Below, in pieces: positions 1 through 64,000 of a stretch of 64,000 nt of DNA. Numbering within the stretch: position 1 is the stretch's first letter; each line of letters opens with the position of its first letter. The translations under genes were made by a program, and so were the position numbers. The notes beneath the pieces are model-generated. The model was given only the letters and a program-made list of their open reading frames with translations, was not told the DNA's origin and did no database searches. This DNA is from Caldicellulosiruptor obsidiansis OB47 (GTDB taxonomy: Bacteria; Bacillota; Thermoanaerobacteria; Caldicellulosiruptorales; Caldicellulosiruptoraceae), in the NCBI RefSeq assembly GCF_000145215.1, contig NC_014392.1, forward strand, positions 675,501-739,500, in the 5' to 3' direction.

Positions 1-1
1 C

Positions 2-844
2 CTTTTCTTAGCTCCTGCTTTAATTTTAATTGGTATATATATAATTTGGCCAATAATTATGTCATTTAATCTTAGTATGTTTGAGTGGGATGGTGTTTCA
101 CCACAAAAGATATATATTGGGTTAAAAAATTGGAAAGATTTGTTACATGATTCTATATTTTGGCATGCATTGGGAAATAATATAAAGTTTATATTTTTAT
201 CAATAATTATTGAAATGCCGATTGCGATTTTAATTGCTGTTTTACTTGACAGAGGTGGTAAAAAGTTTGACCTCTTCAAGTCACTATTCTATCTTCCGAT
301 GCTTATGTCATCTGTTGCTATAGGTGTATTGTTCAAATATATATACGACCCATCGTTTGGACTTTTAAGTGGGATATTGAGTTTTCTGCATCTTGATTTT
401 TTGAATCAGGATTGGTTAGGTGACCCTAATGTAGCTTTTTACTCTGTTGTAGCTGTTATATGTTGGCAATATATACCATTTTATATGATATTCTTTATAG
501 CAGCTCTTTCAAATATTCCTCATGAATTATATGAGGCTGCAAAGATAGATGGAGCAACGCAAGGTCAGTATTTCTGGAAGATAGAGCTTCCTCTTTTGTC
601 ACCATCAATAAAAACAGCTTGTATCCTGTCTTTGATAGGTTCTCTTAAATATTTTGATTTAATTTACGTCATGACAGAAGGTGGACCGTCTAATGCGACT
701 GAACTTATGGCAACTTATATGTATAAAAATGCTTTTGCCTCATTTAAAATGGGATACGGAAGTACAATTGCTTCAGCTATGTTTATAATAATAACAACAG
801 CAGGCGTTTTGGCATATTTTGCAACCAAAAAAAATGAAGGTTAA
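2..844 (+). CDS. Sugar ABC transporter permease, MalF type (5' partial)
   Basis: This is an inner-membrane permease of a carbohydrate ABC importer (binding-protein-dependent transport family). The reading frame is open to the window edge and the residues before the first internal Met (PALILIGIYIIWPI) are the usual first membrane helix of MalF-type proteins, so the true start lies upstream. Several hydrophobic helices follow, and the EAA loop that docks on the ATPase is visible as EAAKIDGA near the last third. The next gene encodes the partner permease 39 bases downstream. The xylanase two genes on suggests xylo-oligosaccharide uptake, but the substrate is inferred from neighbours only. No ATPase or binding protein is in the window. 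Confidence 0.9.
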   Translation, partial: LFLAPALILIGIYIIWPIIMSFNLSMFEWDGVSPQKIYIGLKNWKDLLHDSIFWHALGNNIKFIFLSIIIEMPIAILIAVLLDRGGKKFDLFKSLFYLPMLMSSVAIGVLFKYIYDPSFGLLSGILSFLHLDFLNQDWLGDPNVAFYSVVAVICWQYIPFYMIFFIAALSNIPHELYEAAKIDGATQGQYFWKIELPLLSPSIKTACILSLIGSLKYFDLIYVMTEGGPSNATELMATYMYKNAFASFKMGYGSTIASAMFIIITTAGVLAYFATKKNEG

Positions 845-883
845 TTTAGTGATTTGACTTTATTGAGGAGGGAAGAAAGAACA

Positions 884-1711
884 ATGGGTTCAATAAAAGA
901 AACAAAAAAATGGTATTTTATATTTTTAGCTATATGGACTTTAATTGCTGATATTCCTTTTTTATTTATGTTTTTTACATCTATTAAAACACAAACAGAA
1001 CTTTTGATGGGTAATACATGGCAGGTACCAAAACAGCCTACAATAGGAAACTATTCGACAGTAATTCAAGGTAGTTTTTTTACTTACCTTAAAAACAGTG
1101 TTATTGCTGTTTCGATATCTGTTATCTTAATTTTAATTGTATCTTCAATGGCAGCATATGTATTTGCCAGAATGAAATTTGCTTTAAATAATTTATTGTA
1201 TTCGATTATAATAGCCGGAATGGCAATACCTATTCATGTTACTCTAATACCTATATATGTACTTACAAACAAGATAAAGTTATATGATACAATATTTGCT
1301 TTGATTGGACCATATGTTGCCCTAAGTTTGCCAATGTCAATATTTATTCTTACGGAATTTATGCGAGAAATACCTATTGAGCTTGAAGAAGCAGCCAAAA
1401 TAGATGGTTGTTCCATGTTTAGACTGTATTCTGACATTCTTCTTCCACTTTCAAGACCTGCTTTAATTACAGTTGGGATATACAATGGGACATATCTTTG
1501 GAACGAGTTTGTTTTTGCTTTGGTATTAACAAGTTCACCACAAAAGAGAACTCTTCCACTTGGTATTTGGGATTTTCAAGCAAGATATGGTTCGGATATT
1601 CCAGCAATTATGGCATTCTTGACATTATCTCTTTTGCCAATGCTGATTGCATATATTTTGGGACAGGATAAAATCATAAAAGGTATGATGGCAGGTGCTG
1701 TAAAAGGATAA
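884..1711 (+). CDS. Sugar ABC transporter permease, MalG type
   Basis: This is the second permease subunit of the carbohydrate importer, 275 aa, with about six membrane helices and the EAA motif (EEAAKIDGC) typical of the MalG/UgpE family. I chose ATG 884 because GAGGAGGG lies 11 bases upstream. A longer frame from TTG 854 would place that Shine-Dalgarno sequence inside the gene. It pairs with the MalF-type subunit to form the membrane channel, and the ATPase is probably a shared MsmK-type protein encoded elsewhere (inference). A weak hairpin follows the stop, then the ROK regulator. Confidence 0.92.
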   Translation: MGSIKETKKWYFIFLAIWTLIADIPFLFMFFTSIKTQTELLMGNTWQVPKQPTIGNYSTVIQGSFFTYLKNSVIAVSISVILILIVSSMAAYVFARMKFALNNLLYSIIIAGMAIPIHVTLIPIYVLTNKIKLYDTIFALIGPYVALSLPMSIFILTEFMREIPIELEEAAKIDGCSMFRLYSDILLPLSRPALITVGIYNGTYLWNEFVFALVLTSSPQKRTLPLGIWDFQARYGSDIPAIMAFLTLSLLPMLIAYILGQDKIIKGMMAGAVKG

Positions 1712-1715
1712 AATG

Positions 1716-1744
1716 ATGTTTTTTGCTCCTTAAAAACATTTTCC
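1716..1744 (+). terminator. Possible weak terminator after permease operon
   Basis: A short AT-only stem (TGTTTTT/AAAAACA) with a GC-containing loop follows the MalG-type stop codon and is followed by a few T residues. It is weak and may not stop all transcription into the regulator gene. Confidence 0.35.
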
Positions 1745-1761
1745 CACAGCTTTTTTTGTTG

Positions 1762-1767
1762 TATAAT
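1762..1767 (+). promoter_or_regulatory. -10 element upstream of ROK gene
   Basis: A perfect TATAAT lies 39 bases before the ROK start. No convincing -35 hexamer is present 17 bases upstream (TTTTCC), so the promoter call is tentative. Confidence 0.4.
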
Positions 1768-1805
1768 AATTTGCAAAGTCTAAATAAGCAGAGGAAAATG
1801 ACAGG

Positions 1806-3005
1806 ATGGGAAATCATGCGTTATTAAAACAAATAAATAAGCTTTTAATTTTGAAAACAATTTTAGATAATAAGATGATATCGCGCGCAAAAATTTCAAG
1901 GCTTGTAGATTTAAATAAAGCAACAGTGTCAAACCTAACCGATGAGCTTATAAAAGAAGGATATATAGTTGAAAAGGGATATGGCAAGTCAAAAGGTGGA
2001 AGAAGGCCTGTGCTTTTACAGGTAAATAAGGATGTAGGTTCAATCATAGGGATTGATTTGGGTGTTGATTACATTCATGTTATTCTTTCAAACTTTATAG
2101 GTGAGATTATTTTTGAAGAATATGTCAACATTAAGATGGAAGAGCCAAAAGAAAAACTTTTAAATCTTCTTTTTGACATGATTGAAAAAGCAATAGATAA
2201 AGCTCCGCCGACTCCAAAAGGAATTTTAGGTATTGGAATTGGTGTTCCTGGTATTGTGGAAAAAGAATCTGGAATTGTGCTTATTGCTCCAAATTTAAAA
2301 TGGAAAAACGTTCACTTAAAGTCGATTATTGAGCAAAGGTTCAACCTGCCTGTTTATATTGACAATGAAGCAAATGCAGGCGCACTGGGCGAAAAGTGGT
2401 TTGGCGAGTGGGGAAAAGTTAGTGATTTGATTTACTTAAGTGTTGGCATTGGTCTTGGTGCAGGTATTATTATCGACAACAAGCTTTTCAGGGGCGCTGC
2501 AGGATTTGCGGGGGAGGTTGGACACACAACTATCAACTTTCAAGACGATGTTTGCAGCTGTGGCAACATTGGCTGTCTTGAGAACTTTGCATCTGAGAGG
2601 GCACTTTTGAGTGTTATCAAAAAACTTGTAAAAGAAGGAGCAGAGGATAGGTATATAAGCTGTGAAAATGTAGATGAAATAACTCCTTCTCAGATTATAC
2701 AAGCAGCGATGGATGGAAGCAGGATTTGCAGAATGGCTGTGCTTGAGGTCGCTGAAAAGATGGCAATAGGAATTGCAAATCTTGTAAATATTTTTAATCC
2801 TGAAATAGTAATTGTAGGTAACAAGGCATCGTTTTTTGGTGATTTGTTTTTGGAAAAATTGAGAGAGGTAGTTAATCAAAAGTCTTTTATAGCCCAGTTT
2901 TATGATCTTAAGATTGAAGTTTCAAAGCTAAAAGACAGAGCTGTGGTTTTAGGGTGCATAGCAATGGTAATCTCTGATATGCTTTCTTTTCCAGAGTATG
3001 TATGA
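1806..3005 (+). CDS. ROK-family transcriptional regulator (XylR/NagC-like)
   Basis: A 399-aa protein with an N-terminal winged helix-turn-helix (about residues 12-65, including [19 protein letters not shown]) and a C-terminal ROK sugar-kinase-like domain. The ROK zinc-site signature is visible as [10 protein letters not shown] (Cys250, Cys252, Cys257), preceded by a glycine-rich GxGxG segment. Members of this family repress sugar-utilisation genes and are released by a sugar or sugar phosphate. Its position between a sugar importer and a xylanase suggests control of xylose/xylo-oligosaccharide genes (inference). A weak GAGG lies 11 bases before the ATG. It overlaps the next frame at its stop codon. 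Confidence 0.9.
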
Positions 3006-3019
3006 GGAGGAATTGCTGG

Positions 3020-5086
3020 ATGAAAAGTTATGTTTATAAAAAATTGAAAAGGTTTTCAATAATGGCTTTAGCAATTTTATTTTTGGTTGCAACCTTGATT
3101 GGCATAGGAAGTACTAAAGTTAGTAAAGTTAGCGGAGCAACAAAAAAGAATTTTGTGGAGTTTAATTTTGAAAATAAATTAGTAGCGCCGTTTAAAGCAT
3201 CGGGCAAATCTACAACTTTAAAGATTGACAGTACAGCCGCAGCAGAAGGAACCTTTTCACTTTTTATAAGTGGTCGAAAACAAGCAAATGATGGAGTTTT
3301 GCTTGATGTAACCAATATCATAGATTATTCAAATGAATATACAATTACTCTATATGTTTATCATAAATCCAGCAAGCCGCAGCGTTTTGTTGTGAGTAGC
3401 GAAATTGAGACAAAAAGCGGAAAGGAAAGTAAGCTGCTGTGCGAAAAGGTTATCATGCCAAATAGCTGGAAAAAACTTGATGCAAGTTTAAACTTGACTG
3501 AGCTAAAAGGGATTAAAAAAGTTTGGCTAAAGGTATATGTGCCAACCTCAACCACAAATTTTTACGTTGACCTTTTTACACTCAAAGTTTCCGAGAGTTC
3601 AAATCTCATAAAATTTGAAAGCTTTGAAGACAAGAGTATAGCAGGATTTATTCCTCAGGATAAAAAATGTAAATTGTCAGTCTCAAAAGAAAAAGCTTAT
3701 CAAGGTACATATAGCATAAAGTTTCAGCAGACTGCAAAAAAGCAGAATACAGCTGTTAATTTGCCGGTGAAAGGTACATTTGAGAAGGGTAAGAGCTATT
3801 CAATATCTTTTTATGTGTATCAGCCCATTTTAAAGAGTTTAAACTTGGCAGTTGGCGTTAGATTTCTGGAAAATGGAAAGAACACGAAAGAGATTGTGCT
3901 TGGGAAAGTAACTGTTCCCAAGAATAAGTGGACAGAAGTATTTGCAAGTTATACGCCCTCTTTGGATTCAAAGATAAAAGACTTTGTGATTTTCATAAGA
4001 CCTCTTTCAGATATTTCTTACTATTATTTTGACAACTTCACAATTTCAGATGATAGCTTGTATTCAGCTGTTCCTGATTTGGATATACCTTCATTGTGTG
4101 ATAAATACAAAAACTACTTTAAAATTGGTGTTGCTGTACCCTACAAGGCTTTAACAAATCCTATTGATGTTGCACTCATAAAAAGACATTTTAATAGTAT
4201 TACACCAGAAAATGAGATGAAGCCAGAAGCACTTCAGCCGTATGAAGGAGGTTTTAACTTTTCCATTTCAGATGAATATATGGATTTTTGCAAAAAGAAT
4301 GGTATAGCTATTCGTGGACATACTCTTGTATGGCATCAGCAAACACCCAGCTGGTTTTTCCAGAACCCTCAGACAGGGGAGAAGCTGACAAACAGTGAAA
4401 AAGACAAGAAGATACTTTTAGAGAGGTTGAAAAAGCACATCCAAACAGTTGTCGGAAGGTATAAAGGAAAAGTATATGCATGGGATGTTGTTAACGAAGC
4501 TATTGATGAAAATCAACCAGATGGTTTTAGAAGAAGTGACTGGTTTAATATATTGGGACCGGAATATATTGAAAAAGCATTCATTTGGGCGCATGAGGCA
4601 GATCCCAAGGCAAAACTATTTTACAATGATTATAATACTGAAGATCCATATAAAAGAGAGTATATTTACAATTTAATCAAAAGCTTGAAAGCAAAAGGCA
4701 TACCTATTCACGGAGTGGGTGTTCAGTGTCATATTTCTCTTAACTGGCCAGATGTAAATGAAATTGAAGAGACCATAAAATTATTCAGCAAGATACCAGG
4801 AATTGAAATACATTTTACGGAAATAGATATAAGCATTTCCAAGAATATGGTTGAAGGTGATGATATGTATAATCGTTCTCTTCTAATTGAACAGGCAAAA
4901 AAATTAGAAAAAATTTTTAATGTTTTAAAAAAATATAAAAATGTAGTTAAAAGCGTTACATTTTGGGGATTGAAAGATGACTATTCGTGGCTGCAAGGTG
5001 ATTTTCCGCTTTTATTTGATAAGGATTATCAACCCAAATTTGCTTTTTGGAGTTTAATAGACCCATCAGTTGTACCAGAACAATAA
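3020..5086 (+). CDS. Secreted endo-1,4-beta-xylanase, CBM22-CBM22-GH10
   Basis: This enzyme cleaves internal beta-1,4 bonds of xylan outside the cell. Of its 688 residues, the first 40 or so form a signal peptide (basic start, then a hydrophobic stretch [15 protein letters not shown]). Two tandem CBM22-type xylan-binding modules follow (about 46-190 and 196-340), then a GH10 barrel (about 352-685). The acid/base Glu493 sits in WDVVNEAID and the nucleophile Glu601 in IHFTEIDIS, so the catalytic pair is intact. I chose ATG 3020 because GAGGAGG lies just upstream; an earlier in-frame ATG at 3002 overlaps the regulator stop and would put that site inside the gene. No S-layer or sortase anchor is seen, so a freely secreted protein is likely. 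A strong terminator follows. Confidence 0.96.
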
Positions 5087-5096
5087 AAAAGTGCAT

Positions 5097-5162
5097 AAAA
5101 GGGGAAGGCACCTTTTAGGGAGGTTTTAAACTTCTTTAGAGTGGTGCTTTCCTTTTATTTTT
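5097..5162 (+). terminator. Rho-independent terminator of xylanase gene
   Basis: A long stem pairs AAAAGGGGAAGGCACC (5097-5112) with GGTGCTTTCCTTTT (from 5142), including G-U pairs, followed by a T-rich tract. It closes the sugar-uptake/xylanase operon. Confidence 0.85.
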
Positions 5163-5177
5163 TATGTGGTTTTGAAG

Positions 5178-5206
5178 TTGAAAAAACTGAAAAATTGTTA
5201 TATTAT
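5178..5206 (+). promoter_or_regulatory. Sigma-A-type promoter for PGI/PMI gene
   Basis: TTGAAA (5178-5183) and TATTAT (5201-5206) are separated by 17 bases, 36 bases before the start codon of the isomerase gene. Confidence 0.65.
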
Positions 5207-5241
5207 GAAATAGAAAATTTTATAGAAAGGAGTCAGGGAAA

Positions 5242-6306
5242 ATGCTTGATAATTTAGAGACAATTGCACAGAACGACCCAAGTGGTATGTTTGAAGCAGT
5301 GTATAATCTTCCTGAACAAATTCAAAAAGCATACGAGATAGGCAAAAATATTAATGTGAATGTAAAAGCAGAAGATATAGATAAGGTTGTGATTACAGGT
5401 CTTGGCGGTTCTGCAATAGGTGGGAACCTTTTGAGAGTATTTGTTCTTGACAAGTGCAAAATCCCTGTGATTGTTAACAGAGACTATGTACTTCCTGCGT
5501 ATGTTGATTCTAAAACTCTTGTCATAGCTTCGAGCTATTCGGGTAACACAGAAGAAACACTTTCTGCCTACCAAGATGCAAAAGCAAAAGGTGCGAAAAT
5601 AATTGCAATAACTACAGGTGGAAAGTTAAAAGAGTTTGCTGAAAAGGATGGATTTGATGTAATCACAATCCCAAGCGGCCTTCAGCCAAGAGCTGCACTT
5701 GGATACTCATTTATTCCACTCTTGATGCTATTTGTCAAACTTGGTCTGATTGAACCTGTTGATGACCAGATAGAAGAGACAGTAAAGGTTTTGAGTGACC
5801 TGAGAGAAAGATATAAACCAGAGGTGCCGGAAGAGAAAAACCTTGCAAAGAGACTAACATTAAAACTTTGGAACAAGCTCCCAATCATATATGGCATTAG
5901 TGGAACTACAGAGGTTATTGCAGAAAGATGGAAGGGTCAGATTTGTGAAAATTCAAAATCGCCAGCATATTTTAATGTATTCTCAGAGCTCAACCACAAC
6001 GAGATAGTGGGAACTGAGTCGCCAAAACATATTTTGGGGCTTTTTGAAATTGTAATGCTCCATGACACAGAAGACCACAAGAGAAATGCAATCAGAATGG
6101 ATATTACAAAGGACCTTGTAAAAGGTGTTGTATCTGGAGTAAATGATATATACTCAATCGGAAATTCGAGGCTTGCAAGAATGTTTTCGCTAATTTACCT
6201 GGGAGATTATGTATCACTTTATCTTGCAACACTTTACCAAAATGATCCAACTCCTGTGAAAAAGATTGATATTTTAAAGAACAAACTTGCAGAGATTAAA
6301 GACTAA
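5242..6306 (+). CDS. Bifunctional phosphoglucose/phosphomannose isomerase
   Basis: A 354-aa sugar isomerase (SIS) protein of the PGI/PMI family, which interconverts fructose 6-phosphate with glucose 6-phosphate or mannose 6-phosphate in the cytoplasm. The GGSAIGG phosphate-binding loop is near residue 55 and the SSYSGNTEET SIS motif near residue 98; ELNHNEIVG near residue 253 matches the family's catalytic His/Glu region. GAAAGGAG lies about 10 bases before the ATG. It heads a short run with a PHP hydrolase and a class II aldolase, consistent with central sugar-phosphate metabolism. Confidence 0.9.
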   Translation: MLDNLETIAQNDPSGMFEAVYNLPEQIQKAYEIGKNINVNVKAEDIDKVVITGLGGSAIGGNLLRVFVLDKCKIPVIVNRDYVLPAYVDSKTLVIASSYSGNTEETLSAYQDAKAKGAKIIAITTGGKLKEFAEKDGFDVITIPSGLQPRAALGYSFIPLLMLFVKLGLIEPVDDQIEETVKVLSDLRERYKPEVPEEKNLAKRLTLKLWNKLPIIYGISGTTEVIAERWKGQICENSKSPAYFNVFSELNHNEIVGTESPKHILGLFEIVMLHDTEDHKRNAIRMDITKDLVKGVVSGVNDIYSIGNSRLARMFSLIYLGDYVSLYLATLYQNDPTPVKKIDILKNKLAEIKD

Positions 6307-6345
6307 GATTTGAAATTCGTACAAAAATTTTTGATGAGAGCTGAG

Positions 6346-7074
6346 ATGAAGATGTTTTTGGAAGTAGAGACACACTGTCATACAATTGCAAGCGGTCATG
6401 CTTACAATACCTTGGAAGAGATGGTGCTTGAGGCACAAAGAAAAGGTTTAAAAGGAATATGTATAACTGACCACGGCCCTGAGATGCCAGGGTCGTGTAG
6501 TAGTTTATATTTTTACAATCTGGTGGTTGTACCGAGAAAAATAAATGGTATAATGGTATTTAGAGGGTGCGAGGCGAATATAGTTGACTATGAAGGCAAT
6601 ATAGATATCCCGCAAGCAGCATTGATGAGGCTTGATTTTGTGATTGCAAGCCTACATGATGTTTGTATCCCGAGTGGGACAGTTTCTGACCATACCAGGG
6701 CACTCATTGGTGCTATCAAAAATCCTTATATACATTGTATAGGGCATCCGGGGAATCCGCTATATGAAATTGACAAAGAAGAGGTTGTGCTTGCTGCAAA
6801 GGAATATAAAAAAGCAATTGAGATAAACAACTCTTCGTTTTATGTTCGTGAAAAGAGCAAAGAAAACTGCATAGAAATTTTAAAACTGTGCAAAAAACAT
6901 GGTGTGTACATTGCCATGGGCTCAGATGCACACTACAAAGCAGACATTGGCAGATGCGAAATTACACAAAAACTTGTGACTGATTATGAATTTCCCCCTG
7001 AGCTTATTGTCAACAAAAGCTTAGAAAGCTTTATAAGCTTTCTAAAGCTTCATGGAAAGGATATTGAGATTTAA
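6346..7074 (+). CDS. PHP-domain metal-dependent phosphoesterase (YcdX-like)
   Basis: A PHP-fold hydrolase of about 242 aa. The metal-binding signature is clear: ETHCHT at the N terminus, TDHGPE, ASLHD, a GHPGNP segment and a C-terminal SDAHYKADIGR. YcdX-type proteins are putative phosphatases with a trinuclear metal site, and the substrate is unknown. The start is uncertain: ATG 6346 has GAGAG a few bases upstream and gives a short lead-in to the first motif, while TTG 6310 and ATG 6334 are in frame but lack a better ribosome site. It lies between the isomerase and the aldolase without a terminator, so it is probably co-transcribed. Confidence 0.82.
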   Translation: MKMFLEVETHCHTIASGHAYNTLEEMVLEAQRKGLKGICITDHGPEMPGSCSSLYFYNLVVVPRKINGIMVFRGCEANIVDYEGNIDIPQAALMRLDFVIASLHDVCIPSGTVSDHTRALIGAIKNPYIHCIGHPGNPLYEIDKEEVVLAAKEYKKAIEINNSSFYVREKSKENCIEILKLCKKHGVYIAMGSDAHYKADIGRCEITQKLVTDYEFPPELIVNKSLESFISFLKLHGKDIEI

Positions 7075-7102
7075 AACAAAAACTTTGAGGAGGTAATTTA
7101 AA

Positions 7103-8074
7103 ATGCCGTTAGTTACCACAAGAGAAATGTTTAAAAAAGCGGCGGAAGGCAAGTACGCAATAGGTGCATTTAACGTCAACAACATGGAGATTATCCAGGG
7201 AATTGTTGAGGCTGCAAAGGAGGAACAGGCACCGCTTATTTTACAGGTTTCAGCAGGTGCAAGAAAGTATGCAAAACATATCTATCTTATCAAGCTTGTT
7301 GAAGCAGCTCTTGAAGATTCAGGAGACCTCCCAATTGCTCTTCATCTTGACCATGGAGAGGATTTTGAGATTTGCAAAGCGTGTATTGATGGTGGTTTTA
7401 CTTCTGTCATGATTGATGGTTCAAGGCTTCCTTTTGAGGAGAATATTGCTCTTACAAAAAAGGTTGTTGAATATGCTCATGAACGCGGGGTTGTGGTGGA
7501 GGCAGAACTTGGCAAGCTTGCCGGAATTGAGGACAATGTAAAGGTTGCAGAACATGAAGCAGCTTTTACAGACCCTGACCAGGCGGCAGAGTTTGTTGAA
7601 AGAACAGGTGTTGACTCTTTAGCTGTTGCGATTGGAACAAGCCATGGGGCATACAAATTCAAAGGCGACCCAAGACTTGATTTTGAAAGACTTCAGAAGA
7701 TTGTTGAAAAGCTTCCAAAAGATTTTCCAATTGTTCTTCATGGTGCATCAACAGTCTTGCCTGAATTTGTTGAGATGTGTAACAAGTATGGAGGAAATAT
7801 TCCAGGTGCAAAAGGTGTACCAGAGGATATGCTCAGAAAAGCGGCAGAGCTTGGTGTGCGAAAGATTAACATTGATACTGATTTGAGACTTGCAATGACC
7901 GCAGCTATCAGAAAACACCTTTATGAGCATCCTGACCATTTTGACCCAAGGCAGTATCTCAAAGATGGCAGAGATGCGATAAAAGAGATGGTAAAACACA
8001 AGCTTAGAAATGTTCTTGGCTGTGCGGGCAAGGCTCCCGAAATTTTAGAGGAGATAAAGAAAAACAGAGGTTAA
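7103..8074 (+). CDS. fba: Class II fructose-1,6-bisphosphate aldolase
   Basis: A 323-aa zinc aldolase that splits fructose 1,6-bisphosphate into dihydroxyacetone phosphate and glyceraldehyde 3-phosphate in glycolysis. Family signatures seen are IALHLDHGEDFE with the metal-binding His, VVVEAELGKLAGIED, AIGTSHGAYKF, VLHGAS and the late NIDTDLR segment. A strong GAGGAGG lies 11 bases before the ATG. It could also be a tagatose-bisphosphate aldolase of the same family, but the housekeeping length and motifs favour Fba. A perfect terminator hairpin follows the stop. Confidence 0.93.
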   Translation: MPLVTTREMFKKAAEGKYAIGAFNVNNMEIIQGIVEAAKEEQAPLILQVSAGARKYAKHIYLIKLVEAALEDSGDLPIALHLDHGEDFEICKACIDGGFTSVMIDGSRLPFEENIALTKKVVEYAHERGVVVEAELGKLAGIEDNVKVAEHEAAFTDPDQAAEFVERTGVDSLAVAIGTSHGAYKFKGDPRLDFERLQKIVEKLPKDFPIVLHGASTVLPEFVEMCNKYGGNIPGAKGVPEDMLRKAAELGVRKINIDTDLRLAMTAAIRKHLYEHPDHFDPRQYLKDGRDAIKEMVKHKLRNVLGCAGKAPEILEEIKKNRG

Positions 8075-8089
8075 AAAATACTGCCAAAT

Positions 8090-8121
8090 AAAGGGCGAGG
8101 ACAAAACCTTGCCCTTTTTCT
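8090..8121 (+). terminator. Rho-independent terminator of aldolase gene
   Basis: AAAGGGCGAGG pairs with CCTTGCCCTTT across a short loop (one G-T pair) and is followed by a T-rich tract. Confidence 0.9.
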
Positions 8122-8182
8122 TTTGACAAAATTGTATTGTAAAATAGTTTGTGGTAAAATACTATATGTTGTTTATCAAAAA

Positions 8183-8231
8183 TTTAGCAAGAAGACTCCC
8201 ACCTCTTTAAGGTGGGAGATGAATTGCTAAA
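8183..8231 (+). repeat. Left-end nested hairpin of tnpB element
   Basis: The outer arms TTTAGCAA (8183-8190) and TTGCTAAA (8224-8231) are exactly complementary, and enclose an inner stem CTCCCACC (8196-8203) with GGTGGGAG (8211-8218). The core resembles the right-end hairpin, as expected for transposase recognition hairpins in single-strand DNA of IS200/IS605 elements. Confidence 0.8.
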
Positions 8232-8262
8232 AGTATGATACAATATTTTTGGGTGATTTCAG

Positions 8263-9489
8263 ATGTACAAAACACAGAAAAATCATATAAGATGTGACAA
8301 ACAAACATACAAACTTCTGCGTATGTTATGTCACTTTTCTAAAAACTTGTACAACTATGCTTTGTATCATATAAGGCAACACTATTTTAAAACTCAGGAA
8401 TATCTGCCATATGAAAGCGTATATCATCTTGTGAAGGAAAACGAAAATTACAGACTTTTGCCTTCTCAGGTTGCCCAGCAAACTCTTATTTCTGTGGACG
8501 AAGCTTTTAAATCTTTTTTAAGTCTTTTGAAAGCTAAAAAAGAAGGGAGAATAGATAAAAAAATTTCAATACCGACATACCTGCCAAAGGAAGGGATGTA
8601 CCAGATTGTTTTTCCTAAAGACCAGTTCAAGGTAGAAGGGAATAAACTGAGACTCAGTCTTGGCAGAAATTTCTACAAGGAATTTGGAGTAAGGTACTTG
8701 TATTTTGACCTGCCACAAAACATTAGAGGCAAAAAGATAAAAGAGGTCAGGATAGTGCCAAGGTTTCATGGCAAATGGTTTGAGATTGAGTATGTGTATG
8801 AAGAAGAAGAAGAAGAAGAACAGAATTATAATCTTGATAAAAGCAGGTACTTATCAATAGATTTAGGTCTTGACAATTTTGCAGCAGTAGTTGATACCAT
8901 CGGGACTGCCTTTTTAATAGAAGGCAGGTATATAAAATCAGTCAACCGATGGTATAACAAACAAAAGGCAAGACTCCAGTCGATATATAGCAAGCAAAAT
9001 ATTAAATACGGCAAAAAACTTGCTCGGATTTGTCTTAGAAGACAGCATATAATTGACAACTTTTTGAATCAAGCTGTCAATTATATAATCAAGCATTGTC
9101 TGAACAATCAAATAGGTACAGTAGTTATTGGGGAAATGAAAGATATAAAGCAGAAAATAAATCTTGGGGTTGTAAACAATCAAAACTTTGTGAACATACC
9201 ATATGAAAGGTTCAAGAGAAAGTTAGAAGCGAAGTGTGAATATTATGGTTTAGAGTATGTAGAAGTGGACGAGAGTTACACTTCGCAGAGATGTAACAGG
9301 TGTGGGACAGTCAAGAAAAGTAACAGGAAGCACAGAGGGCTATACGTGTGCAAAGATTGTGGGTATGTAGTAAATGCAGATATAAATGGAGCGCTAAATA
9401 TACTTGCGAAGGTAGCTGGCGAGTCTGCAAAGAAGCAGATAGTCAGTAGTGGGTGTGTGAACCACCCTGTGAGAATAAGGGTAGCTTAG
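8263..9489 (+). CDS. tnpB: TnpB, RNA-guided endonuclease of IS605 group
   Basis: A 408-aa OrfB/TnpB protein. The RuvC-like catalytic residues all appear present: Asp200 in SIDLGLDN, Glu291 in VVIGEMKD and Asp373 in NADINGALN. Between the last two lies a four-cysteine zinc ribbon (CNRCG and CKDCG). An N-terminal OrfB helix-turn-helix-like region precedes them. TnpB proteins cut DNA under guidance of an RNA made from the element's right end and promote its retention. The frame is intact with no stop or shift. The run of Glu codons near 8801-8822 (GAAGAAGAA repeats) is a low-complexity spot between domains. Confidence 0.92.
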   Translation: MYKTQKNHIRCDKQTYKLLRMLCHFSKNLYNYALYHIRQHYFKTQEYLPYESVYHLVKENENYRLLPSQVAQQTLISVDEAFKSFLSLLKAKKEGRIDKKISIPTYLPKEGMYQIVFPKDQFKVEGNKLRLSLGRNFYKEFGVRYLYFDLPQNIRGKKIKEVRIVPRFHGKWFEIEYVYEEEEEEEQNYNLDKSRYLSIDLGLDNFAAVVDTIGTAFLIEGRYIKSVNRWYNKQKARLQSIYSKQNIKYGKKLARICLRRQHIIDNFLNQAVNYIIKHCLNNQIGTVVIGEMKDIKQKINLGVVNNQNFVNIPYERFKRKLEAKCEYYGLEYVEVDESYTSQRCNRCGTVKKSNRKHRGLYVCKDCGYVVNADINGALNILAKVAGESAKKQIVSSGCVNHPVRIRVA

Positions 9490-9492
9490 CTG

Positions 9493-9543
9493 CTACCAAA
9501 CTTCTCACGAAGCCTCCACCTCTTTAGGTGGATGGTAGTTCAC
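9493..9543 (+). ncRNA. Right-end structure, probable 3' part of reRNA (omega RNA)
   Basis: Just after the tnpB stop, outer arms CTACCA (9493-9498) and TGGTAG (9533-9538) enclose an inner hairpin TCCACC/GGTGGA (9515-9520, 9527-9532). In characterised TnpB systems the guide RNA scaffold comes from the tnpB 3' end plus the right end, with the guide starting in flanking DNA. By that model the guide would begin near 9544. The RNA itself is inferred; only the paired structure is seen. Confidence 0.6.
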
Positions 9544-9621
9544 GCGCAGAATTAATATTTTATACGCAGCGTGAATAATTTTTAAAAATTTTCATTTTAA
9601 AAAAGGAGGTTTGAGGTTTTT

Positions 9622-9765
9622 ATGAAGCATATAAAGGTTGTTGTAAAAAATGCTCTTTCAAAAACAGTTGTTTCTGGCGGCTGTGGTGAGTGCCAGGCAT
9701 CTTGCCAGTCAGCTTGCAAGACATCTTGCACTGTTGGAAACCAAATTTGCAAAAACAGAAAATAA
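9622..9765 (+). CDS. scfA: SCIFF ranthipeptide precursor (47 aa)
   Basis: This is a small peptide with six cysteines at residues 21, 24, 28, 32, 36 and 43, matching the 'six cysteines in forty-five' (SCIFF) family found almost throughout Clostridia. The leader (KHIKVVVKNALSKTV) is followed by a Cys-rich core starting GGCGECQASC. The adjacent radical SAM protein makes thioether bridges from Cys to alpha or gamma carbons in related systems. AAAGGAGG lies 12 bases before the ATG. It is short enough to be missed by automated length cut-offs. Its biological role is not settled; regulatory or signalling roles have been proposed for ranthipeptides. Confidence 0.95.
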   Translation: MKHIKVVVKNALSKTVVSGGCGECQASCQSACKTSCTVGNQICKNRK

Positions 9766-9777
9766 TCTTCTGTGAGT

Positions 9778-9809
9778 GGGCTGTCAAAAAATTTTTTTGA
9801 GGGCAGCCC
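9778..9809 (+). terminator. Hairpin between scfA and scfB (partial terminator or attenuator)
   Basis: GGGCTGTCAAAAAA faces TTTTTTTGAGGGCAGCCC, giving a stem based on GGGCTG/CAGCCC plus an A/T stretch. It lacks a good downstream T-run on the plus strand, so it more likely tunes the peptide-to-enzyme ratio or stabilises the scfA message than fully terminates. Confidence 0.55.
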
Positions 9810-9868
9810 TGCGCAAAACTTTTTTAATTTAAAATGTGATAAAGCAGGAGGAAGACAATAAGAAAAAG

Positions 9869-11230
9869 ATGGTTCATACGTTCGAAAAATTCGGACTCAA
9901 AATTGTAGTGGATGTGGCATCAGGTTCAATTTTCACAGTTGATAGTGTTGCTTATGAGGTAATAAAGTATTACAAAGAAAATGGAAGTTTTGATGGAGTA
10001 GAAGATGCACTTGAGTTTGATAAACAGCAGATAGCTGAGGCAGTTTTTGAAGTAAAAAGCTTGATTGAACAAGGAGTTCTGTTTTCTGAGGACAACTATA
10101 AGGATATGAATTTGATTGAAAAGAGAAATCCGGTTATAAAGGCAATGTGCCTTCACGTTGCCCACGACTGTGACCTGAGATGTAGATACTGTTTTGCATC
10201 AAGTGGCAGTTTCAAACAGGAAAGAAAACTTATGAGCTTTGATGTGGGCAAAAAGGCAATAGATTTTCTGCTTCAAAATTCTGGTTCAAGACAGAACTTA
10301 GAGGTTGATTTTTTTGGTGGAGAGCCACTTTTGAATTTTGATGTGGTAAAAAAGATTGTTGAGTATGCAAGAGAAGAAGAGAAGAAGTATAACAAGAAAA
10401 TATCTTTTACCCTGACAACAAATGCAACAAACCTTTCAGACGATATAATTGAATATCTAAACCAGAACATAGAAAATGTTGTACTCAGCCATGACGGAAG
10501 ACCGCAAGTCAATGACTTTATGAGAATTGACAGAAACGGTAATGGCACCTATAGCAAAATCACAAACAACATTTTGAGGTTTATCCAAAAAAGAAATGGG
10601 AAAACTTATTATGTGAGAGGAACATTTACAGCAAAGAACTTGGATTTTTCAAAGGACGTTTTACACTTATACAGCCTTGGGATAAAAGAAATTTCGGTTG
10701 AACCTGTTGTACTGGACAAAAGCAGTCCCTGGGCGATACGTGAGAGTCACATCGAAAGGATAAAAGAAGAGTATGATATTTTGGCTGAGGAGTATATAAA
10801 TGCGAAACTTAAAGGAGAAGGCTTTAGCTTCTTCCATTTCAATATAGACCTTACAGGTGGTCCATGTGTTTCAAAAAGACTTTCAGGGTGTGGTGCTGGG
10901 TTTGAGTATGTAGCAGTTGACCCGGTAGGGAATATCTTTCCGTGTCACCAGTTTGTTGACAAACCAGACTTTAAGATTGGTGATGTCTTTAAAGGTCTGC
11001 AGAGGTTTGATTTGGTTGAGGAGTTTAAGAAAAATACAGTGTATGAAAAAGATGAATGTTCAAAGTGCTGGGCGAGGTTTTACTGCAGTGGCGGGTGCGC
11101 TGCTGCAAACTATAATATGAACGGTGATGTGAAGAAATCTTACATTGTTGGATGCGAACTTGAAAGAAAGAGGGTGGAAAATGCAATAGCTATAAAGCTT
11201 TATCTTATGGAAAAGGGGATTGAGAGCTAA
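9869..11230 (+). CDS. scfB: SCIFF maturase, radical SAM/SPASM protein
   Basis: A 453-aa radical SAM enzyme expected to install thioether cross-links in the SCIFF peptide. The SAM cluster motif CDLRCRYC (Cys101, 105, 108) follows an N-terminal PqqD/RRE-like peptide-binding region. The C-terminal SPASM region has several Cys, visible in SGCGAGFEY, FPCHQF, CSKCWARFYCSGGC and GCELE, fitting two auxiliary Fe-S clusters. ATG 9869 gives the normal family N terminus (MVHTFEKFG); its nearest Shine-Dalgarno (AGGAGG, 9846-9851) is 17 bases away, and an in-frame GTG at 9836 would contain that site. The stop is one base from the next start. Confidence 0.93.
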   Translation: MVHTFEKFGLKIVVDVASGSIFTVDSVAYEVIKYYKENGSFDGVEDALEFDKQQIAEAVFEVKSLIEQGVLFSEDNYKDMNLIEKRNPVIKAMCLHVAHDCDLRCRYCFASSGSFKQERKLMSFDVGKKAIDFLLQNSGSRQNLEVDFFGGEPLLNFDVVKKIVEYAREEEKKYNKKISFTLTTNATNLSDDIIEYLNQNIENVVLSHDGRPQVNDFMRIDRNGNGTYSKITNNILRFIQKRNGKTYYVRGTFTAKNLDFSKDVLHLYSLGIKEISVEPVVLDKSSPWAIRESHIERIKEEYDILAEEYINAKLKGEGFSFFHFNIDLTGGPCVSKRLSGCGAGFEYVAVDPVGNIFPCHQFVDKPDFKIGDVFKGLQRFDLVEEFKKNTVYEKDECSKCWARFYCSGGCAAANYNMNGDVKKSYIVGCELERKRVENAIAIKLYLMEKGIES

Positions 11231-11231
11231 A

Positions 11232-11747
11232 ATGATAATTTCTTATAAAGGCAAAACACCTAAAATTGCGCCTTCTGCTTTTGTTGCAGAAAATGCGGTT
11301 ATCATAGGCGATGTCGAAATTGGAGAAAATTCAAGTGTATGGTTTGGTTGTGTTATAAGATGTGAAGAAAATAAAATTGTGATTGGCAAAAACACCAATA
11401 TCCAGGACCTTACAACAATTCACACGGACCACTGCTGTTCTGTTATAATAGGCGACAATGTTACAGTTGGTCACAATGTAGTTCTTCATGGTTGTGAGAT
11501 AGGCAACAACGTTTTAATTGGAATGGGGACTATCATTATGAACGGCAGCAAAATAGGTGATAATAGTTTAATTGGAGCAGGAAGTCTTATAACTCAAAAC
11601 ATGGTTATCCCGCCAAATACCCTTGTTTTTGGTAGACCTGCTAAAGTGATAAGAGAGCTCACGTCAGAGGAAATTGAAAAGATTGCAATTTCTGCGAAGG
11701 AGTATATAGAGCTTAGCAATGAGTATAAAAAGATAAAAGATTATTAA
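11232..11747 (+). CDS. Gamma-carbonic-anhydrase-like hexapeptide-repeat protein (YrdA/PaaY type)
   Basis: A 171-aa left-handed beta-helix protein built of hexapeptide repeats (for example VIIGDVEIGENS, VTVGHNVVLHG, NVLIGMGTIIM). The His residues that bind the metal in gamma-class carbonic anhydrases are in TIHTDH and VGHNVVLHG. Many family members of this length have unproven carbonic anhydrase activity, so the function is uncertain. ATG 11232 lies one base after the maturase stop with GGGGATTGAG upstream; an in-frame TTG at 11220 overlaps the maturase. Translation is probably coupled. Confidence 0.88.
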   Translation: MIISYKGKTPKIAPSAFVAENAVIIGDVEIGENSSVWFGCVIRCEENKIVIGKNTNIQDLTTIHTDHCCSVIIGDNVTVGHNVVLHGCEIGNNVLIGMGTIIMNGSKIGDNSLIGAGSLITQNMVIPPNTLVFGRPAKVIRELTSEEIEKIAISAKEYIELSNEYKKIKDY

Positions 11748-11872
11748 ATTTTGTTTGTTGACTTTTTATCAAGTAGAAGATTATAATTTTACTGAATAAG
11801 TATTTGTCTGAGTATATATTAAATTTTCTACATGTTTTTTCTTAACCTTCTAAAAAGAAAGGAGAAAGGGTT

Positions 11873-13120
11873 ATGCAAAATAAAAGCTTAGCAAAGTTTC
11901 TGATAGGATGCTTAGTAATAGCCTTTGCATTTTACATAGTGTTTTTTGGGCTGGAAATTGGAACTGCAAGCATCCCGTCAGTCCAAAAAGTTATAAGGTA
12001 TGGGCTTGATTTGAAAGGCGGCGTTTACATTGTATATGAGGCAGCAAAAGAGAATCCAACAAGAAGAGAAATGGAGTCAGCATTGCAGCTCATCAGAACA
12101 AGGCTTGACATGAGAAACTTTTATGATGCAACGGCGACAATTCAGGGCTCAAAGAGAATAAGGGTAGAAATTCCAGGTGTCAAAGACCCTGATGAAGCAA
12201 TACAGTATATAGGAAGAACAGCTTTGATTGAGTTCAAGGGACCTTCTGGAGATTTGATTGTTTCAGGTAGAAACGTTGTTGATGCATATGCACAGCAGAC
12301 AGCATCAGGATACGTTGTTGCACTAAAGTTTGACAAAGAGGGAACAAAAAAGTTTGCAGAAGGGACAAAAAAATATTTAGGTCAAAACATAGGAATTTAT
12401 CTTGATGGGAAGCTTATATCAAATCCTGTTGTTCGGTCAGAGATTGACAATGGCGAGGCTGTAATTGAAGGTATGAAAGATTTGGAAGAGGCTAAAACAC
12501 TTGCTCAGCAGATAAAAGCTGGTGCTCTTCCATTTGCTTTGAATGTGATAGAAAGCAAGGCAATAGGACCTTCGCTTGGAAACGAGGCTTTCAAATCAAC
12601 CTTAAAGGCTGGAATTATTGGAATCTTGCTTGTGTTCCTGTTCATGATAATTTTCTATAGACTGCCAGGGCTTGTTGCAGATATAGCTTTAGTTGCTTAT
12701 ATAGTTATTCTGGTTGCAATTGTGGGGTATGCAAAGATAACTTTGACCCTCCCTGGTATAGCAGGTATAATCCTGTCTGCCGGCATGGCAGTTGACGCGA
12801 ATATCTTAATCTTTGCAAGGTTGAAAGAGGAATTAAGAAGTGGAAAAACTTTAAGGGCTGCTATGGATGCAGGTTTTAGGCGGGCACTAAATGCTGTTAT
12901 TGACTCTAACGTGACAACAATAATAGCAGGAATTGTTCTTTTGTTCTTGGGAACAGGTCCTATTAAAGGTTTTGCGTGGACGCTCACCATAGGTATTGTG
13001 GTATCGTTCTTCACAGCAATCACCGTTACAAGATTTTTACTTACTTCAATTATAAATACAGGACTCTTCAAAGATATCAGGTGGTATGGCGGTAAGAAAA
13101 CCAGGGAGGAGGATGTTTAA
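11873..13120 (+). CDS. secD: Protein translocase subunit SecD
   Basis: A 415-aa membrane subunit of the Sec accessory complex SecDF, which uses the proton motive force to help protein export. One N-terminal helix (LIGCLVIAFAFYIVFF) is followed by the extracytoplasmic P1 region (YGLDLKGGVYIVYE) and, after about residue 240, five RND-type membrane helices including GIAGIILSAGMAVDANILIF with the conserved Asp. The short P1 domain is usual in clostridial SecD. AAAGGAG lies about 10 bases before the ATG. secF starts at the base after its stop, so they form one operon. Confidence 0.95.
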   Translation: MQNKSLAKFLIGCLVIAFAFYIVFFGLEIGTASIPSVQKVIRYGLDLKGGVYIVYEAAKENPTRREMESALQLIRTRLDMRNFYDATATIQGSKRIRVEIPGVKDPDEAIQYIGRTALIEFKGPSGDLIVSGRNVVDAYAQQTASGYVVALKFDKEGTKKFAEGTKKYLGQNIGIYLDGKLISNPVVRSEIDNGEAVIEGMKDLEEAKTLAQQIKAGALPFALNVIESKAIGPSLGNEAFKSTLKAGIIGILLVFLFMIIFYRLPGLVADIALVAYIVILVAIVGYAKITLTLPGIAGIILSAGMAVDANILIFARLKEELRSGKTLRAAMDAGFRRALNAVIDSNVTTIIAGIVLLFLGTGPIKGFAWTLTIGIVVSFFTAITVTRFLLTSIINTGLFKDIRWYGGKKTREEDV

Positions 13121-14053
13121 ATGACCAAGATTGATTTCATGGGGAAAAGAAAGTACTTTTATATAGTTTCAATTTTAATTATGGTAATTGGGTTGATTTC
13201 GTATTTTGTCCAAGGTTTTAACTATGACATAGACTTTACTGGTGGTACAGTTTTGGAGATAAACCTTCATAAAGTTCCAAGCGCTGCTGAGATTGCTGAT
13301 TTGGAGAAGTTGACAAAACAGATTACAGGAACACAGACACCTATTGTGAGAAAAGTTGAAGATGGTAAAAAGATAATGATAAACGCACATGAGGTTCACG
13401 GCAAAAACAAGACAGAGCTTTCAAAGGAGACAAGAGACAAGCTCTTTGAGGAGATTGCTAAAAGATATAATCTGAAAAAAGAGGATTTAATATCTTATCA
13501 GAATGTAGGAGCTACTATTTCATCTGAATTAAAATCTCAGGCTATTTGGGCGGTTGTGATTGCATCAATTTTGATGCTCATTTATATTGCTATCAGATTT
13601 GAGTTCAGGTTTGGTACAACTGCTGTAGCAGCACTGATTCATGACCTGCTGATTGTGTTGACTGTATATACTCTCTTTAAGATTCCACTTAATTCCACTT
13701 TTATAGCGGCAATTCTTACTGTCCTTGGTTATTCTATAAACGATACCATTGTTGTGTTTGACAGAATAAGAGAGAACAGAAGAATCGCTGGAAAGATGGA
13801 ACTCAAAGATCTTGTAAACCTTAGCATGAACCAAACGATAGGAAGGTCAATTGCAACAGCAATGAGTGTCATTATAGTTCTTGTCGTTCTGTATATCATG
13901 GGTGTTCAGTCAATAAAGGAATTTACGTTCCCTCTTTTGATTGGTGTTATATCAGGTACTTATTCGTCCATATTTATAGCAACTGCGCTGTGGTTTGACT
14001 GGGAGCTCAGCACAAGAAAGAAAAAACTTCAAGCAAAGCCGAAAAGAGCATAA
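13121..14053 (+). CDS. secF: Protein translocase subunit SecF
   Basis: A 310-aa partner of SecD in the cytoplasmic membrane. The first helix is followed by the family motif DIDFTGGTVLEI and later by the RND-type helices containing LGYSINDTIVVFDRIREN. The gene abuts secD with AGGAGGATG upstream of the ATG and is closed by a strong terminator. Confidence 0.95.
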   Translation: MTKIDFMGKRKYFYIVSILIMVIGLISYFVQGFNYDIDFTGGTVLEINLHKVPSAAEIADLEKLTKQITGTQTPIVRKVEDGKKIMINAHEVHGKNKTELSKETRDKLFEEIAKRYNLKKEDLISYQNVGATISSELKSQAIWAVVIASILMLIYIAIRFEFRFGTTAVAALIHDLLIVLTVYTLFKIPLNSTFIAAILTVLGYSINDTIVVFDRIRENRRIAGKMELKDLVNLSMNQTIGRSIATAMSVIIVLVVLYIMGVQSIKEFTFPLLIGVISGTYSSIFIATALWFDWELSTRKKKLQAKPKRA

Positions 14054-14091
14054 AAGAATGCTAATTTTTATGACTTATTTTTAAATTCTTC

Positions 14092-14136
14092 AAAAAAAGC
14101 TCTTGCGAAAGCCATTTTCGTAAGGGCTTTTTTAAA
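14092..14136 (+). terminator. Rho-independent terminator of secDF
   Basis: AAAAAAGCTCTTGCGAAA pairs with TTTCGTAAGGGCTTTTTT with small mismatches, ending in a T-run. Confidence 0.88.
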
Positions 14137-14172
14137 ATGTCTTTTTATTTTGATTTTTTGGAGGAATTCTTT

Positions 14173-15840
14173 ATGAAGAAAAAGCAAGAGCATCGAATTA
14201 GAATCATACCACTTGGTGGGCTTAACGAAATTGGAAAGAACATGCTTGTTATTGAAGTAAACGACGAGATAGTTGTCATTGACTGTGGTCTTGCATTCCC
14301 AGAAGATGAGATGCTTGGTATTGACCTTGTAATACCGGACATATCATATCTTATCAAGAATAAGGAAAAGGTAAGAGCTTTGATTCTCACACACGGTCAT
14401 GAAGACCATATTGGAGCTATACCGTATGTACTGCGCGATTTAAATATTCCAATTTATGGCACAAAACTTACACTTGGGCTTGTTGAGATAAAGCTTATCG
14501 AATTTGGTATAGATTTGAACTCTGTAAAGCTGTTCACTGTCAGGGCAGGGGATGTAATTAGTTTTAACAATATGCGCATTGAGTTTATCAGAACAACACA
14601 TTCAATAGCTGACTCTGTTGCTGTTGCTATACACACACCGCTTGGTCCCATTGTCCACACAGGCGATTTCAAAGTAGACTTTACCCCTATTGAAGGTGAG
14701 CCGATTGACCTTATAAGGTTTGCAGAGCTTGGCAAACAGGGTGTCCTTGCGCTTTTATGTGATTCAACGAATGCAGAAAGACCTGGTTTTACATTGTCTG
14801 AAAAGACTGTTGGTGCGACATTTGACAGGATATTTTCCCAGGCTCAGGGGAGAGTAATTGTTGCAACATTTTCTTCGCACATTCACAGAGTACAGCAGGT
14901 TATAAACTCGGCAGAAAAGCAAGGAAGAAAGATTTGCGTTTTGGGAAGAAGCATGGTGAATGTTGTGAACAAAGCACTTGAACTTGGGTATCTGAAGATG
15001 CCAGATGGGATGCTGATTGATGTTGATGAACTTGATAACTACCCTTTGAACAAGATTGTCCTTATTACCACAGGAAGCCAAGGCGAGCCTATGTCTGCAC
15101 TTTCACGAATGGCTTCTGCCGAGCACAAAAAGGTAGGGATTATACCCGGTGATGTTGTTATAATCTCAGCCACGCCCATTCCTGGAAATGAAAAGTTTGT
15201 AAATAGAGTAATAAACGATTTATTTAGGCAAGGTGCACAGGTGATATATGAAGACATTGATGACATTCATGTGTCAGGTCATGCCTGCCAGGAAGAGATA
15301 AAGCTCATACACAATCTTACCAAGCCCAAATACAGTATTCCGGTGCATGGCGAATTTAAACATTTGATACACCATGCAAAGCTCGCAATGGAGCTTGGAG
15401 AAAAAAACGTATTTGTATTAGAAAATGGGAAGGTTTTGGAGATTACAAAAGACGGTGCAAAGGTTGTTGGAATGGTGCAAGCAGGGAATGTGCTTGTTGA
15501 TGGACTTGGAGTTGGAGATGTAGGAAATGTTGTTTTGCGCGACAGACGTCATCTTGCCCAGGACGGGCTTTTCATTGTTGTGCTCACAATTGATTCGTCA
15601 ACAAGAGATGTCCTTTCTGGACCGGATATTATCACAAGAGGCTTTATATATATAAAAGAATCTGAGCCCCTGATTGAAGAGGCGAAAAGAGTGATAAAGG
15701 ATGTTCTTTACTTTTGCTACAAAAACGATATTACTGAGCCTAACGCAATAAAGGTAATTTTAAAAGATAATCTGAGGAATTTCTTGTTTGAAAAGACACG
15801 CAGAAACCCAATGATAATTCCAATTATAACCGAGATTTGA
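14173..15840 (+). CDS. rnj: Ribonuclease J
   Basis: A 555-aa beta-CASP metallo-beta-lactamase ribonuclease that acts in mRNA turnover and rRNA maturation by endo- and 5'-3' exonuclease activity. The zinc motif LTHGHEDHIGA is around residue 72, and later motifs include VHTGDFKVD, ATFSSHIHRV and VHGEFKHL. ATG 14173 is preceded by TTTGGAGGAATTCTTT. An in-frame upstream ATG at 14137 is directly after the secF terminator and has no ribosome site, so I reject it. A strong terminator follows the stop. Confidence 0.94.
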   Translation: MKKKQEHRIRIIPLGGLNEIGKNMLVIEVNDEIVVIDCGLAFPEDEMLGIDLVIPDISYLIKNKEKVRALILTHGHEDHIGAIPYVLRDLNIPIYGTKLTLGLVEIKLIEFGIDLNSVKLFTVRAGDVISFNNMRIEFIRTTHSIADSVAVAIHTPLGPIVHTGDFKVDFTPIEGEPIDLIRFAELGKQGVLALLCDSTNAERPGFTLSEKTVGATFDRIFSQAQGRVIVATFSSHIHRVQQVINSAEKQGRKICVLGRSMVNVVNKALELGYLKMPDGMLIDVDELDNYPLNKIVLITTGSQGEPMSALSRMASAEHKKVGIIPGDVVIISATPIPGNEKFVNRVINDLFRQGAQVIYEDIDDIHVSGHACQEEIKLIHNLTKPKYSIPVHGEFKHLIHHAKLAMELGEKNVFVLENGKVLEITKDGAKVVGMVQAGNVLVDGLGVGDVGNVVLRDRRHLAQDGLFIVVLTIDSSTRDVLSGPDIITRGFIYIKESEPLIEEAKRVIKDVLYFCYKNDITEPNAIKVILKDNLRNFLFEKTRRNPMIIPIITEI

Positions 15841-15860
15841 ATGTACTTACTCATGCTAAT

Positions 15861-15900
15861 AAAGCCGCAGGCAAATATAGAATGTACCTGCGGCTTTTTT
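15861..15900 (+). terminator. Rho-independent terminator of RNase J gene
   Basis: AAAGCCGCAGG (15861-15871) pairs with CCTGCGGCTTT and is followed by a T-run to 15901. Its presence shows that the frame open from 15841 is not a real gene start. Confidence 0.92.
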
Positions 15901-15981
15901 GTTCTGAGGAATTTTCACATGAAAAAAACTTTTGCATATAATAATAAAAGACAACAATGCTTGAAAAGTGGTAAAAAGAAG

Positions 15982-16212
15982 ATGTATAAGTCTTCGGATT
16001 TGAGAGAAAAGGATGTAATAAACATCTCTGATGGTAAAAAGCTTGGCAAGGTTTGTGATTTAGAGGTTGATGTCAAAACTGGAAAAGTAGATGCAATAGT
16101 TGTCCCGGCACCATTTTCTGTGGGCAACATCTTCTCCAAAGAAAAAGACTATGTGATTCCGTGGGATAAGATAAAAAAGATTGGGGAAGATGTTATTTTG
16201 GTTGAAATATAG
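15982..16212 (+). CDS. PRC-barrel protein, YlmC/YmxH family
   Basis: A 76-aa single PRC-barrel domain protein (DGKKLGKVCDLEVDVKTGKV). YlmC/YmxH proteins occur in spore-forming Firmicutes and are often expressed in sporulation, with no defined biochemical role. The start at ATG 15982 gives the normal family length; the frame extends upstream to 15841 but would cross the RNase J terminator. A clear Shine-Dalgarno is lacking (AAAAAGAAG). It ends four bases from the convergent nitrilase gene. Confidence 0.82.
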   Translation: MYKSSDLREKDVINISDGKKLGKVCDLEVDVKTGKVDAIVVPAPFSVGNIFSKEKDYVIPWDKIKKIGEDVILVEI

Positions 16213-16215
16213 AGT

Positions 16216-16932
16216 TCAGATTTCTGCTGTTAAGAGAACTTCTTCTGTTTCGTTTGCCTCACATACAATACATCCGTTTCTATCTACAATCAGACTATGA
16301 CCAAGGCTTATCATGTTAAGATGAGCACCTGTTGCGTTTGCCAAAAACACATAATATTCATTTTCAACAGCTCTTGTAATTGGAATACTTCTATTTTTAT
16401 CAATTTTCCATCTGGCTTCCTTAGGATTATAATAATGTGCTGCTAATACAAAAACTCCATCACAGGCATTGTCCTTATATTCTTTGAATATATTATAGAA
16501 ATTTTGGTCTCTACAAATGGCTATGCCAAAACGCTTTTGTTTATACTCAAAAACAAGAGTATCTTTTCCTTCAGAAAATATTTTCATTTCAAGCTCGGTC
16601 GGATGCAACTTGTCATATTTTTTGTATCTACCATCGGGGAATATTACTGATGCACGGTTTTTTAATTTTTCACCTTCGAAAAATGGATGACCAATTATAC
16701 AGCAAATTGAATATTTACTTGCAAGTTGAGAAATTTTATCAATAGCAGATAAAATTAAATCATTCAAAACTCTTGATTTTAGAAGCTGGATATTATAGCC
16801 AGTCAGTGCCATCTCAGGAAAGCAGATCAAATCTACCTCTTCGACCTTTGCTTGTTCTAAAAAATTTGTAATTTTGATAAGGTTATTTTCGATACTATTT
16901 GATATCTTCATTTGAACAACACCGACTTTCAC
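16216..16932 (-). CDS. Carbon-nitrogen hydrolase (nitrilase superfamily)
   Basis: A 238-aa amidase-type hydrolase with the family's Glu-Lys-Cys triad: Glu40 in CFPEMALTGYN, Lys108 in YDKLHPTE and Cys140 in IAICRDQNF. The usual start is GTG at 16932 with GAAGGGG upstream. Substrate cannot be named from sequence; the short form with no fused domains could be an omega-amidase-like or N-carbamoyl amidohydrolase-like enzyme. It is alone on the minus strand between the PRC-barrel gene and murA. Confidence 0.88.
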   Translation of the reverse strand: MKVGVVQMKISNSIENNLIKITNFLEQAKVEEVDLICFPEMALTGYNIQLLKSRVLNDLILSAIDKISQLASKYSICCIIGHPFFEGEKLKNRASVIFPDGRYKKYDKLHPTELEMKIFSEGKDTLVFEYKQKRFGIAICRDQNFYNIFKEYKDNACDGVFVLAAHYYNPKEARWKIDKNRSIPITRAVENEYYVFLANATGAHLNMISLGHSLIVDRNGCIVCEANETEEVLLTAEI

Positions 16933-17078
16933 CTTCTATATCCCCTTCAGCTGTAATTTTTTGACTAATTATTATTATATCATTTTTTAGAAAATTACAC
17001 TACTTTTTCATTTTCACTGTAACTTATAATTGGCTTGATGAAAAGAATATTCTTCTTTTCAGATTTCGCAAGAAAGAA

Positions 17079-17084
17079 TATAAT
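17079..17084 (+). promoter_or_regulatory. -10 element upstream of murA
   Basis: TATAAT lies so that transcription would start near 17091, at or beyond the upstream in-frame ATG 17093. This supports the later TTG start of murA. The -35 (TTTTCA, 17056-17061) is weak. Confidence 0.5.
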
Positions 17085-17137
17085 ATAAAAGAATGGGAAA
17101 ATGGATAAGAGTTTTTTTAAAAGAGAGGGTGCAGAAA

Positions 17138-18397
17138 TTGAAAGAGACTTATGAAAAAATTGTGATAGAAGGTGGCTATCCTTTAGAAGGTGAGGTTGTA
17201 ATAAACGGTGCAAAGAATGCTGCAGTTGCTGTAATTCCTGCAGCTTTAATGTCTGAGGGAGAAAGTGTTATAGAAAACCTTCCTTTAATTGAAGATGTGT
17301 TTGCAATGGATGATATTTTGCTCAAGCTTGGAGCAAAGATAGAATATGACAATCATTCTCTTAAAATAGATGCGAGGAACTTGCACAGCTACATAGCGCC
17401 ATATGAAAGTGTCAAGAAGATAAGAGCTTCATATTACCTTATTGGAGCACTTCTTACCCGGTTTGGCAAGGCAGAAGTTGCTATGCCAGGCGGTTGTAAT
17501 TTTGGTTCAAGGCCTATTGACCAGCATATCAAAGGGTTTAGAGCACTTGGTGCAGATGTTAGAATAGAAAACGGTATGATAAAGGCGTATGCAGATAGGC
17601 TTGTTGGTACAAAGATATATTTGGATGTTGTATCTGTTGGTGCAACAATCAATCTTATGCTTGCTGCTGTCAAGGCAAAAGGTATAACAATAATAGAAAA
17701 TGCGGCAAAAGAACCGCATGTTGTTGACACTGCAAATTTCCTAAACAGCATGGGTGCAAAAATTAAGGGTGCAGGTACAGATGTTATCCGAATTGAGGGT
17801 GTAGACAGGCTTTATCCAACAAAGTATGCTATTATTCCTGACCAGATAGAAGCAGGGACATATATGATAGCTGCATGCGCAACAAAAGGACATATAGTTG
17901 TAAAAAATGTGATTCCTAAGCATTTAGAGTCGCTCACAGCAAAGCTTGTTGAGATGGGTGCAGAGGTTATAACTTATGAAGACAGCATCGAGGTCATTTG
18001 CAAGCAAAAGCTAAGAAGTTCAAGCATAAAGACAATGCCATACCCAGGTTTTCCTACAGACCTTCAGCCTCAGATGACAGTGCTATTAAGTCTTTGTAGC
18101 GGTACGAGTATTGTGACAGAGGGTGTGTGGGAAAATAGATACCAGTATGTTGATGAGCTCAAAAAAATGGGAGCAAACATTAAGGTTGAGGGAAGAGTTG
18201 CTGTTGTTGAAGGTGTAGAAAGTCTTCAGGGGGCTGAGGTTGTTGCTGTGGACCTTCGGGCAGGTGCTGCTTTGATTGTTGCAGGGCTTGCGGCTAAAGG
18301 AAAAACTGTAATTTACAATGCAAAAAATGTTGATAGAGGGTATGAAAACATAGATTTAAAGCTTTCAAAGCTTGGTGCAAAGATTTCAAGGAGATAA
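17138..18397 (+). CDS. murA: UDP-N-acetylglucosamine 1-carboxyvinyltransferase
   Basis: This 419-aa enzyme transfers enolpyruvate from PEP to UDP-GlcNAc, the first committed step of peptidoglycan synthesis. Two EPSP-synthase-like halves are present. The reactive Cys120 lies in [14 protein letters not shown], so the fosfomycin-target cysteine is kept. I chose TTG 17138 because GAGAGG is 9 bases upstream and the resulting N terminus ([12 protein letters not shown]) fits the family length; an ATG at 17093 would lie almost at the predicted transcription start. It begins a plus-strand run of nucleotide and cell-wall genes. Confidence 0.94.
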
Positions 18398-18419
18398 AAT
18401 TAAAGGGGTAGAATAATAA

Positions 18420-19217
18420 ATGTCAGATAAACTTATTTTCTGTCCGCTGTACAGTGGAAGCAGTGGCAACAGTATTTTGATTTCATACAAAGATACTACA
18501 ATTATAGTTGATGCTGGTGTAAGTTTTAAAAAACTTGTCCAGGCACTCGAAAAAATTGGGTTTAATAAAAAAATTGATGCAATTTTACTTTCTCATGACC
18601 ACTCTGACCATGTTAAATGTGCAGGTATTTACTTTAGAAAACTTAATGTTCCCATTATAACAAATCACAAGACATGGGAAAGTATAAAGAGATTTCTTGG
18701 TAAAGTGGACGAAAGTTATGTAAAGCTAATTGAGACAGGGACAAGCTTTTCGGTAGGTAGTATTGGAGTTGATACATTTTCAATACCTCACGATGCATCT
18801 GACCCTATGGGGTTTTGCTTTTATGTCAAAAACAAAAAAGTTTCGATTTGTACAGATGTTGGACATGTAAATGATAGCGTTGCAACAATGATAGATTTTT
18901 CAGATATTATTTTGCTTGAGTCAAACCATGATGTTGAGATGCTGATGTTTGGTCCTTACCCCTACCATCTTAAGCAGAGAATAAAAAGTGACAAAGGTCA
19001 TCTTTCAAATGAACAGGCAGCCCAGATGATTTTAAAGTTGAATCTTGAAAGGACAAAGAGGATTTACTTGGGACATTTGAGTGAGGAGAACAATCACCCT
19101 GATGTTGCGTTGATGACTGTAAAATCCATCTTAAAAGAAAAAGGCGTGTTTGACAGTTTTGATTTTGGCTTAGAGGTGGCGCAAAGATATGAGCCTTCTT
19201 TGTGCTCTTTGTTATAA
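18420..19217 (+). CDS. MBL-fold hydrolase, YycJ/WalJ-like
   Basis: A 265-aa metallo-beta-lactamase-fold protein with the zinc motif LSHDHSDHV, a later GHVNDS segment and a C-terminal LGHLSEENNHP. It resembles YycJ/WalJ proteins, putative exonuclease-like hydrolases associated with DNA metabolism and cell-wall regulation in other Firmicutes; the true substrate is unclear. It follows murA by 22 bases and is probably co-transcribed. Confidence 0.88.
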   Translation: MSDKLIFCPLYSGSSGNSILISYKDTTIIVDAGVSFKKLVQALEKIGFNKKIDAILLSHDHSDHVKCAGIYFRKLNVPIITNHKTWESIKRFLGKVDESYVKLIETGTSFSVGSIGVDTFSIPHDASDPMGFCFYVKNKKVSICTDVGHVNDSVATMIDFSDIILLESNHDVEMLMFGPYPYHLKQRIKSDKGHLSNEQAAQMILKLNLERTKRIYLGHLSEENNHPDVALMTVKSILKEKGVFDSFDFGLEVAQRYEPSLCSLL

Positions 19218-19254
19218 ATGTATTTATAAAGTTTTTGAAAGGGGAGAGATAAAA

Positions 19255-19701
19255 TTGAAATTAGCAATAGGTTCTGACCATGCAGGCTTTAATCTCAAAG
19301 AGGCTGTAAAGAAACATCTTGACAAAAAAGGGATTGAATACAAAGACTTTGGCACATATTCAGAAGAGTCTTGTGACTATCCAGATATTGCAAAAGATGT
19401 AGCGCTGGCAGTAAAAAACGGGCAATATGATTTTGGTATACTCATCTGTGGAACTGGAATTGGAATCTCTATTGCTGCGAACAAAGTTAGGGGAATTAGA
19501 GCTGCGCTTTGTCATGACACATTTTCTGCCAAGGCTGCACGAGCTCATAACAATGCAAACATTCTTGCGATGGGTGCAAGGGTTATCGGTGAAGGGCTTG
19601 CATGTGAGATTGTAGATGCCTTTTTATCTTCAGCTTTTGAAGGTGGAAGGCATCAGAGAAGAGTTGATAAGATACATCTGATAGAGGATGAGCAGCAGTA
19701 A
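19255..19701 (+). CDS. rpiB: Ribose-5-phosphate isomerase B
   Basis: A 148-aa RpiB/LacAB-family enzyme that interconverts ribose 5-phosphate and ribulose 5-phosphate. Signatures seen are IGSDHAGFNLKE, the catalytic-region CGTGIGISI and ARAHNNANIL. TTG 19255 follows AAAGGGGAG by about 8 bases and gives the standard N terminus; the frame continues upstream into the MBL gene end but without support. Confidence 0.94.
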   Translation: MKLAIGSDHAGFNLKEAVKKHLDKKGIEYKDFGTYSEESCDYPDIAKDVALAVKNGQYDFGILICGTGIGISIAANKVRGIRAALCHDTFSAKAARAHNNANILAMGARVIGEGLACEIVDAFLSSAFEGGRHQRRVDKIHLIEDEQQ

Positions 19702-19741
19702 TCATTCAAGCTTCATAAATTTTTAGAAAGGAGAAAGGATT

Positions 19742-20383
19742 ATGGTAGAGTACAAGAAGAATGTGTATGTATTTGACCATCCTTTGATTCAGCACAAGCT
19801 GACTTTAATTCGTGACAAAAACACAGGGGTTAAAGAGTTCAGGGAGCTTGTTGAAGAGATAGCAATGCTCATGGCGTATGAGGTTACAAGAAATCTGCCT
19901 TTAAAAGAAGTTGAAATTGAAACACCTGTTGGGGTTGCAAAGTGCAAAGTGATCTCTGGAAGAAAACTTGCCATTGTGCCTATTCTGCGCGCCGGGCTTG
20001 GTATGGTGGATGGACTTTTAAAGTTAATTCCTGCTGCAAAGGTGGGGCATATTGGTCTTTACAGAGACCCTGAGACTTTAAAGCCTGTTGAGTATTACTG
20101 CAAACTTCCACAGGATGTCCACGAAAGAGACATAATTGTGCTTGACCCAATGCTTGCAACAGGGGGGTCTGCATCTGCTGCGTTTGACTATATAAAAAGA
20201 TACAATCCTCAAAGTTTGAGACTTATGTGTCTCATTGCAGCACCAGAAGGGATTGAAAGGTTGACTCAAGATCATCCAGAGGTTGAGATTTACTGCGCAG
20301 CGGTTGATGAAAAACTAAATGACCACGGCTACATTGTTCCCGGGCTTGGTGATGCCGGTGACAGACTGTTTGGCACAAAGTAG
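19742..20383 (+). CDS. upp: Uracil phosphoribosyltransferase
   Basis: A 213-aa salvage enzyme that makes UMP from uracil and PRPP. The PRPP-binding loop is [14 protein letters not shown] and the uracil-binding C terminus is [15 protein letters not shown]. An AAAGGAG site precedes the ATG. The neighbours rpiB, dCMP deaminase and prs link it to ribose phosphate and pyrimidine nucleotide supply. Confidence 0.96.
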
Positions 20384-20437
20384 CATTGGATAAGGTATAA
20401 ATACAATTTCAAGAAAAGTTGTATGGAGGATTTTGAG

Positions 20438-20902
20438 ATGAGACCCACATGGGATGAATACTTTATGCAGATTGTAGATATAGTAAAAGAGCGCTCCACT
20501 TGCCTCAGAAGGAAGGTTGGAGCTTTGATAGTAAAAGACAAAAGGATTCTTGCAACAGGGTACAATGGAGCTCCAATGGGTCTTCCTCATTGTGAAGAGG
20601 TTGGATGTGTTAGGGAAAAGTTGAATATTCCTTCAGGGCAGCGACATGAGCTTTGCAGAGGACTCCATGCGGAACAAAACGCCATAATCCAGGCAGCAAA
20701 AATGGGTGTTGTGATAGATGGAAGTATAATTTATACAACAACATATCCTTGCGTGATATGCGCAAAGATGATAGTAAACGCAGGAATAAAAAAGGTCATA
20801 TACAAAGGTTCGTATCCAGATGAGATGAGCCAGAAGATCTTTGATGAAGCGGGAATAGAAGTTGTGAAGTTTGAAGAAATTGGTGAAGGTGATTTGAAAT
20901 GA
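20438..20902 (+). CDS. dCMP deaminase (ComEB-like)
   Basis: A 154-aa zinc deaminase converting dCMP to dUMP for dTTP synthesis. Zinc ligands lie in LHAEQNAI (with the catalytic Glu) and [13 protein letters not shown] 20438 has TGGAGGA 7 bases upstream; an ATG at 20423 includes that site and is rejected. The stop overlaps the glmU start by four bases (ATGA), which implies translational coupling. Confidence 0.93.
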
Positions 20903-22293
20903 AAAGGCAAACGTTTATTGTACTTGCTGCTGGTGAAGGCAAAAGAATGAAGTCAAAGTATTCTAAGGTTGTTCAGAAGATAATGGGAAAGCCAATGATA
21001 CTTTATTTGATAGATGAAATACAGAAAAACTTTGAAGGTAGTCAGATAATAGTTGTTGTGGGTAATAAAAAAGAGGATGTCTACAGAGTATTAGATGGGA
21101 GAAACATAGAGTTTGCTCACCAGAAAAAACAGCTTGGGACTGCCCACGCAGTGATGTGCGCAATGGACGTAGTATCAAAAGAGGCAGAAGATGTATTTGT
21201 TCTTTATGGAGATGCACCTTTTATTAAAGCAGATACACTAAAAAGAATTTCTGAAAAAAGAAAGAAGGAAAACGCATCGCTCTGCCTTTTGACTGCCATC
21301 TTCGAAAATCCGTATGGTTATGGGAGAATAATTTCAGATGAGAATGGCAATGTTTTAAAGATTGTCGAGGAGAAGGACGCAACAGATGAGCAAAAACAAA
21401 TAAAAGAGATAAATCCTGGATTTTATTGCTTTGCAAAAGATGCGCTTGAAGATGTTTTGGCAAAGATAGACAATAACAACAGCCAGCACGAGTATTATCT
21501 TACAGACAGCATAGAAATACTGAATAAAGAAGGCAAGAAGGTAGTAAAGATTGCATGTGATGATAATTTTGAAGTCATGGGGATCAACTCAAGGTACGAA
21601 CTTTTTTTGGCTGAGCAGGAGCTGAAAATAAGAATAAATAAAAAGCACCTTGCAGAAGGTGTTCAAATGATAGATATGTATTCTGTCTACATTCATCCAG
21701 ATGTGCAGATAGGTAAAGATACAGTGATATATCCTGGTACATTCATACTTGGCAATACTACCATAGGAGAAGAGTGTGTAATTGGTCCAAACTCATATAT
21801 TGTAAATTCCAAAATAGGCAATAAGTGTCACGTGTGGTTTTCGGTGATTGAGGATTCTGAGATAAAAGACAATGTAAAGGTTGGGCCTTATGCGCACTTG
21901 CGACCAAACAGCATCTTAGAAGAAGGAGTCAAGATTGGCAACTTTGTTGAGGTGAAAAACTCAAAGGTGGGCAGAAACACAAAGTCAGCTCATCTTACAT
22001 ACATTGGAGATGCTGACATAGGAGAAAATGTGAATTTGGGCTGCGGGACCATATTTGTAAACTACGATGGGTATAAAAAGCACAGAACGGTTGTTGAAGA
22101 TAATGCGTTTATTGGCTGCAACTCGAATCTTATAGCGCCTGTTAGAATTGGGAAGAACGCTTACATTGCTGCAGGTTCTACGATTACAGATGATGTGCCT
22201 GCAGATGCTCTTGCCATTGCCCGTGAAAGGCAGACTGTAAAGGAAGGTTGGGCTTTAAGGAGAAAACAAATGTATGAAGGTAATAATAAATAA
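20899..22293 (+). CDS. glmU: Bifunctional GlmU: GlcNAc-1-P uridyltransferase / GlcN-1-P acetyltransferase
   Basis: A 464-aa two-domain enzyme making UDP-GlcNAc for peptidoglycan. The N-terminal nucleotidyltransferase domain starts with [11 protein letters not shown] and has VLYGDAPF; the C-terminal left-handed beta-helix acetyltransferase (from about residue 255) shows hexapeptide repeats and [16 protein letters not shown]. It overlaps the deaminase gene. glmU-prs-pth-mfd is a conserved order in Bacillus and Clostridia. Confidence 0.96.
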
Positions 22294-22346
22294 TAAAATG
22301 AATAGATTTTTTAGAGATTTTAAGATAATTTTATTGAACAATTTAT

Positions 22347-22354
22347 GCTATAAT
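22347..22354 (+). promoter_or_regulatory. Extended -10 promoter for prs
   Basis: The sequence TGC followed by TATAAT (22349-22354) forms an extended -10 element 57 bases before the chosen GTG start. No good -35 is seen, as is common with extended -10 promoters. Confidence 0.6.
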
Positions 22355-22410
22355 ATAGTTTGCGTGAAGGAAGGGTAAAAAAATTAACTTTTGTGCTGGG
22401 GGTAAAAAAA

Positions 22411-23388
22411 GTGATAACACATGGAAAAGAGATAAAAATATTTACTGGTAATTCAAACAAGGAGCTTGCAGAAGAGATAGCCAGTCACCTTGGTAAAAAA
22501 CTTGGTGATGCAGAGATTGGCAGGTTTTCAGACGGTGAGATATCAGTTAGAATAAACGAGACTGTGCGCGGTGCAGATGTTTTTGTAGTCCAGTCAACTT
22601 GCCATCCTGTTAATGAAAACCTGATGGAACTTTTAATCATGATTGACGCTTTCAAAAGAGCTTCGGCAGGAAGAATTACAGCTGTGATACCATACTATGG
22701 ATATGCAAGACAGGACAGAAAAGCCCGGGCACGCGACCCAATTACAGCAAAGCTTGTTGCAAATTTGATAACATCTGCAGGGGCAGATAGGGTCCTGACA
22801 ATGGACCTTCATGCACCTCAGATTCAAGGGTTTTTTGATATACCGCTTGACCATCTAATTGGTGTTCCAATTTTAGCAAAATATTTTATGGAAAATGTAA
22901 ACTTAGAGAATGCTGTTGTTGTATCGCCAGACCTTGGAAGTGTGACACGTGCACGCAACTTTGCAACAAAGCTTGACCTGCCGCTTGCCATAGTTGACAA
23001 AAGAAGACCCAAAGCAAATGTTGCCGAGATTATGAACATAATTGGTGATGTGAAAGACAAGACATGTTTGATGGTTGATGATATGATAGATACAGCAGGT
23101 ACTATTGTTGCTGCAGCTCAGGCTCTTATGGATTATGGTGCAAAGGAAGTTTATGCATGCTGTACGCACCCGGTTTTATCCGGACCTGCTATTGAAAGGA
23201 TACAACAGTCGCCTATTAAAGAGCTTGTTGTGCTGAACACCATTCCACTTCCGCCTGAAAAGAGGATAGATAAGATAAAGGTGTTGTCTGTTGCAAGCCT
23301 TTTTGCTGAAGCAATAACAAGAATATACGAGGATGTGGCTATTTCTACACTTTTTGATGAATATATTAGCACAAAAGGGGACAGATAA
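22411..23388 (+). CDS. prs: Ribose-phosphate pyrophosphokinase (PRPP synthetase)
   Basis: A 325-aa enzyme making PRPP from ribose 5-phosphate and ATP. Signatures are [10 protein letters not shown] near the N terminus, [12 protein letters not shown] and the PRPP loop [15 protein letters not shown] 22411 is preceded by CTGGGGG at a suitable distance and gives a normal-length protein; an in-frame ATG at 22360 lies at the predicted transcription start and is unlikely. Confidence 0.95.
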
Positions 23389-23414
23389 GAATTGCTCTCA
23401 AAGGAGATAAATAA

Positions 23415-23456
23415 AGGCTGTCTTTTTGATGTATTTTAAAAGGCAGCCTGTTTTTG
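23415..23456 (+). terminator. Rho-independent terminator between prs and pth
   Basis: AGGCTGTCTTTT (23415-23426) pairs with AAAAGGCAGCCT, followed by GTTTTTG. It lies over the in-frame ATG at 23426, ruling that out as the pth start. Confidence 0.85.
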
Positions 23457-23482
23457 TAGGATTAAAAAGGAGTGAGAATAGA

Positions 23483-24052
23483 TTGGACTATATAATTGCT
23501 GGGCTTGGAAATCCGGGAGACAGGTATACCTTCACAAGACACAATGTAGGTTTTTTAACCATTGACTATTTGGCACAGTTTTTTAACACTAAGGTTGATA
23601 AAATAAAATTCAAAGGGTTGGTTGGCAGCTTTGAATATGCCGGTAAAAAGGTTTTGCTTTTAAAGCCAATGACGTATATGAACGCAAGCGGAGAAAGTAT
23701 CATAGAGGCAGTAAACTTTTATAAGATAAAGCCTGAAAAGCTTATTGTGATTTACGATGACATAGCCTTTGATGTTGGAGTTGTGAAGATGAGGAAAAAA
23801 GGGTCTGATGGAGGGCACAACGGCGTAAAATCAATAATACAGCGCCTTGGTACAGAGGAATTTCCAAGAATCAGAATAGGCATTGGTGTTCCAAAATATG
23901 ATATGGTAAAATATGTTTTGTCTGAATTTGAAGATGGTGAAAAAGAAAAGATATTCAGAGCAATTGAAAAAGCATCAAACGGTATAAAAATCTTGCTTGA
24001 AAGTGATATAGATAGGGCAATGAATTATATAAACGGGGATGTGGTGGTGTAG
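23483..24052 (+). CDS. pth: Peptidyl-tRNA hydrolase
   Basis: A 189-aa enzyme releasing peptides from stalled peptidyl-tRNA. Motifs are AGLGNPGDRY, TRHNVGF with the catalytic His, LKPMTYMNASG and SDGGHNGVKSI. TTG 23483 has AAAGGAG 10 bases upstream and gives the family N terminus (DYIIAGLGNPG). It is followed three bases later by mfd. Confidence 0.94.
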   Translation: MDYIIAGLGNPGDRYTFTRHNVGFLTIDYLAQFFNTKVDKIKFKGLVGSFEYAGKKVLLLKPMTYMNASGESIIEAVNFYKIKPEKLIVIYDDIAFDVGVVKMRKKGSDGGHNGVKSIIQRLGTEEFPRIRIGIGVPKYDMVKYVLSEFEDGEKEKIFRAIEKASNGIKILLESDIDRAMNYINGDVVV

Positions 24053-24055
24053 ACT

Positions 24056-27000
24056 TTGTTAAAGGTTTTAGAAAAACTTGAAAGTTTCAAAAGGCTTGAA
24101 GAAGATGTAGTAAAAAAGAGCCTTCCTCTTGTTGTTACAGGCGTTGGTGAGATGGGGAAGGCGCTTGTGGTTAAATCTCTATGTGAAAAGTTTAACAAAA
24201 AGGCGTTGTTTATTACAACTCAAAGAGCAAAGCTTGAATGGGAAAGAAGGTTTATGAGCCTTTTTAATAGTGTGGTGAGTCTACAAGAGAGAGAAAATCC
24301 TTTTGTGGTATCTTTTGCAAAGAGCAGAGATTCTGAAATTAACAGAATGGAGCAATTTGTTAAGATTTTTGAGGATGGTTTTGATGTTCTCATATTAAGT
24401 AGCCAGAACCTTTTTGAAAAGTACACAAATTTAAAGTTTGGTTATATCCATCTCACAGAAGGTCTTGACATTCAGCTTGAAATCCTTATAGAAAAGCTTT
24501 TAAAATTCGGATATGAAAGAGTGAAAACTGTCGAAAAGAAAGGACAGTTTTCGCAAAAGGGTGGCATAGTTGATATATATCCTGTAGCAAGTAGGTACCC
24601 TGTGAGGGTTGAGTTTTTTGGAGATACGATAGACACAATTAGATTTTTTGATGTTGAAACTCAGAAGTCTTTTGAAAGAATAGATAGTGTGAAGATTTAC
24701 AAGGCAATTGAGTGGGATTTGGAAGAGGACTTTTCAGAAGGTTTCAAACGCGTCAAGGAAGACTACAAAAAAATGAAATTGAAATTGAAGGAAGATGGCA
24801 GAAAAAATTTAGAGGAGAGTTTCAGAGAGGTTGTAGAAGAACTTCAACTAAATGTTGAAAGACTGTATCCATATTACTACCAACAATTTTTCTCAGTTGT
24901 TGATATTTTTGATGAATGTCTTGTCTTTGTTGACGAGTACAACCAAGTCTATAGCAGCTTGAAAGCTTCCGAACAAGAGATACAAGAGATGTTTTCAGAC
25001 CTTTTAGAAAAAGGATTTGTGCTTCCAAAAATGGCAGAGTGTTATTTTACCATGAGCGAAGTTTTAGAAAAGCTTTCGAGTTCGATAATTCTTCAAACAT
25101 TTGTCTCAGTTGTAAAAGAGCTTGAACTCAAAGATATCATTTCTTTCAATTTTCTTAGAGAGATTCCTTCTTATAATGGGCAAAAAGAAATTTTAATAGA
25201 CGATTTGAAATATTACATGTCTAAAGGCTATACCATAAACATCTTTGCAGGAAGTCGGACATCACTTGAGGACTTGGCAGATGCACTTTTAAGAGAAGAT
25301 ATACAGTTTTCTGAGGCTGAAGAACCAGAAGTAGAAAGAACGGGAGTGTATCTAATAGCCCGGTCTATTGAAAAGGGCATTGAAGTGCAAGATCTCAAAT
25401 GGGTTTATCTTTCGTTTTTCCACCTTGAAAAGAAGAAGGAAAGTGAGACAAAAAAGAGGGTAAAATCTAAAAAGGATGCCTTTTATACTATTGAAGATTT
25501 AAAACCTGGCGATTTTGTTGTGCACAGGACATATGGTATTGGCAAATTCTTGGGGTTTGAAAAGATTACAGTTGAGGGTACAACAAAAGAGTATGTGAAG
25601 CTTGAATATGCCAACTCTTCTTATTTGTATGTTCCAACGACAAACTTGGACATGATTGAGAAGTATATTGGAACAGACGATGTACAGCCAAAACTGTCAA
25701 GGCTTGGGTCACAAGAGTGGCAGAAACAGAAACAAAAGGTAAGAAAATCTCTTGAGATTGTGGCAAAAGACTTGGTTGAGCTTTATGCAAAAAGACAGCT
25801 TGGGCAAGGTTTTAAATTTTCGAAAGATACTGTGTGGCAAAAAGAGTTTGAAGAGAAGTTCCCATATACAGAGACAGAGGGTCAGCTTCAGGCCATAGAA
25901 GAGATTAAAAGGGATATGGAAAGTGAAAAGCCGATGGATAGGATACTTTGCGGCGATGTTGGGTATGGCAAGACAGAAGTTGCAATGAGAGCAGCCTTCA
26001 AAGCAGTGATGGATTCAAAACAGGTGGCAGTACTTGTTCCCACAACCATTCTTGCGCAGCAGCATTACATGACATTTTCTGCACGAATGAAAGATTTTCC
26101 AGTAACAATTGAGGTTCTCTCACGTTTAAAAAGTGAGACGCAGCAAAAGAAAATAATAAAGGGTTTGAGGAAAGGCACAATTGACATTGTAATTGGAACG
26201 CACAGGCTATTGTCAAGCGATGTTAAGTTTAAAGACCTTGGTCTTTTGATTATTGATGAAGAGCACAAGTTTGGCGTAGAAGCAAAAGAGAAGATTAAAA
26301 AGCTAAAAACAAATGTTGATGTTCTAACCCTCACCGCAACGCCTATACCAAGGACACTTAACATGGCACTTTTAGGAATTAGGGATTTGAGCGTGATTGA
26401 AGACCCACCGGAAGACAGGTTTCCAGTGCAGACATTTGTGCTTGAGTACAATGAAAGGATAATAAAGGAGGCTATTTTGAAAGAAATTTCAAGAGGAGGT
26501 CAGGTATTTTATCTTTACAACAGGGTAAAAGACATACAAGAAGTGGCAGCTAAACTTCAAAACCTTGTGGGCGATAGTGTGAAAATTGCGTGTGCTCATG
26601 GTCAGATGGAAGAAGAGGAGCTTGAAGAGGTCTTGATTGATTTTATTGAGGGTAGGTACGATGTGCTTGTGTGTACAACAATTATAGAGTCTGGGGTTGA
26701 CATGCCCAACGTCAATACACTTATTGTGGAAGACAGCGATAGACTTGGTCTTGCTCAGCTTTATCAGCTAAGAGGAAGAGTAGGCAGGTCTTCGAGGCTT
26801 GCATATGCATATTTTACGTTTAGAAAAGACAAGGTGCTGTCTGAACAGGCACAAAAAAGACTTGCTGCAATAAAGGAGTTTACAGAACTTGGGTCTGGGT
26901 TTAAAATTGCTATGAGGGATCTTGAGATAAGGGGTGCTGGGTCTATTGTTGGAAAACTTCAGCATGGGCATATAAACAGTGTTGGATATGACATGTATAT

Positions 27001-27487
27001 AAGACTTCTTTCAGAAGAGATAAGGCGCCTTAAGGGTGAAAATGTACAGCCAGAGATTGAACCTCAGATAGATATAAAGGTCAGTGCGTTTATTAGTAGC
27101 AGTTACATTGATGATGAAAAAGAGAGAATTAATATGTACAAAAAGATTTCGTCAATCGAGTCAAAAAATGATGTAAATGACATTTATGATGAACTAATAG
27201 ACAGGTTTGGGGATGTGCCAAAGGAGGTTGATAATCTGATAAAGGTTGCATATTTGAAATGTTTGTGCAAAAAAGCAGGGATAATAAGTGTTTTGCAGCT
27301 TCAAGAAGGTCTTTTTAAACTTCAGTTTTTGAACCGTGAAATGCTTGAAGCTGCAAAGGAGAGGTTTTTACAGAAAGGACTTTCATGTTCACAAAACAAA
27401 GATGATACGTTGCAGGTCTTGGTTGCAAATAACTGGCTTGATACCTTGGTAGCTCTTTTAGAGGATTTGGAGCAAAAAAGTTTTTAA
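24056..27487 (+). CDS. mfd: Transcription-repair coupling factor Mfd
   Basis: A 1143-aa translocase that removes stalled RNA polymerase and recruits the UvrABC excision machinery. In order: UvrB-homology region (about 1-330), RNA polymerase interaction (CarD-like/RID) domain around LKPGDFVVHRTYGIG (near 480), the two RecG-like helicase lobes with Walker A GDVGYGKTEV (from 633), the DEEH box and RGRVGRSSR, and a C-terminal TRCF domain. The start is TTG at 24056, three bases after pth. Confidence 0.95.
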   Translation: MLKVLEKLESFKRLEEDVVKKSLPLVVTGVGEMGKALVVKSLCEKFNKKALFITTQRAKLEWERRFMSLFNSVVSLQERENPFVVSFAKSRDSEINRMEQFVKIFEDGFDVLILSSQNLFEKYTNLKFGYIHLTEGLDIQLEILIEKLLKFGYERVKTVEKKGQFSQKGGIVDIYPVASRYPVRVEFFGDTIDTIRFFDVETQKSFERIDSVKIYKAIEWDLEEDFSEGFKRVKEDYKKMKLKLKEDGRKNLEESFREVVEELQLNVERLYPYYYQQFFSVVDIFDECLVFVDEYNQVYSSLKASEQEIQEMFSDLLEKGFVLPKMAECYFTMSEVLEKLSSSIILQTFVSVVKELELKDIISFNFLREIPSYNGQKEILIDDLKYYMSKGYTINIFAGSRTSLEDLADALLREDIQFSEAEEPEVERTGVYLIARSIEKGIEVQDLKWVYLSFFHLEKKKESETKKRVKSKKDAFYTIEDLKPGDFVVHRTYGIGKFLGFEKITVEGTTKEYVKLEYANSSYLYVPTTNLDMIEKYIGTDDVQPKLSRLGSQEWQKQKQKVRKSLEIVAKDLVELYAKRQLGQGFKFSKDTVWQKEFEEKFPYTETEGQLQAIEEIKRDMESEKPMDRILCGDVGYGKTEVAMRAAFKAVMDSKQVAVLVPTTILAQQHYMTFSARMKDFPVTIEVLSRLKSETQQKKIIKGLRKGTIDIVIGTHRLLSSDVKFKDLGLLIIDEEHKFGVEAKEKIKKLKTNVDVLTLTATPIPRTLNMALLGIRDLSVIEDPPEDRFPVQTFVLEYNERIIKEAILKEISRGGQVFYLYNRVKDIQEVAAKLQNLVGDSVKIACAHGQMEEEELEEVLIDFIEGRYDVLVCTTIIESGVDMPNVNTLIVEDSDRLGLAQLYQLRGRVGRSSRLAYAYFTFRKDKVLSEQAQKRLAAIKEFTELGSGFKIAMRDLEIRGAGSIVGKLQHGHINSVGYDMYIRLLSEEIRRLKGENVQPEIEPQIDIKVSAFISSSYIDDEKERINMYKKISSIESKNDVNDIYDELIDRFGDVPKEVDNLIKVAYLKCLCKKAGIISVLQLQEGLFKLQFLNREMLEAAKERFLQKGLSCSQNKDDTLQVLVANNWLDTLVALLEDLEQKSF

Positions 27488-27521
27488 CCCCGGGGTGCTT
27501 TAAATTAGTCGTTTATTGTTT

Positions 27522-27527
27522 TATAAT
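27522..27527 (+). promoter_or_regulatory. -10 element upstream of foldase gene
   Basis: TATAAT lies 43 bases before the foldase start in an AT-rich spacer after mfd. The -35 is not convincing. Confidence 0.4.
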
Positions 27528-27569
27528 ATTAATATTATCAAAATACTTTTAACAAAGGAGAAGAGATGT

Positions 27570-28577
27570 ATGGATAAAAGAACTAAAATTGCAATTTTTT
27601 TTATTACAGCAATTGTGCTTCTAATAATTGTTATTGCTGTAACACCTGAAATGGTAAAGTACGTGGATGAGAATAGAGCAGTTGCCATAGTAAATGGCGA
27701 GAAAATAACAAAAAAGGAGTTTGCCATCAATTACAGGTCGCAGATAAACTACTACGGACTTGACAAAGCATTTTTATCCCAAAAGGTTGGAGACAAGACA
27801 TACGAGCAGCAGATAAAGGAGAACGTTTTAGATGGTCTTATAGTAAGGCAGATTGAACTTCAGCAGGCAAGAAAGAGAAATATTACTTTGACTTCGACAG
27901 AAAAGAAGGCAATAGACCAGCAAATTGAGCAATACAAGTCAGACTCTCAATCAGGCGCTGAGTTCAAGCAGTATCTTCAGACAATTGGCGCAACCGAGAA
28001 TGAATATAAGGACCAGGTGATAAAATCCCAGATCGTTTCAAAGCTGTATGATGAGGTAACTAAAAGCCAGAAGGCGTCAGATGCTGAGATAGAAAGCTAT
28101 TATAATTCACATAAATCAGACTTTGTTGAGGTAAAGGCAAGCCATATTTTGTTTAAAGTAAATGATTCGAAAGAGGAAGCTGCAAAAAAGAGAAAGGCTG
28201 AAGAAGTTTTACAGATGATAAAAAGCGGTCAGAGCTTTGAAAAGCTTGCACAAAAGTATTCTGAAGATGAGACCACAAAACAAAAAAGTGGCGATCTTGG
28301 GTATTTTAGAAAAGGACAGATGGTCAAAGAATTTGAAGATGCTGCCTTTTCTCTCAATATTGGTGAAATAAGCAGCGTTGTCAAAACAAGTTATGGATTT
28401 CATATTATAAAGGTGACAGATAGAAAACAGCTTTCTCTCAACGAGGTCAAGGATGAGATAAAGTCAACAATTGAGAGTCAGAAGAAGGATGAGTATTACC
28501 AGAGTCTTGTTGAAAAGTGGAAAAAGGAAGCGAAGATAAAGAAGTTTGAAGATGTTTTGAAAAGCGTGTCAATATAA
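27570..28577 (+). CDS. Membrane-anchored parvulin-type peptidyl-prolyl isomerase (PrsA/SurA-like)
   Basis: A 335-aa extracytoplasmic foldase. An N-terminal hydrophobic helix (IAIFFITAIVLLIIVIAV, about 6-25) has no lipobox Cys, so it is a signal anchor rather than a PrsA lipoprotein signal. A SurA-N-like helical region (about 35-180) precedes a parvulin domain (about 185-290) with the motifs VKASHILFKV, SGDLGYFRKGQM and YGFHIIKVTD. It would help fold secreted proteins such as the xylanase (inference). AAAGGAG lies 8 bases before ATG 27570. Confidence 0.9.
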   Translation: MDKRTKIAIFFITAIVLLIIVIAVTPEMVKYVDENRAVAIVNGEKITKKEFAINYRSQINYYGLDKAFLSQKVGDKTYEQQIKENVLDGLIVRQIELQQARKRNITLTSTEKKAIDQQIEQYKSDSQSGAEFKQYLQTIGATENEYKDQVIKSQIVSKLYDEVTKSQKASDAEIESYYNSHKSDFVEVKASHILFKVNDSKEEAAKKRKAEEVLQMIKSGQSFEKLAQKYSEDETTKQKSGDLGYFRKGQMVKEFEDAAFSLNIGEISSVVKTSYGFHIIKVTDRKQLSLNEVKDEIKSTIESQKKDEYYQSLVEKWKKEAKIKKFEDVLKSVSI

Positions 28578-28615
28578 CAATTTTTCAGCTTTAAATCTTG
28601 AGGTGTGAATTTAAA

Positions 28616-29986
28616 GTGAGTCTTATGGAGAAGGTAAAGAGCAACATAGAGAAATATGGAATGCTAAAAAAAGGTTTTAAGGTATTGATAGGATGTTCTG
28701 GCGGCGTTGACTCAATGGTGCTGCTTGATTGTATGTACAGACTAAAAGATGAGTACAGCTTGGATATAACTGTTGCACACCTTAATCATATGCTAAGGCC
28801 AGAGGCAGATGATGATGAGAAATTTGTAATTGAAATGTGCAAGAGGTATAATATTAAATGTATTACACGAAAAGTTGATGTTGCAAAATTAAAAAAAGAA
28901 AAAGGCCTTTCTGAAGAGGAAGCAGGAAGAAGCGCAAGATATAGTTTTTTCTATGAGATAGCCAAAGAGATAAGTATTGACAGAATATTTCTGGGGCACA
29001 ACAAAAATGATGTAGTTGAAACCTTCTTTTTAAATTTGTTTAGAGGAAGTAGCTTGGAAGGTCTTGCGTCTATTCCGCCTGTGCGTGATATTATTGCAAG
29101 ACCTCTTATAAATATTTCAAGGGAAGAGATTGAAGAGTTTGCAAGAGTTAACAATATCCCCTTTGTTGTTGATAAAACAAATTACAGTCTTAAATATAAA
29201 AGGAATATAGTAAGAAATGAGATTTTGCCACTTATAAAAGAAAGATTTGGCGAAAGCGTGGTTAGCACCATTTTTCGCACCATTGAGATAATAAGAGAAG
29301 AGAATGACCAGATAGAAGAACTTGCGCACAATTTTTTTCAAGAGTGTGTTCAAAAAGAAGATTTCTACTATATTTTAAATATTGAAAAAACAAAAAATCT
29401 TCCAGTTTTTTTGCAGAGAAGAATTATAAAAATGATACTTGAATGTTTTAACTCCTCAATTTCGTATGATATGATGAAAGAAATCGAAGAGTTATTTTCT
29501 CTTTCGTCTGGCAAGAAAAAGGTATATAAAAATCTGGTTGTTGAGAAGCAAAATGATTCGCTGGTATTTTATAAAAAGCAGGTAGAGAATTTTTTTTGTT
29601 TTGAAATAACCTTAGATAAAGAACATCAAATACTTTACAGAAATTTTAAGTTTAATATTAGAACTACTTACCAAATAGAGAATCAAGATAGCATCTATAT
29701 TGATGCTCAGCAGATTGCAGAAAATAAGATCTTTCTCAGAACAAGAAGAGATGGTGATTTTATTTGTCTTAAAGCGGGTAAGAAAAAATTAAAAGAATGG
29801 TTCATCGACAAAAAAGTTCCCAGACGATGGCGCGACTCCGTTTTACTTCTTGCAAAAGACAGCGAAGTGATTGCCATATTTGATATTTATTCAAATATAG
29901 TTACCATAAATCAGAAGTACAAAATAAAACCAGATACAAAGACTTTCTTGGAAATTCAATTTACAAAAATGGAAGGAGACGGATGA
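28616..29986 (+). CDS. tilS: tRNA(Ile)-lysidine synthase
   Basis: A 456-aa enzyme that modifies the wobble C of the AUA-reading isoleucine tRNA to lysidine using ATP. The PP-loop is SGGVDSMVLL near residue 28, followed by AHLNHMLRPEADDDE and a late TilS C-terminal region (RRDGDFI and WFIDKKVPRRWRD). GTG 28616 has GAGGTG 10 bases upstream; TTG 28598 would include it and ATG 28625 is a shorter alternative. It overlaps hpt by four bases, as in the conserved tilS-hpt-ftsH cluster. Confidence 0.92.
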   Translation: MSLMEKVKSNIEKYGMLKKGFKVLIGCSGGVDSMVLLDCMYRLKDEYSLDITVAHLNHMLRPEADDDEKFVIEMCKRYNIKCITRKVDVAKLKKEKGLSEEEAGRSARYSFFYEIAKEISIDRIFLGHNKNDVVETFFLNLFRGSSLEGLASIPPVRDIIARPLINISREEIEEFARVNNIPFVVDKTNYSLKYKRNIVRNEILPLIKERFGESVVSTIFRTIEIIREENDQIEELAHNFFQECVQKEDFYYILNIEKTKNLPVFLQRRIIKMILECFNSSISYDMMKEIEELFSLSSGKKKVYKNLVVEKQNDSLVFYKKQVENFFCFEITLDKEHQILYRNFKFNIRTTYQIENQDSIYIDAQQIAENKIFLRTRRDGDFICLKAGKKKLKEWFIDKKVPRRWRDSVLLLAKDSEVIAIFDIYSNIVTINQKYKIKPDTKTFLEIQFTKMEGDG

Positions 29987-30522
29987 CAGTGAAAGACATA
30001 TCGCTCAAAGTAAAAGAGATTTTAATAACTGAAGAACAGATAAGACAAAAGGTCAAAGAGCTTGGACAAAAAATTTCTGAAGATTATAAAGATAGTGACG
30101 ATTTTTTGATGGTGTGTATTTTAAAAGGTGGGGTCATTTTCATGGCAGACCTTTTAAGACAGATAACAATTCCTGTTAAGATAGAGTTCATGGCAGTGTC
30201 AAGCTATGGAAACTCAACATCTTCATCGGGAATTGTAAGAATTCTTAAAGACCTTGACACAAGCATAGAAGGCAAGGATGTTTTGCTTGTTGAGGACATT
30301 GTTGACACAGGTCTGACTTTGAGGTATATAACCGAGTACTTGAGAGGAAGAAAACCAAGGAGTTTAAAAATTTGTACAATGCTTGACAAGCCCAGTAGAC
30401 GAAAGGTGGATGTAGAGATACATTACAAAGGGTTTGAGATACCAGACAAGTTTGTAATTGGTTATGGGCTTGATTATGCAGGGCTTTACAGGAACCTGCC
30501 TTATATAGGCGTTTTGGAATAG
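29983..30522 (+). CDS. hpt: Hypoxanthine phosphoribosyltransferase
   Basis: A 179-aa purine salvage enzyme converting hypoxanthine (and often guanine) to the nucleotide with PRPP. The PRPP motif is [14 protein letters not shown] and the [18 protein letters not shown] terminus is typical. The ATG lies just after GGAAGGAG and overlaps the tilS stop. Confidence 0.95.
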
Positions 30523-30568
30523 AATAAAATTTAATCTTAGAATATTTGAAGGGAGTGCCTATTTACAA

Positions 30569-32419
30569 TTGAGGAACCTATTTAAAACTGCAACAATTTA
30601 TATTCTGATAGCCCTTGTGATCTTGCTACTTGTAGATATTTTAAGTGGAGGGCTTTCGTACAATCAGCTCTTTTCAAATTTGAGCGAAAGAAGAGAGGTC
30701 ATTTATTCAGAGCTCATAAACGACATAAACGACGGCAAAGTGTCAAGGATTGTTCTGAGCTATAATAATGTGTCTGGACAGTATGCAGACGGCACCAAGT
30801 TTGACAATGTGTTTGTACCTTCTCCAGACAAGTTTTTGGACCAGATACAACCAGCCATCCAGGCAAAGAAGATTCAAATAGTGACAAAAGAACCGCCACA
30901 AGTACCATGGTGGCTTTCGACCTTTTTGCCAATGCTTATCTTTGCAGGGCTGATGATTTTTGTATGGATATTCATGCTGCAGCAAACACAGGGTGGCGGC
31001 AGCAAAATAATGTCGTTTACAAAATCGCGTGCAAAGACAATCCAGGATCTTAAAAAGAAGGTCACGTTTGCAGACGTTGCAGGTGCAGATGAAGAAAAAG
31101 AAGAACTCAAAGAGGTTATTGATTTTCTTAAGAATCCAAGAAAGTATATCGAACTTGGTGCAAGAATCCCGAAAGGGATTTTGCTTGTTGGACCACCTGG
31201 AACAGGTAAAACGCTTTTAGCAAAAGCAGTTGCAGGTGAAGCAGGAGTTCCGTTTTTTAGCATTTCTGGTTCTGACTTTGTTGAGATGTTTGTTGGCGTT
31301 GGTGCAGCAAGAGTAAGGGACCTTTTTGACCAGGCAAAGAGAAATTCTCCGTGTGTTGTGTTCATAGATGAGATAGATGCAGTTGGCAGACACAGGGGAG
31401 CAGGTCTTGGTGGTGGTCATGACGAAAGAGAGCAGACACTCAATCAGCTTCTTGTTGAGATGGACGGGTTTGGAACAAACGAAGGGATAATTGTAATGGC
31501 AGCAACCAACAGACCTGACATATTGGACCCTGCACTTTTGCGACCAGGTAGATTTGACAGGCAGATTGTTGTAAATGTTCCTGATGCAAAGGCAAGAGAG
31601 GAGATTTTAAAAGTTCATGCACGAAACAAGCCTCTTGGTGAAGATGTTGACCTATCTCAAATAGCAAAGATTACAGCTGGGTTTACTGGTGCTGACCTTG
31701 AAAATCTTTTAAATGAGGCTGCCCTTTTGGCAGCAAGGAAGGGTAAAAGACAGATTAACATGGAAGAGGTTCAGGAAGCCGTGGCAAAGGTGTTGATGGG
31801 ACCTGAAAAAAGAAGCAGAGTTTACACTGAAAAAGAAAAGAAACTTACAGCATACCATGAAGCAGGTCATGCAATTGTTCGTACCATGATTCCAGATTCT
31901 GAACCTGTCCATGAGGTTTCCATTATACCAAGAGGGTATGCCGGTGGATACACTATGTATCTTCCAAAAGAAGACAAGTTTTATGCGTCAAAATCTGATA
32001 TGATGAGAGAAATTGTGACACTTCTTGGTGGAAGGGTTGCAGAAAAGCTTGTTTTGGAAGATGTATCAACAGGTGCAGCATCTGATATAAAAAGAGCAAC
32101 TAAAATTGCAAGGGACATGGTAACAAAATATGGAATGTCTGATAAGCTTGGCCCAATGACCTTTGGAACAGAGCAAGAAGAGGTGTTTTTGGGAAGGGAC
32201 CTTGCACTTGCAAGGAACTACTCTGAAGAAGTTGCTGCTGAAATAGACAGGGAGATCAAGAGTATTATTGAAGAAGCCTATAAAAAGGCTGAAGAGATAC
32301 TAAAACAGAACATTGATAAGCTTCACAAGGTGGCAAACGCACTTTTAGAAAAAGAAAAGCTCACGGGCGAAGAGTTCAGAAAACTTGTTTTTGAAGATGC
32401 TCAGCCACAGTTAGCTTAA
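30569..32419 (+). CDS. ftsH: ATP-dependent zinc metalloprotease FtsH
   Basis: A 616-aa membrane AAA+ protease for quality control of membrane and regulatory proteins. Two N-terminal membrane helices (about 8-28 and 115-135) flank a small external domain; Walker A GPPGTGKT is at about 208, Walker [11 protein letters not shown] follows, then the second region of homology ([20 protein letters not shown]) in the AAA domain. The zinc-binding HEAGH is at 430-434. The start is TTG with GAAGGGAG 13 bases upstream. Confidence 0.96.
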
Positions 32420-32447
32420 AAAGGTGTGAAAGATTAAAAAAATGTAG

Positions 32448-32476
32448 TTGCATTTTTTCGAAAAATATAATATAAT
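32448..32476 (+). promoter_or_regulatory. Promoter for glnA
   Basis: TTGCAT (32448-32453) and TATAAT (32471-32476) are 17 bases apart. Transcription would begin near 32483, immediately before the leader hairpin. A second overlapping TATAAT sits at 32466-32471. Confidence 0.65.
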
Positions 32477-32483
32477 TAAATCG

Positions 32484-32533
32484 AAAGGACAAAGGCGTCC
32501 TGGAGTTTAAAATGGGCGTCTTTGTCCTTTTTT
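32484..32533 (+). terminator. Terminator-like hairpin in glnA leader (attenuator or ftsH terminator)
   Basis: A 17-bp stem (32484-32500 with 32514-32530, two G-U pairs) includes an uninterrupted 11-bp AAAGGACAAAG/CTTTGTCCTTT and ends in TTTTTTG. It serves as an ftsH terminator but also lies downstream of the best glnA promoter and 41 bases before the glnA start, so glnA transcripts from that promoter must pass through it. Confidence 0.85.
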
Positions 32534-32574
32534 GTTTATATATCAAAAATCTTAAAATGGAGGGGAATTTGGTA

Positions 32575-33912
32575 ATGAAGAATTACACCAAGGAAGACAT
32601 CATTCGCATATGCAAGGAGCAGGATGTAAAATTTATTAGGCTTCAGTTTGTGGACATTTTTGGTATCTTGAAAAATGTTGCAATCACAGTTGATCAATTA
32701 GAGGCAGCGTTGAATAACGAAATTATGTTTGATGGCTCGTCAATTGAAGGATTTGTTAGAATTGAAGAGTCAGACATGTATCTGAGACCAGATTTTAACA
32801 CATTCACAATTTTTCCATGGAGACCATCACCTAACAGAGTAGCAAGACTTATTTGTGATGTTTATCTTCCAGATGGAACACCTTTCCCTGGTTGTCCAAG
32901 GGGTGTTTTGAAAAAAACTCTCCAAAAGGCTGAGGAAATGGGATTTAAGTTCTTTGTAGGTCCAGAGTTAGAATTTTTCTTGTTCTTGACAGATGAGAAT
33001 GGTAATCCAACTTTACAAACACACGACAATGCTGGATATTTTGACTTAGGACCAGTTGATTTAGGTGAGGATGCAAGAAGAGACATGGTATTGACATTAG
33101 AAGAGATGGGGTTTGAGATAGAAGCATCTCACCATGAGGTTGCACCTGGCCAGCATGAGATTGACTTTAAATATGACGATGCACTCTATACAGCTGACAA
33201 TGTTGTGACATTCAAGCTTGTTGTAAAGACAATTGCACAAAGACATGGGCTTCATGCAACATTCATGCCAAAGCCGATATTTGGCATTAACGGTTCTGGA
33301 ATGCATACAAATATGTCTCTTGCGAGAGTATCTGATGGCAAGAATGCATTTTTGGATCCAAACGATAAGCTTCAGCTTTCAAAAGAGGCATATTACTTCA
33401 TTGGAGGTCTTATGAAGCATGCAAGGGAGTTTGCGCTTGTTACAAATCCTCTTGTAAATTCATATAAAAGACTTGTACCAGGGTATGAAGCGCCAGTTTA
33501 TATTGCATGGTCACCAAAGAATAGAAGCCCGCTCATAAGAGTTCCAGCTAAAAGAGGTCAGGCGACAAGAATTGAATTGAGAAATCCTGACCCAGCAGCA
33601 AATCCATACCTTGCATTTGCAGCAGTTTTGGCAGCTGGGCTTGATGGCATTAAGAACAAGATTGAGCCGCCAGAACCAGTTGAAGAAAATATATTTGAAA
33701 TGAGCGAAGAAGAAAGAGCAAAACGCGGAATTGGAAGCTTACCAGGAAGCTTAGAAGAGGCAATCAAAGAGTTTGAAAATAGTACTCTTATGAGAGAAAC
33801 GCTTGGAGATCATATCTTTGAAAAGTACTTAGAAGCAAAGAAGCTTGAATGGGACGATTACAGAACAAAAGTACATCAATGGGAGATTGACGCATATCTT
33901 ACAAAGTACTAA
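32575..33912 (+). CDS. glnA: Glutamine synthetase, type I
   Basis: A 445-aa GSI enzyme making glutamine from glutamate, ammonia and ATP. Signatures are FDGSSIEGF, the ATP/metal motif [18 protein letters not shown] and the late [10 protein letters not shown] and [16 protein letters not shown]. The length of about 445 aa without the usual adenylylation insert fits the GSI-alpha type of Firmicutes, which is controlled by feedback inhibition and regulators rather than adenylylation (family knowledge). ATG 32575 follows TGGAGGGG by 9 bases; an upstream in-frame ATG at 32512 lies within the hairpin and is rejected. Confidence 0.95.
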
Positions 33913-33922
33913 TTTAATAGTA

Positions 33923-33956
33923 AAGGCTGCCTTCTCAAAAGAGAGAAGGCAGCCTT
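33923..33956. terminator. Bidirectional terminator between glnA and nfnB
   Basis: A perfect 14-bp stem, AAGGCTGCCTTCTC with GAGAAGGCAGCCTT, lies between two convergent genes. T-runs on either side are modest. Confidence 0.82.
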
Positions 33957-33986
33957 CATTGTATTTTGCTGTAAGTTTAAAAATTT

Positions 33987-36220
<2,234 letters not shown>

Positions 36221-36389
36221 TTTTTTATCACCCGTATTAACACAGATTTTAATATATAGTATCAAAAAAGCTATGAAAATTCAAACATAAAGTTTGACAA
36301 AAACTTGACTATTATTCTTTTGTAGGGAAAGCTTCTTTAGAATGTAGCATATAATCCTAAGTAAGAGAAATGTTCTGGAGGACAAGAGG

Positions 36390-36674
36390 TTGAAGGAGGA
36401 TATTGAAAAAAGAACTCTTCTTGCAGCAGAAATTATGATTAAGTACAATGCAACTGTGAGGAAAGTTGCAAGGATTTTAGGTGTTTCAAAATCTACAATT
36501 CACAACGACCTTGCAGAAAGGCTTTTGTATATCAACAAGGAACTTTACAAGCAGGTAAGAGCAATATTGGAGAAGAATAAGCAAGAGAGGCACATAAGAG
36601 GAGGACTTGCAACCAAGAGAAAGTATCTCATAAAAAAATCACAGCTCATTTCTAAAAATAGTGGTATAATATAG
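36390..36674 (+). CDS. spoIIID: Sporulation transcriptional regulator SpoIIID
   Basis: A 94-aa DNA-binding protein with a helix-turn-helix (TVRKVARILGVSKSTIHNDLAERL) and the basic C-terminal segment HIRGGLATKRKY that makes minor-groove contacts in SpoIIID. It controls mother-cell genes during sporulation in Bacillus and Clostridium. TTG 36390 aligns with the known N terminus (KEDIEKRT). Upstream, CATATAAT at 36348-36355 resembles a sigma-E -10 element but the -35 is unclear. Confidence 0.92.
   Translation: MKEDIEKRTLLAAEIMIKYNATVRKVARILGVSKSTIHNDLAERLLYINKELYKQVRAILEKNKQERHIRGGLATKRKYLIKKSQLISKNSGII
36665..36670 (+). promoter_or_regulatory. -10 element for mazG within spoIIID 3' end
   Basis: TATAAT overlaps the last codons of spoIIID and lies 39 bases before the mazG start. 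It could give mazG and downstream genes transcription independent of sporulation. Confidence 0.45.
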
Positions 36675-36708
36675 GTTATAAAAATTGCCGTGCAGGAGAG
36701 GTCAAAAG

Positions 36709-37479
36709 ATGAGAGAAAGCTTTGAGGAACTTGTGAAAATAATGGACATACTCAGAAACAAATGTCCGTGGGATAAACAGCAAACACATGAAAGTCTTAA
36801 AAAATACCTGATCGAAGAGACATATGAGGTTATTGAAGCCATAGACGAAGGAGACTTTGCAAAACTCAAGGAAGAACTTGGTGATCTGCTTTTGCAGGTT
36901 GTATTTCATGCCAAAATTGCTCAGGAAAACGGTAAATTTGATATCTACGAGGTTATTTATGATATCTGTCAGAAGATGAAGAGAAGGCATACACATGTAT
37001 TCGGTAGCGATAACTTTTCAACCGCTGAAGAGGTGCTTCAGAACTGGGATAAAATTAAAAACAATGAAAAAGAAATTGAAACCATTACAGATAGTATGAA
37101 AAGAATTCCGAAACATCTTCCAGCTCTTATGAGAAGTTATAAGGTTCAAGAAAAAGCAGCTAAAGTAGGTTTTGATTGGGAAAGTTTCGAAGGTGCTCTA
37201 AATAAGGTATATGAAGAGCTTGAAGAACTGAAAGAATGTTTGTCGAAGAATGATAAAAAAGAGAAGATTGAAGAAGAAATTGGCGATATTCTTTTTGCAG
37301 TTGTGAATATAGCCAGATTTTTTGAAGTTGACCCTGAAGAAGCCTTGCATAACACCGTCGAGAAGTTCATAACCAGATTTTCATATGTAGAGGAAAGCGC
37401 CTCCAAACAAGGTAAGAAATTGAATGAAATGACCCTTGAAGATATGGACAAATTTTGGGAAGAGGCAAAAAAAGTTTAG
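36709..37479 (+). CDS. mazG: Nucleoside triphosphate pyrophosphohydrolase MazG
   Basis: A 256-aa protein with two tandem MazG domains, each with the metal-binding EExxE-type helix (EETYEVIEAI, LKEELGDLLLQ and EEEIGDILFAV). It hydrolyses nucleoside triphosphates to monophosphates for pool cleansing. In Bacillus the equivalent gene yabN carries an N-terminal methylase domain, which is absent here. ATG 36709 follows AGGAGAGG by 7 bases; the in-frame 36685 start is rejected because the ribosome site would be internal. Confidence 0.92.
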   Translation: MRESFEELVKIMDILRNKCPWDKQQTHESLKKYLIEETYEVIEAIDEGDFAKLKEELGDLLLQVVFHAKIAQENGKFDIYEVIYDICQKMKRRHTHVFGSDNFSTAEEVLQNWDKIKNNEKEIETITDSMKRIPKHLPALMRSYKVQEKAAKVGFDWESFEGALNKVYEELEELKECLSKNDKKEKIEEEIGDILFAVVNIARFFEVDPEEALHNTVEKFITRFSYVEESASKQGKKLNEMTLEDMDKFWEEAKKV

Positions 37480-37567
37480 AAAAGGCTTGAAAAAAGAAGG
37501 ATTTTTGATATAAATATAGAATAGAAATATTTAGAATATCACAAAATACGCGAGGAGGTAAGAAAGA

Positions 37568-37843
37568 ATGAACAAAACAGATTTGATTTCGGCAATGGCA
37601 GAGAAGAGTGGTCTTACAAAGAAGGATGCTGAAAAGGCACTCAATGCGTTTGTAGATGCGGTAACAGAGGCACTTTCTAAGGGGGAAAAGGTTCAGCTTG
37701 TTGGTTTTGGTTCATTTGAGGTAAGAGAAAGAGCTGAAAGAGTTGGTAGAAATCCTCAAACTCAAGAAGAGATAAAGATTCCAGCAACAAAAGTTCCTGT
37801 ATTTAAAGCGGGCAAGATGCTGAAAGATGCTGTTGCAAAATAG
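37568..37843 (+). CDS. hup: HU-family DNA-binding protein
   Basis: A 91-aa nucleoid protein of the HU/IHF family, with the DNA-arm segment around [15 protein letters not shown] and a C-terminal helix. It bends and compacts DNA. GAGGAGG lies about 9 bases before the ATG. It stands between mazG and the S4 protein, the conserved yabN-yabO context. Confidence 0.96.
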
Positions 37844-37905
37844 TTTTTTTGACGAATATAGAAATTTATAAAAAGAGGGGCAAAACTTTGCTTCAGTAGG
37901 AATCC

Positions 37906-37932
37906 GGCTGCAGCCAGTTTATAGCTGCAGCC
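37906..37932 (+). terminator. Perfect GC-rich hairpin between hup and rqcP
   Basis: GGCTGCAGC (37906-37914) and GCTGCAGCC (37924-37932) form a 9-bp stem with a 9-base loop. The downstream T-run is weak (ATAAATTTTT), so it may be a partial terminator for the abundant hup message. Confidence 0.6.
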
Positions 37933-37994
37933 ATAAATTTTTCACCACTTTTATGGTTTCTCAGAAGGCTCAAAGAAGGTGGGGACTTTAAAAG

Positions 37995-38237
37995 ATGCGA
38001 ATAGACAAGTATCTAAAAGTGTCGAGAATTATCAAAAGAAGAACATTGGCACAGGAAGCGTGCGAAGCGGGAAGAGTATTTGTGAACGGAAAAGTTGCAA
38101 AACCGTCAACAGATATCAAAGTTGGAGATGTCATTGAGGTACACTTTGGTGACAGGGTTTTTAAATGTAAAGTGGCAAGCGTTGATGAGAAGGTTCAAAA
38201 AAATTTATCAAGTTCCATGTATGAAGTGATTGAGTAA
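37995..38237 (+). CDS. rqcP: S4-domain RNA-binding protein RqcP (YabO)
   Basis: An 80-aa S4 domain protein (MRIDKYLKVSRIIKRRTLAQ with ARG/VNG-type core GRVFVNGK). RqcP works with RqcH on obstructed 50S subunits to add C-terminal alanine tails in ribosome quality control in Bacillus. The location between hup and yabP matches yabO. An AGGTGGGGA-type site precedes the ATG. Confidence 0.9.
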   Translation: MRIDKYLKVSRIIKRRTLAQEACEAGRVFVNGKVAKPSTDIKVGDVIEVHFGDRVFKCKVASVDEKVQKNLSSSMYEVIE

Positions 38238-38324
38238 AGCTTTCAGGTGATATTTTGACATAATTTTAGGTCAAAGGGAATATAGTTATTATGTAACATT
38301 GAAAGTATTTTTGAAGGATGCCAC

Positions 38325-38606
38325 ATGGTAATGGATGAAAGAAAAAATCTAAAATCTAAAATTCACAGTGTACTTATCGAGAACAGGGAAAAGATAACAA
38401 TAAATGGTGTTGATGATGTTGAGAGCTTTGATGAGAACAATATCATATTGGTTATAAACGATGAATTGCTTATGATAAAAGGATTTGACCTTAGAATAAA
38501 TAAAATAAACACAGAGACAGGTGAGGTATTCATAGAAGGGCAGATTTATTCGCTTGAGTATGGTGAAAGTCCTAAAAAAGGTTTGCTATCACGACTTTTT
38601 AAATGA
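38325..38606 (+). CDS. yabP: Sporulation protein YabP
   Basis: A 93-aa YabP/YqfC-family protein (HSVLIENREKITINGVDDVESF, LLMIKGFDL and the C-terminal GLLSRLFK). Family members are made in the mother cell in sporulation. GAAGGA lies 6 bases before ATG 38325; a second in-frame ATG is two codons later. The pairing with yabQ supports the call. Confidence 0.9.
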   Translation: MVMDERKNLKSKIHSVLIENREKITINGVDDVESFDENNIILVINDELLMIKGFDLRINKINTETGEVFIEGQIYSLEYGESPKKGLLSRLFK

Positions 38607-38619
38607 GAGGCGAAAAGGA

Positions 38620-38940
38620 TTGCCAGCAAGCATATTTGTTCAGATTTCGGATTTTACAAGCTGTTTTTTCCTTGGGTTTGTAGTAGGAGTTGTATTCGAT
38701 TCATTCTTTTTCAAAAGAATATTAAAGCGCCGCACAAAAGAACTTTTATTTTTTTCATCTTCAATTTTATCCACGGCGGTATTGATAGCGGGTCTTATGT
38801 TTATAAATTTTTATACACTCAAATGGTACACTTTTTTGGCAATAGCTAGCGGTATTTATGTTTATGAAAATACCATTTCGCCACTCTATAAAGGATTTTT
38901 AAAAAAGGTGAACAAAGTTTTATCTTTTAATAAAAGATGA
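38620..38940 (+). CDS. yabQ: Spore cortex biosynthesis protein YabQ
   Basis: A 106-aa integral membrane protein of the YabQ family with three predicted helices (for example FFLGFVVGVVFDSFFFKR and SILSTAVLIAGLMFINFY). YabQ is required for spore cortex formation in Bacillus. TTG 38620 has GAGAGG 9 bases upstream; the frame is open further back but overlaps yabP. It precedes divIC as in Bacillus. Confidence 0.85.
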   Translation: MPASIFVQISDFTSCFFLGFVVGVVFDSFFFKRILKRRTKELLFFSSSILSTAVLIAGLMFINFYTLKWYTFLAIASGIYVYENTISPLYKGFLKKVNKVLSFNKR

Positions 38941-38994
38941 AGTGTGATAGAATATAACTACACTTTTGAGGGTTTCCAAAAAGGAAGACAAGCC

Positions 38995-39294
38995 ATGAAA
39001 AAATTATTTAAAGTTCTTAAAAGAATTTTTGTGCTTATATTTGTAATATCCTTTTTAGTATATTCTGCTACTACAGTTTTTAAGCAGCAGATGATTTTAA
39101 GACAGGTAAAGGCTCAGCAGAGGGAAATCATTGTCCAGATAGAAAGAATCAAAAAAGAAAATGAATATCTAAAAAGGCTTGCGCAGTATGTTGGTACAAA
39201 AGACTACATTCAGCAGGTGGCGAGGGAAAAGCTTGGACTTGTTGGCAAGGATGAAATTGTGTTTATAGATAAAAACAAAAAGAAAAAAGAATAG
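38995..39294 (+). CDS. divIC: Septum formation initiator, DivIC/FtsB-like
   Basis: A 99-aa single-pass membrane protein: short cytoplasmic start, helix VLIFVISFLVYSATTVF, then an extracytoplasmic coiled coil (about 40-75) and the family motif YIQQVAREKLGLVGKDEIVF. DivIC joins FtsL and DivIB in the divisome. AAGGAAG lies 8 bases before ATG 38995. Confidence 0.9.
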   Translation: MKKLFKVLKRIFVLIFVISFLVYSATTVFKQQMILRQVKAQQREIIVQIERIKKENEYLKRLAQYVGTKDYIQQVAREKLGLVGKDEIVFIDKNKKKKE

Positions 39295-39307
39295 AGGAGG
39301 CTATTTT

Positions 39308-39670
39308 GTGTTAATCAAAAGAGGTCAAATATTGGAAGGTGTTGTAAAGGGCATAACACAGTTTGGAGCGTTTGTTGAGCTTCCAAACGGTAGTGTTGGG
39401 CTTGTTCACATCTCAGAAGTGGCAGAAGAGTATGTTGAGGATATAAAAAAGTATTTAAAAGAAAATCAAACTGTTAAAGTAAAGGTTATTAATGTAAAAG
39501 AAGATGGTAAAATTAGCCTATCAATAAAGAGAGCAAAGGAAACAATGAAAAGAGAAAATAAAACCAAAAGAGCTAATGATGATTTTGAAGCAAAACTTTC
39601 AAAGTTTTTAAAAGACAGCAATCAAAAGCTTAGTGAGTACAACAAACGATTTGACGGGAAAAGAAGATAA
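39308..39670 (+). CDS. S1-domain RNA-binding protein (YabR-like)
   Basis: A 120-aa protein with one S1 domain (GQILEGVVKGITQFGAFVEL to GKISLSIKRAKE) followed by a charged tail. It resembles YabR, a general stress or RNA-binding protein of unclear role encoded next to divIC in Bacillus. GTG 39308 has GAGGAGG 7 bases upstream. A terminator follows. Confidence 0.88.
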   Translation: MLIKRGQILEGVVKGITQFGAFVELPNGSVGLVHISEVAEEYVEDIKKYLKENQTVKVKVINVKEDGKISLSIKRAKETMKRENKTKRANDDFEAKLSKFLKDSNQKLSEYNKRFDGKRR

Positions 39671-39671
39671 C

Positions 39672-39701
39672 AGCCTGTTTTAAAATTGAAACAGGCTTTT
39701 A
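39672..39701 (+). terminator. Rho-independent terminator after S1 gene
   Basis: AGCCTGTTT pairs with AAACAGGCT, followed by TTTTAATTT. It closes the hup-to-S1 cluster. Confidence 0.85.
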
Positions 39702-39754
39702 ATTTAGAAGAAGTATGTCAAAAAAATATCAAAAGAAGATAAGGGGGAGGAAAA

Positions 39755-40408
39755 TTGTTCAAAAAAAAGAACATTTCACTTGCGGTTATAAGAAGACTGC
39801 CGAGGTATCTTCGGTATGTTGAAGATCTCTTAAACCATGATGTAATGAGGATATCATCGTCAGAGCTGAGTCAGAGAATGGGTTATACAGCTTCACAGGT
39901 AAGACAAGACTTTAACAATTTTGGCGGGTTTGGTCAGCAAGGATATGGTTACAGCACACAGGTTCTTTATGAGAATCTTGTAAAAATTTTGGGACTTGAC
40001 AGGAATTTTAAAATGGTCATTGTGGGAGTAGGTAACCTTGGGCAAGCACTGGCAAACTATGCCAACTTCTATAAAAAGGGGTTTAGACTCATTGGACTTT
40101 TTGACATTGACCCTCAAAAGGTAGGAAAAGCTATCCGCGATATAAAGATTGAGCATGTTGACAAACTTAAAGATTTTATAAGAAAGAACGATGTTGACAT
40201 AGGTGTTCTGTGCGTACCGGCAAATGTTGCACAAGAGGTTGCAGATATAATGGTTGAAGGTGGAATAAAGGGTATTTGGAATTTTACTGCAAAGGAGATT
40301 GAAGTAAAAGGTGATGTTGTTGTTGAGAATGTGCATCTGATTGATAGTCTCATGGTACTGTCGTACAAGTTGAACGAAAAACTGCTTGAAAAAGAGAAAG
40401 TAAAGTAA
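39755..40408 (+). CDS. rex: Redox-sensing transcriptional repressor Rex
   Basis: A 217-aa repressor that responds to the NADH/NAD+ ratio. An N-terminal winged helix (AVIRRLPRYLRYVEDLL to YTASQVRQDFNNFGGFG) is followed by a Rossmann domain with GVGNLGQALANY and a C-terminal swapped helix. It normally controls fermentation and hydrogenase genes. TTG 39755 follows GGGGGAGG at a suitable distance. Confidence 0.95.
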   Translation: MFKKKNISLAVIRRLPRYLRYVEDLLNHDVMRISSSELSQRMGYTASQVRQDFNNFGGFGQQGYGYSTQVLYENLVKILGLDRNFKMVIVGVGNLGQALANYANFYKKGFRLIGLFDIDPQKVGKAIRDIKIEHVDKLKDFIRKNDVDIGVLCVPANVAQEVADIMVEGGIKGIWNFTAKEIEVKGDVVVENVHLIDSLMVLSYKLNEKLLEKEKVK

Positions 40409-40425
40409 GACTTGAGGTGAAGTGG

Positions 40426-41907
40426 ATGCGATATATAAGTACAAGAGGAAATAAAGAAGTACAGGCAAAAGAGGCAATTTACAGAGGAATAGCTGAGGAT
40501 GGAGGACTTTACACCCCTGTTTCAATTCCTTCTCTTGATTTAAGTAAGATAAAAAACATAGACTCTTACGAAAATCTTGCAAAATATATATTTGAGCTCT
40601 ACCTTACTGATTTTACGAATGATGAAATTGCTGATTGTATTGACAAGTCATACAGCCGTGGCAAGTTTGACACAAAAGATGTTGTGACTATCAAAAAGCT
40701 CAGCTCGAGTCTTTTTGCACTTGAGTTGTGGCATGGTCCGACGTACGCTTTTAAAGATGTTGCATTGCAGGTGCTACCTCATCTTTTGCTAAAATCAATG
40801 CCAACTTTTTACAAACAGGCACTCATACTTGTTGCAACATCAGGCGATACCGGCAAGGCTGCGTTAGAAGGATTTAGGGATGTGGATAGAACAAAGATAG
40901 TTGTATTTTATCCATCTGAGGGTGTGTCTGAGGTTCAAAAAAGACAGATGATAACCCAGGAGGGCAGAAATACTTTTGTTGCCGGAATAAAAGGCAATTT
41001 TGACGATGCCCAATCTGGTGTGAAGGAGATTTTCACAAGCAAAAAATGCATAGATACAATCGAAAATCTGGGGTTTTTCTTTACCTCCGCAAACTCAATA
41101 AATTTTGGTAGGCTTCTTCCACAGATTGTATACTACATCTGGAGCTATATTGTACTTTTGAAGAATGGTGATATTCGCGAAGGTGAAAAAATAAACTTTG
41201 TTGTTCCGACAGGAAATTTTGGTAATATATTGGCAGGTTTTATTGCAAAGATCATGGGAATTCCTATAAATAAGCTTATTGTTGCTTCGAACATAAACAG
41301 TGTTGTTGCAGATTTTATCAGGACAGGCTTGTACGACAGAAGAAGAGAATTTTACAAAACAATTTCACCTTCAATGGACATCCTTGTTGCAAGTAATTTG
41401 GAGAGGTTATTATACTTGGTTACAAAAGATTCAGAAAAAGTAAAAAAATACATGTTAGATTTGAAGACTGAGGGGTATTTCAAAGTTGAAGAAAAGGTTT
41501 TAAAAGAGATTCAAGAGAGTTTCTGGGGCGATTTTTCCACAGATGACCAGACAAGAAATAGCATAAAGACTATTTACAGCGAATATGGTTATCTTGTTGA
41601 CCCGCACTCTGCTGTTGGGTTTGATGTTTACAGCAAGTACCAGAAGCAAACCTTGGATAGTACAAAAACGGTTGTGCTACAAACTGCAAATCCTTACAAA
41701 TTTGCAAAAGATGTTTTGAACGCTTTGTTTGATAGTGAATATAATAATATTGACCCGTTTGAAGCGGTTGAGGTTTTGTACACAAAGACGTGTTTTGAGG
41801 TTCCAGAAGGGATAAAAAATCTTATTTCAAAGCCAATTTTACATCCTGATGTGATAGAAAAAGACAAAATGTTTGATTTCATATTAGAGAAAATAAGAGA
41901 TAATTGA
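40426..41907 (+). CDS. thrC: Threonine synthase
   Basis: A 493-aa PLP enzyme that converts O-phosphohomoserine to threonine. The N-terminal family motif YISTRGN, AEDGGLYTP and the PLP-lysine segment PTYAFKDVALQ are visible, as is TSGDTGKAALEGF. ATG 40426 follows GAGGTGA by 5 bases; an in-frame GTG at 40417 is within that site. It follows rex by 17 bases and may share its transcript. Confidence 0.95.
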   Translation: MRYISTRGNKEVQAKEAIYRGIAEDGGLYTPVSIPSLDLSKIKNIDSYENLAKYIFELYLTDFTNDEIADCIDKSYSRGKFDTKDVVTIKKLSSSLFALELWHGPTYAFKDVALQVLPHLLLKSMPTFYKQALILVATSGDTGKAALEGFRDVDRTKIVVFYPSEGVSEVQKRQMITQEGRNTFVAGIKGNFDDAQSGVKEIFTSKKCIDTIENLGFFFTSANSINFGRLLPQIVYYIWSYIVLLKNGDIREGEKINFVVPTGNFGNILAGFIAKIMGIPINKLIVASNINSVVADFIRTGLYDRRREFYKTISPSMDILVASNLERLLYLVTKDSEKVKKYMLDLKTEGYFKVEEKVLKEIQESFWGDFSTDDQTRNSIKTIYSEYGYLVDPHSAVGFDVYSKYQKQTLDSTKTVVLQTANPYKFAKDVLNALFDSEYNNIDPFEAVEVLYTKTCFEVPEGIKNLISKPILHPDVIEKDKMFDFILEKIRDN

Positions 41908-41957
41908 AGAAATTTTAAAAATGACCCAGAAAACATAAAATTTTTGCCGAAAAAGGC

Positions 41958-41985
41958 TTGATAAAAGAAAAAATTGTGCTAAAAT
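41958..41985 (+). promoter_or_regulatory. Promoter of the Mg2+ operon
   Basis: TTGATA (41958-41963), 16 bases, then TAAAAT (41980-41985) preceded by TGC, an extended -10. Transcription would start near 41992, just before the M-box aptamer. Confidence 0.7.
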
Positions 41986-42000
41986 AGAAGTTGAAAAATG

Positions 42001-42165
42001 AATATTGTAAGATATCTCGGTAGGCGAGGCTCCTACAGGGATATAGGCTGCTGCCGCGAAAGATTGGAGACAATCTGAGCTGGTGAACAGGTTTTGCCGA
42101 AACCAAGGCATAACCTAATGCAGCTTTTTATGCCGTGTAGTGCCAAAGCTTGTACGAGGTAGCTT
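42001..42165 (+). promoter_or_regulatory. M-box (ykoK) magnesium riboswitch aptamer
   Basis: The conserved M-box signature is seen in order: GGTAGGCGAGGCTCCTACA, GCTGCTGCC, a GGAGACAA hairpin, GGTGAACAGG, GTGCCAAAGCTTGTACGAGG. The closing P1 helix pairs TATCTCG (42013-42019) with CGAGGTA (42155-42161). In the Mg2+-bound fold P1 forms; without Mg2+ the segment ACGAGGT (42154-42160) can instead pair with ACCTCGT (42191-42197) and break the terminator stem. It would therefore switch off the downstream Mg2+ genes when Mg2+ is plentiful, as in Bacillus mgtE. Confidence 0.93.
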
Positions 42166-42182
42166 TAAAAATGGCTATAAGT

Positions 42183-42229
42183 GTGCTTTCACCTCGTTTT
42201 TAAGCTTTGGGTGAAAGCACTTTTTGTTT
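42183..42229 (+). terminator. Terminator of M-box expression platform
   Basis: GTGCTTTCACC (42183-42193) pairs with GGTGAAAGCAC (42210-42220), followed by TTTTTGTTTTT. The left arm region is shared with the antiterminator partner ACCTCGT, so the two folds are mutually exclusive. Confidence 0.92.
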
Positions 42230-42294
42230 TTAATAGCAATGTATAAAATTTTGCTATTGCGAAAATCTTCTTAAAGAAGGAGTTGAGAGAAAAG

Positions 42295-42423
42295 ATGGAT
42301 TCTGGTCCTGTGAGTAAGCAGGATTGGACAGCAAAAAGCAATTGTACTTTGGAATGTGGAGGGGTGCTAATTTTTCTCTGTTTGGAAGAAAATAAAGGGA
42401 TAAATACACCTTTTTGCAAATAG
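42295..42423 (+). CDS. Possible 42-codon leader peptide upstream of mgtE-like gene
   Basis: A short frame from ATG 42295 to TAG 42423 with AGAAGGAG about 12 bases upstream. It lies after the M-box terminator and spans the left arm of the translational switch. The peptide has no recognisable domain; it begins MDSGPVSKQDW and holds four Cys. Translation is not proven: the spacing is long and there is no homologue I can name. It could be a leader peptide, or the reading frame may be accidental. Confidence 0.4.
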   Translation: MDSGPVSKQDWTAKSNCTLECGGVLIFLCLEENKGINTPFCK

Positions 42424-42496
42424 ATTTTAAAGGCTTTTAGCACCCCTCCACCAAATGACAACAAAAATGAAAATTCAAAAAAGGAGGGGTGTTAAA
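42356..42496 (+). promoter_or_regulatory. Mutually exclusive hairpins around the mgtE-like ribosome site
   Basis: GGAGGGGTGCTAA (42358-42370) and its exact complement TTAGCACCCCTCC (42437-42449) form a stem that extends to 15 bp (42356-42370 with 42437-42451). The ribosome site GGAGGGGTGTTAA (42483-42495) is a near copy of the left arm with one C-to-T change, so the same anti-SD strand can pair with it (12 Watson-Crick pairs plus one G-U). One fold leaves the ribosome site free, the other hides it. Confidence 0.75.
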
Positions 42497-43750
42497 ATGC
42501 CAAATGTCACAAGCTTTTATCTTAGCAGAGTAATCGGCAACAAGGTCTTTTCAGAAGAAAAAAAGGTTGTAGGAAGACTTTTAGACTTGGTTGTTGATGC
42601 AAGTTATATAAGACCCAAAGTAATTGCTGCGAAGGTAAAAAGTGGCGGTCAAACTCAAATTGTGGACTTTTCATTTTTCATAATCTACAAGGAGAAAGGT
42701 CAGTATGTAATTGAAACCAGGAACTTAAAACCAATTAATGTTAAAAAAGAGGACACAATCATGCTTGTTCGCCATATTCTTGATAAGCAGATTGTGGATA
42801 TGAATGGCAGAAAAGTTGTAAGGGTAAATGATATAAGACTTGCAGTACTTTCTACAGGTGTTTATGTAATAGCTGTAGATATCGGCCTTGAAGGGCTTTT
42901 GAGAAGGCTTGGTCTTGCAAAACCTCTGAAAAAGGTGTTAAAACCGCTTGGTAAAAACATTCCTTCGCGTCTTATTTTATGGGATGATGTACAGCCGCTT
43001 GCTTCTCCACGACTTGATCTAAAACTTTCAACCACATATTCAAAGCTTTCTACCCTGCATCCGTCAGATTTGGCAGATATTATTGAAGAACTTGACAAAA
43101 AGACACAGGCCTATATATTTTCCACACTGGATGAAGAGAAAGCTGCAGATGTTTTGGAAGAGCTTGATGTTGAGGCACAGCGAAATGTTTTAGAAAGTCT
43201 TCCTGTTGAAAAGGCTGCAGATGTGCTTGAGAAAATGCCGGCTGATGAGGTTGCAGATATTCTGGATGAGATAAAGGAAGAAAGAGCAGAAGAACTTCTG
43301 AACGAGATGGAAAAAGAGGCATCAGAAGAAGTCAAAGAGCTTATGGAATATCCAGAAAATACAGTTGGTGCAATAATGACCACAGATTTTATTGCTTTCA
43401 AAACACATTTTACTGTTGAGCAGACAATAGAGGAGCTAAGACGATTAAAGCCTGAACCAGATGAAATTTATTATCTGTATGTTGTGGACAATGAAGAAAG
43501 GCTTTGCGGGGTTGTGTCTTTGCGTGATTTGGTAATCTCTGAGCCTCAAACACCGCTTTATGAGATAATGAACAGAGACGTAGTTTGTGTTAAAGACACT
43601 GACAATGTTAATTCTCTTGTTGAGATTATTTCAAAATATAGCCTTCTTGCTGTGCCTGTTATTGATGAGAATAAGAAGCTCATTGGAGTTGTAATTATAA
43701 ACGATATTGTGTACGAACTTTTGAAGATGAAAAGAAAACTGTTGCTGTAG
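42497..43750 (+). CDS. MgtE-like cytosolic Mg2+ sensor (PRC barrels, MgtE_N, CBS pair; no channel)
   Basis: A 417-aa soluble protein. In order: PRC-barrel-like segments (about 1-75 and 85-160), an MgtE N-domain of helical repeats (about 180-295, including HPSDLADIIEELD and EKAADVLEKMPADEVADIL), and two CBS domains (about 300-415, from VGAIMTTDFIAF). The five-helix MgtE pore is missing. In MgtE the N and CBS domains bind Mg2+ and close the pore; here that module is encoded alone beside an NRAMP-related transporter, so it may gate or sense for it (inference). ATG 42497 follows GGAGGGGTG. It is under the M-box. Confidence 0.88.
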   Translation: MPNVTSFYLSRVIGNKVFSEEKKVVGRLLDLVVDASYIRPKVIAAKVKSGGQTQIVDFSFFIIYKEKGQYVIETRNLKPINVKKEDTIMLVRHILDKQIVDMNGRKVVRVNDIRLAVLSTGVYVIAVDIGLEGLLRRLGLAKPLKKVLKPLGKNIPSRLILWDDVQPLASPRLDLKLSTTYSKLSTLHPSDLADIIEELDKKTQAYIFSTLDEEKAADVLEELDVEAQRNVLESLPVEKAADVLEKMPADEVADILDEIKEERAEELLNEMEKEASEEVKELMEYPENTVGAIMTTDFIAFKTHFTVEQTIEELRRLKPEPDEIYYLYVVDNEERLCGVVSLRDLVISEPQTPLYEIMNRDVVCVKDTDNVNSLVEIISKYSLLAVPVIDENKKLIGVVIINDIVYELLKMKRKLLL

Positions 43751-43783
43751 GCATTAGCTTGATACGAAAGAGGTGATGTAAAG

Positions 43784-45031
43784 ATGGTACAGACGACAAA
43801 AAGCTCCAGACTGAAAAATATTCTTTTAATTTTAAGTGTAATTGGGCCAGGGCTTGTGACTGCAACAGCTGACAATGATGCATCAGGTATTGCAACATAT
43901 GCAATGGTAGGTTCCATGTTTGGTTACAAGATGTTATGGGGACTTTTTCTGATAACAATAAGCTTGGCAATAATTCAAGAGATGGCAGCAAGAATGGGTG
44001 TTGTAACAGGCAAGGGACTTTCTGACCTTATCAGAGAAAATTTTGGGGTGAAAATGACATTTTTTGCAATGGTGACCCTTTTGATTGCCAACTTTACAAC
44101 AACAGTTGGCGAGTTTGCAGGAATTGCAGCAAGCCTTGAAATATTTGGTATATCTAAATATATCTCAGTTCCTATTACTGCTATTTTTGTATGGTATATT
44201 ATCAATAGGGGTTCGTATCGAAAAACAGAGAGGTTCTTTTTAGGGCTTATGGTAATCTATGTTAGCTATATAATTTCAGGATTTTTGGCAAAACCGGATT
44301 GGAAAGAGGTATTCAAAAATACATTTTTACCCTCGTTTAGTTTTGAGCCCAATTTTGTATTGATTTTTATTGCTATGATAGGAACAACAATAACACCGTG
44401 GATGCAGTTTTATTTGCAGTCATCTGTTGTGGATAAAGGGGTTGATGTTAAAAACCTTAAGTACCAGCGATGGGATGTATTTTTGGGAGCCTTCTGGACA
44501 GACTTTATTGCGTTTTTCATAGTTGTTGCAACAGCAGCAACACTTTACAAACATGGGGTTAGTATTGAAACGGCAGAAGATGCAGCAAAAGCATTGGAGC
44601 CGTTTGCAGGGAAATATGCATCAGCTCTTTTTGCAATAGGACTTTTTGGTGCGTCGCTTTTAGGTGCATTTATTTTGCCGCTTTCAACAGCATATGCAAT
44701 CACTGAAGCATTTGGCTTTGAAAATGGACTTGACAAGAAATTCAAAGAAGCCCCTGCGTTTTATGGGATAATACTTTTTTTTATTATAATAGGTGCTGGA
44801 ATAATTTTATTTCCCAATATACCATTGATTAAACTTATGATAATAGCTCAGGAGATAAATGGAATTTTACTTCCAATAATTCTTATTTACATGCTCAGGC
44901 TTACAAATGACAAAGAAATTATGGGCGAGTATGTGAACTCAAAAGTATTTAATATAATTGCATGGTTAACAGTTGTGTTCATAATAATTTTGACGCTAAT
45001 TTTACTTGTACAACCGTTTTTGAATATATAG
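43784..45031 (+). CDS. NRAMP-related transporter, probable Mg2+ importer
   Basis: A 415-aa membrane protein with about 11 helices of the NRAMP fold. The metal-site motif of helix 1, normally DPGN, reads DASG (Asp32 kept, Asn lost) within TATADNDASGIAT, and the helix 6 motif, normally MPHN, reads TPWM in TTITPWMQF, so the soft Met ligand for Mn/Fe is absent. NRAMP-related proteins under M-box control have been shown to carry Mg2+ in other Clostridia. With the upstream M-box and MgtE-like sensor, Mg2+ is the most likely substrate. GAGGTGATG precedes the ATG. Confidence 0.88.
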   Translation: MVQTTKSSRLKNILLILSVIGPGLVTATADNDASGIATYAMVGSMFGYKMLWGLFLITISLAIIQEMAARMGVVTGKGLSDLIRENFGVKMTFFAMVTLLIANFTTTVGEFAGIAASLEIFGISKYISVPITAIFVWYIINRGSYRKTERFFLGLMVIYVSYIISGFLAKPDWKEVFKNTFLPSFSFEPNFVLIFIAMIGTTITPWMQFYLQSSVVDKGVDVKNLKYQRWDVFLGAFWTDFIAFFIVVATAATLYKHGVSIETAEDAAKALEPFAGKYASALFAIGLFGASLLGAFILPLSTAYAITEAFGFENGLDKKFKEAPAFYGIILFFIIIGAGIILFPNIPLIKLMIIAQEINGILLPIILIYMLRLTNDKEIMGEYVNSKVFNIIAWLTVVFIIILTLILLVQPFLNI

Positions 45032-45101
45032 ACACCTTTAAGATTGTTTGGCTTTGTTTTCGAATAAAAAGTCTTTAAAATATTCCTGTTAATTTTAGCC
45101 A

Positions 45102-45143
45102 CAGATAGTTTTTATTTAAAGACTATCTGAGGGCTTTTCTTTT
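45102..45143 (+). terminator. Terminator of the Mg2+ operon
   Basis: AGATAGTTTTTA pairs with TAAAGACTATCT (one G-T pair) and is followed by a T-rich stretch. Confidence 0.75.
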
Positions 45144-45150
45144 TCTTTAC

Positions 45151-45179
45151 TTGACACAAAGCATTTCTTGTTTTATAAT
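45151..45179 (+). promoter_or_regulatory. Consensus sigma-A promoter for greA
   Basis: TTGACA (45151-45156) and TATAAT (45174-45179) with a 17-base spacer: a perfect consensus promoter. The start would be near 45186, giving a leader of about 95 bases before greA in which I see no clear structure. Confidence 0.85.
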
Positions 45180-45281
45180 TGACAAAAGTTAAAATGTACA
45201 AGCATAAATTGAAGTGGTTTGAATTAAAATTAATCATAAAAAATAAAGTCTATTTTCTTTATTGAAAAAGGGGAGGAAAAA

Positions 45282-45770
45282 ATGGCAAGAGAAATGGATA
45301 CAGCAAAATATCAACTTTCTCGTGAAGCATATGAAAAGTACTTAAAAGAACTTGAAAATTTGAAGACAGTCAAGAGGAAAGAGGTTGCAGAAAAGATAAA
45401 GGTTGCACGTTCGTTTGGAGACCTTTCAGAAAACTCCGAGTATGATGAGGCAAAAGCAGAACAGGCAGCAGTTGAAGAAAGAATTGCATATTTGGAACAA
45501 CTCATTAATAATGCTAAGATTATTGATAAAGATGAAGTTTCAACTGATTTTGTTGGAATTGGCACAAACGTAAAAATTCAGAATTTGGATACTGGAGATG
45601 TATTTGAATATTCAATAGTTGGGTCAAAGGAAGCAGATCCTCTGAACTTTAAGATTTCTGATGAGTCGCCGGTTGGAAAGGCTTTGGTTGGGAAGAAAGT
45701 TGGAGATGTTGTTGAGGTTAATGTACCTGCAGGAAAGTTCAGATATAAGATACTTGAGATATCAAAATAA
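45282..45770 (+). CDS. greA: Transcription elongation factor GreA
   Basis: A 162-aa factor that rescues backtracked RNA polymerase by stimulating transcript cleavage. The N-terminal coiled coil has the acidic tip motif [17 protein letters not shown], and the C-terminal FKBP-like domain ends with [21 protein letters not shown] precedes the ATG. lysS follows 23 bases later, a common pairing. Confidence 0.96.
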
Positions 45771-45787
45771 AAAGACGGAGTTGGTGA

Positions 45788-47281
<1,494 letters not shown>

Positions 47282-47299
47282 TAATTAATAAAAGAGGAA

Positions 47300-47341
47300 G
47301 GGGCAGTTTTGTTTATTTTTTGAAAAAGCTGCCCCTTTTTT
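47300..47341 (+). terminator. Rho-independent terminator of greA-lysS
   Basis: GGGGCAG (47300-47306) pairs with CTGCCCC (47329-47335), extended by an A/T stretch, and ends in a T-run. Confidence 0.9.
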
Positions 47342-47365
47342 TATAATACTATAATCTTTTAATTG

Positions 47366-47374
47366 TGCTATAAT
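47366..47374 (+). promoter_or_regulatory. Extended -10 promoter for the activase cluster
   Basis: TGC followed by TATAAT (47369-47374), about 43 bases before the first gene of the three-gene cluster. The -35 is poor. Confidence 0.55.
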
Positions 47375-47416
47375 AGTAAGGGAAGGTAAAATGGGAAAGA
47401 AGGAGACTTAAATAGT

Positions 47417-48418
47417 ATGAAAATTGCGATTCCACATTCGCTTTTATATTATTACTATTTCCCTTTATGGGATACATTTTTCAAAGAGCTCGGGTTTGAG
47501 GTTGTGGACACAGGACCAACAACCAAGGGTATTCTTGATAAAGGTTCAAAGGCGGCTGTTGCTGACATTTGTGCGCCTATCAAAATATTTACAGGACATG
47601 TTATTGAGGGGCTGAATGTAGCTGATTATGTCTTTGTTCCAAGGTTTGCGAGGATAAAAAAGCCGGAATATTTTTGTCCAAAGTTTATGGGGCTTCCAGA
47701 CATAATTGAGGGAACGGTAGAAGAAAGTAAAGGAAGAGTTATCTCACCCATAATAAATGAAAAAAACAACGAGAATATAAGCTCGCCAAAGATTTATGAA
47801 ATGTTGACAGAGATGTTTGGGTTTTCTCACAGGGAAATAAGACTTGCTATGAGAAAGGCAGAAGAGGTTTTTAAAAGATTTAAAAACCTTATGAACAAAG
47901 GGCTTTCGTGTGACAAAGCACTTGATAGTTACAGAAGAGGTATATGGGAAGAGAATTTAAAAAAGGTAAAAAAAGATGGTGATATAACAATTGCTGTTTT
48001 AGGATATGTATATGACGTGTATGATTCTTTCATAAGCATGGATGTTATAAAAAAACTTGAAGCCTTAGGTGTAAATATAAAAACGTTTGAGATGGTACCC
48101 CAAGAGGTTGCATATAACAATTTAAAACACTACAGGAAAAGGCTTTTCTGGACGTTTTCAAACAGGGTACTTGGCGCAGGTCTTCATTATCTAAAAGATC
48201 CAGAGGTGGATGGTGTAATCCATGTAACTGCTTTCGGATGTGGACCTGATGCAATTGTTGGAAGATTTTTGCAGTACGAAAGCGATGTTGCTGGAAAGCC
48301 TTTTACCACTTTAAGAGTGGATGAACACACAGGCGAAGGGCATATGATCACAAGAATAGAAGCTTTTGTTGACATGCTCAGGCGAAAAAAGTGGGCAAAA
48401 TTGTCGGAGGTATTGTAA
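47417..48418 (+). CDS. 2-hydroxyacyl-CoA dehydratase-like protein (DUF2229/BcrA-associated), subunit 1
   Basis: A 333-aa protein related to the acyl-CoA dehydratase/activase-associated family. Cys residues that could bind an Fe-S cluster lie in VADICAPIK, EYFCPKF and FGCGPDAIVG, and a conserved DEHTGEGHMITRIEAF segment is near the end. It is the first gene of a three-gene run with a second paralogous protein and an ATP-driven activase. The substrate is unknown; nothing nearby provides a hydroxyacid fermentation pathway. The next gene starts two bases after its stop. Confidence 0.75.
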   Translation: MKIAIPHSLLYYYYFPLWDTFFKELGFEVVDTGPTTKGILDKGSKAAVADICAPIKIFTGHVIEGLNVADYVFVPRFARIKKPEYFCPKFMGLPDIIEGTVEESKGRVISPIINEKNNENISSPKIYEMLTEMFGFSHREIRLAMRKAEEVFKRFKNLMNKGLSCDKALDSYRRGIWEENLKKVKKDGDITIAVLGYVYDVYDSFISMDVIKKLEALGVNIKTFEMVPQEVAYNNLKHYRKRLFWTFSNRVLGAGLHYLKDPEVDGVIHVTAFGCGPDAIVGRFLQYESDVAGKPFTTLRVDEHTGEGHMITRIEAFVDMLRRKKWAKLSEVL

Positions 48419-48420
48419 AA

Positions 48421-49572
48421 ATGAAAGTATCTTTTCCATACATGGGTTCTGCAATAGTATACAAAAAGCTTTTTGAGTTTTTGGAACATGAAGTGATAAT
48501 GCCACCAAAACCAACACAGAGGACCATGGACCTTGGTGTCAAATACTCACCAGAGTTTGCTTGCATTCCTCTTAAAATGGTCATGGGCACGTATTTAGAA
48601 GCAATTGAAAAGGGAGCAAAGGTGCTTGTCACATCTGGTGGTCATGGTCCGTGCAGAGCAGGGTTTTATGGCGACACTCACAGAAATATATTGAAATCTC
48701 TTGGCTATGACGATGTTGAGCTTATAATTTTCGATGCTCCACAGGATAACTGGAGGGCATTTTTCAGGAACGTTCAAAAAATCCGAAATGGAGTTCCATG
48801 GCATAAGGTCATAAACAGGATGTACACGTTATACAGATTTGTCCAGAAACTTGATGAGCTTGAGAAAATGGTTCAAAAAATAAGACCATATGAAATCAAC
48901 AAAGGGCAAACGACTCAGGTTTGGAATCAAATCCAAGAAAAGTTTGACAAAATAAAGACAAGAAAAGAACTGTACAGAGTTTATGAAGAATGCAAGCAAA
49001 TGCTTCTTAGTATTCCGACAAGAAAAGTTGAAGAAAAAGACAGAATAAGAGTTGGAATTGTGGGAGAAATTTATGTTGTTATGGAAAGTTCTATCAACTT
49101 CGGGATAGAAGAGATTTTGGGCAATCTTGGAGTTGAAGTTGAGAGGAGCTTGTATCTTTTTGAGTGGATAAATGACAATCTGGTCCCATGGATTTTAAGA
49201 CCCAAGAGGTTTAAAGAGATTATAAAAAAGGGCCAAAGATATATCAAGATTTTGATTGGTGGTCATGCGGTTGAAACAGTGGGCCATATTATAGACTTTA
49301 AAGAGAGAGGTTTTGATGGGATTGTTCATCTTATGCCCTTTGCATGTTTGCCAGAACTTGTAACCCAGAGTTTAATTCCAAAGATATCAAAAGAAGTTGA
49401 CATTCCAATTCTATCGCTTCCAATAGATGAGCAAACAGGGAAGGCAAATATGCTCACCAGAATAGAAGCTTTTATTGATCTTTTGAAAAATAGGAAAAAA
49501 GGGAAGACAAAAGAGGTCTTTATTGACAATGTACAAGAACATGTTGAGGAAGAAAGGGTTGTAATGGTATGA
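48421..49572 (+). CDS. 2-hydroxyacyl-CoA dehydratase-like protein (DUF2229/BcrA-associated), subunit 2
   Basis: A 383-aa paralogue of the preceding protein: it shares the C-terminal pattern DEQTGKANMLTRIEAFIDLL and has Cys in SPEFACIPLKM, GHGPCRAGF and MPFACLPE. The two could form a heterodimer around an Fe-S cluster, as the A/B subunits of hydroxyacyl-CoA dehydratases do (inference). ATG 48421 follows CGGAGG by 10 bases; an upstream in-frame GTG overlaps the first gene. The stop overlaps the activase ATG (ATGA). Confidence 0.75.
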   Translation: MKVSFPYMGSAIVYKKLFEFLEHEVIMPPKPTQRTMDLGVKYSPEFACIPLKMVMGTYLEAIEKGAKVLVTSGGHGPCRAGFYGDTHRNILKSLGYDDVELIIFDAPQDNWRAFFRNVQKIRNGVPWHKVINRMYTLYRFVQKLDELEKMVQKIRPYEINKGQTTQVWNQIQEKFDKIKTRKELYRVYEECKQMLLSIPTRKVEEKDRIRVGIVGEIYVVMESSINFGIEEILGNLGVEVERSLYLFEWINDNLVPWILRPKRFKEIIKKGQRYIKILIGGHAVETVGHIIDFKERGFDGIVHLMPFACLPELVTQSLIPKISKEVDIPILSLPIDEQTGKANMLTRIEAFIDLLKNRKKGKTKEVFIDNVQEHVEEERVVMV

Positions 49573-50528
49573 AGGAAATCTACATAGGGGTTGACGTGGG
49601 TTCTGTTTCAACTAACGTTGTTGCCATTGATAGAAATGTAAATGTCCTTTTTAAGACGTATATAAGGACAAACGGACAGCCTATAGATTCTGTCAAAGAA
49701 GGTGTAAAGCAGTTAAAAGAGACTCTTGGAGATGTAGAGGTTTTAGGAGTAGGTACAACTGGGTCGGGAAGACAGCTTGCAGGTGCTATCTTGGGTGCTG
49801 ACGTTGTGAAGAACGAAATTACAGCCCATGCAACAGCGACAATTCATTTTGTGCCAGATGTGAGAACTATTTTTGAGATAGGCGGTCAGGACTCTAAAAT
49901 AATAATTATAAAAGACCAGATGGTTGTAGATTTTGCAATGAACACTGTATGCGCTGCAGGCACAGGTTCGTTTCTGGACCATCAGGCAGAAAGACTCAAA
50001 ATTCCTATTGAGCAGTTTGGTGATTTGGCACTTTCTGCTACACGGCCAGTTCGAATTGCGGGAAGATGCACAGTGTTTGCAGAGTCTGACATGATTGCAA
50101 AGCAGCAGTTTGGCTTTTCAAAAGCTGAGATAATAAGAGGGCTTTGCGATGCTCTTGTGAGAAATTATTTGAACAATGTCGGAAGAGGCAAGAATTTAGA
50201 ACCGCCATTTGTTTTTCAAGGTGGTGTTGCAGCAAACAAGGGTATAAGGGCAGCTTTTGAAAGAGAACTGCAAAGTGAGGTTATTGTACCTGAACATTTC
50301 AATGTGATGGGGGCAATAGGTAGCGCCATTTTAGCAAAAGATTACATTGAAAAGACAAATGCAAAAACAAATTTCAGGGGGTTTGACGCTGCTGATATTG
50401 ACTTTTCAACATCATCTTTTGAATGCAAGGGTTGTTCGAACAGGTGCGAGGTTGTGAAAGTGTCAATGGAAGGCAAGGTCATTGCAATGTGGGGTGACAG
50501 GTGCGGCAAATGGACAAATTCGCTGTAA
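49569..50528 (+). CDS. ATP-dependent activase of hydroxyacyl-CoA dehydratase type (BadF/BcrA/HgdC family)
   Basis: A 319-aa ASKHA-fold ATPase that would donate low-potential electrons to its partner Fe-S protein with ATP hydrolysis. Motifs are GVDVGSVSTN, GTTGSGRQLAG, EIGGQDSKII, the cluster Cys in TVCAAGTGSFLD and GRCTVFAESD, and FQGGVAANKGIRAAF. A C-terminal extension with CKGCSNRC and GDRCGKW is not part of the short HgdC-type activases and may hold another metal site. It ends the three-gene operon and is followed by a strong terminator. Confidence 0.87.
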   Translation: MKEIYIGVDVGSVSTNVVAIDRNVNVLFKTYIRTNGQPIDSVKEGVKQLKETLGDVEVLGVGTTGSGRQLAGAILGADVVKNEITAHATATIHFVPDVRTIFEIGGQDSKIIIIKDQMVVDFAMNTVCAAGTGSFLDHQAERLKIPIEQFGDLALSATRPVRIAGRCTVFAESDMIAKQQFGFSKAEIIRGLCDALVRNYLNNVGRGKNLEPPFVFQGGVAANKGIRAAFERELQSEVIVPEHFNVMGAIGSAILAKDYIEKTNAKTNFRGFDAADIDFSTSSFECKGCSNRCEVVKVSMEGKVIAMWGDRCGKWTNSL

Positions 50529-50541
50529 GTTCTCCAGCAGC

Positions 50542-50580
50542 AAAGCCATGGAAGGCCTGTTCCATGGCTTTGAGTTTTTT
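50542..50580 (+). terminator. Rho-independent terminator of the activase cluster
   Basis: A perfect 12-bp stem AAAGCCATGGAA/TTCCATGGCTTT with a 6-base loop, followed by GAGTTTTTT. Confidence 0.93.
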
Positions 50581-50613
50581 ACGGCCAGGTTTATTTTTCT
50601 ATTTAAAAAGTGA

Positions 50614-50619
50614 TATAAT
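50614..50619 (+). promoter_or_regulatory. -10 element upstream of M20-like peptidase gene
   Basis: TATAAT about 80 bases before the usable start of the peptidase gene; no clear -35. Confidence 0.45.
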
Positions 50620-50696
50620 AAAAATAGAAAAATAATTCTTGGTAAGAAGGTTTTAATCATGTCAGAGGGGTAAAGGATTATATAAGGTCAATTCTT

Positions 50697-51425
50697 TTGA
50701 AGATGTGTGCTTTAGAGTCATATCCGGGTAAGGAAGAGGAGTTAAAAGAGTTTGTTGAAAATGAACTTTCTGAGATGCTCATCTTTTACGACGATGATGT
50801 TAAAAACAATCTCTTTGGTGAAAGAGGAAAAAACCCCAAAGTGCTTTTGAATGCCCATCTTGATTCATATGGGGCAGAATATTTGGGTAAAAATTGGTTG
50901 TTTGAGGTAATTTATGATGAGAAAACAGACAAAATAAAAGGAAATGGAATACGTCCTATAGGTGCTGATGACAGGTGTGGTATTGCTATAATCTTAGCTC
51001 TTTTGAGGTTTACTGATTATCAATTCAAGTTTCTTTTTACTACATCTTGTGAAGATGAACATCAGGGTGTGAAGTTCTTTATTGAGAATCATCCAGAATT
51101 TTTCAAAGGAGTAAACCTTGTGATTGGTCTTGACAGAAGAGGGTTTGGGGATGTTGTCTGCAGCTATGGTGGGAAGGATGTATGTTTTAAAAATGAATGT
51201 GTTGACAAAGTGATTGAGATAGGAAAATCCTTAGGAATTCCTGCAAAAAGGGAAAAAAGTCCTCATGTTGCTGATATAAGGTTTATTGCAGACAGGTTTG
51301 GAATTAGCAGTTTTTGTCTTTCTGTTGGGTATTATAACCCTCACACAACATCTGAGTATGCTGTTTTGGATGAGGTTGTCAAGGCATATGAATGGATGTG
51401 CAAAATCTTAGAAAGTGTTCAATAG
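50697..51425 (+). CDS. M20/M28-type zinc peptidase-like protein (start uncertain)
   Basis: A 242-aa metallopeptidase-like protein. Metal-ligand regions are NAHLDSYG, GADDRCGIA, SCEDEHQG, GLDRRGFGD and a C-terminal YNPHTTSEYA with the last His. It lacks the lid/dimerisation domain of longer M20 enzymes. The start is odd: TTG 50697 has only AAGG upstream, while a good GAGGGG (50665-50670) precedes an open in-frame stretch with no ATG, GTG or TTG that reads VKDYIRSILL, exactly the helix expected before MCALESYPG. A rare start codon or a lost start is possible. Confidence 0.75.
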   Translation: MKMCALESYPGKEEELKEFVENELSEMLIFYDDDVKNNLFGERGKNPKVLLNAHLDSYGAEYLGKNWLFEVIYDEKTDKIKGNGIRPIGADDRCGIAIILALLRFTDYQFKFLFTTSCEDEHQGVKFFIENHPEFFKGVNLVIGLDRRGFGDVVCSYGGKDVCFKNECVDKVIEIGKSLGIPAKREKSPHVADIRFIADRFGISSFCLSVGYYNPHTTSEYAVLDEVVKAYEWMCKILESVQ

Positions 51426-51443
51426 GCTATTTTATCAACTTTC

Positions 51444-51474
51444 AAAAAGGACCTTTTAAAAAGGTCCTTTTTTG
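51444..51474 (+). terminator. Rho-independent terminator after peptidase gene
   Basis: AAAAAGGACC pairs with GGTCCTTTTT and is followed by a T-run. Confidence 0.9.
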
Positions 51475-51611
51475 TTATTGTAATTTTTCTTTTGCTCAAG
51501 TATAATGTATAAAAAATGATTATTTATGTATCATTTAATTAGTTATAGGCGAAAAAATCATTTTAAAAACCAGACAGTTTTATAAAAAACATGTCGACAA
51601 AGCTTTTTAAG

Positions 51612-51617
51612 TATAAT
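51612..51617 (+). promoter_or_regulatory. -10 element upstream of ilvE
   Basis: TATAAT 66 bases before the ilvE start. An 8-base palindrome TGTCGACA (51592-51599) lies next to the -35 region. The stretch 51475-51683 shows no T-box or leader-peptide attenuator that I can recognise. Confidence 0.45.
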
Positions 51618-51683
51618 ACAATAAATAATTAATCCTTTTTTGCTCATTTCAAAATAATATACACATAGGGGGAAATGCTTCAG

Positions 51684-52565
51684 ATGGAGGAAAAACTAAT
51701 ATATATCGATGGAGAATTTTACAAGAAGTCAGAAGCCAAAATTTCAGTGTTTGATCATGGTTTTTTGTATGGAGATGGAGTATTTGAAGGTATAAGGGTC
51801 TATAACGGCAAGATTTTTAAATGCAAAGAACATGTGGACAGGCTTTATCAGGCAGCAAAAGCAATCTATATGGAAATTCCAATCTCAAAAGAAGAGATGA
51901 TCGAAGCTCTAAAGAAAACTTGCAGGATAAACAATATCAGGGAAGGATATATCAGGCTTGTTGTGTCGCGAGGGGTGGGTGATTTAGGTCTTTCTCCAAC
52001 AAAGTGTCCAAAACCGACAATTGTAATAATTGCTGATTCAATTGTTTTATATCCACAAGAAATGTATGAAAAAGGGATGAAGGTAATAACTGCATCAACA
52101 AGAAGAAATAGTCCTCAGTGTGTAGACCCACAGATAAAGTCGCTAAATTACTTAAACAATATCTTAGCAAAGATTGAAGCAAACAGAGCAGGTGTGCCTG
52201 AGGCTATAATGCTTACCCAAGATGGTTATGTAACAGAGTGCACTGGCGACAATATCTTCATTGTAAAAGATGGTGAGCTTATTACACCACCTGTTTACCT
52301 TGGTGCTTTGGATGGAATTACAAGAAGAACTGTTATGGCTTTGGCAAAAGATTTGGGAATACCTGTGTATGAAAAGATATTTACACTCTACAACCTTTAC
52401 AATGCTGATGAGTGCTTCTTTACAGGAACTGCAGCAGAGGTTATTGCTGTGACTGAAGTTGACGGTAGAAAAATTGGAAATGGAGAGGTTGGACCTATCA
52501 CAAAGAAGCTTATGGAAGAGTTCAAAAAGCTTACTCAGATAGATGGTGTTGATATATATGAGTAA
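51684..52565 (+). CDS. ilvE: Branched-chain amino acid aminotransferase (class IV PLP)
   Basis: A 293-aa aminotransferase for the last step of Val/Leu/Ile synthesis. [16 protein letters not shown] is the N-terminal class IV signature; [14 protein letters not shown] carries the PLP region and [18 protein letters not shown] is the C-terminal motif. A D-amino-acid aminotransferase is the main alternative, but the following ilvD and ilvB favour IlvE. ATG 51684 has AGGGGGA 10 bases upstream; ATG 51675 is too close to it. Confidence 0.9.
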
Positions 52566-52581
52566 GGAGATGAAAGAAAAG

Positions 52582-54240
52582 ATGAGAAGTGATATTGTCA
52601 AGAAAGGATTTGAAAAGGCTCCTCAGCGTTCGCTTTTCAAAGCAATGGGATACACTGATGAAGAGATAAGAAGACCACTTATTGCAGTTGTAAATTCATG
52701 GAATGAAGTTGTCCCCGGGCACATTCATCTTGATAGGATTGCAGAGGCAGTGAAAGCAGGTATCAGGCTTGCCGGCGCAACTCCAATGGAGTTTAACGTC
52801 ATCGGTGTGTGTGATGGTATTGCAATGGGTCACATTGGCATGAAATATTCGCTCATCACAAGAGAGCTCATTGCAGATTCAATCGAGGCAATGGTGATGG
52901 CACATCAGTTTGACGGCATGGTCTTGATTCCAAACTGCGACAAAATCGTCCCTGGAATGCTCATGGCAGCAGCAAGGGTAAATATTCCAGCTATTTTAGT
53001 AAGCGGTGGACCTATGCTTGCAGGAAAGATTGGTGATAAGGTGTGTGACCTTAACTCTGTATTTGAAGGTGTGGGTGCATACTCTGCAGGCAAGATTTCT
53101 GAAGAAGATTTATATGCCTTAGAAGAAAATGCATGTCCTGGCTGTGGTTCATGCTCTGGGATGTTTACAGCAAACACGATGAACTGTTTGAGCGAGGCTT
53201 TGGGGCTTGCTCTTCCTGGAAATGGAACAATTCCAGCTGTCATGGCAGCACGAATTCGTCTTGCTAAAATGGCAGGAATGAAGATTGTTGAGCTTGTTGA
53301 AAAGGATATAAAACCGTCTGATATTTTAACTCCTGAGGCTTTTGAAAATGCCTTAGCAGTTGACATGGCGCTTGGGGGCTCAACAAACACTATCTTGCAT
53401 CTTCCTGCTATTGCAAATGAAGTTGGAATAAAGTTAAACCTTGATATAATAAACGCTATAAGCGACAGAACACCAAACCTGTGCAAACTCTCACCGGCAG
53501 GACAACATCATATCGAGGACCTTTACTTTGCAGGCGGCGTTCAGGCTGTTATGAATGAGCTGTCAAAAAAGGGGTTGATCCAGTTACATCTTATGACAGT
53601 TACAGGCAAAACAGTTGGTGAGAATATTAAAGATGCAAATGTTAAGAATTACAATGTCATAAGACCAATTGACAATCCATATTCTGAAACAGGCGGGCTT
53701 GTGATTGTGAGGGGTAACCTTGCACCGGATGGTGCTGTTGTCAAAAAAAGTGCTGTGCCGCCAAAGTTATTGAGGCACAGAGGACCTGCGCGCGTGTTTG
53801 AGAGCGGTGAAGAGGTGTTTGAGGCAATCTTGAAAGGGAAGATCCAAAAAGGAGATGTTATTGTTATAAGATATGAAGGGCCAAAGGGCGGACCTGGTAT
53901 GAGAGAAATGCTATCTCCAACATCGGCACTGGCAGGAGTTGGGCTAATTGAAGATGTTGCACTGATAACTGATGGCAGATTTTCTGGGGCGACAAGAGGT
54001 GCATGTTTTGGTCATGTATCGCCGGAGGCAGCAGAAAGGGGACCAATTGCAGTGGTTCAAGATGGAGATATAATTTCAATTGACATAGAAAACAAAACTC
54101 TTACCTTGGAAGTTCCTGAAGAAGAGATAAAAAGAAGGCTTGAAAACCTTCCACCATTTGAGTCAAAGGTAAAAAAAGGGTATCTTTACAGATACTCAAA
54201 GCTTGTCAGATCTGCTTCTACCGGTGCTATACTTGAATAA
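52582..54240 (+). CDS. ilvD: Dihydroxy-acid dehydratase
   Basis: A 552-aa Fe-S enzyme converting dihydroxy-isovalerate and its homologue to 2-keto acids. Cluster Cys regions are [11 protein letters not shown] and [19 protein letters not shown], and the C-terminal [11 protein letters not shown] is typical. ATG 52582 gives the usual [14 protein letters not shown] start with AAGGAGA 11 bases upstream; earlier in-frame ATGs at 52558 and 52570 overlap the ilvE end or the ribosome site. Confidence 0.95.
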
Positions 54241-54267
54241 AAAATCTTATTTGGGGGTTGTTGGGTT

Positions 54268-55926
54268 TTGAAATTGACAGGAGCAGAGATTATAATCGAA
54301 TGTTTAAAAGAACAGGGAGTAAATGTCATCTTTGGGTATCCGGGCGGTGCTGCTCTTAATATATATGATGCTCTTTACAAACATCAGAATGAAATAAAAC
54401 ATTATCTAACATCGCATGAACAGCACGCATCCCACGCTGCAGATGGATATTCAAGAGCATCCGGAAAGGTTGGTGTGGTTTTTACTACCTCAGGACCTGG
54501 TGCAACAAACATTGTGACAGGTATTGCAACAGCGTACATGGACTCTGTGCCGGTTGTGGCAATTACTGGTCAGGTGCCAACTAATTTGCTTGGTAAAGAT
54601 TCTTTCCAAGAGGTCGATATTACAGGTATTACCATGCCTATTACAAAGCACAATTTCATTGTCAAGGATGTCAATACACTTGCAGATACCATCAGACGTG
54701 CGTTTGAGATCGCGCAAAGTGGAAGACCGGGACCTGTTTTGGTTGATGTATGCAAAGATGTGACAGCAGCATATGCTGAATATGAAAAAAAAGAGCCAAA
54801 GAAAATCAAGAAAAAAGTTTTTGCAACACAAGAGGAGATTGAAAAGGCAATTGAGCTTATAAATTCAAGTCAAAGACCTTTTATCTGCTCAGGTGGCGGT
54901 GTTATTTCATCAGAAGCATCTGAAGAGCTTATTGAATTTGTGGAAAAAATAAACGCACCTGTTGCAACAACCCTTATGGGTGTTGGAGGTTTTCCGTCAA
55001 CGCATCCGAACTATACAGGACTTGTTGGGATGCACGGCACACGTGCTTCTAACTATGCAGTGTCACACTGCGACCTTTTGATTGCTGTTGGTGCAAGGTT
55101 TTCAGATAGGGTAATAAGCAAGGTTGACAGATTTGCACCAAATGCAAAGATTATTCACATTGATATTGACCCAGCTGAGATTGACAAAAACGTTAGCACT
55201 GATATTGCACTTGTTGGCGATGTGAAACAGATATTGAAAATATTAATTGAGAATATTCAAAAGAAAACAAATACAGAGTGGATAGATATGATTTACGAGT
55301 GGAAGAAAAACTATCCTTTAAGTTATCCTGAGGATGGAAAACTTCATCCACAGTATATTGTGGAAAGGATTTCTGCTCTTACAAACAACGATGCAATAAT
55401 CACAACAGAGGTTGGACAAAACCAGATTTGGGCAGCACAGTTTTACAAATACCAAAGACCAAGACAGTTTATTTCCTCTGGTGGTCTTGGCACCATGGGC
55501 TATGGCTTTGGTGCGGCAATTGGAGCAAAGATAGCAAGGCCGGACAAAGTAGTCATTGACATTGCAGGTGATGGCAGCTTTAGAATGAACTGTGGTGAGC
55601 TTGCAACAGCTGTGCACTACAATATACCTGTGATAGTTGCACTGCTTAACAATGGCGTTTTAGGAATGGTTCGCCAGTGGCAGGACCTTTTCTATGGCAA
55701 GAGATTTTCACAGACAACCTTAGACAGGCCGCCAGATTTTGTAAAACTTGCAGATGCATACGGTGCACTTGGTATCAGAGTTACATCACCAGATGAGGTT
55801 GACAGTGCTATTTTAAAGGCGTTAGAAGCAGGAAGACCAACTGTGATTGACTTTGTAATTGACAAAGACGAAAAAGCTCTTCCAATTGTCCCACCCGGTG
55901 CGCCAATTGATGAGATTATTGATTAG
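54268..55926 (+). CDS. ilvB: Acetolactate synthase large subunit
   Basis: A 552-aa TPP enzyme that forms acetolactate or acetohydroxybutyrate from pyruvate. N-terminal GYPGGAALNIYDAL with the catalytic Glu in LTSHEQHASHAADGY, and the TPP/Mg motif GDGSFRMNCGELAT with NNGVLGMVRQW are present. TTG 54268 follows GGGGGTTG. No regulatory subunit gene (ilvN) or ilvC follows; a decayed repeat and a terminator come next. Confidence 0.94.
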   Translation: MKLTGAEIIIECLKEQGVNVIFGYPGGAALNIYDALYKHQNEIKHYLTSHEQHASHAADGYSRASGKVGVVFTTSGPGATNIVTGIATAYMDSVPVVAITGQVPTNLLGKDSFQEVDITGITMPITKHNFIVKDVNTLADTIRRAFEIAQSGRPGPVLVDVCKDVTAAYAEYEKKEPKKIKKKVFATQEEIEKAIELINSSQRPFICSGGGVISSEASEELIEFVEKINAPVATTLMGVGGFPSTHPNYTGLVGMHGTRASNYAVSHCDLLIAVGARFSDRVISKVDRFAPNAKIIHIDIDPAEIDKNVSTDIALVGDVKQILKILIENIQKKTNTEWIDMIYEWKKNYPLSYPEDGKLHPQYIVERISALTNNDAIITTEVGQNQIWAAQFYKYQRPRQFISSGGLGTMGYGFGAAIGAKIARPDKVVIDIAGDGSFRMNCGELATAVHYNIPVIVALLNNGVLGMVRQWQDLFYGKRFSQTTLDRPPDFVKLADAYGALGIRVTSPDEVDSAILKALEAGRPTVIDFVIDKDEKALPIVPPGAPIDEIID

Positions 55927-55940
55927 AAAAGACCAATAAA

Positions 55941-56152
55941 TGGAGTATGATTTTTTACAGCGTTTTTTGTATTGATTATTATAGCGCGGAAATATATCAA
56001 AAAATAATAAGGTAGGAGAAGAATAGTAGAATATTATATTACCGGTATTTTTTATCTTTTTGGTTTTGGGAATTATAGATTAATTTGACTTGAAAAAAGT
56101 ACTTTTAATGAGATAGCAGTATTCTTATTTGTTTTATATTTATTATATTTAA
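55941..56152 (+). pseudogene. Decayed copy of the small membrane-protein gene at 60260
   Basis: This segment aligns throughout with 60277-60487, but the corresponding frame has stops (TGA at the Trp codon of the intact copy, then TAATAA after the first helix) and small indels. Recognisable remnants include FFTAF and VLIII in the first helix and the FFIFLVLG-like codons in the second. It follows ilvB by 14 bases. Confidence 0.8.
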
Positions 56153-56239
56153 ACACAATAATAACATACAAATACAAAAAAGAATAAATACATTAAAATG
56201 TAAAGTTAGAAAATCAAGTTCAAAATAAAAATAAAGATA

Positions 56240-56280
56240 AGAGGGGCATTTCACAAAAAATTTGAAAAGCCCCTCTTTTA
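56240..56280 (+). terminator. Terminator downstream of ilvB relic
   Basis: AGAGGGGC (56240-56247) pairs with GCCCCTCT (56269-56276), with TTTC/GAAA extending the stem, and ends in TTTT. It probably terminates the ilv operon. The stretch 56281-56507 after it holds no gene I can support. Confidence 0.85.
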
Positions 56281-56507
56281 ACTATTAAATATCCAAAAAG
56301 ATTGTTGTCAATATTATCATTTTAACGATGAATTGATTGCTTACAAAACAAATTAGTTGCATATTTTGGTTTAACCCTCTCGGTAGTTCAATCATGGCAA
56401 TTTGTTGGCACGAAGAACAAAATATCAAAAAGAAGTTCAGAAATATTGCGAAGAGTATTGTTCTGCGGTAAAAAATATATTCAAAATTTTTTAAAAACCT
56501 CTGGCTT

Positions 56508-57095
56508 TTAATTAGCTGGTCTTTTTTTGTTATTAAAAAAGTTTTTTATTTGGGGTATGTTGAATATCAAGATTCCTGTAAGATAACCAAGTAAATTAAT
56601 TATAATGTCTAAAATATCAAATACACCCCTTTTTGTTAAAAACTGTAACAATTCAACTACTATAATCCATACTAAAAAAATAAAAATTGTGATTTTTGGT
56701 TTATTTTTTATTCTAAAAGAAAGGTAAAAACCAGCTGGCAAATACAAAATGAAGTTTTCAATTATTTGAGATAAACTATAATTAATTATTTCATTTAAAT
56801 TAAAGTTGATGTAATGTTCTGATCTGCTTATCCGGAAAAAGCTAAGCGAAATAACCAAAACAATATAACTGATAAATAAAATATCTAACATGAAATAATA
56901 TAATTTTCCGTTAAATATAAGATGCAAGAGAGAAAACAGTAAAATAGCTACAAAGACTCTCAAAAATATAAAGCTAAATGCTTCAATTGAAAAATGTAAC
57001 CAGATATCATCTAAAATATAATAACATAAAAACATTGACAAAACAAGAGAACATATAACTATAGATGCATTTTTTAAGATTTCTTTAAGTTTCAT
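56508..57095 (-). CDS. VanZ-family membrane protein
   Basis: A 195-aa protein with about five membrane helices and the VanZ-like core NFILYLPAGFYLSF and VVELLQFLTKRGVFDILDI, ending in LLGYLTGILIF. VanZ is linked to teicoplanin resistance in enterococci, but most family members have no known role; involvement in surface chemistry is only a guess. ATG 57095 follows AGGGGG by about 6 bases on the minus strand; the frame extends upstream without support. It is very AT-rich compared with the core genes, fitting an accessory region. Confidence 0.82.
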   Translation of the reverse strand: MKLKEILKNASIVICSLVLSMFLCYYILDDIWLHFSIEAFSFIFLRVFVAILLFSLLHLIFNGKLYYFMLDILFISYIVLVISLSFFRISRSEHYINFNLNEIINYSLSQIIENFILYLPAGFYLSFRIKNKPKITIFIFLVWIIVVELLQFLTKRGVFDILDIIINLLGYLTGILIFNIPQIKNFFNNKKRPAN

Positions 57096-57123
57096 AATGG
57101 TCCCCCTGCTAAAATTTCTAATA

Positions 57124-57564
57124 TTACTTATCGTCATATACAATACCATCAAAATCTACATTATCTTTATAAGTGGACTGGAAGTATATTTTATAAGTTC
57201 CGTCAGAAAGCTCAGTAAATGGAAGTGTATAATATGATGTATCATTTGGACTAACTTGAATTGTTTGAGCTTTATTACTTACAGCCTTGTATCCCAACCA
57301 TTCTTTTTTAAGAGGAGTTAATTTCATTTCAGCATATGTCCCAGTATTCCATCGAGTTGATTTAGTTATTCTGTGATAACAATAAAAATCACCTTTTGTA
57401 ATTGTAAAACTGTCAACAGATTCTTTGCCGACATCAGTAAATCCTGTTCCTTGATAAGTGTCTAATTTATTTGATAGTGCAAAGACAATGTTGGTCATTA
57501 ATGGTAAGCAAAATATTGCAGTTAAAGTAAGAATAATAAGATAGACTTGTTTCTTGTTATACAT
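57124..57564 (-). CDS. Hypothetical secreted protein
   Basis: A 146-aa protein I do not recognise. The N terminus has a signal peptide (YLIILTLTAIFCLPLM, cleavage likely near FALS), followed by a small soluble domain with many Tyr and Thr residues that looks like an all-beta fold. It lies 28 bases upstream of the VanZ-like gene and is probably co-transcribed with it. ATG 57564 or TTG 57570 could be the start, with AAAGG upstream. Confidence 0.65.
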   Translation of the reverse strand: MYNKKQVYLIILTLTAIFCLPLMTNIVFALSNKLDTYQGTGFTDVGKESVDSFTITKGDFYCYHRITKSTRWNTGTYAEMKLTPLKKEWLGYKAVSNKAQTIQVSPNDTSYYTLPFTELSDGTYKIYFQSTYKDNVDFDGIVYDDK

Positions 57565-57570
57565 TGGCAA

Positions 57571-58006
57571 TCACATACCTTTCTATTTTTAGTTATTATA
57601 AAAAATTTTTGTTGCTATTATTATATACTCTAATATTGATGAAGTCAACAACATATACCAGTGATTTAGCAACAATGCTGTAAGAATGTATAAATATCTA
57701 TCTAAGTATATTAAACTAAATCAATACATTGTGTAAAAAATATTATTCTGTTAGGTTATAACAGGAATTTGGAAATAAAATATAGTTTTAATGATAAACC
57801 ATTTACAATTGAATTTTCAAAATTTCAAATGTGATAAACTAACAAATAATTATAGATTGCTCTATAAAAAATAATTATTTTTATCTTTCAGTTAGGAGAA
57901 AGCTAATTTATTATGTTTCAACAACAGAAATGAGTGTTAATAGCAAACGACAAAGTAGTAGAATGGTATTTAATGTAAAGATTTTAAGAAACAAAAAATA
58001 TTAAAT
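57571..58006. other. AT-rich intergenic stretch, no gene seen
   Basis: About 435 bases before the IS element, very AT-rich, with stops in all frames. It must contain the promoter of the minus-strand secreted-protein gene, but no clear hexamers stand out. Confidence 0.6.
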
Positions 58007-59941
58007 GATTCTAGTGTAAAAACTCAATTTTAGAATCTGCTTTTCTGTACTTTGAAAATTTATTCAGGTAAATTGTGGTAATTTATACCTGTGACAACAA
58101 AAATCCAGTCTAAAATCTGTCGAGAAAAACTTATGTATTACCTTTATAATACGTTATTACCATTTATTGTACCAATACGGGCGCACTTCCCCCCTGGCTC
58201 TCTCCAATAGCTTTTTTAGCTCGCTCCAACATGTATCTTGCAAAACGCTTAAAATTCTGGGCCAATACCTTTAAACCTACGTTTACTCTACATTTTACAA
58301 GTCCCCTTACTCGAAGTTTCGAAAGACCATGACCCCTCTTCAAGGCTGAATTAGTACCTTCTATTGCTGCTCTTTTGCTCTTGTTTCCCTCACACCTGCA
58401 TTCTATCTTTTCCCGTTGTTTGGCTGCTTCTATCGATTTTAGATTTACCCTCACCACATAATCTTTTTTCTGCTCTTTGCAATAACATTGATTTTTTAAT
58501 TCACACTTTGCACAGGCTTCTTTTGGAAAATGGGCTACCGTCTGCCCCTTCTTAACACTTGCATGGATGGGTATTATTCCCCTTGGGCATTTTTTTATCA
58601 CTTTCGTCTCTTCATCTATTTCATATTCGCTCACTGACATCCTAACAGGCTTCCTACCGTTTAAATCAGTAAAATGAACTTCTACACAGTTCTCTTTTGC
58701 AATTTGTACTACTTCTTTGGAGTAATAACCACCGTCTACATAGACTTCTTGACATTTTGTATTCTGTTTTACAATAGGTAGTCTCTCTTTTAAAAGCTCT
58801 ACATCACTCTTTACGTTCTTTTCTACCGTATAGTCTGTTATGAGCTGAAAAGAATTTTCTTTTGCACAGGTTTCGCTAAGGTTTAAAACATATCCGCTTT
58901 CAGCTTTGTTCCCCTTCTTGCGATAAGTAGCATCCTCATCATATGCTGACTGAAGAGAATCGCTGGGTATACTTTTGCTATCTTTGGCCTTGAGCTTCTT
59001 GGTTTGTTCGTCGTAGTACGCCTGTTCCGACAAAAATCTTTCAAGGATCCTATACGCATCGGAGTTTTTTAGTTCAGAAATGTTTTCAATTGTTTCTTTT
59101 GTTTCTTGGCAAAGATTCAAGAGCATTTCCAGCCTGCTTTCGCCTTCTGAAGGCTTGGTTTTGTGTATCACTTCTGCCCTAAATTCAGGGTTGAGAACTT
59201 TTTTTAGGTTCTCTGAAAGTCTGTCTTCAGGAATGGATTTTACTGCCCTGTAAAGTACATCAAAGGCAAGGGCAACTCTTCCTGCTTTTTTGATGTTTGA
59301 CATGAACATGGTGGAGTCCATCCGCTGTTCTTTCATGTATATACCTGCTTCTTTGGCAAAAATCATGGTAAGATTTAAAAACTGCCCGAATATTAAGTCC
59401 TCTTGTTCAGGATGTTTTATGAGGTATTTGTATATCCTTGTTCTAAAGTCATACAAGGTTTTCTCTGAAAGGTTCATACCTCCTAAGGTCCTTATTCCTA
59501 CAGCATAATTTATCAGGTAATTGAAGTTGAAATTTTCGATAAGTTCATCATCAGAGTAGTTTTTAAGGTGTTTTATGTATTCCAAGGAAAGAAGTATGTT
59601 AACCAGGAAGTTAGCCCTTCCTGTATCACTGTATAAAACTGAAAAGGGTTTTTCATCGATGTTGCAGAACACGTATTTATAAAATATGGGAGCCCATGAT
59701 TTCTCAAGTTTAGCCTTTATCCTTGAATCCATGAAGTTAACACTTTCAAATAATGATTGTTGGAGATGGTTGTTATTTTCTCTAAACAAGTACAACACCC
59801 CATTTGTTGTAATTTTTGCTTCTTTGATTCTAACATAATTCTATAAAAATTTGTACTACATATATTTTTATGTTTATTTATTCAATCCTGTTTTATATTT
59901 ATACTTTTTCATAAAGAAAAAAGACTTTTTACACCAGAATC
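58007..59941 (-). mobile_element. Complete IS1182-family insertion sequence
   Basis: About 1.94 kb. The ends are 19-bp inverted repeats with two mismatches: GATTCTAGTGTAAAAACTC (58007-58025) and the complement of GACTTTTTACACCAGAATC (59923-59941). AAAT occurs directly outside both ends (58003-58006 and 59942-59945), a possible 4-bp target duplication, although the AT-rich setting makes chance likely enough to note. It encodes one intact transposase and lies inside the repeat-bounded patch. Confidence 0.85.
58164..59798 (-). CDS. IS1182-family transposase
   Basis: A 544-aa DDE transposase. The N-terminal DUF772-type region (FSVLYSDTGRANFLVNILLSLEYI) precedes a catalytic core with EVYVDGGYYSKEVVQIA, a Cys cluster (CAKCELKNQCYC), and the C-terminal KRAAIEGTNSALKRGHGLSKLR segment with the last Glu. 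It appears full length, without internal stops, so the element may still be active. Confidence 0.92.
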   Translation of the reverse strand: MLYLFRENNNHLQQSLFESVNFMDSRIKAKLEKSWAPIFYKYVFCNIDEKPFSVLYSDTGRANFLVNILLSLEYIKHLKNYSDDELIENFNFNYLINYAVGIRTLGGMNLSEKTLYDFRTRIYKYLIKHPEQEDLIFGQFLNLTMIFAKEAGIYMKEQRMDSTMFMSNIKKAGRVALAFDVLYRAVKSIPEDRLSENLKKVLNPEFRAEVIHKTKPSEGESRLEMLLNLCQETKETIENISELKNSDAYRILERFLSEQAYYDEQTKKLKAKDSKSIPSDSLQSAYDEDATYRKKGNKAESGYVLNLSETCAKENSFQLITDYTVEKNVKSDVELLKERLPIVKQNTKCQEVYVDGGYYSKEVVQIAKENCVEVHFTDLNGRKPVRMSVSEYEIDEETKVIKKCPRGIIPIHASVKKGQTVAHFPKEACAKCELKNQCYCKEQKKDYVVRVNLKSIEAAKQREKIECRCEGNKSKRAAIEGTNSALKRGHGLSKLRVRGLVKCRVNVGLKVLAQNFKRFARYMLERAKKAIGESQGGSAPVLVQ

Positions 59942-60259
59942 AAATTATAGTTTTGAATAACAATAACACTTATTAGAATGAAATGATTTTTTTGCTGCAA
60001 GAAACTATTAATAAAAATGTAATGTAAACAGCTGATTTTACTTTGCTTTTTTATGACTATGAATAGTTGAACATTTCTGCATATAGTTTATAGTAAAGGT
60101 TTGTTTGAGTATTCATCTAAACAAAAAAGGAAATTTTTGTGACATCTTTTTGAAAAGAATTAAAAGAGAAACACCTTTCACTAATTTATCAAAAATCATT
60201 TTGTTCGTGGGGCAATTGTGAGATGGAAAGTTTATGGTAAATAAGTTTTTTAAAAATGG
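59942..60259. other. AT-rich intergenic stretch, no gene seen
   Basis: About 320 bases between the IS right end and the small membrane-protein gene, with no frame or hairpin I can support. It probably contains the promoter of the small gene. Confidence 0.55.
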
Positions 60260-60487
60260 ATGGATAAACTTATGAATGGAGCATGGTTTTTTACAGCATT
60301 TGTAGTATTGATTATTATAGTGCGAGAATATATCAAAAGTTATAAAGTAGGAGGGGAACTAGTAGGATATTATATACCAGTATTTTTTATCTTTTTGGTT
60401 TTAGGGATTATAGATTTATTTAACTTAAAAAGAGTACCTTTAATGAGATGGCAATATTTTTATTTGTTTTATATTTATTGCATTTAA
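60260..60487 (+). CDS. Small membrane protein (75 aa or less)
   Basis: A short protein with two predicted membrane helices (WFFTAFVVLIIIVREYI and YYIPVFFIFLVLGIIDLF) separated by a charged loop. I do not recognise it. ATG 60260 or ATG 60275 could be the start; neither has a strong ribosome site. Its relic at 55941 shows the same gene was duplicated. A shared terminator with the GH130 gene follows. Confidence 0.55.
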   Translation: MDKLMNGAWFFTAFVVLIIIVREYIKSYKVGGELVGYYIPVFFIFLVLGIIDLFNLKRVPLMRWQYFYLFYIYCI

Positions 60488-60613
60488 TCACAACAATAAC
60501 ATACAAATACAAAAAGAATAAATACATTAAAAGGTAAAGTTAAAAAATCAAGTTAAAAATAAAAATAAGAATAAAAGGGGCTTTTCACAAAAATTTTGAA
60601 GAGCCCCTTTTTA
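60277..60613 (+). repeat. Direct repeat, copy B (intact gene copy)
   Basis: Same-orientation counterpart of copy A (55941-56280), covering most of the small membrane-protein gene, its AT-rich tail and the terminator. The intact frame here and the stops in copy A show they have diverged. Confidence 0.85.
60574..60613. terminator. Bidirectional terminator
   Basis: AAAAGGGGCTTTTC and GAAGAGCCCCTTTTT form a stem (GGGGC/GCCCC) flanked by A and T runs, so it can serve both the small plus-strand gene and the minus-strand GH130 gene, whose stop codon lies in its edge. Confidence 0.82.
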
Positions 60614-61561
60614 TTTCACCTGCAAATCCCCTTCAATTAGTATAGACAAAATCTGGTCAATCTCAGCAAAAGCAAGAGCAATGCAAGAGTCTGCAGCTCC
60701 ATAGTAAAGATAGATTTGGTTGTCTTCCACAATTGCTCCACAGGTAAACACAACATTGTTTACATCCCCGATTCTTTCATATACCTCTTGGGGTGATAGC
60801 AGCCACTCAGGACATCTCTTTTTAACCTTTGCAGGGTTTTCTAAGTCCAAAAGTGCAGCACCAAGCCTGTAAATTGGTCCTGAAGGCATCATCTTAACAC
60901 CATGGTAGATAATGAGCCAGCCTTCAGGTGTTTTTATTGGCACAGCTCCCGCACCAACCTTAAAGCCGTCCCACCAAGGCCCTCCTTTTTCAACAAGCAC
61001 AACCTCATGGTTTCCCCAGTGAATTAAATCTGACGAATATGCAATCCAGATGTGTTCGATGTCCCCTGCAACAGGTCTGTGAAGCATGGCGTACCTACCG
61101 TTAATTTTTTCAGGAAACAAAACTGCATCTTTGTTGTTGGGAGGATAAATTAATCCCATTTTTTCAACTTTTTTAAAGTTCTTTGTTCTTGCAAGTGCAA
61201 CTGCAGGACCATAACGAGAGTATGCAGTATAGGTTATATAGTAGTAGTCATCTTCAGGAATATAGGTTATTCGTGGATCTTCGCAGCCAAACTCTTCGTA
61301 TATGAACACTGTGGGTTGGGGATAAATCAGAGGTGACTTTTCAATCTTCCAGTTAGTTTTACCATCGCTACTGCGTGCTACAGTTAAATGTGATTTCCCC
61401 TGTCTGTCTTCAACTCTCAAAAGCAGTAGGTACTCATTTTTATACTTTATAGCGCCTGCGTTGAAGACTGCGTTTGCTGAATACGGTATATCATATACTG
61501 TGATTATTGGATTTCCACTGTAGCGCGTAAATATGTCCTTTTTTGCAAAGACCTTTTTCAT
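60611..61561 (-). CDS. GH130 beta-mannoside phosphorylase-like protein
   Basis: A 316-aa five-bladed beta-propeller glycoside phosphorylase. Family motifs are NPIITVYD, VFNAGAIKY, LLLLRVEDRQGKSHLTVA, GCEDPRIT with the proposed catalytic Asp, WWDGFKVGAG and LLSPQEVYE. GH130 enzymes split beta-mannosides with phosphate to mannose 1-phosphate. Which linkage is used (beta-1,4-mannosyl-glucose, beta-1,4- or beta-1,2-manno-oligosaccharides) cannot be decided here. No signal peptide, so it acts in the cytoplasm on imported oligosaccharides. ATG 61561 follows GGGGGGAT. Confidence 0.9.
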   Translation of the reverse strand: MKKVFAKKDIFTRYSGNPIITVYDIPYSANAVFNAGAIKYKNEYLLLLRVEDRQGKSHLTVARSSDGKTNWKIEKSPLIYPQPTVFIYEEFGCEDPRITYIPEDDYYYITYTAYSRYGPAVALARTKNFKKVEKMGLIYPPNNKDAVLFPEKINGRYAMLHRPVAGDIEHIWIAYSSDLIHWGNHEVVLVEKGGPWWDGFKVGAGAVPIKTPEGWLIIYHGVKMMPSGPIYRLGAALLDLENPAKVKKRCPEWLLSPQEVYERIGDVNNVVFTCGAIVEDNQIYLYYGAADSCIALAFAEIDQILSILIEGDLQVK

Positions 61562-61709
61562 ATTAAAATCCCCCCACAAATAAAATTATTTATACATTGA
61601 AATATACCACATTTGATATTGAATAATTACAAAAAAATTATGTAAAATATCTTTGGAAATCTGTCAAGGGAGTCAAACAGGTTTTTGAGAAAGAGGTGAA
61701 AAAGATAAA

Positions 61710-62126
61710 ATGAGAACATACAGAAAAGAGCTGTGGTTTGAAATACCAACAAGAAGAGCATTTGTAAACATCACAGACACTCTTCAAAAGTGTGTTGATG
61801 AAAGTGGTATAAAAGAAGGGCTTTTACTTTGCAATGCCATGCACATAACAGCAAGTGTGTTTATAAACGACGATGAGCCAGGTCTTCACAAAGATTTTGA
61901 AATCTGGCTTGAAAAGCTTGCACCTGAAAAACCTTATTCTCAGTACCACCACAACGTCGGTGAAGACAATGCAGATGCCCACCTTAAAAGAACTATCATG
62001 GGAAGAGAAGTTGTGATTGCTATAACAAATGGCAAACTTGACTTGGGTCCGTGGGAACAGGTGTTTTATGGAGAGTTTGATGGAAAAAGAAAAAAGAGAG
62101 TACTTGTGAAAATTATTGGGGAGTAA
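61710..62126 (+). CDS. YjbQ-family protein (secondary thiamine-phosphate synthase enzyme)
   Basis: A 138-aa single-domain protein of the YjbQ/UPF0047 family. Conserved pieces are [35 protein letters not shown] and [21 protein letters not shown]; the His and Glu/Asp residues likely form the active site. Some members have weak thiamine-phosphate synthase activity, but the physiological role is unsettled. GAGGTG precedes the ATG. The small gene after it begins four bases downstream. Confidence 0.9.
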
Positions 62127-62130
62127 GGCA

Positions 62131-62268
62131 ATGTCATGTTTTGATCATAGGTGGTGGATAGTATTTGTGGGTTACTGGTGTTTTGTGACGATATTAACCT
62201 TTGTTGTGTTAGAAGCTAAGAAATCAGAAAAGAATATAATGGGACATTTGCCAAAACAAATTCAATGA
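62131..62268 (+). CDS. Small single-pass membrane protein (45 aa)
   Basis: A 45-codon frame starting four bases after the yjbQ-like stop, with GGGGAG about 7 bases upstream of the ATG. It predicts one membrane helix (IVFVGYWCFVTILTFVVLEA) followed by a basic tail with KKSEKN. I do not recognise the family. The spacing suggests translation coupled to the upstream gene. Confidence 0.5.
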   Translation: MSCFDHRWWIVFVGYWCFVTILTFVVLEAKKSEKNIMGHLPKQIQ

Positions 62269-62683
62269 ATGCTTGGGATATAATAAAAAAAGCAATATAG
62301 CAAAGCTCAAATCCTTCATAGGATAAATTATTTCAAAATTTTTTAATACATAAAAGATAACGGCTGCAAGCCTCGAAAGTACTTATCCAGGTCTGAGTCA
62401 TAGCTTATGCATTTATAACACTTAGGAATTTAAAAATTTTTTCAACAAATACGTGTAGAGATCTACACAAAACCCTATCGACAAATATGCATAAATACTG
62501 CGTTGTTTGTTAATAAAATTCATTAAAGGTTGGGATAACCTCCAAATTACAAATTGAAGAAGTATGGAAATATTTCAATAAGCTTTATTACATAAGTGAA
62601 AAAAATAGGAATTGAATTTTGGATTTTGAATTTCGCAAAATACAGTTTAAACAAACTTTTTTGAGAGGGGAGTTGCTAAGAAC
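62269..62683. other. Intergenic stretch with a near-palindrome, no gene seen
   Basis: About 415 bases before the chemotaxis gene. It contains GTGTAGA-GA-TCTACAC (62453-62468), two 7-base arms spaced by two bases, a shape expected of a dimeric repressor site, but no regulator is next to it. I looked for a c-di-GMP riboswitch core and saw none. Confidence 0.45.
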
Positions 62684-63076
62684 TTGTCATCTAAAATAAA
62701 CAAGATTTCTTTAGTCATACTTTTGGTTGTTGATCCACTGCTATTGCTATTTTCATATTATATTTTTGCTGGCTTAGGAAATTACCCTATTGTAAACATT
62801 CTTGTGGGATACATTATCTGTGTTTTGCTCATAGGTATTCCTGTTGTCTTTATCGCAAGACTGAGTGCAAGAAAAGTGGAACTTGATTCAGGGTACAACC
62901 TGCCTGTATTTTTATCTTTTCTTATCTTTTTCGCAAACATCCTTGCTGCAACTTTAGTAGGTATTATTGCATCAAAAATAAAGCCTCTTCCGGAGGATGC
63001 ACTTGCATTAAGGGCAAGTGGAGCAATAGCTATAAAATATGAATATTATCGCTCTTTTGCTTTTTATATATTCTAA
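62684..63076 (+). pseudogene. Methyl-accepting chemotaxis protein, N-terminal part before a frameshift
   Basis: A 130-codon frame from TTG 62684 (GAGAGGGG 11 bases upstream) encoding a membrane region with three helices (KISLVILLVVDPLLLLFSYYIF, NILVGYIICVLLIGIPVVF and LPVFLSFLIFFANILAATLVG). It stops at 63074-63076, while the rest of the receptor continues in the frame one base later. The two parts together look like one receptor with a membrane-embedded sensor and no large outer domain. Confidence 0.75.
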
Positions 63077-64000
63077 AGTTCTAACTCAGGAGGAATTCAC
63101 AAAATATGCCGAAAAGACCAAGATTTCGATTTCCACAAAATTAACAGTTGGGGTTTTATCTGTTTCTCTTTGGGTTGGTCCAGTTTTATTGAAATATATA
63201 ACAATTCGAATTAACATTGACAATGCCACAAAGATGAATCTTGTCTTAATAAGTGTTTTTGCGAACATATTACTTGCTTTTGTTTTGTGGCTATTAAATA
63301 AAAAGATATTGTCAGCAGCACCTGTAATTTCCGGGACATTTTCGAAAGTAGCGCAGGGGGACCTAACCTTTAAGAGTGTTGTTCATTCAAACGATGAATT
63401 TGGCACAATTAACAACAAATTAATTGAGACTATAGAATCTCTCAAAAATCTTATAACAGGTGTGAAAAGTATGGTAATTAGTTCTATTAAAACATTCGAA
63501 AATGCACGGGAAGTTTTCGAAAGACTAAATAAGGATTCTTTTGAAAACGCTAAAGCAATTGAAAAGCAACAATCCGATATTCAGCGAGTAGCAGCTTCAG
63601 TTGAAGAAATTAATGCCAACATTGAGGAATTAGCTGCTCAAGTCCAAAGTCTCAGTGATTTAGCATCTACTGTACTTTCAATTTTTCAAGCACTATTAGA
63701 GAAATCAGAATTAGGTCAAGTGGCGGTGGAAACTATACTAAAAACGAGCGAAATACTCGTTGAAAAATACAGCAAGTTGAGAGATGGAGTACAGCAACTG
63801 GCACAAACAACCCAAAACATTGGCGATGTTGTGAAATTTGTTAGGCAGATTGCTGAGCAAACAAATCTATTGGCATTAAATGCAGCAATTGAGGCTGCAA
63901 AGGCAGGAGAAACTGGGAAGGGATTTGCTGTTGTTGCTTATGAGATTAGGAAATTAGCCGAGCAGACCAAAGAATCGACAGCTGTTATAAACCGAACAAT
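63039..64000 (+). CDS. Methyl-accepting chemotaxis protein, C-terminal part (runs off window)
   Basis: The frame opens after a TAA at 63033 and continues to the window edge. It has one or two helices ([17 protein letters not shown] and [19 protein letters not shown]), a HAMP region ([19 protein letters not shown]), then the long coiled-coil signalling domain with the hairpin tip [19 protein letters not shown] that binds CheA/CheW. ATG 63039 could restart translation (GGAG 15 bases upstream), but more likely this is the rest of the receptor starting at 62684, shifted by one base somewhere in 63033-63076. Confidence 0.82.

Follow-up and report, generated by a model that had tools for sequence, protein, structure and literature searches.

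The M-box leader of an NrmT-type operon

The window analysed here is the whole 64,000 nt stretch of the Caldicellulosiruptor obsidiansis OB47 genome (NC_014392.1, positions 675,501–739,500), and all features are given in window positions on its forward strand. An M-box Mg2+ riboswitch aptamer that matches the RF00380 model (cmscan 127.5 bits, E 3e-28; gathering score 44) lies at 42009–42165, so the M-box named in a preliminary description of this DNA is real. Upstream of it, at 41958–41985, is a promoter-like site, TTGATA-16-TAAAAT, which is a consensus match only (10/12, with TG before the second hexamer). Downstream, an intrinsic terminator at 42183–42230 (stem 42183–42193/42210–42220, followed by a T tract) and an antiterminator in which 42145–42160 pairs with 42191–42208 were read from the sequence. 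The terminator was missed by the automated scan because its loop is longer than 8 nt, and the terminator region is near-identical within the genus.

The first regulated gene (42497–43750) encodes a protein with PRC-barrel, MgtE_N and CBS domains, in which a Pfam search did not find the MgtE membrane domain. The second (43784–45031) encodes an Nramp-family transporter (Pfam PF01566, E 5e-108). An M-box, an MgtE N-domain gene and an adjoining Nramp-related transporter make up the NrmT-type arrangement, and Mg2+ transport is predicted only. Operons of this type have been described mainly in Clostridia, according to the available part of PMC4072509, and they share these three components with the window. 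However, that part of the paper presents regulation by the M-box only, with no leader ORF or second stage. No credible known RNA family was found in Rfam between the M-box terminator and the MgtE_N/CBS gene.

Three strands and an ORF in the leader

Three short segments lie in or beyond a leader ORF that opens downstream of the terminator. Segment A (42356–42370, GTGGAGGGGTGCTAA), which is inside the ORF, and segment B (42437–42451, TTAGCACCCCTCCAC) form a perfect 15 bp inverted repeat. Segment C (42483–42495, GGAGGGGTGTTAA) is the ribosome site of the MgtE_N/CBS gene, directly 5′ of the ATG at 42497, and copies a 13-mer of A with a single C-to-T change. B, the anti-Shine-Dalgarno strand common to both folds, pairs with C over 13 bp, one of which is G-U. 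The A:B and B:C helices are mutually exclusive, B:C hides the downstream ribosome site, and the leader ORF overlaps the helices, as expected of an mgtQ-like attenuator. The hairpins, each folded alone, have energies of −38.8 kcal/mol (z −5.7) for A:B and −21.4 kcal/mol (z −5.8) for B:C; as duplexes at 37°C the two are near balance, at −25.2 and −22.8 kcal/mol, respectively. In the whole-leader minimum-energy fold, A pairs, when B:C is formed, with the sequence UACACCUUUUU ahead of the leader stop (both within 42356–42423), a possible third competitor.

The preliminary description had reported that 42437–42449 is exactly complementary to 42358–42370, extending to 15 bp, and that it also pairs with 42483–42495, a one-base variant of the same 13-mer. 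Both pairings were recovered. It had also held that the near-duplicate was hard to explain by chance. This stands for the 15 bp inverted repeat, the like of which appeared in 0/2000 dinucleotide shuffles of the leader; the 13 nt near-duplicate (one mismatch) alone is less rare (148/2000 shuffles). The C-to-T change is peculiar to this genome; 11 sister genomes carry C there, so A and C are identical 13-mers in most sisters.

Conservation and covariation of the three segments in relatives had been named as the check on this proposal. A, B and C are all present in each of the 12 Caldicellulosiruptor genomes that hold the leader, in a second genus of the family (G012) and in further families of the phylum. 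A compensatory change in L006 gives GGAGGAG in A and CTCCTCC in B; C is still GGAGGGG there and pairs through G-U. In G012, A (GGAGAGGTGCTT) and B (AAGCACCTCTCT) have again changed in a compensatory way, and C is GGAGGGGTGC. More distant leaders that combine an M-box with an MgtE_N gene (L096, L097, L098, L099/L013 and L028) differ in sequence and keep the same three-strand relation; the automated search for A, B and C misplaced segments in L096, L098, L099 and L028, where they were set by hand. Over 11 distinct rows, 93% of cells are paired in A:B, with two-sided changes at 9/13 pairs, a level that 0/500 shuffles matched. B:C is likewise paired in 93% of cells, with two-sided changes at 6/13 pairs; 38/500 shuffles reached six pairs and none of the 500 reached the B:C covariation score. 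As the segments were trimmed manually to the core of the ribosome site, the alignment leans towards structure, a bias partly answered by a control in which slid A:B partners were only 41–58% paired.

In the automated search, all three segments were recovered mainly in leaders of the NrmT type and in those that precede a P-type ATPase gene in genus g5. The signal elsewhere was weak or absent, so we do not claim A/B/C for every M-box leader ORF. For the Kapabacteria and most Bacteroidales loci, no relatives useful for leader comparison were found. The genus g5 leaders (L060–L070) have MDGGGSS... ORFs with an A strand inside, and there a 12–15 bp helix hides the ribosome site of the P-type ATPase gene even though B and C are approximately 100 nt apart. 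For the window, conservation and three-way covariation strongly support the earlier suggestion of two alternative folds, one exposing and one hiding the ribosome site, on transcripts that have passed the M-box terminator, and we regard a three-strand translational switch as very likely. Its designation as an RNA switch fits as far as the folds are concerned, but named no signal and missed the likely driver, the conserved leader ORF.

This ORF (MDSGPVSKQDWTAKSNCTLECGGVLIFLCLEENKGINTPFCK, MDSGPVSKQDW..., 42 codons, 42295–42423) opens between the terminator and A, at the ATG at 42295, and ends with a TAG stop 13 nt before B. It is preceded by a Shine-Dalgarno site, AAGGAG (42277–42282), that is kept in 12/12 genomes of the genus and in G012, with a rather long spacing to the ATG of 12 nt in the Caldicellulosiruptor genomes. 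As with MgtL, it is a short, Shine-Dalgarno-preceded ORF in the leader of a Mg2+ transporter-type gene. The peptide start, MDSGPVSKQDWTAKSNCTLECGG, is conserved as MDSGPV in 13/13 genomes of the family. Past MDSGPV the peptide drifts, and in L012 it is frameshifted; among different species, A is read through in all three frames. The stop lies at or after the A core and before B in 18/18 leaders. When the sequence separating the peptide start from A was shuffled, the same outcome had a probability of 0.33–0.70 per lineage; the product over 12 representatives, approximately 5e-5, exaggerates the effect, as relatives are not independent. From these patterns, A appears to be held as RNA and the leader start as peptide, with the ORF kept open through A, which fits what a ribosome-controlled switch requires. 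As the conserved, Shine-Dalgarno-preceded ORF runs through A and ends before B, its translation most likely chooses the fold, and we consider it likely that the leader ORF drives the switch.

An 11 bp hairpin with the loop GAGUAA (42301–42328, −14.2 kcal/mol, z −3.5) lies within the ORF and possibly slows the ribosome. The stem persists throughout the genus, including L012 with its frameshifted peptide, and part of the nucleotide conservation of the leader could thus be RNA-driven. The hairpin was rejected as the conserved core, as it is lost in G012 whereas the peptide start remains.

Leader ORFs behind other M-boxes

Of 399 genomes from the phylum, 135 contain RF00380, and M-box leaders from 90 genera, placed by covariance-model coordinates, were analysed. 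The exact motif MDSGPV is not widespread: in the 399 genomes it returned the family of the window and three GC-rich matches without an M-box, and a residue pattern was therefore needed to define the class. A Shine-Dalgarno-preceded ORF that starts M[DE]x(0-3)P follows the M-box in 37/90 genera, while shuffled leaders gave a mean of 0.45 and a maximum of 2 (40 rounds). The pattern is found in 50/112 leader ORFs, compared with 2/134 long ORFs from these loci (Fisher 2e-18), and in 0/8 ORFs behind SAM riboswitches, a small control. It was set after looking at the data, so the exact percentage is loose, but the effect is too large to have arisen in this way. Examples include MDPDPGSS, MDADPDD, MDTDPGR, METDPGR, MDGDPYP, MDDPDAD, MEDPYPG, MDAGPSG, MDSGPYNKR and MEESPYRR. 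Many M-box leaders lack such an ORF, for example those of genus g21, which are 70–80 nt long.

In 60 distinct ORFs, Asp, Glu and Pro number on average 2.65 in residues 2–6 and 0.38 in residues 12–16; one of the former count is guaranteed, as the choice of ORFs required residue 2 to be acidic. The codons vary, with both for Asp and all four for Pro in use, which indicates selection on the peptide. With a single acidic residue, the MDSGP start in the window is weaker than the EPDP of MgtL or the MDPDP of relatives, although the class overall is strongly enriched. The genes sampled 3′ of the leader ORFs encode MgtE, CorA, P-type cation ATPases and MgtE_N/Nramp proteins.

Proposed mechanism and alternatives

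The architecture is strongly supported by what was computed, namely the segments, their conservation and covariation, the constraints on the ORF, its recurrence behind M-boxes and the closure of C when A is masked (below). By analogy with MgtL and mgtQ, we infer that the leader is translated in cells, that Mg2+ is the signal, that ribosomes drop off early, and the ON/OFF polarity. We propose, with a probability of roughly 0.7, an MgtL/mgtQ-like leader peptide through which Mg2+ would be sensed by early ribosome abortion, driving a translational attenuator behind the M-box. In the first stage, the M-box riboswitch would stop transcription at high Mg2+. In the second, ribosomes would start the leader ORF at 42295. 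At low Mg2+, the acidic/proline start (Asp2...Pro5; codons 2–5, Asp-Ser-Gly-Pro, 42298–42309), which belongs to the M-[DE]-x-x-P type that recurs behind M-boxes, would destabilise the ribosome, leading to drop-off near codon 5, before A. The free A would then take B, with A:B forming first as the RNA emerges, leaving C open and the operon ON. With sufficient Mg2+, the ribosome would cross A and block its pairing, so that B:C would hide C and the operon would be OFF. Both stages would have the same sign, and the operon would thus be on only when the aptamer and the ribosome both report low Mg2+.

In the folding model, C was closed when A was masked (accessibility 0.00–0.07; 0.20–0.26 in L096). 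At 70°C, masking A took the opening of C in the leader of the window from 0.76 to 0.01. At 37°C, most free leaders are predicted to be closed at equilibrium even with A unmasked, so the ON state must be kinetic or dependent on growth temperature. The anatomy points to translation as the output, rather than Rho-dependent termination.

The main competitor is a leader-ORF attenuator of the erm type that answers a signal other than Mg2+, such as an antibiotic, the supply of EF-P or aminoacyl-tRNA, or translation stress. The A/B/C architecture alone would fit any ribosome-driven signal, and the proline of the motif could serve as a readout of EF-P or tRNA-Pro. However, ORFs of this class follow Mg2+ riboswitches and precede genes of Mg2+ transporter types, acidic residues are enriched besides Pro, and there is no run of one regulatory codon, making this reading unlikely, if the least so among the alternatives. 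A little less likely still is an RNA switch that works independently of the ribosome, in which Mg2+, temperature or another ligand would set the balance of A:B and B:C, and the ORF would be incidental or protect the RNA. Neither helix needs a ribosome, the duplex energies at 37°C are nearly balanced, and the free RNA of the window opens between 37 and 70°C. That reading is at odds with the lack of an Rfam family between the terminator and the gene, and with the most conserved element being an ORF start rather than a structured aptamer. Equally, it does not account for an ORF that stays open through A in three frames, or for the enrichment of M[DE]..P across the phylum.

The ORF might instead act mainly on transcription, through access of Rho or RNase to an untranslated leader as in enterobacterial mgtA and corA, with A:B:C secondary. 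MgtL and corL do act through Rho, and in the M-box-less loci L239 and L241 (below) an apparent intrinsic terminator comes after such an ORF. In the window, however, no T tract follows A:B or B:C, and C is the ribosome site itself, covarying with B; we therefore consider this improbable. Chance, in the form of a purine-rich ribosome site and an unrelated near-copy, could account for the 13 nt near-duplicate, which shuffling alone produced 148 times in 2000, but the 15 bp inverted repeat (0/2000), the conservation and the covariation contradict it, and it can be given almost no weight.

The Mg2+-responsive attenuator that we favour has several known counterparts. In Salmonella, the mgtQ ORF has Asp2 and Glu5, and early ribosome drop-off at low Mg2+ frees the mgtB ribosome site (PMC8092293). 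The leader of the window resembles mgtQ-mgtB in that a short ORF, which follows a strong Shine-Dalgarno site and is acidic near its start (at a single residue in the window), overlaps helices hiding or exposing the ribosome site of a Mg2+ transporter-type gene, and drop-off at low Mg2+, known for mgtQ and proposed here, would favour expression in both. They differ in that mgtQ has eight residues, lies between two genes and uses four segments, with a ribosome on segment 1 needed for the ON state. The window has three segments in a 5′ leader, and masking A closes the site in the folding model; no ribosome on A should correspond to ON. The host is Gram-positive and only distantly related, and the leader begins with an M-box. 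The MgtL peptide (EPDP) of E. coli and Salmonella mgtA also causes early drop-off at low Mg2+, acting on Rho-dependent termination (PMC11282234, PMC11552253). It shares with the window an acidic second residue, a proline within the first five residues, a downstream Mg2+ transporter-type gene and, as proposed for the window, a link between efficient leader translation and repression, but has the denser EPDP and works through Rho, whereas the output in the window appears to be hiding of the ribosome site. Homology with MgtL cannot be judged from five residues, and convergence would be as likely.

Another small conserved ORF behind an M-box is Mbox-uORF2 (rv1805A), upstream of M. tuberculosis pe20. 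The authors of that study regard this Mbox as the first translational one and describe the peptide as mycobacterial and of unclear role (PMC12810186). There, the M-box itself, with Rho, controls translation of the ORF; MgtL is not mentioned in the text of that paper. The erm leaders are translational attenuators with four segments in which the ribosome stalls with antibiotic. As in the window, translation of the leader peptide decides which helix forms and whether the ribosome site further along is hidden or exposed, but no antibiotic signal is indicated here.

In the open-access literature, with subscription papers mostly outside the search, no account of MgtL-like ORFs downstream of M-boxes in Bacillota turned up. 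In the papers found, E. coli and Salmonella are the organisms for which Mg2+ sensing through a ribosome-destabilising peptide has been documented. What would be new here is a leader that works like MgtL and mgtQ in a distant phylum and in series with an M-box, a likeness in working rather than of shown descent. If the proposal is true, such sensing is widespread in a phylum far from the enterobacteria and acts in series with a riboswitch normally described as sufficient alone. M-box reporters cut off upstream of the leader ORF would then have missed some of the control. With dozens of natural leaders that differ in their peptides, how an acidic/proline nascent N-terminus senses Mg2+ would also become directly testable.

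For the phylum as a whole, we lean, with less confidence than for the window, towards a peptide Mg2+ sensor that is like MgtL, independent, and commonly follows M-boxes, so that many transporter genes would be gated twice, by aptamer and transcription and then by the ribosome. Its outputs would include hiding of the ribosome site, intrinsic termination and overlap with the gene start, and it would also occur free of an M-box, in L239, L241 and possibly L027. L239 (reverse complement, approximately position 533) and L241 (reverse complement, approximately position 406) are MgtE_N genes with no detectable M-box. Their leader ORFs, MDGSPSSKRGD... and MDGSPCHSP..., precede an apparent intrinsic terminator that lies ahead of the gene, as though classical transcription attenuation were driven there by the peptide module without a riboswitch. 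In L027 (approximately 2398–2442), from Bacteroidales, ATG GAC GAC GAC CCG (MDDDPAN...) precedes an MgtE_N gene, and a strand is able to pair with the ribosome site of that gene; no MDDDPAN-like ORF or pairing strand was found in the other Bacteroidales loci scanned.

The acidic-start ORFs that follow the M-boxes of L124, L139, L145, L149 and L189 extend, in a different frame, over the beginning of the transporter gene, and the module may have a distinct output there. A second M-box was found in a genome of the same genus as the window (L073, G003:C1:699201-699368). The leader ORF behind it, MDGGGSSKSYKG..., matches those of genus g5, which belongs to another family, suggesting horizontal transfer of an M-box/P-type ATPase unit.
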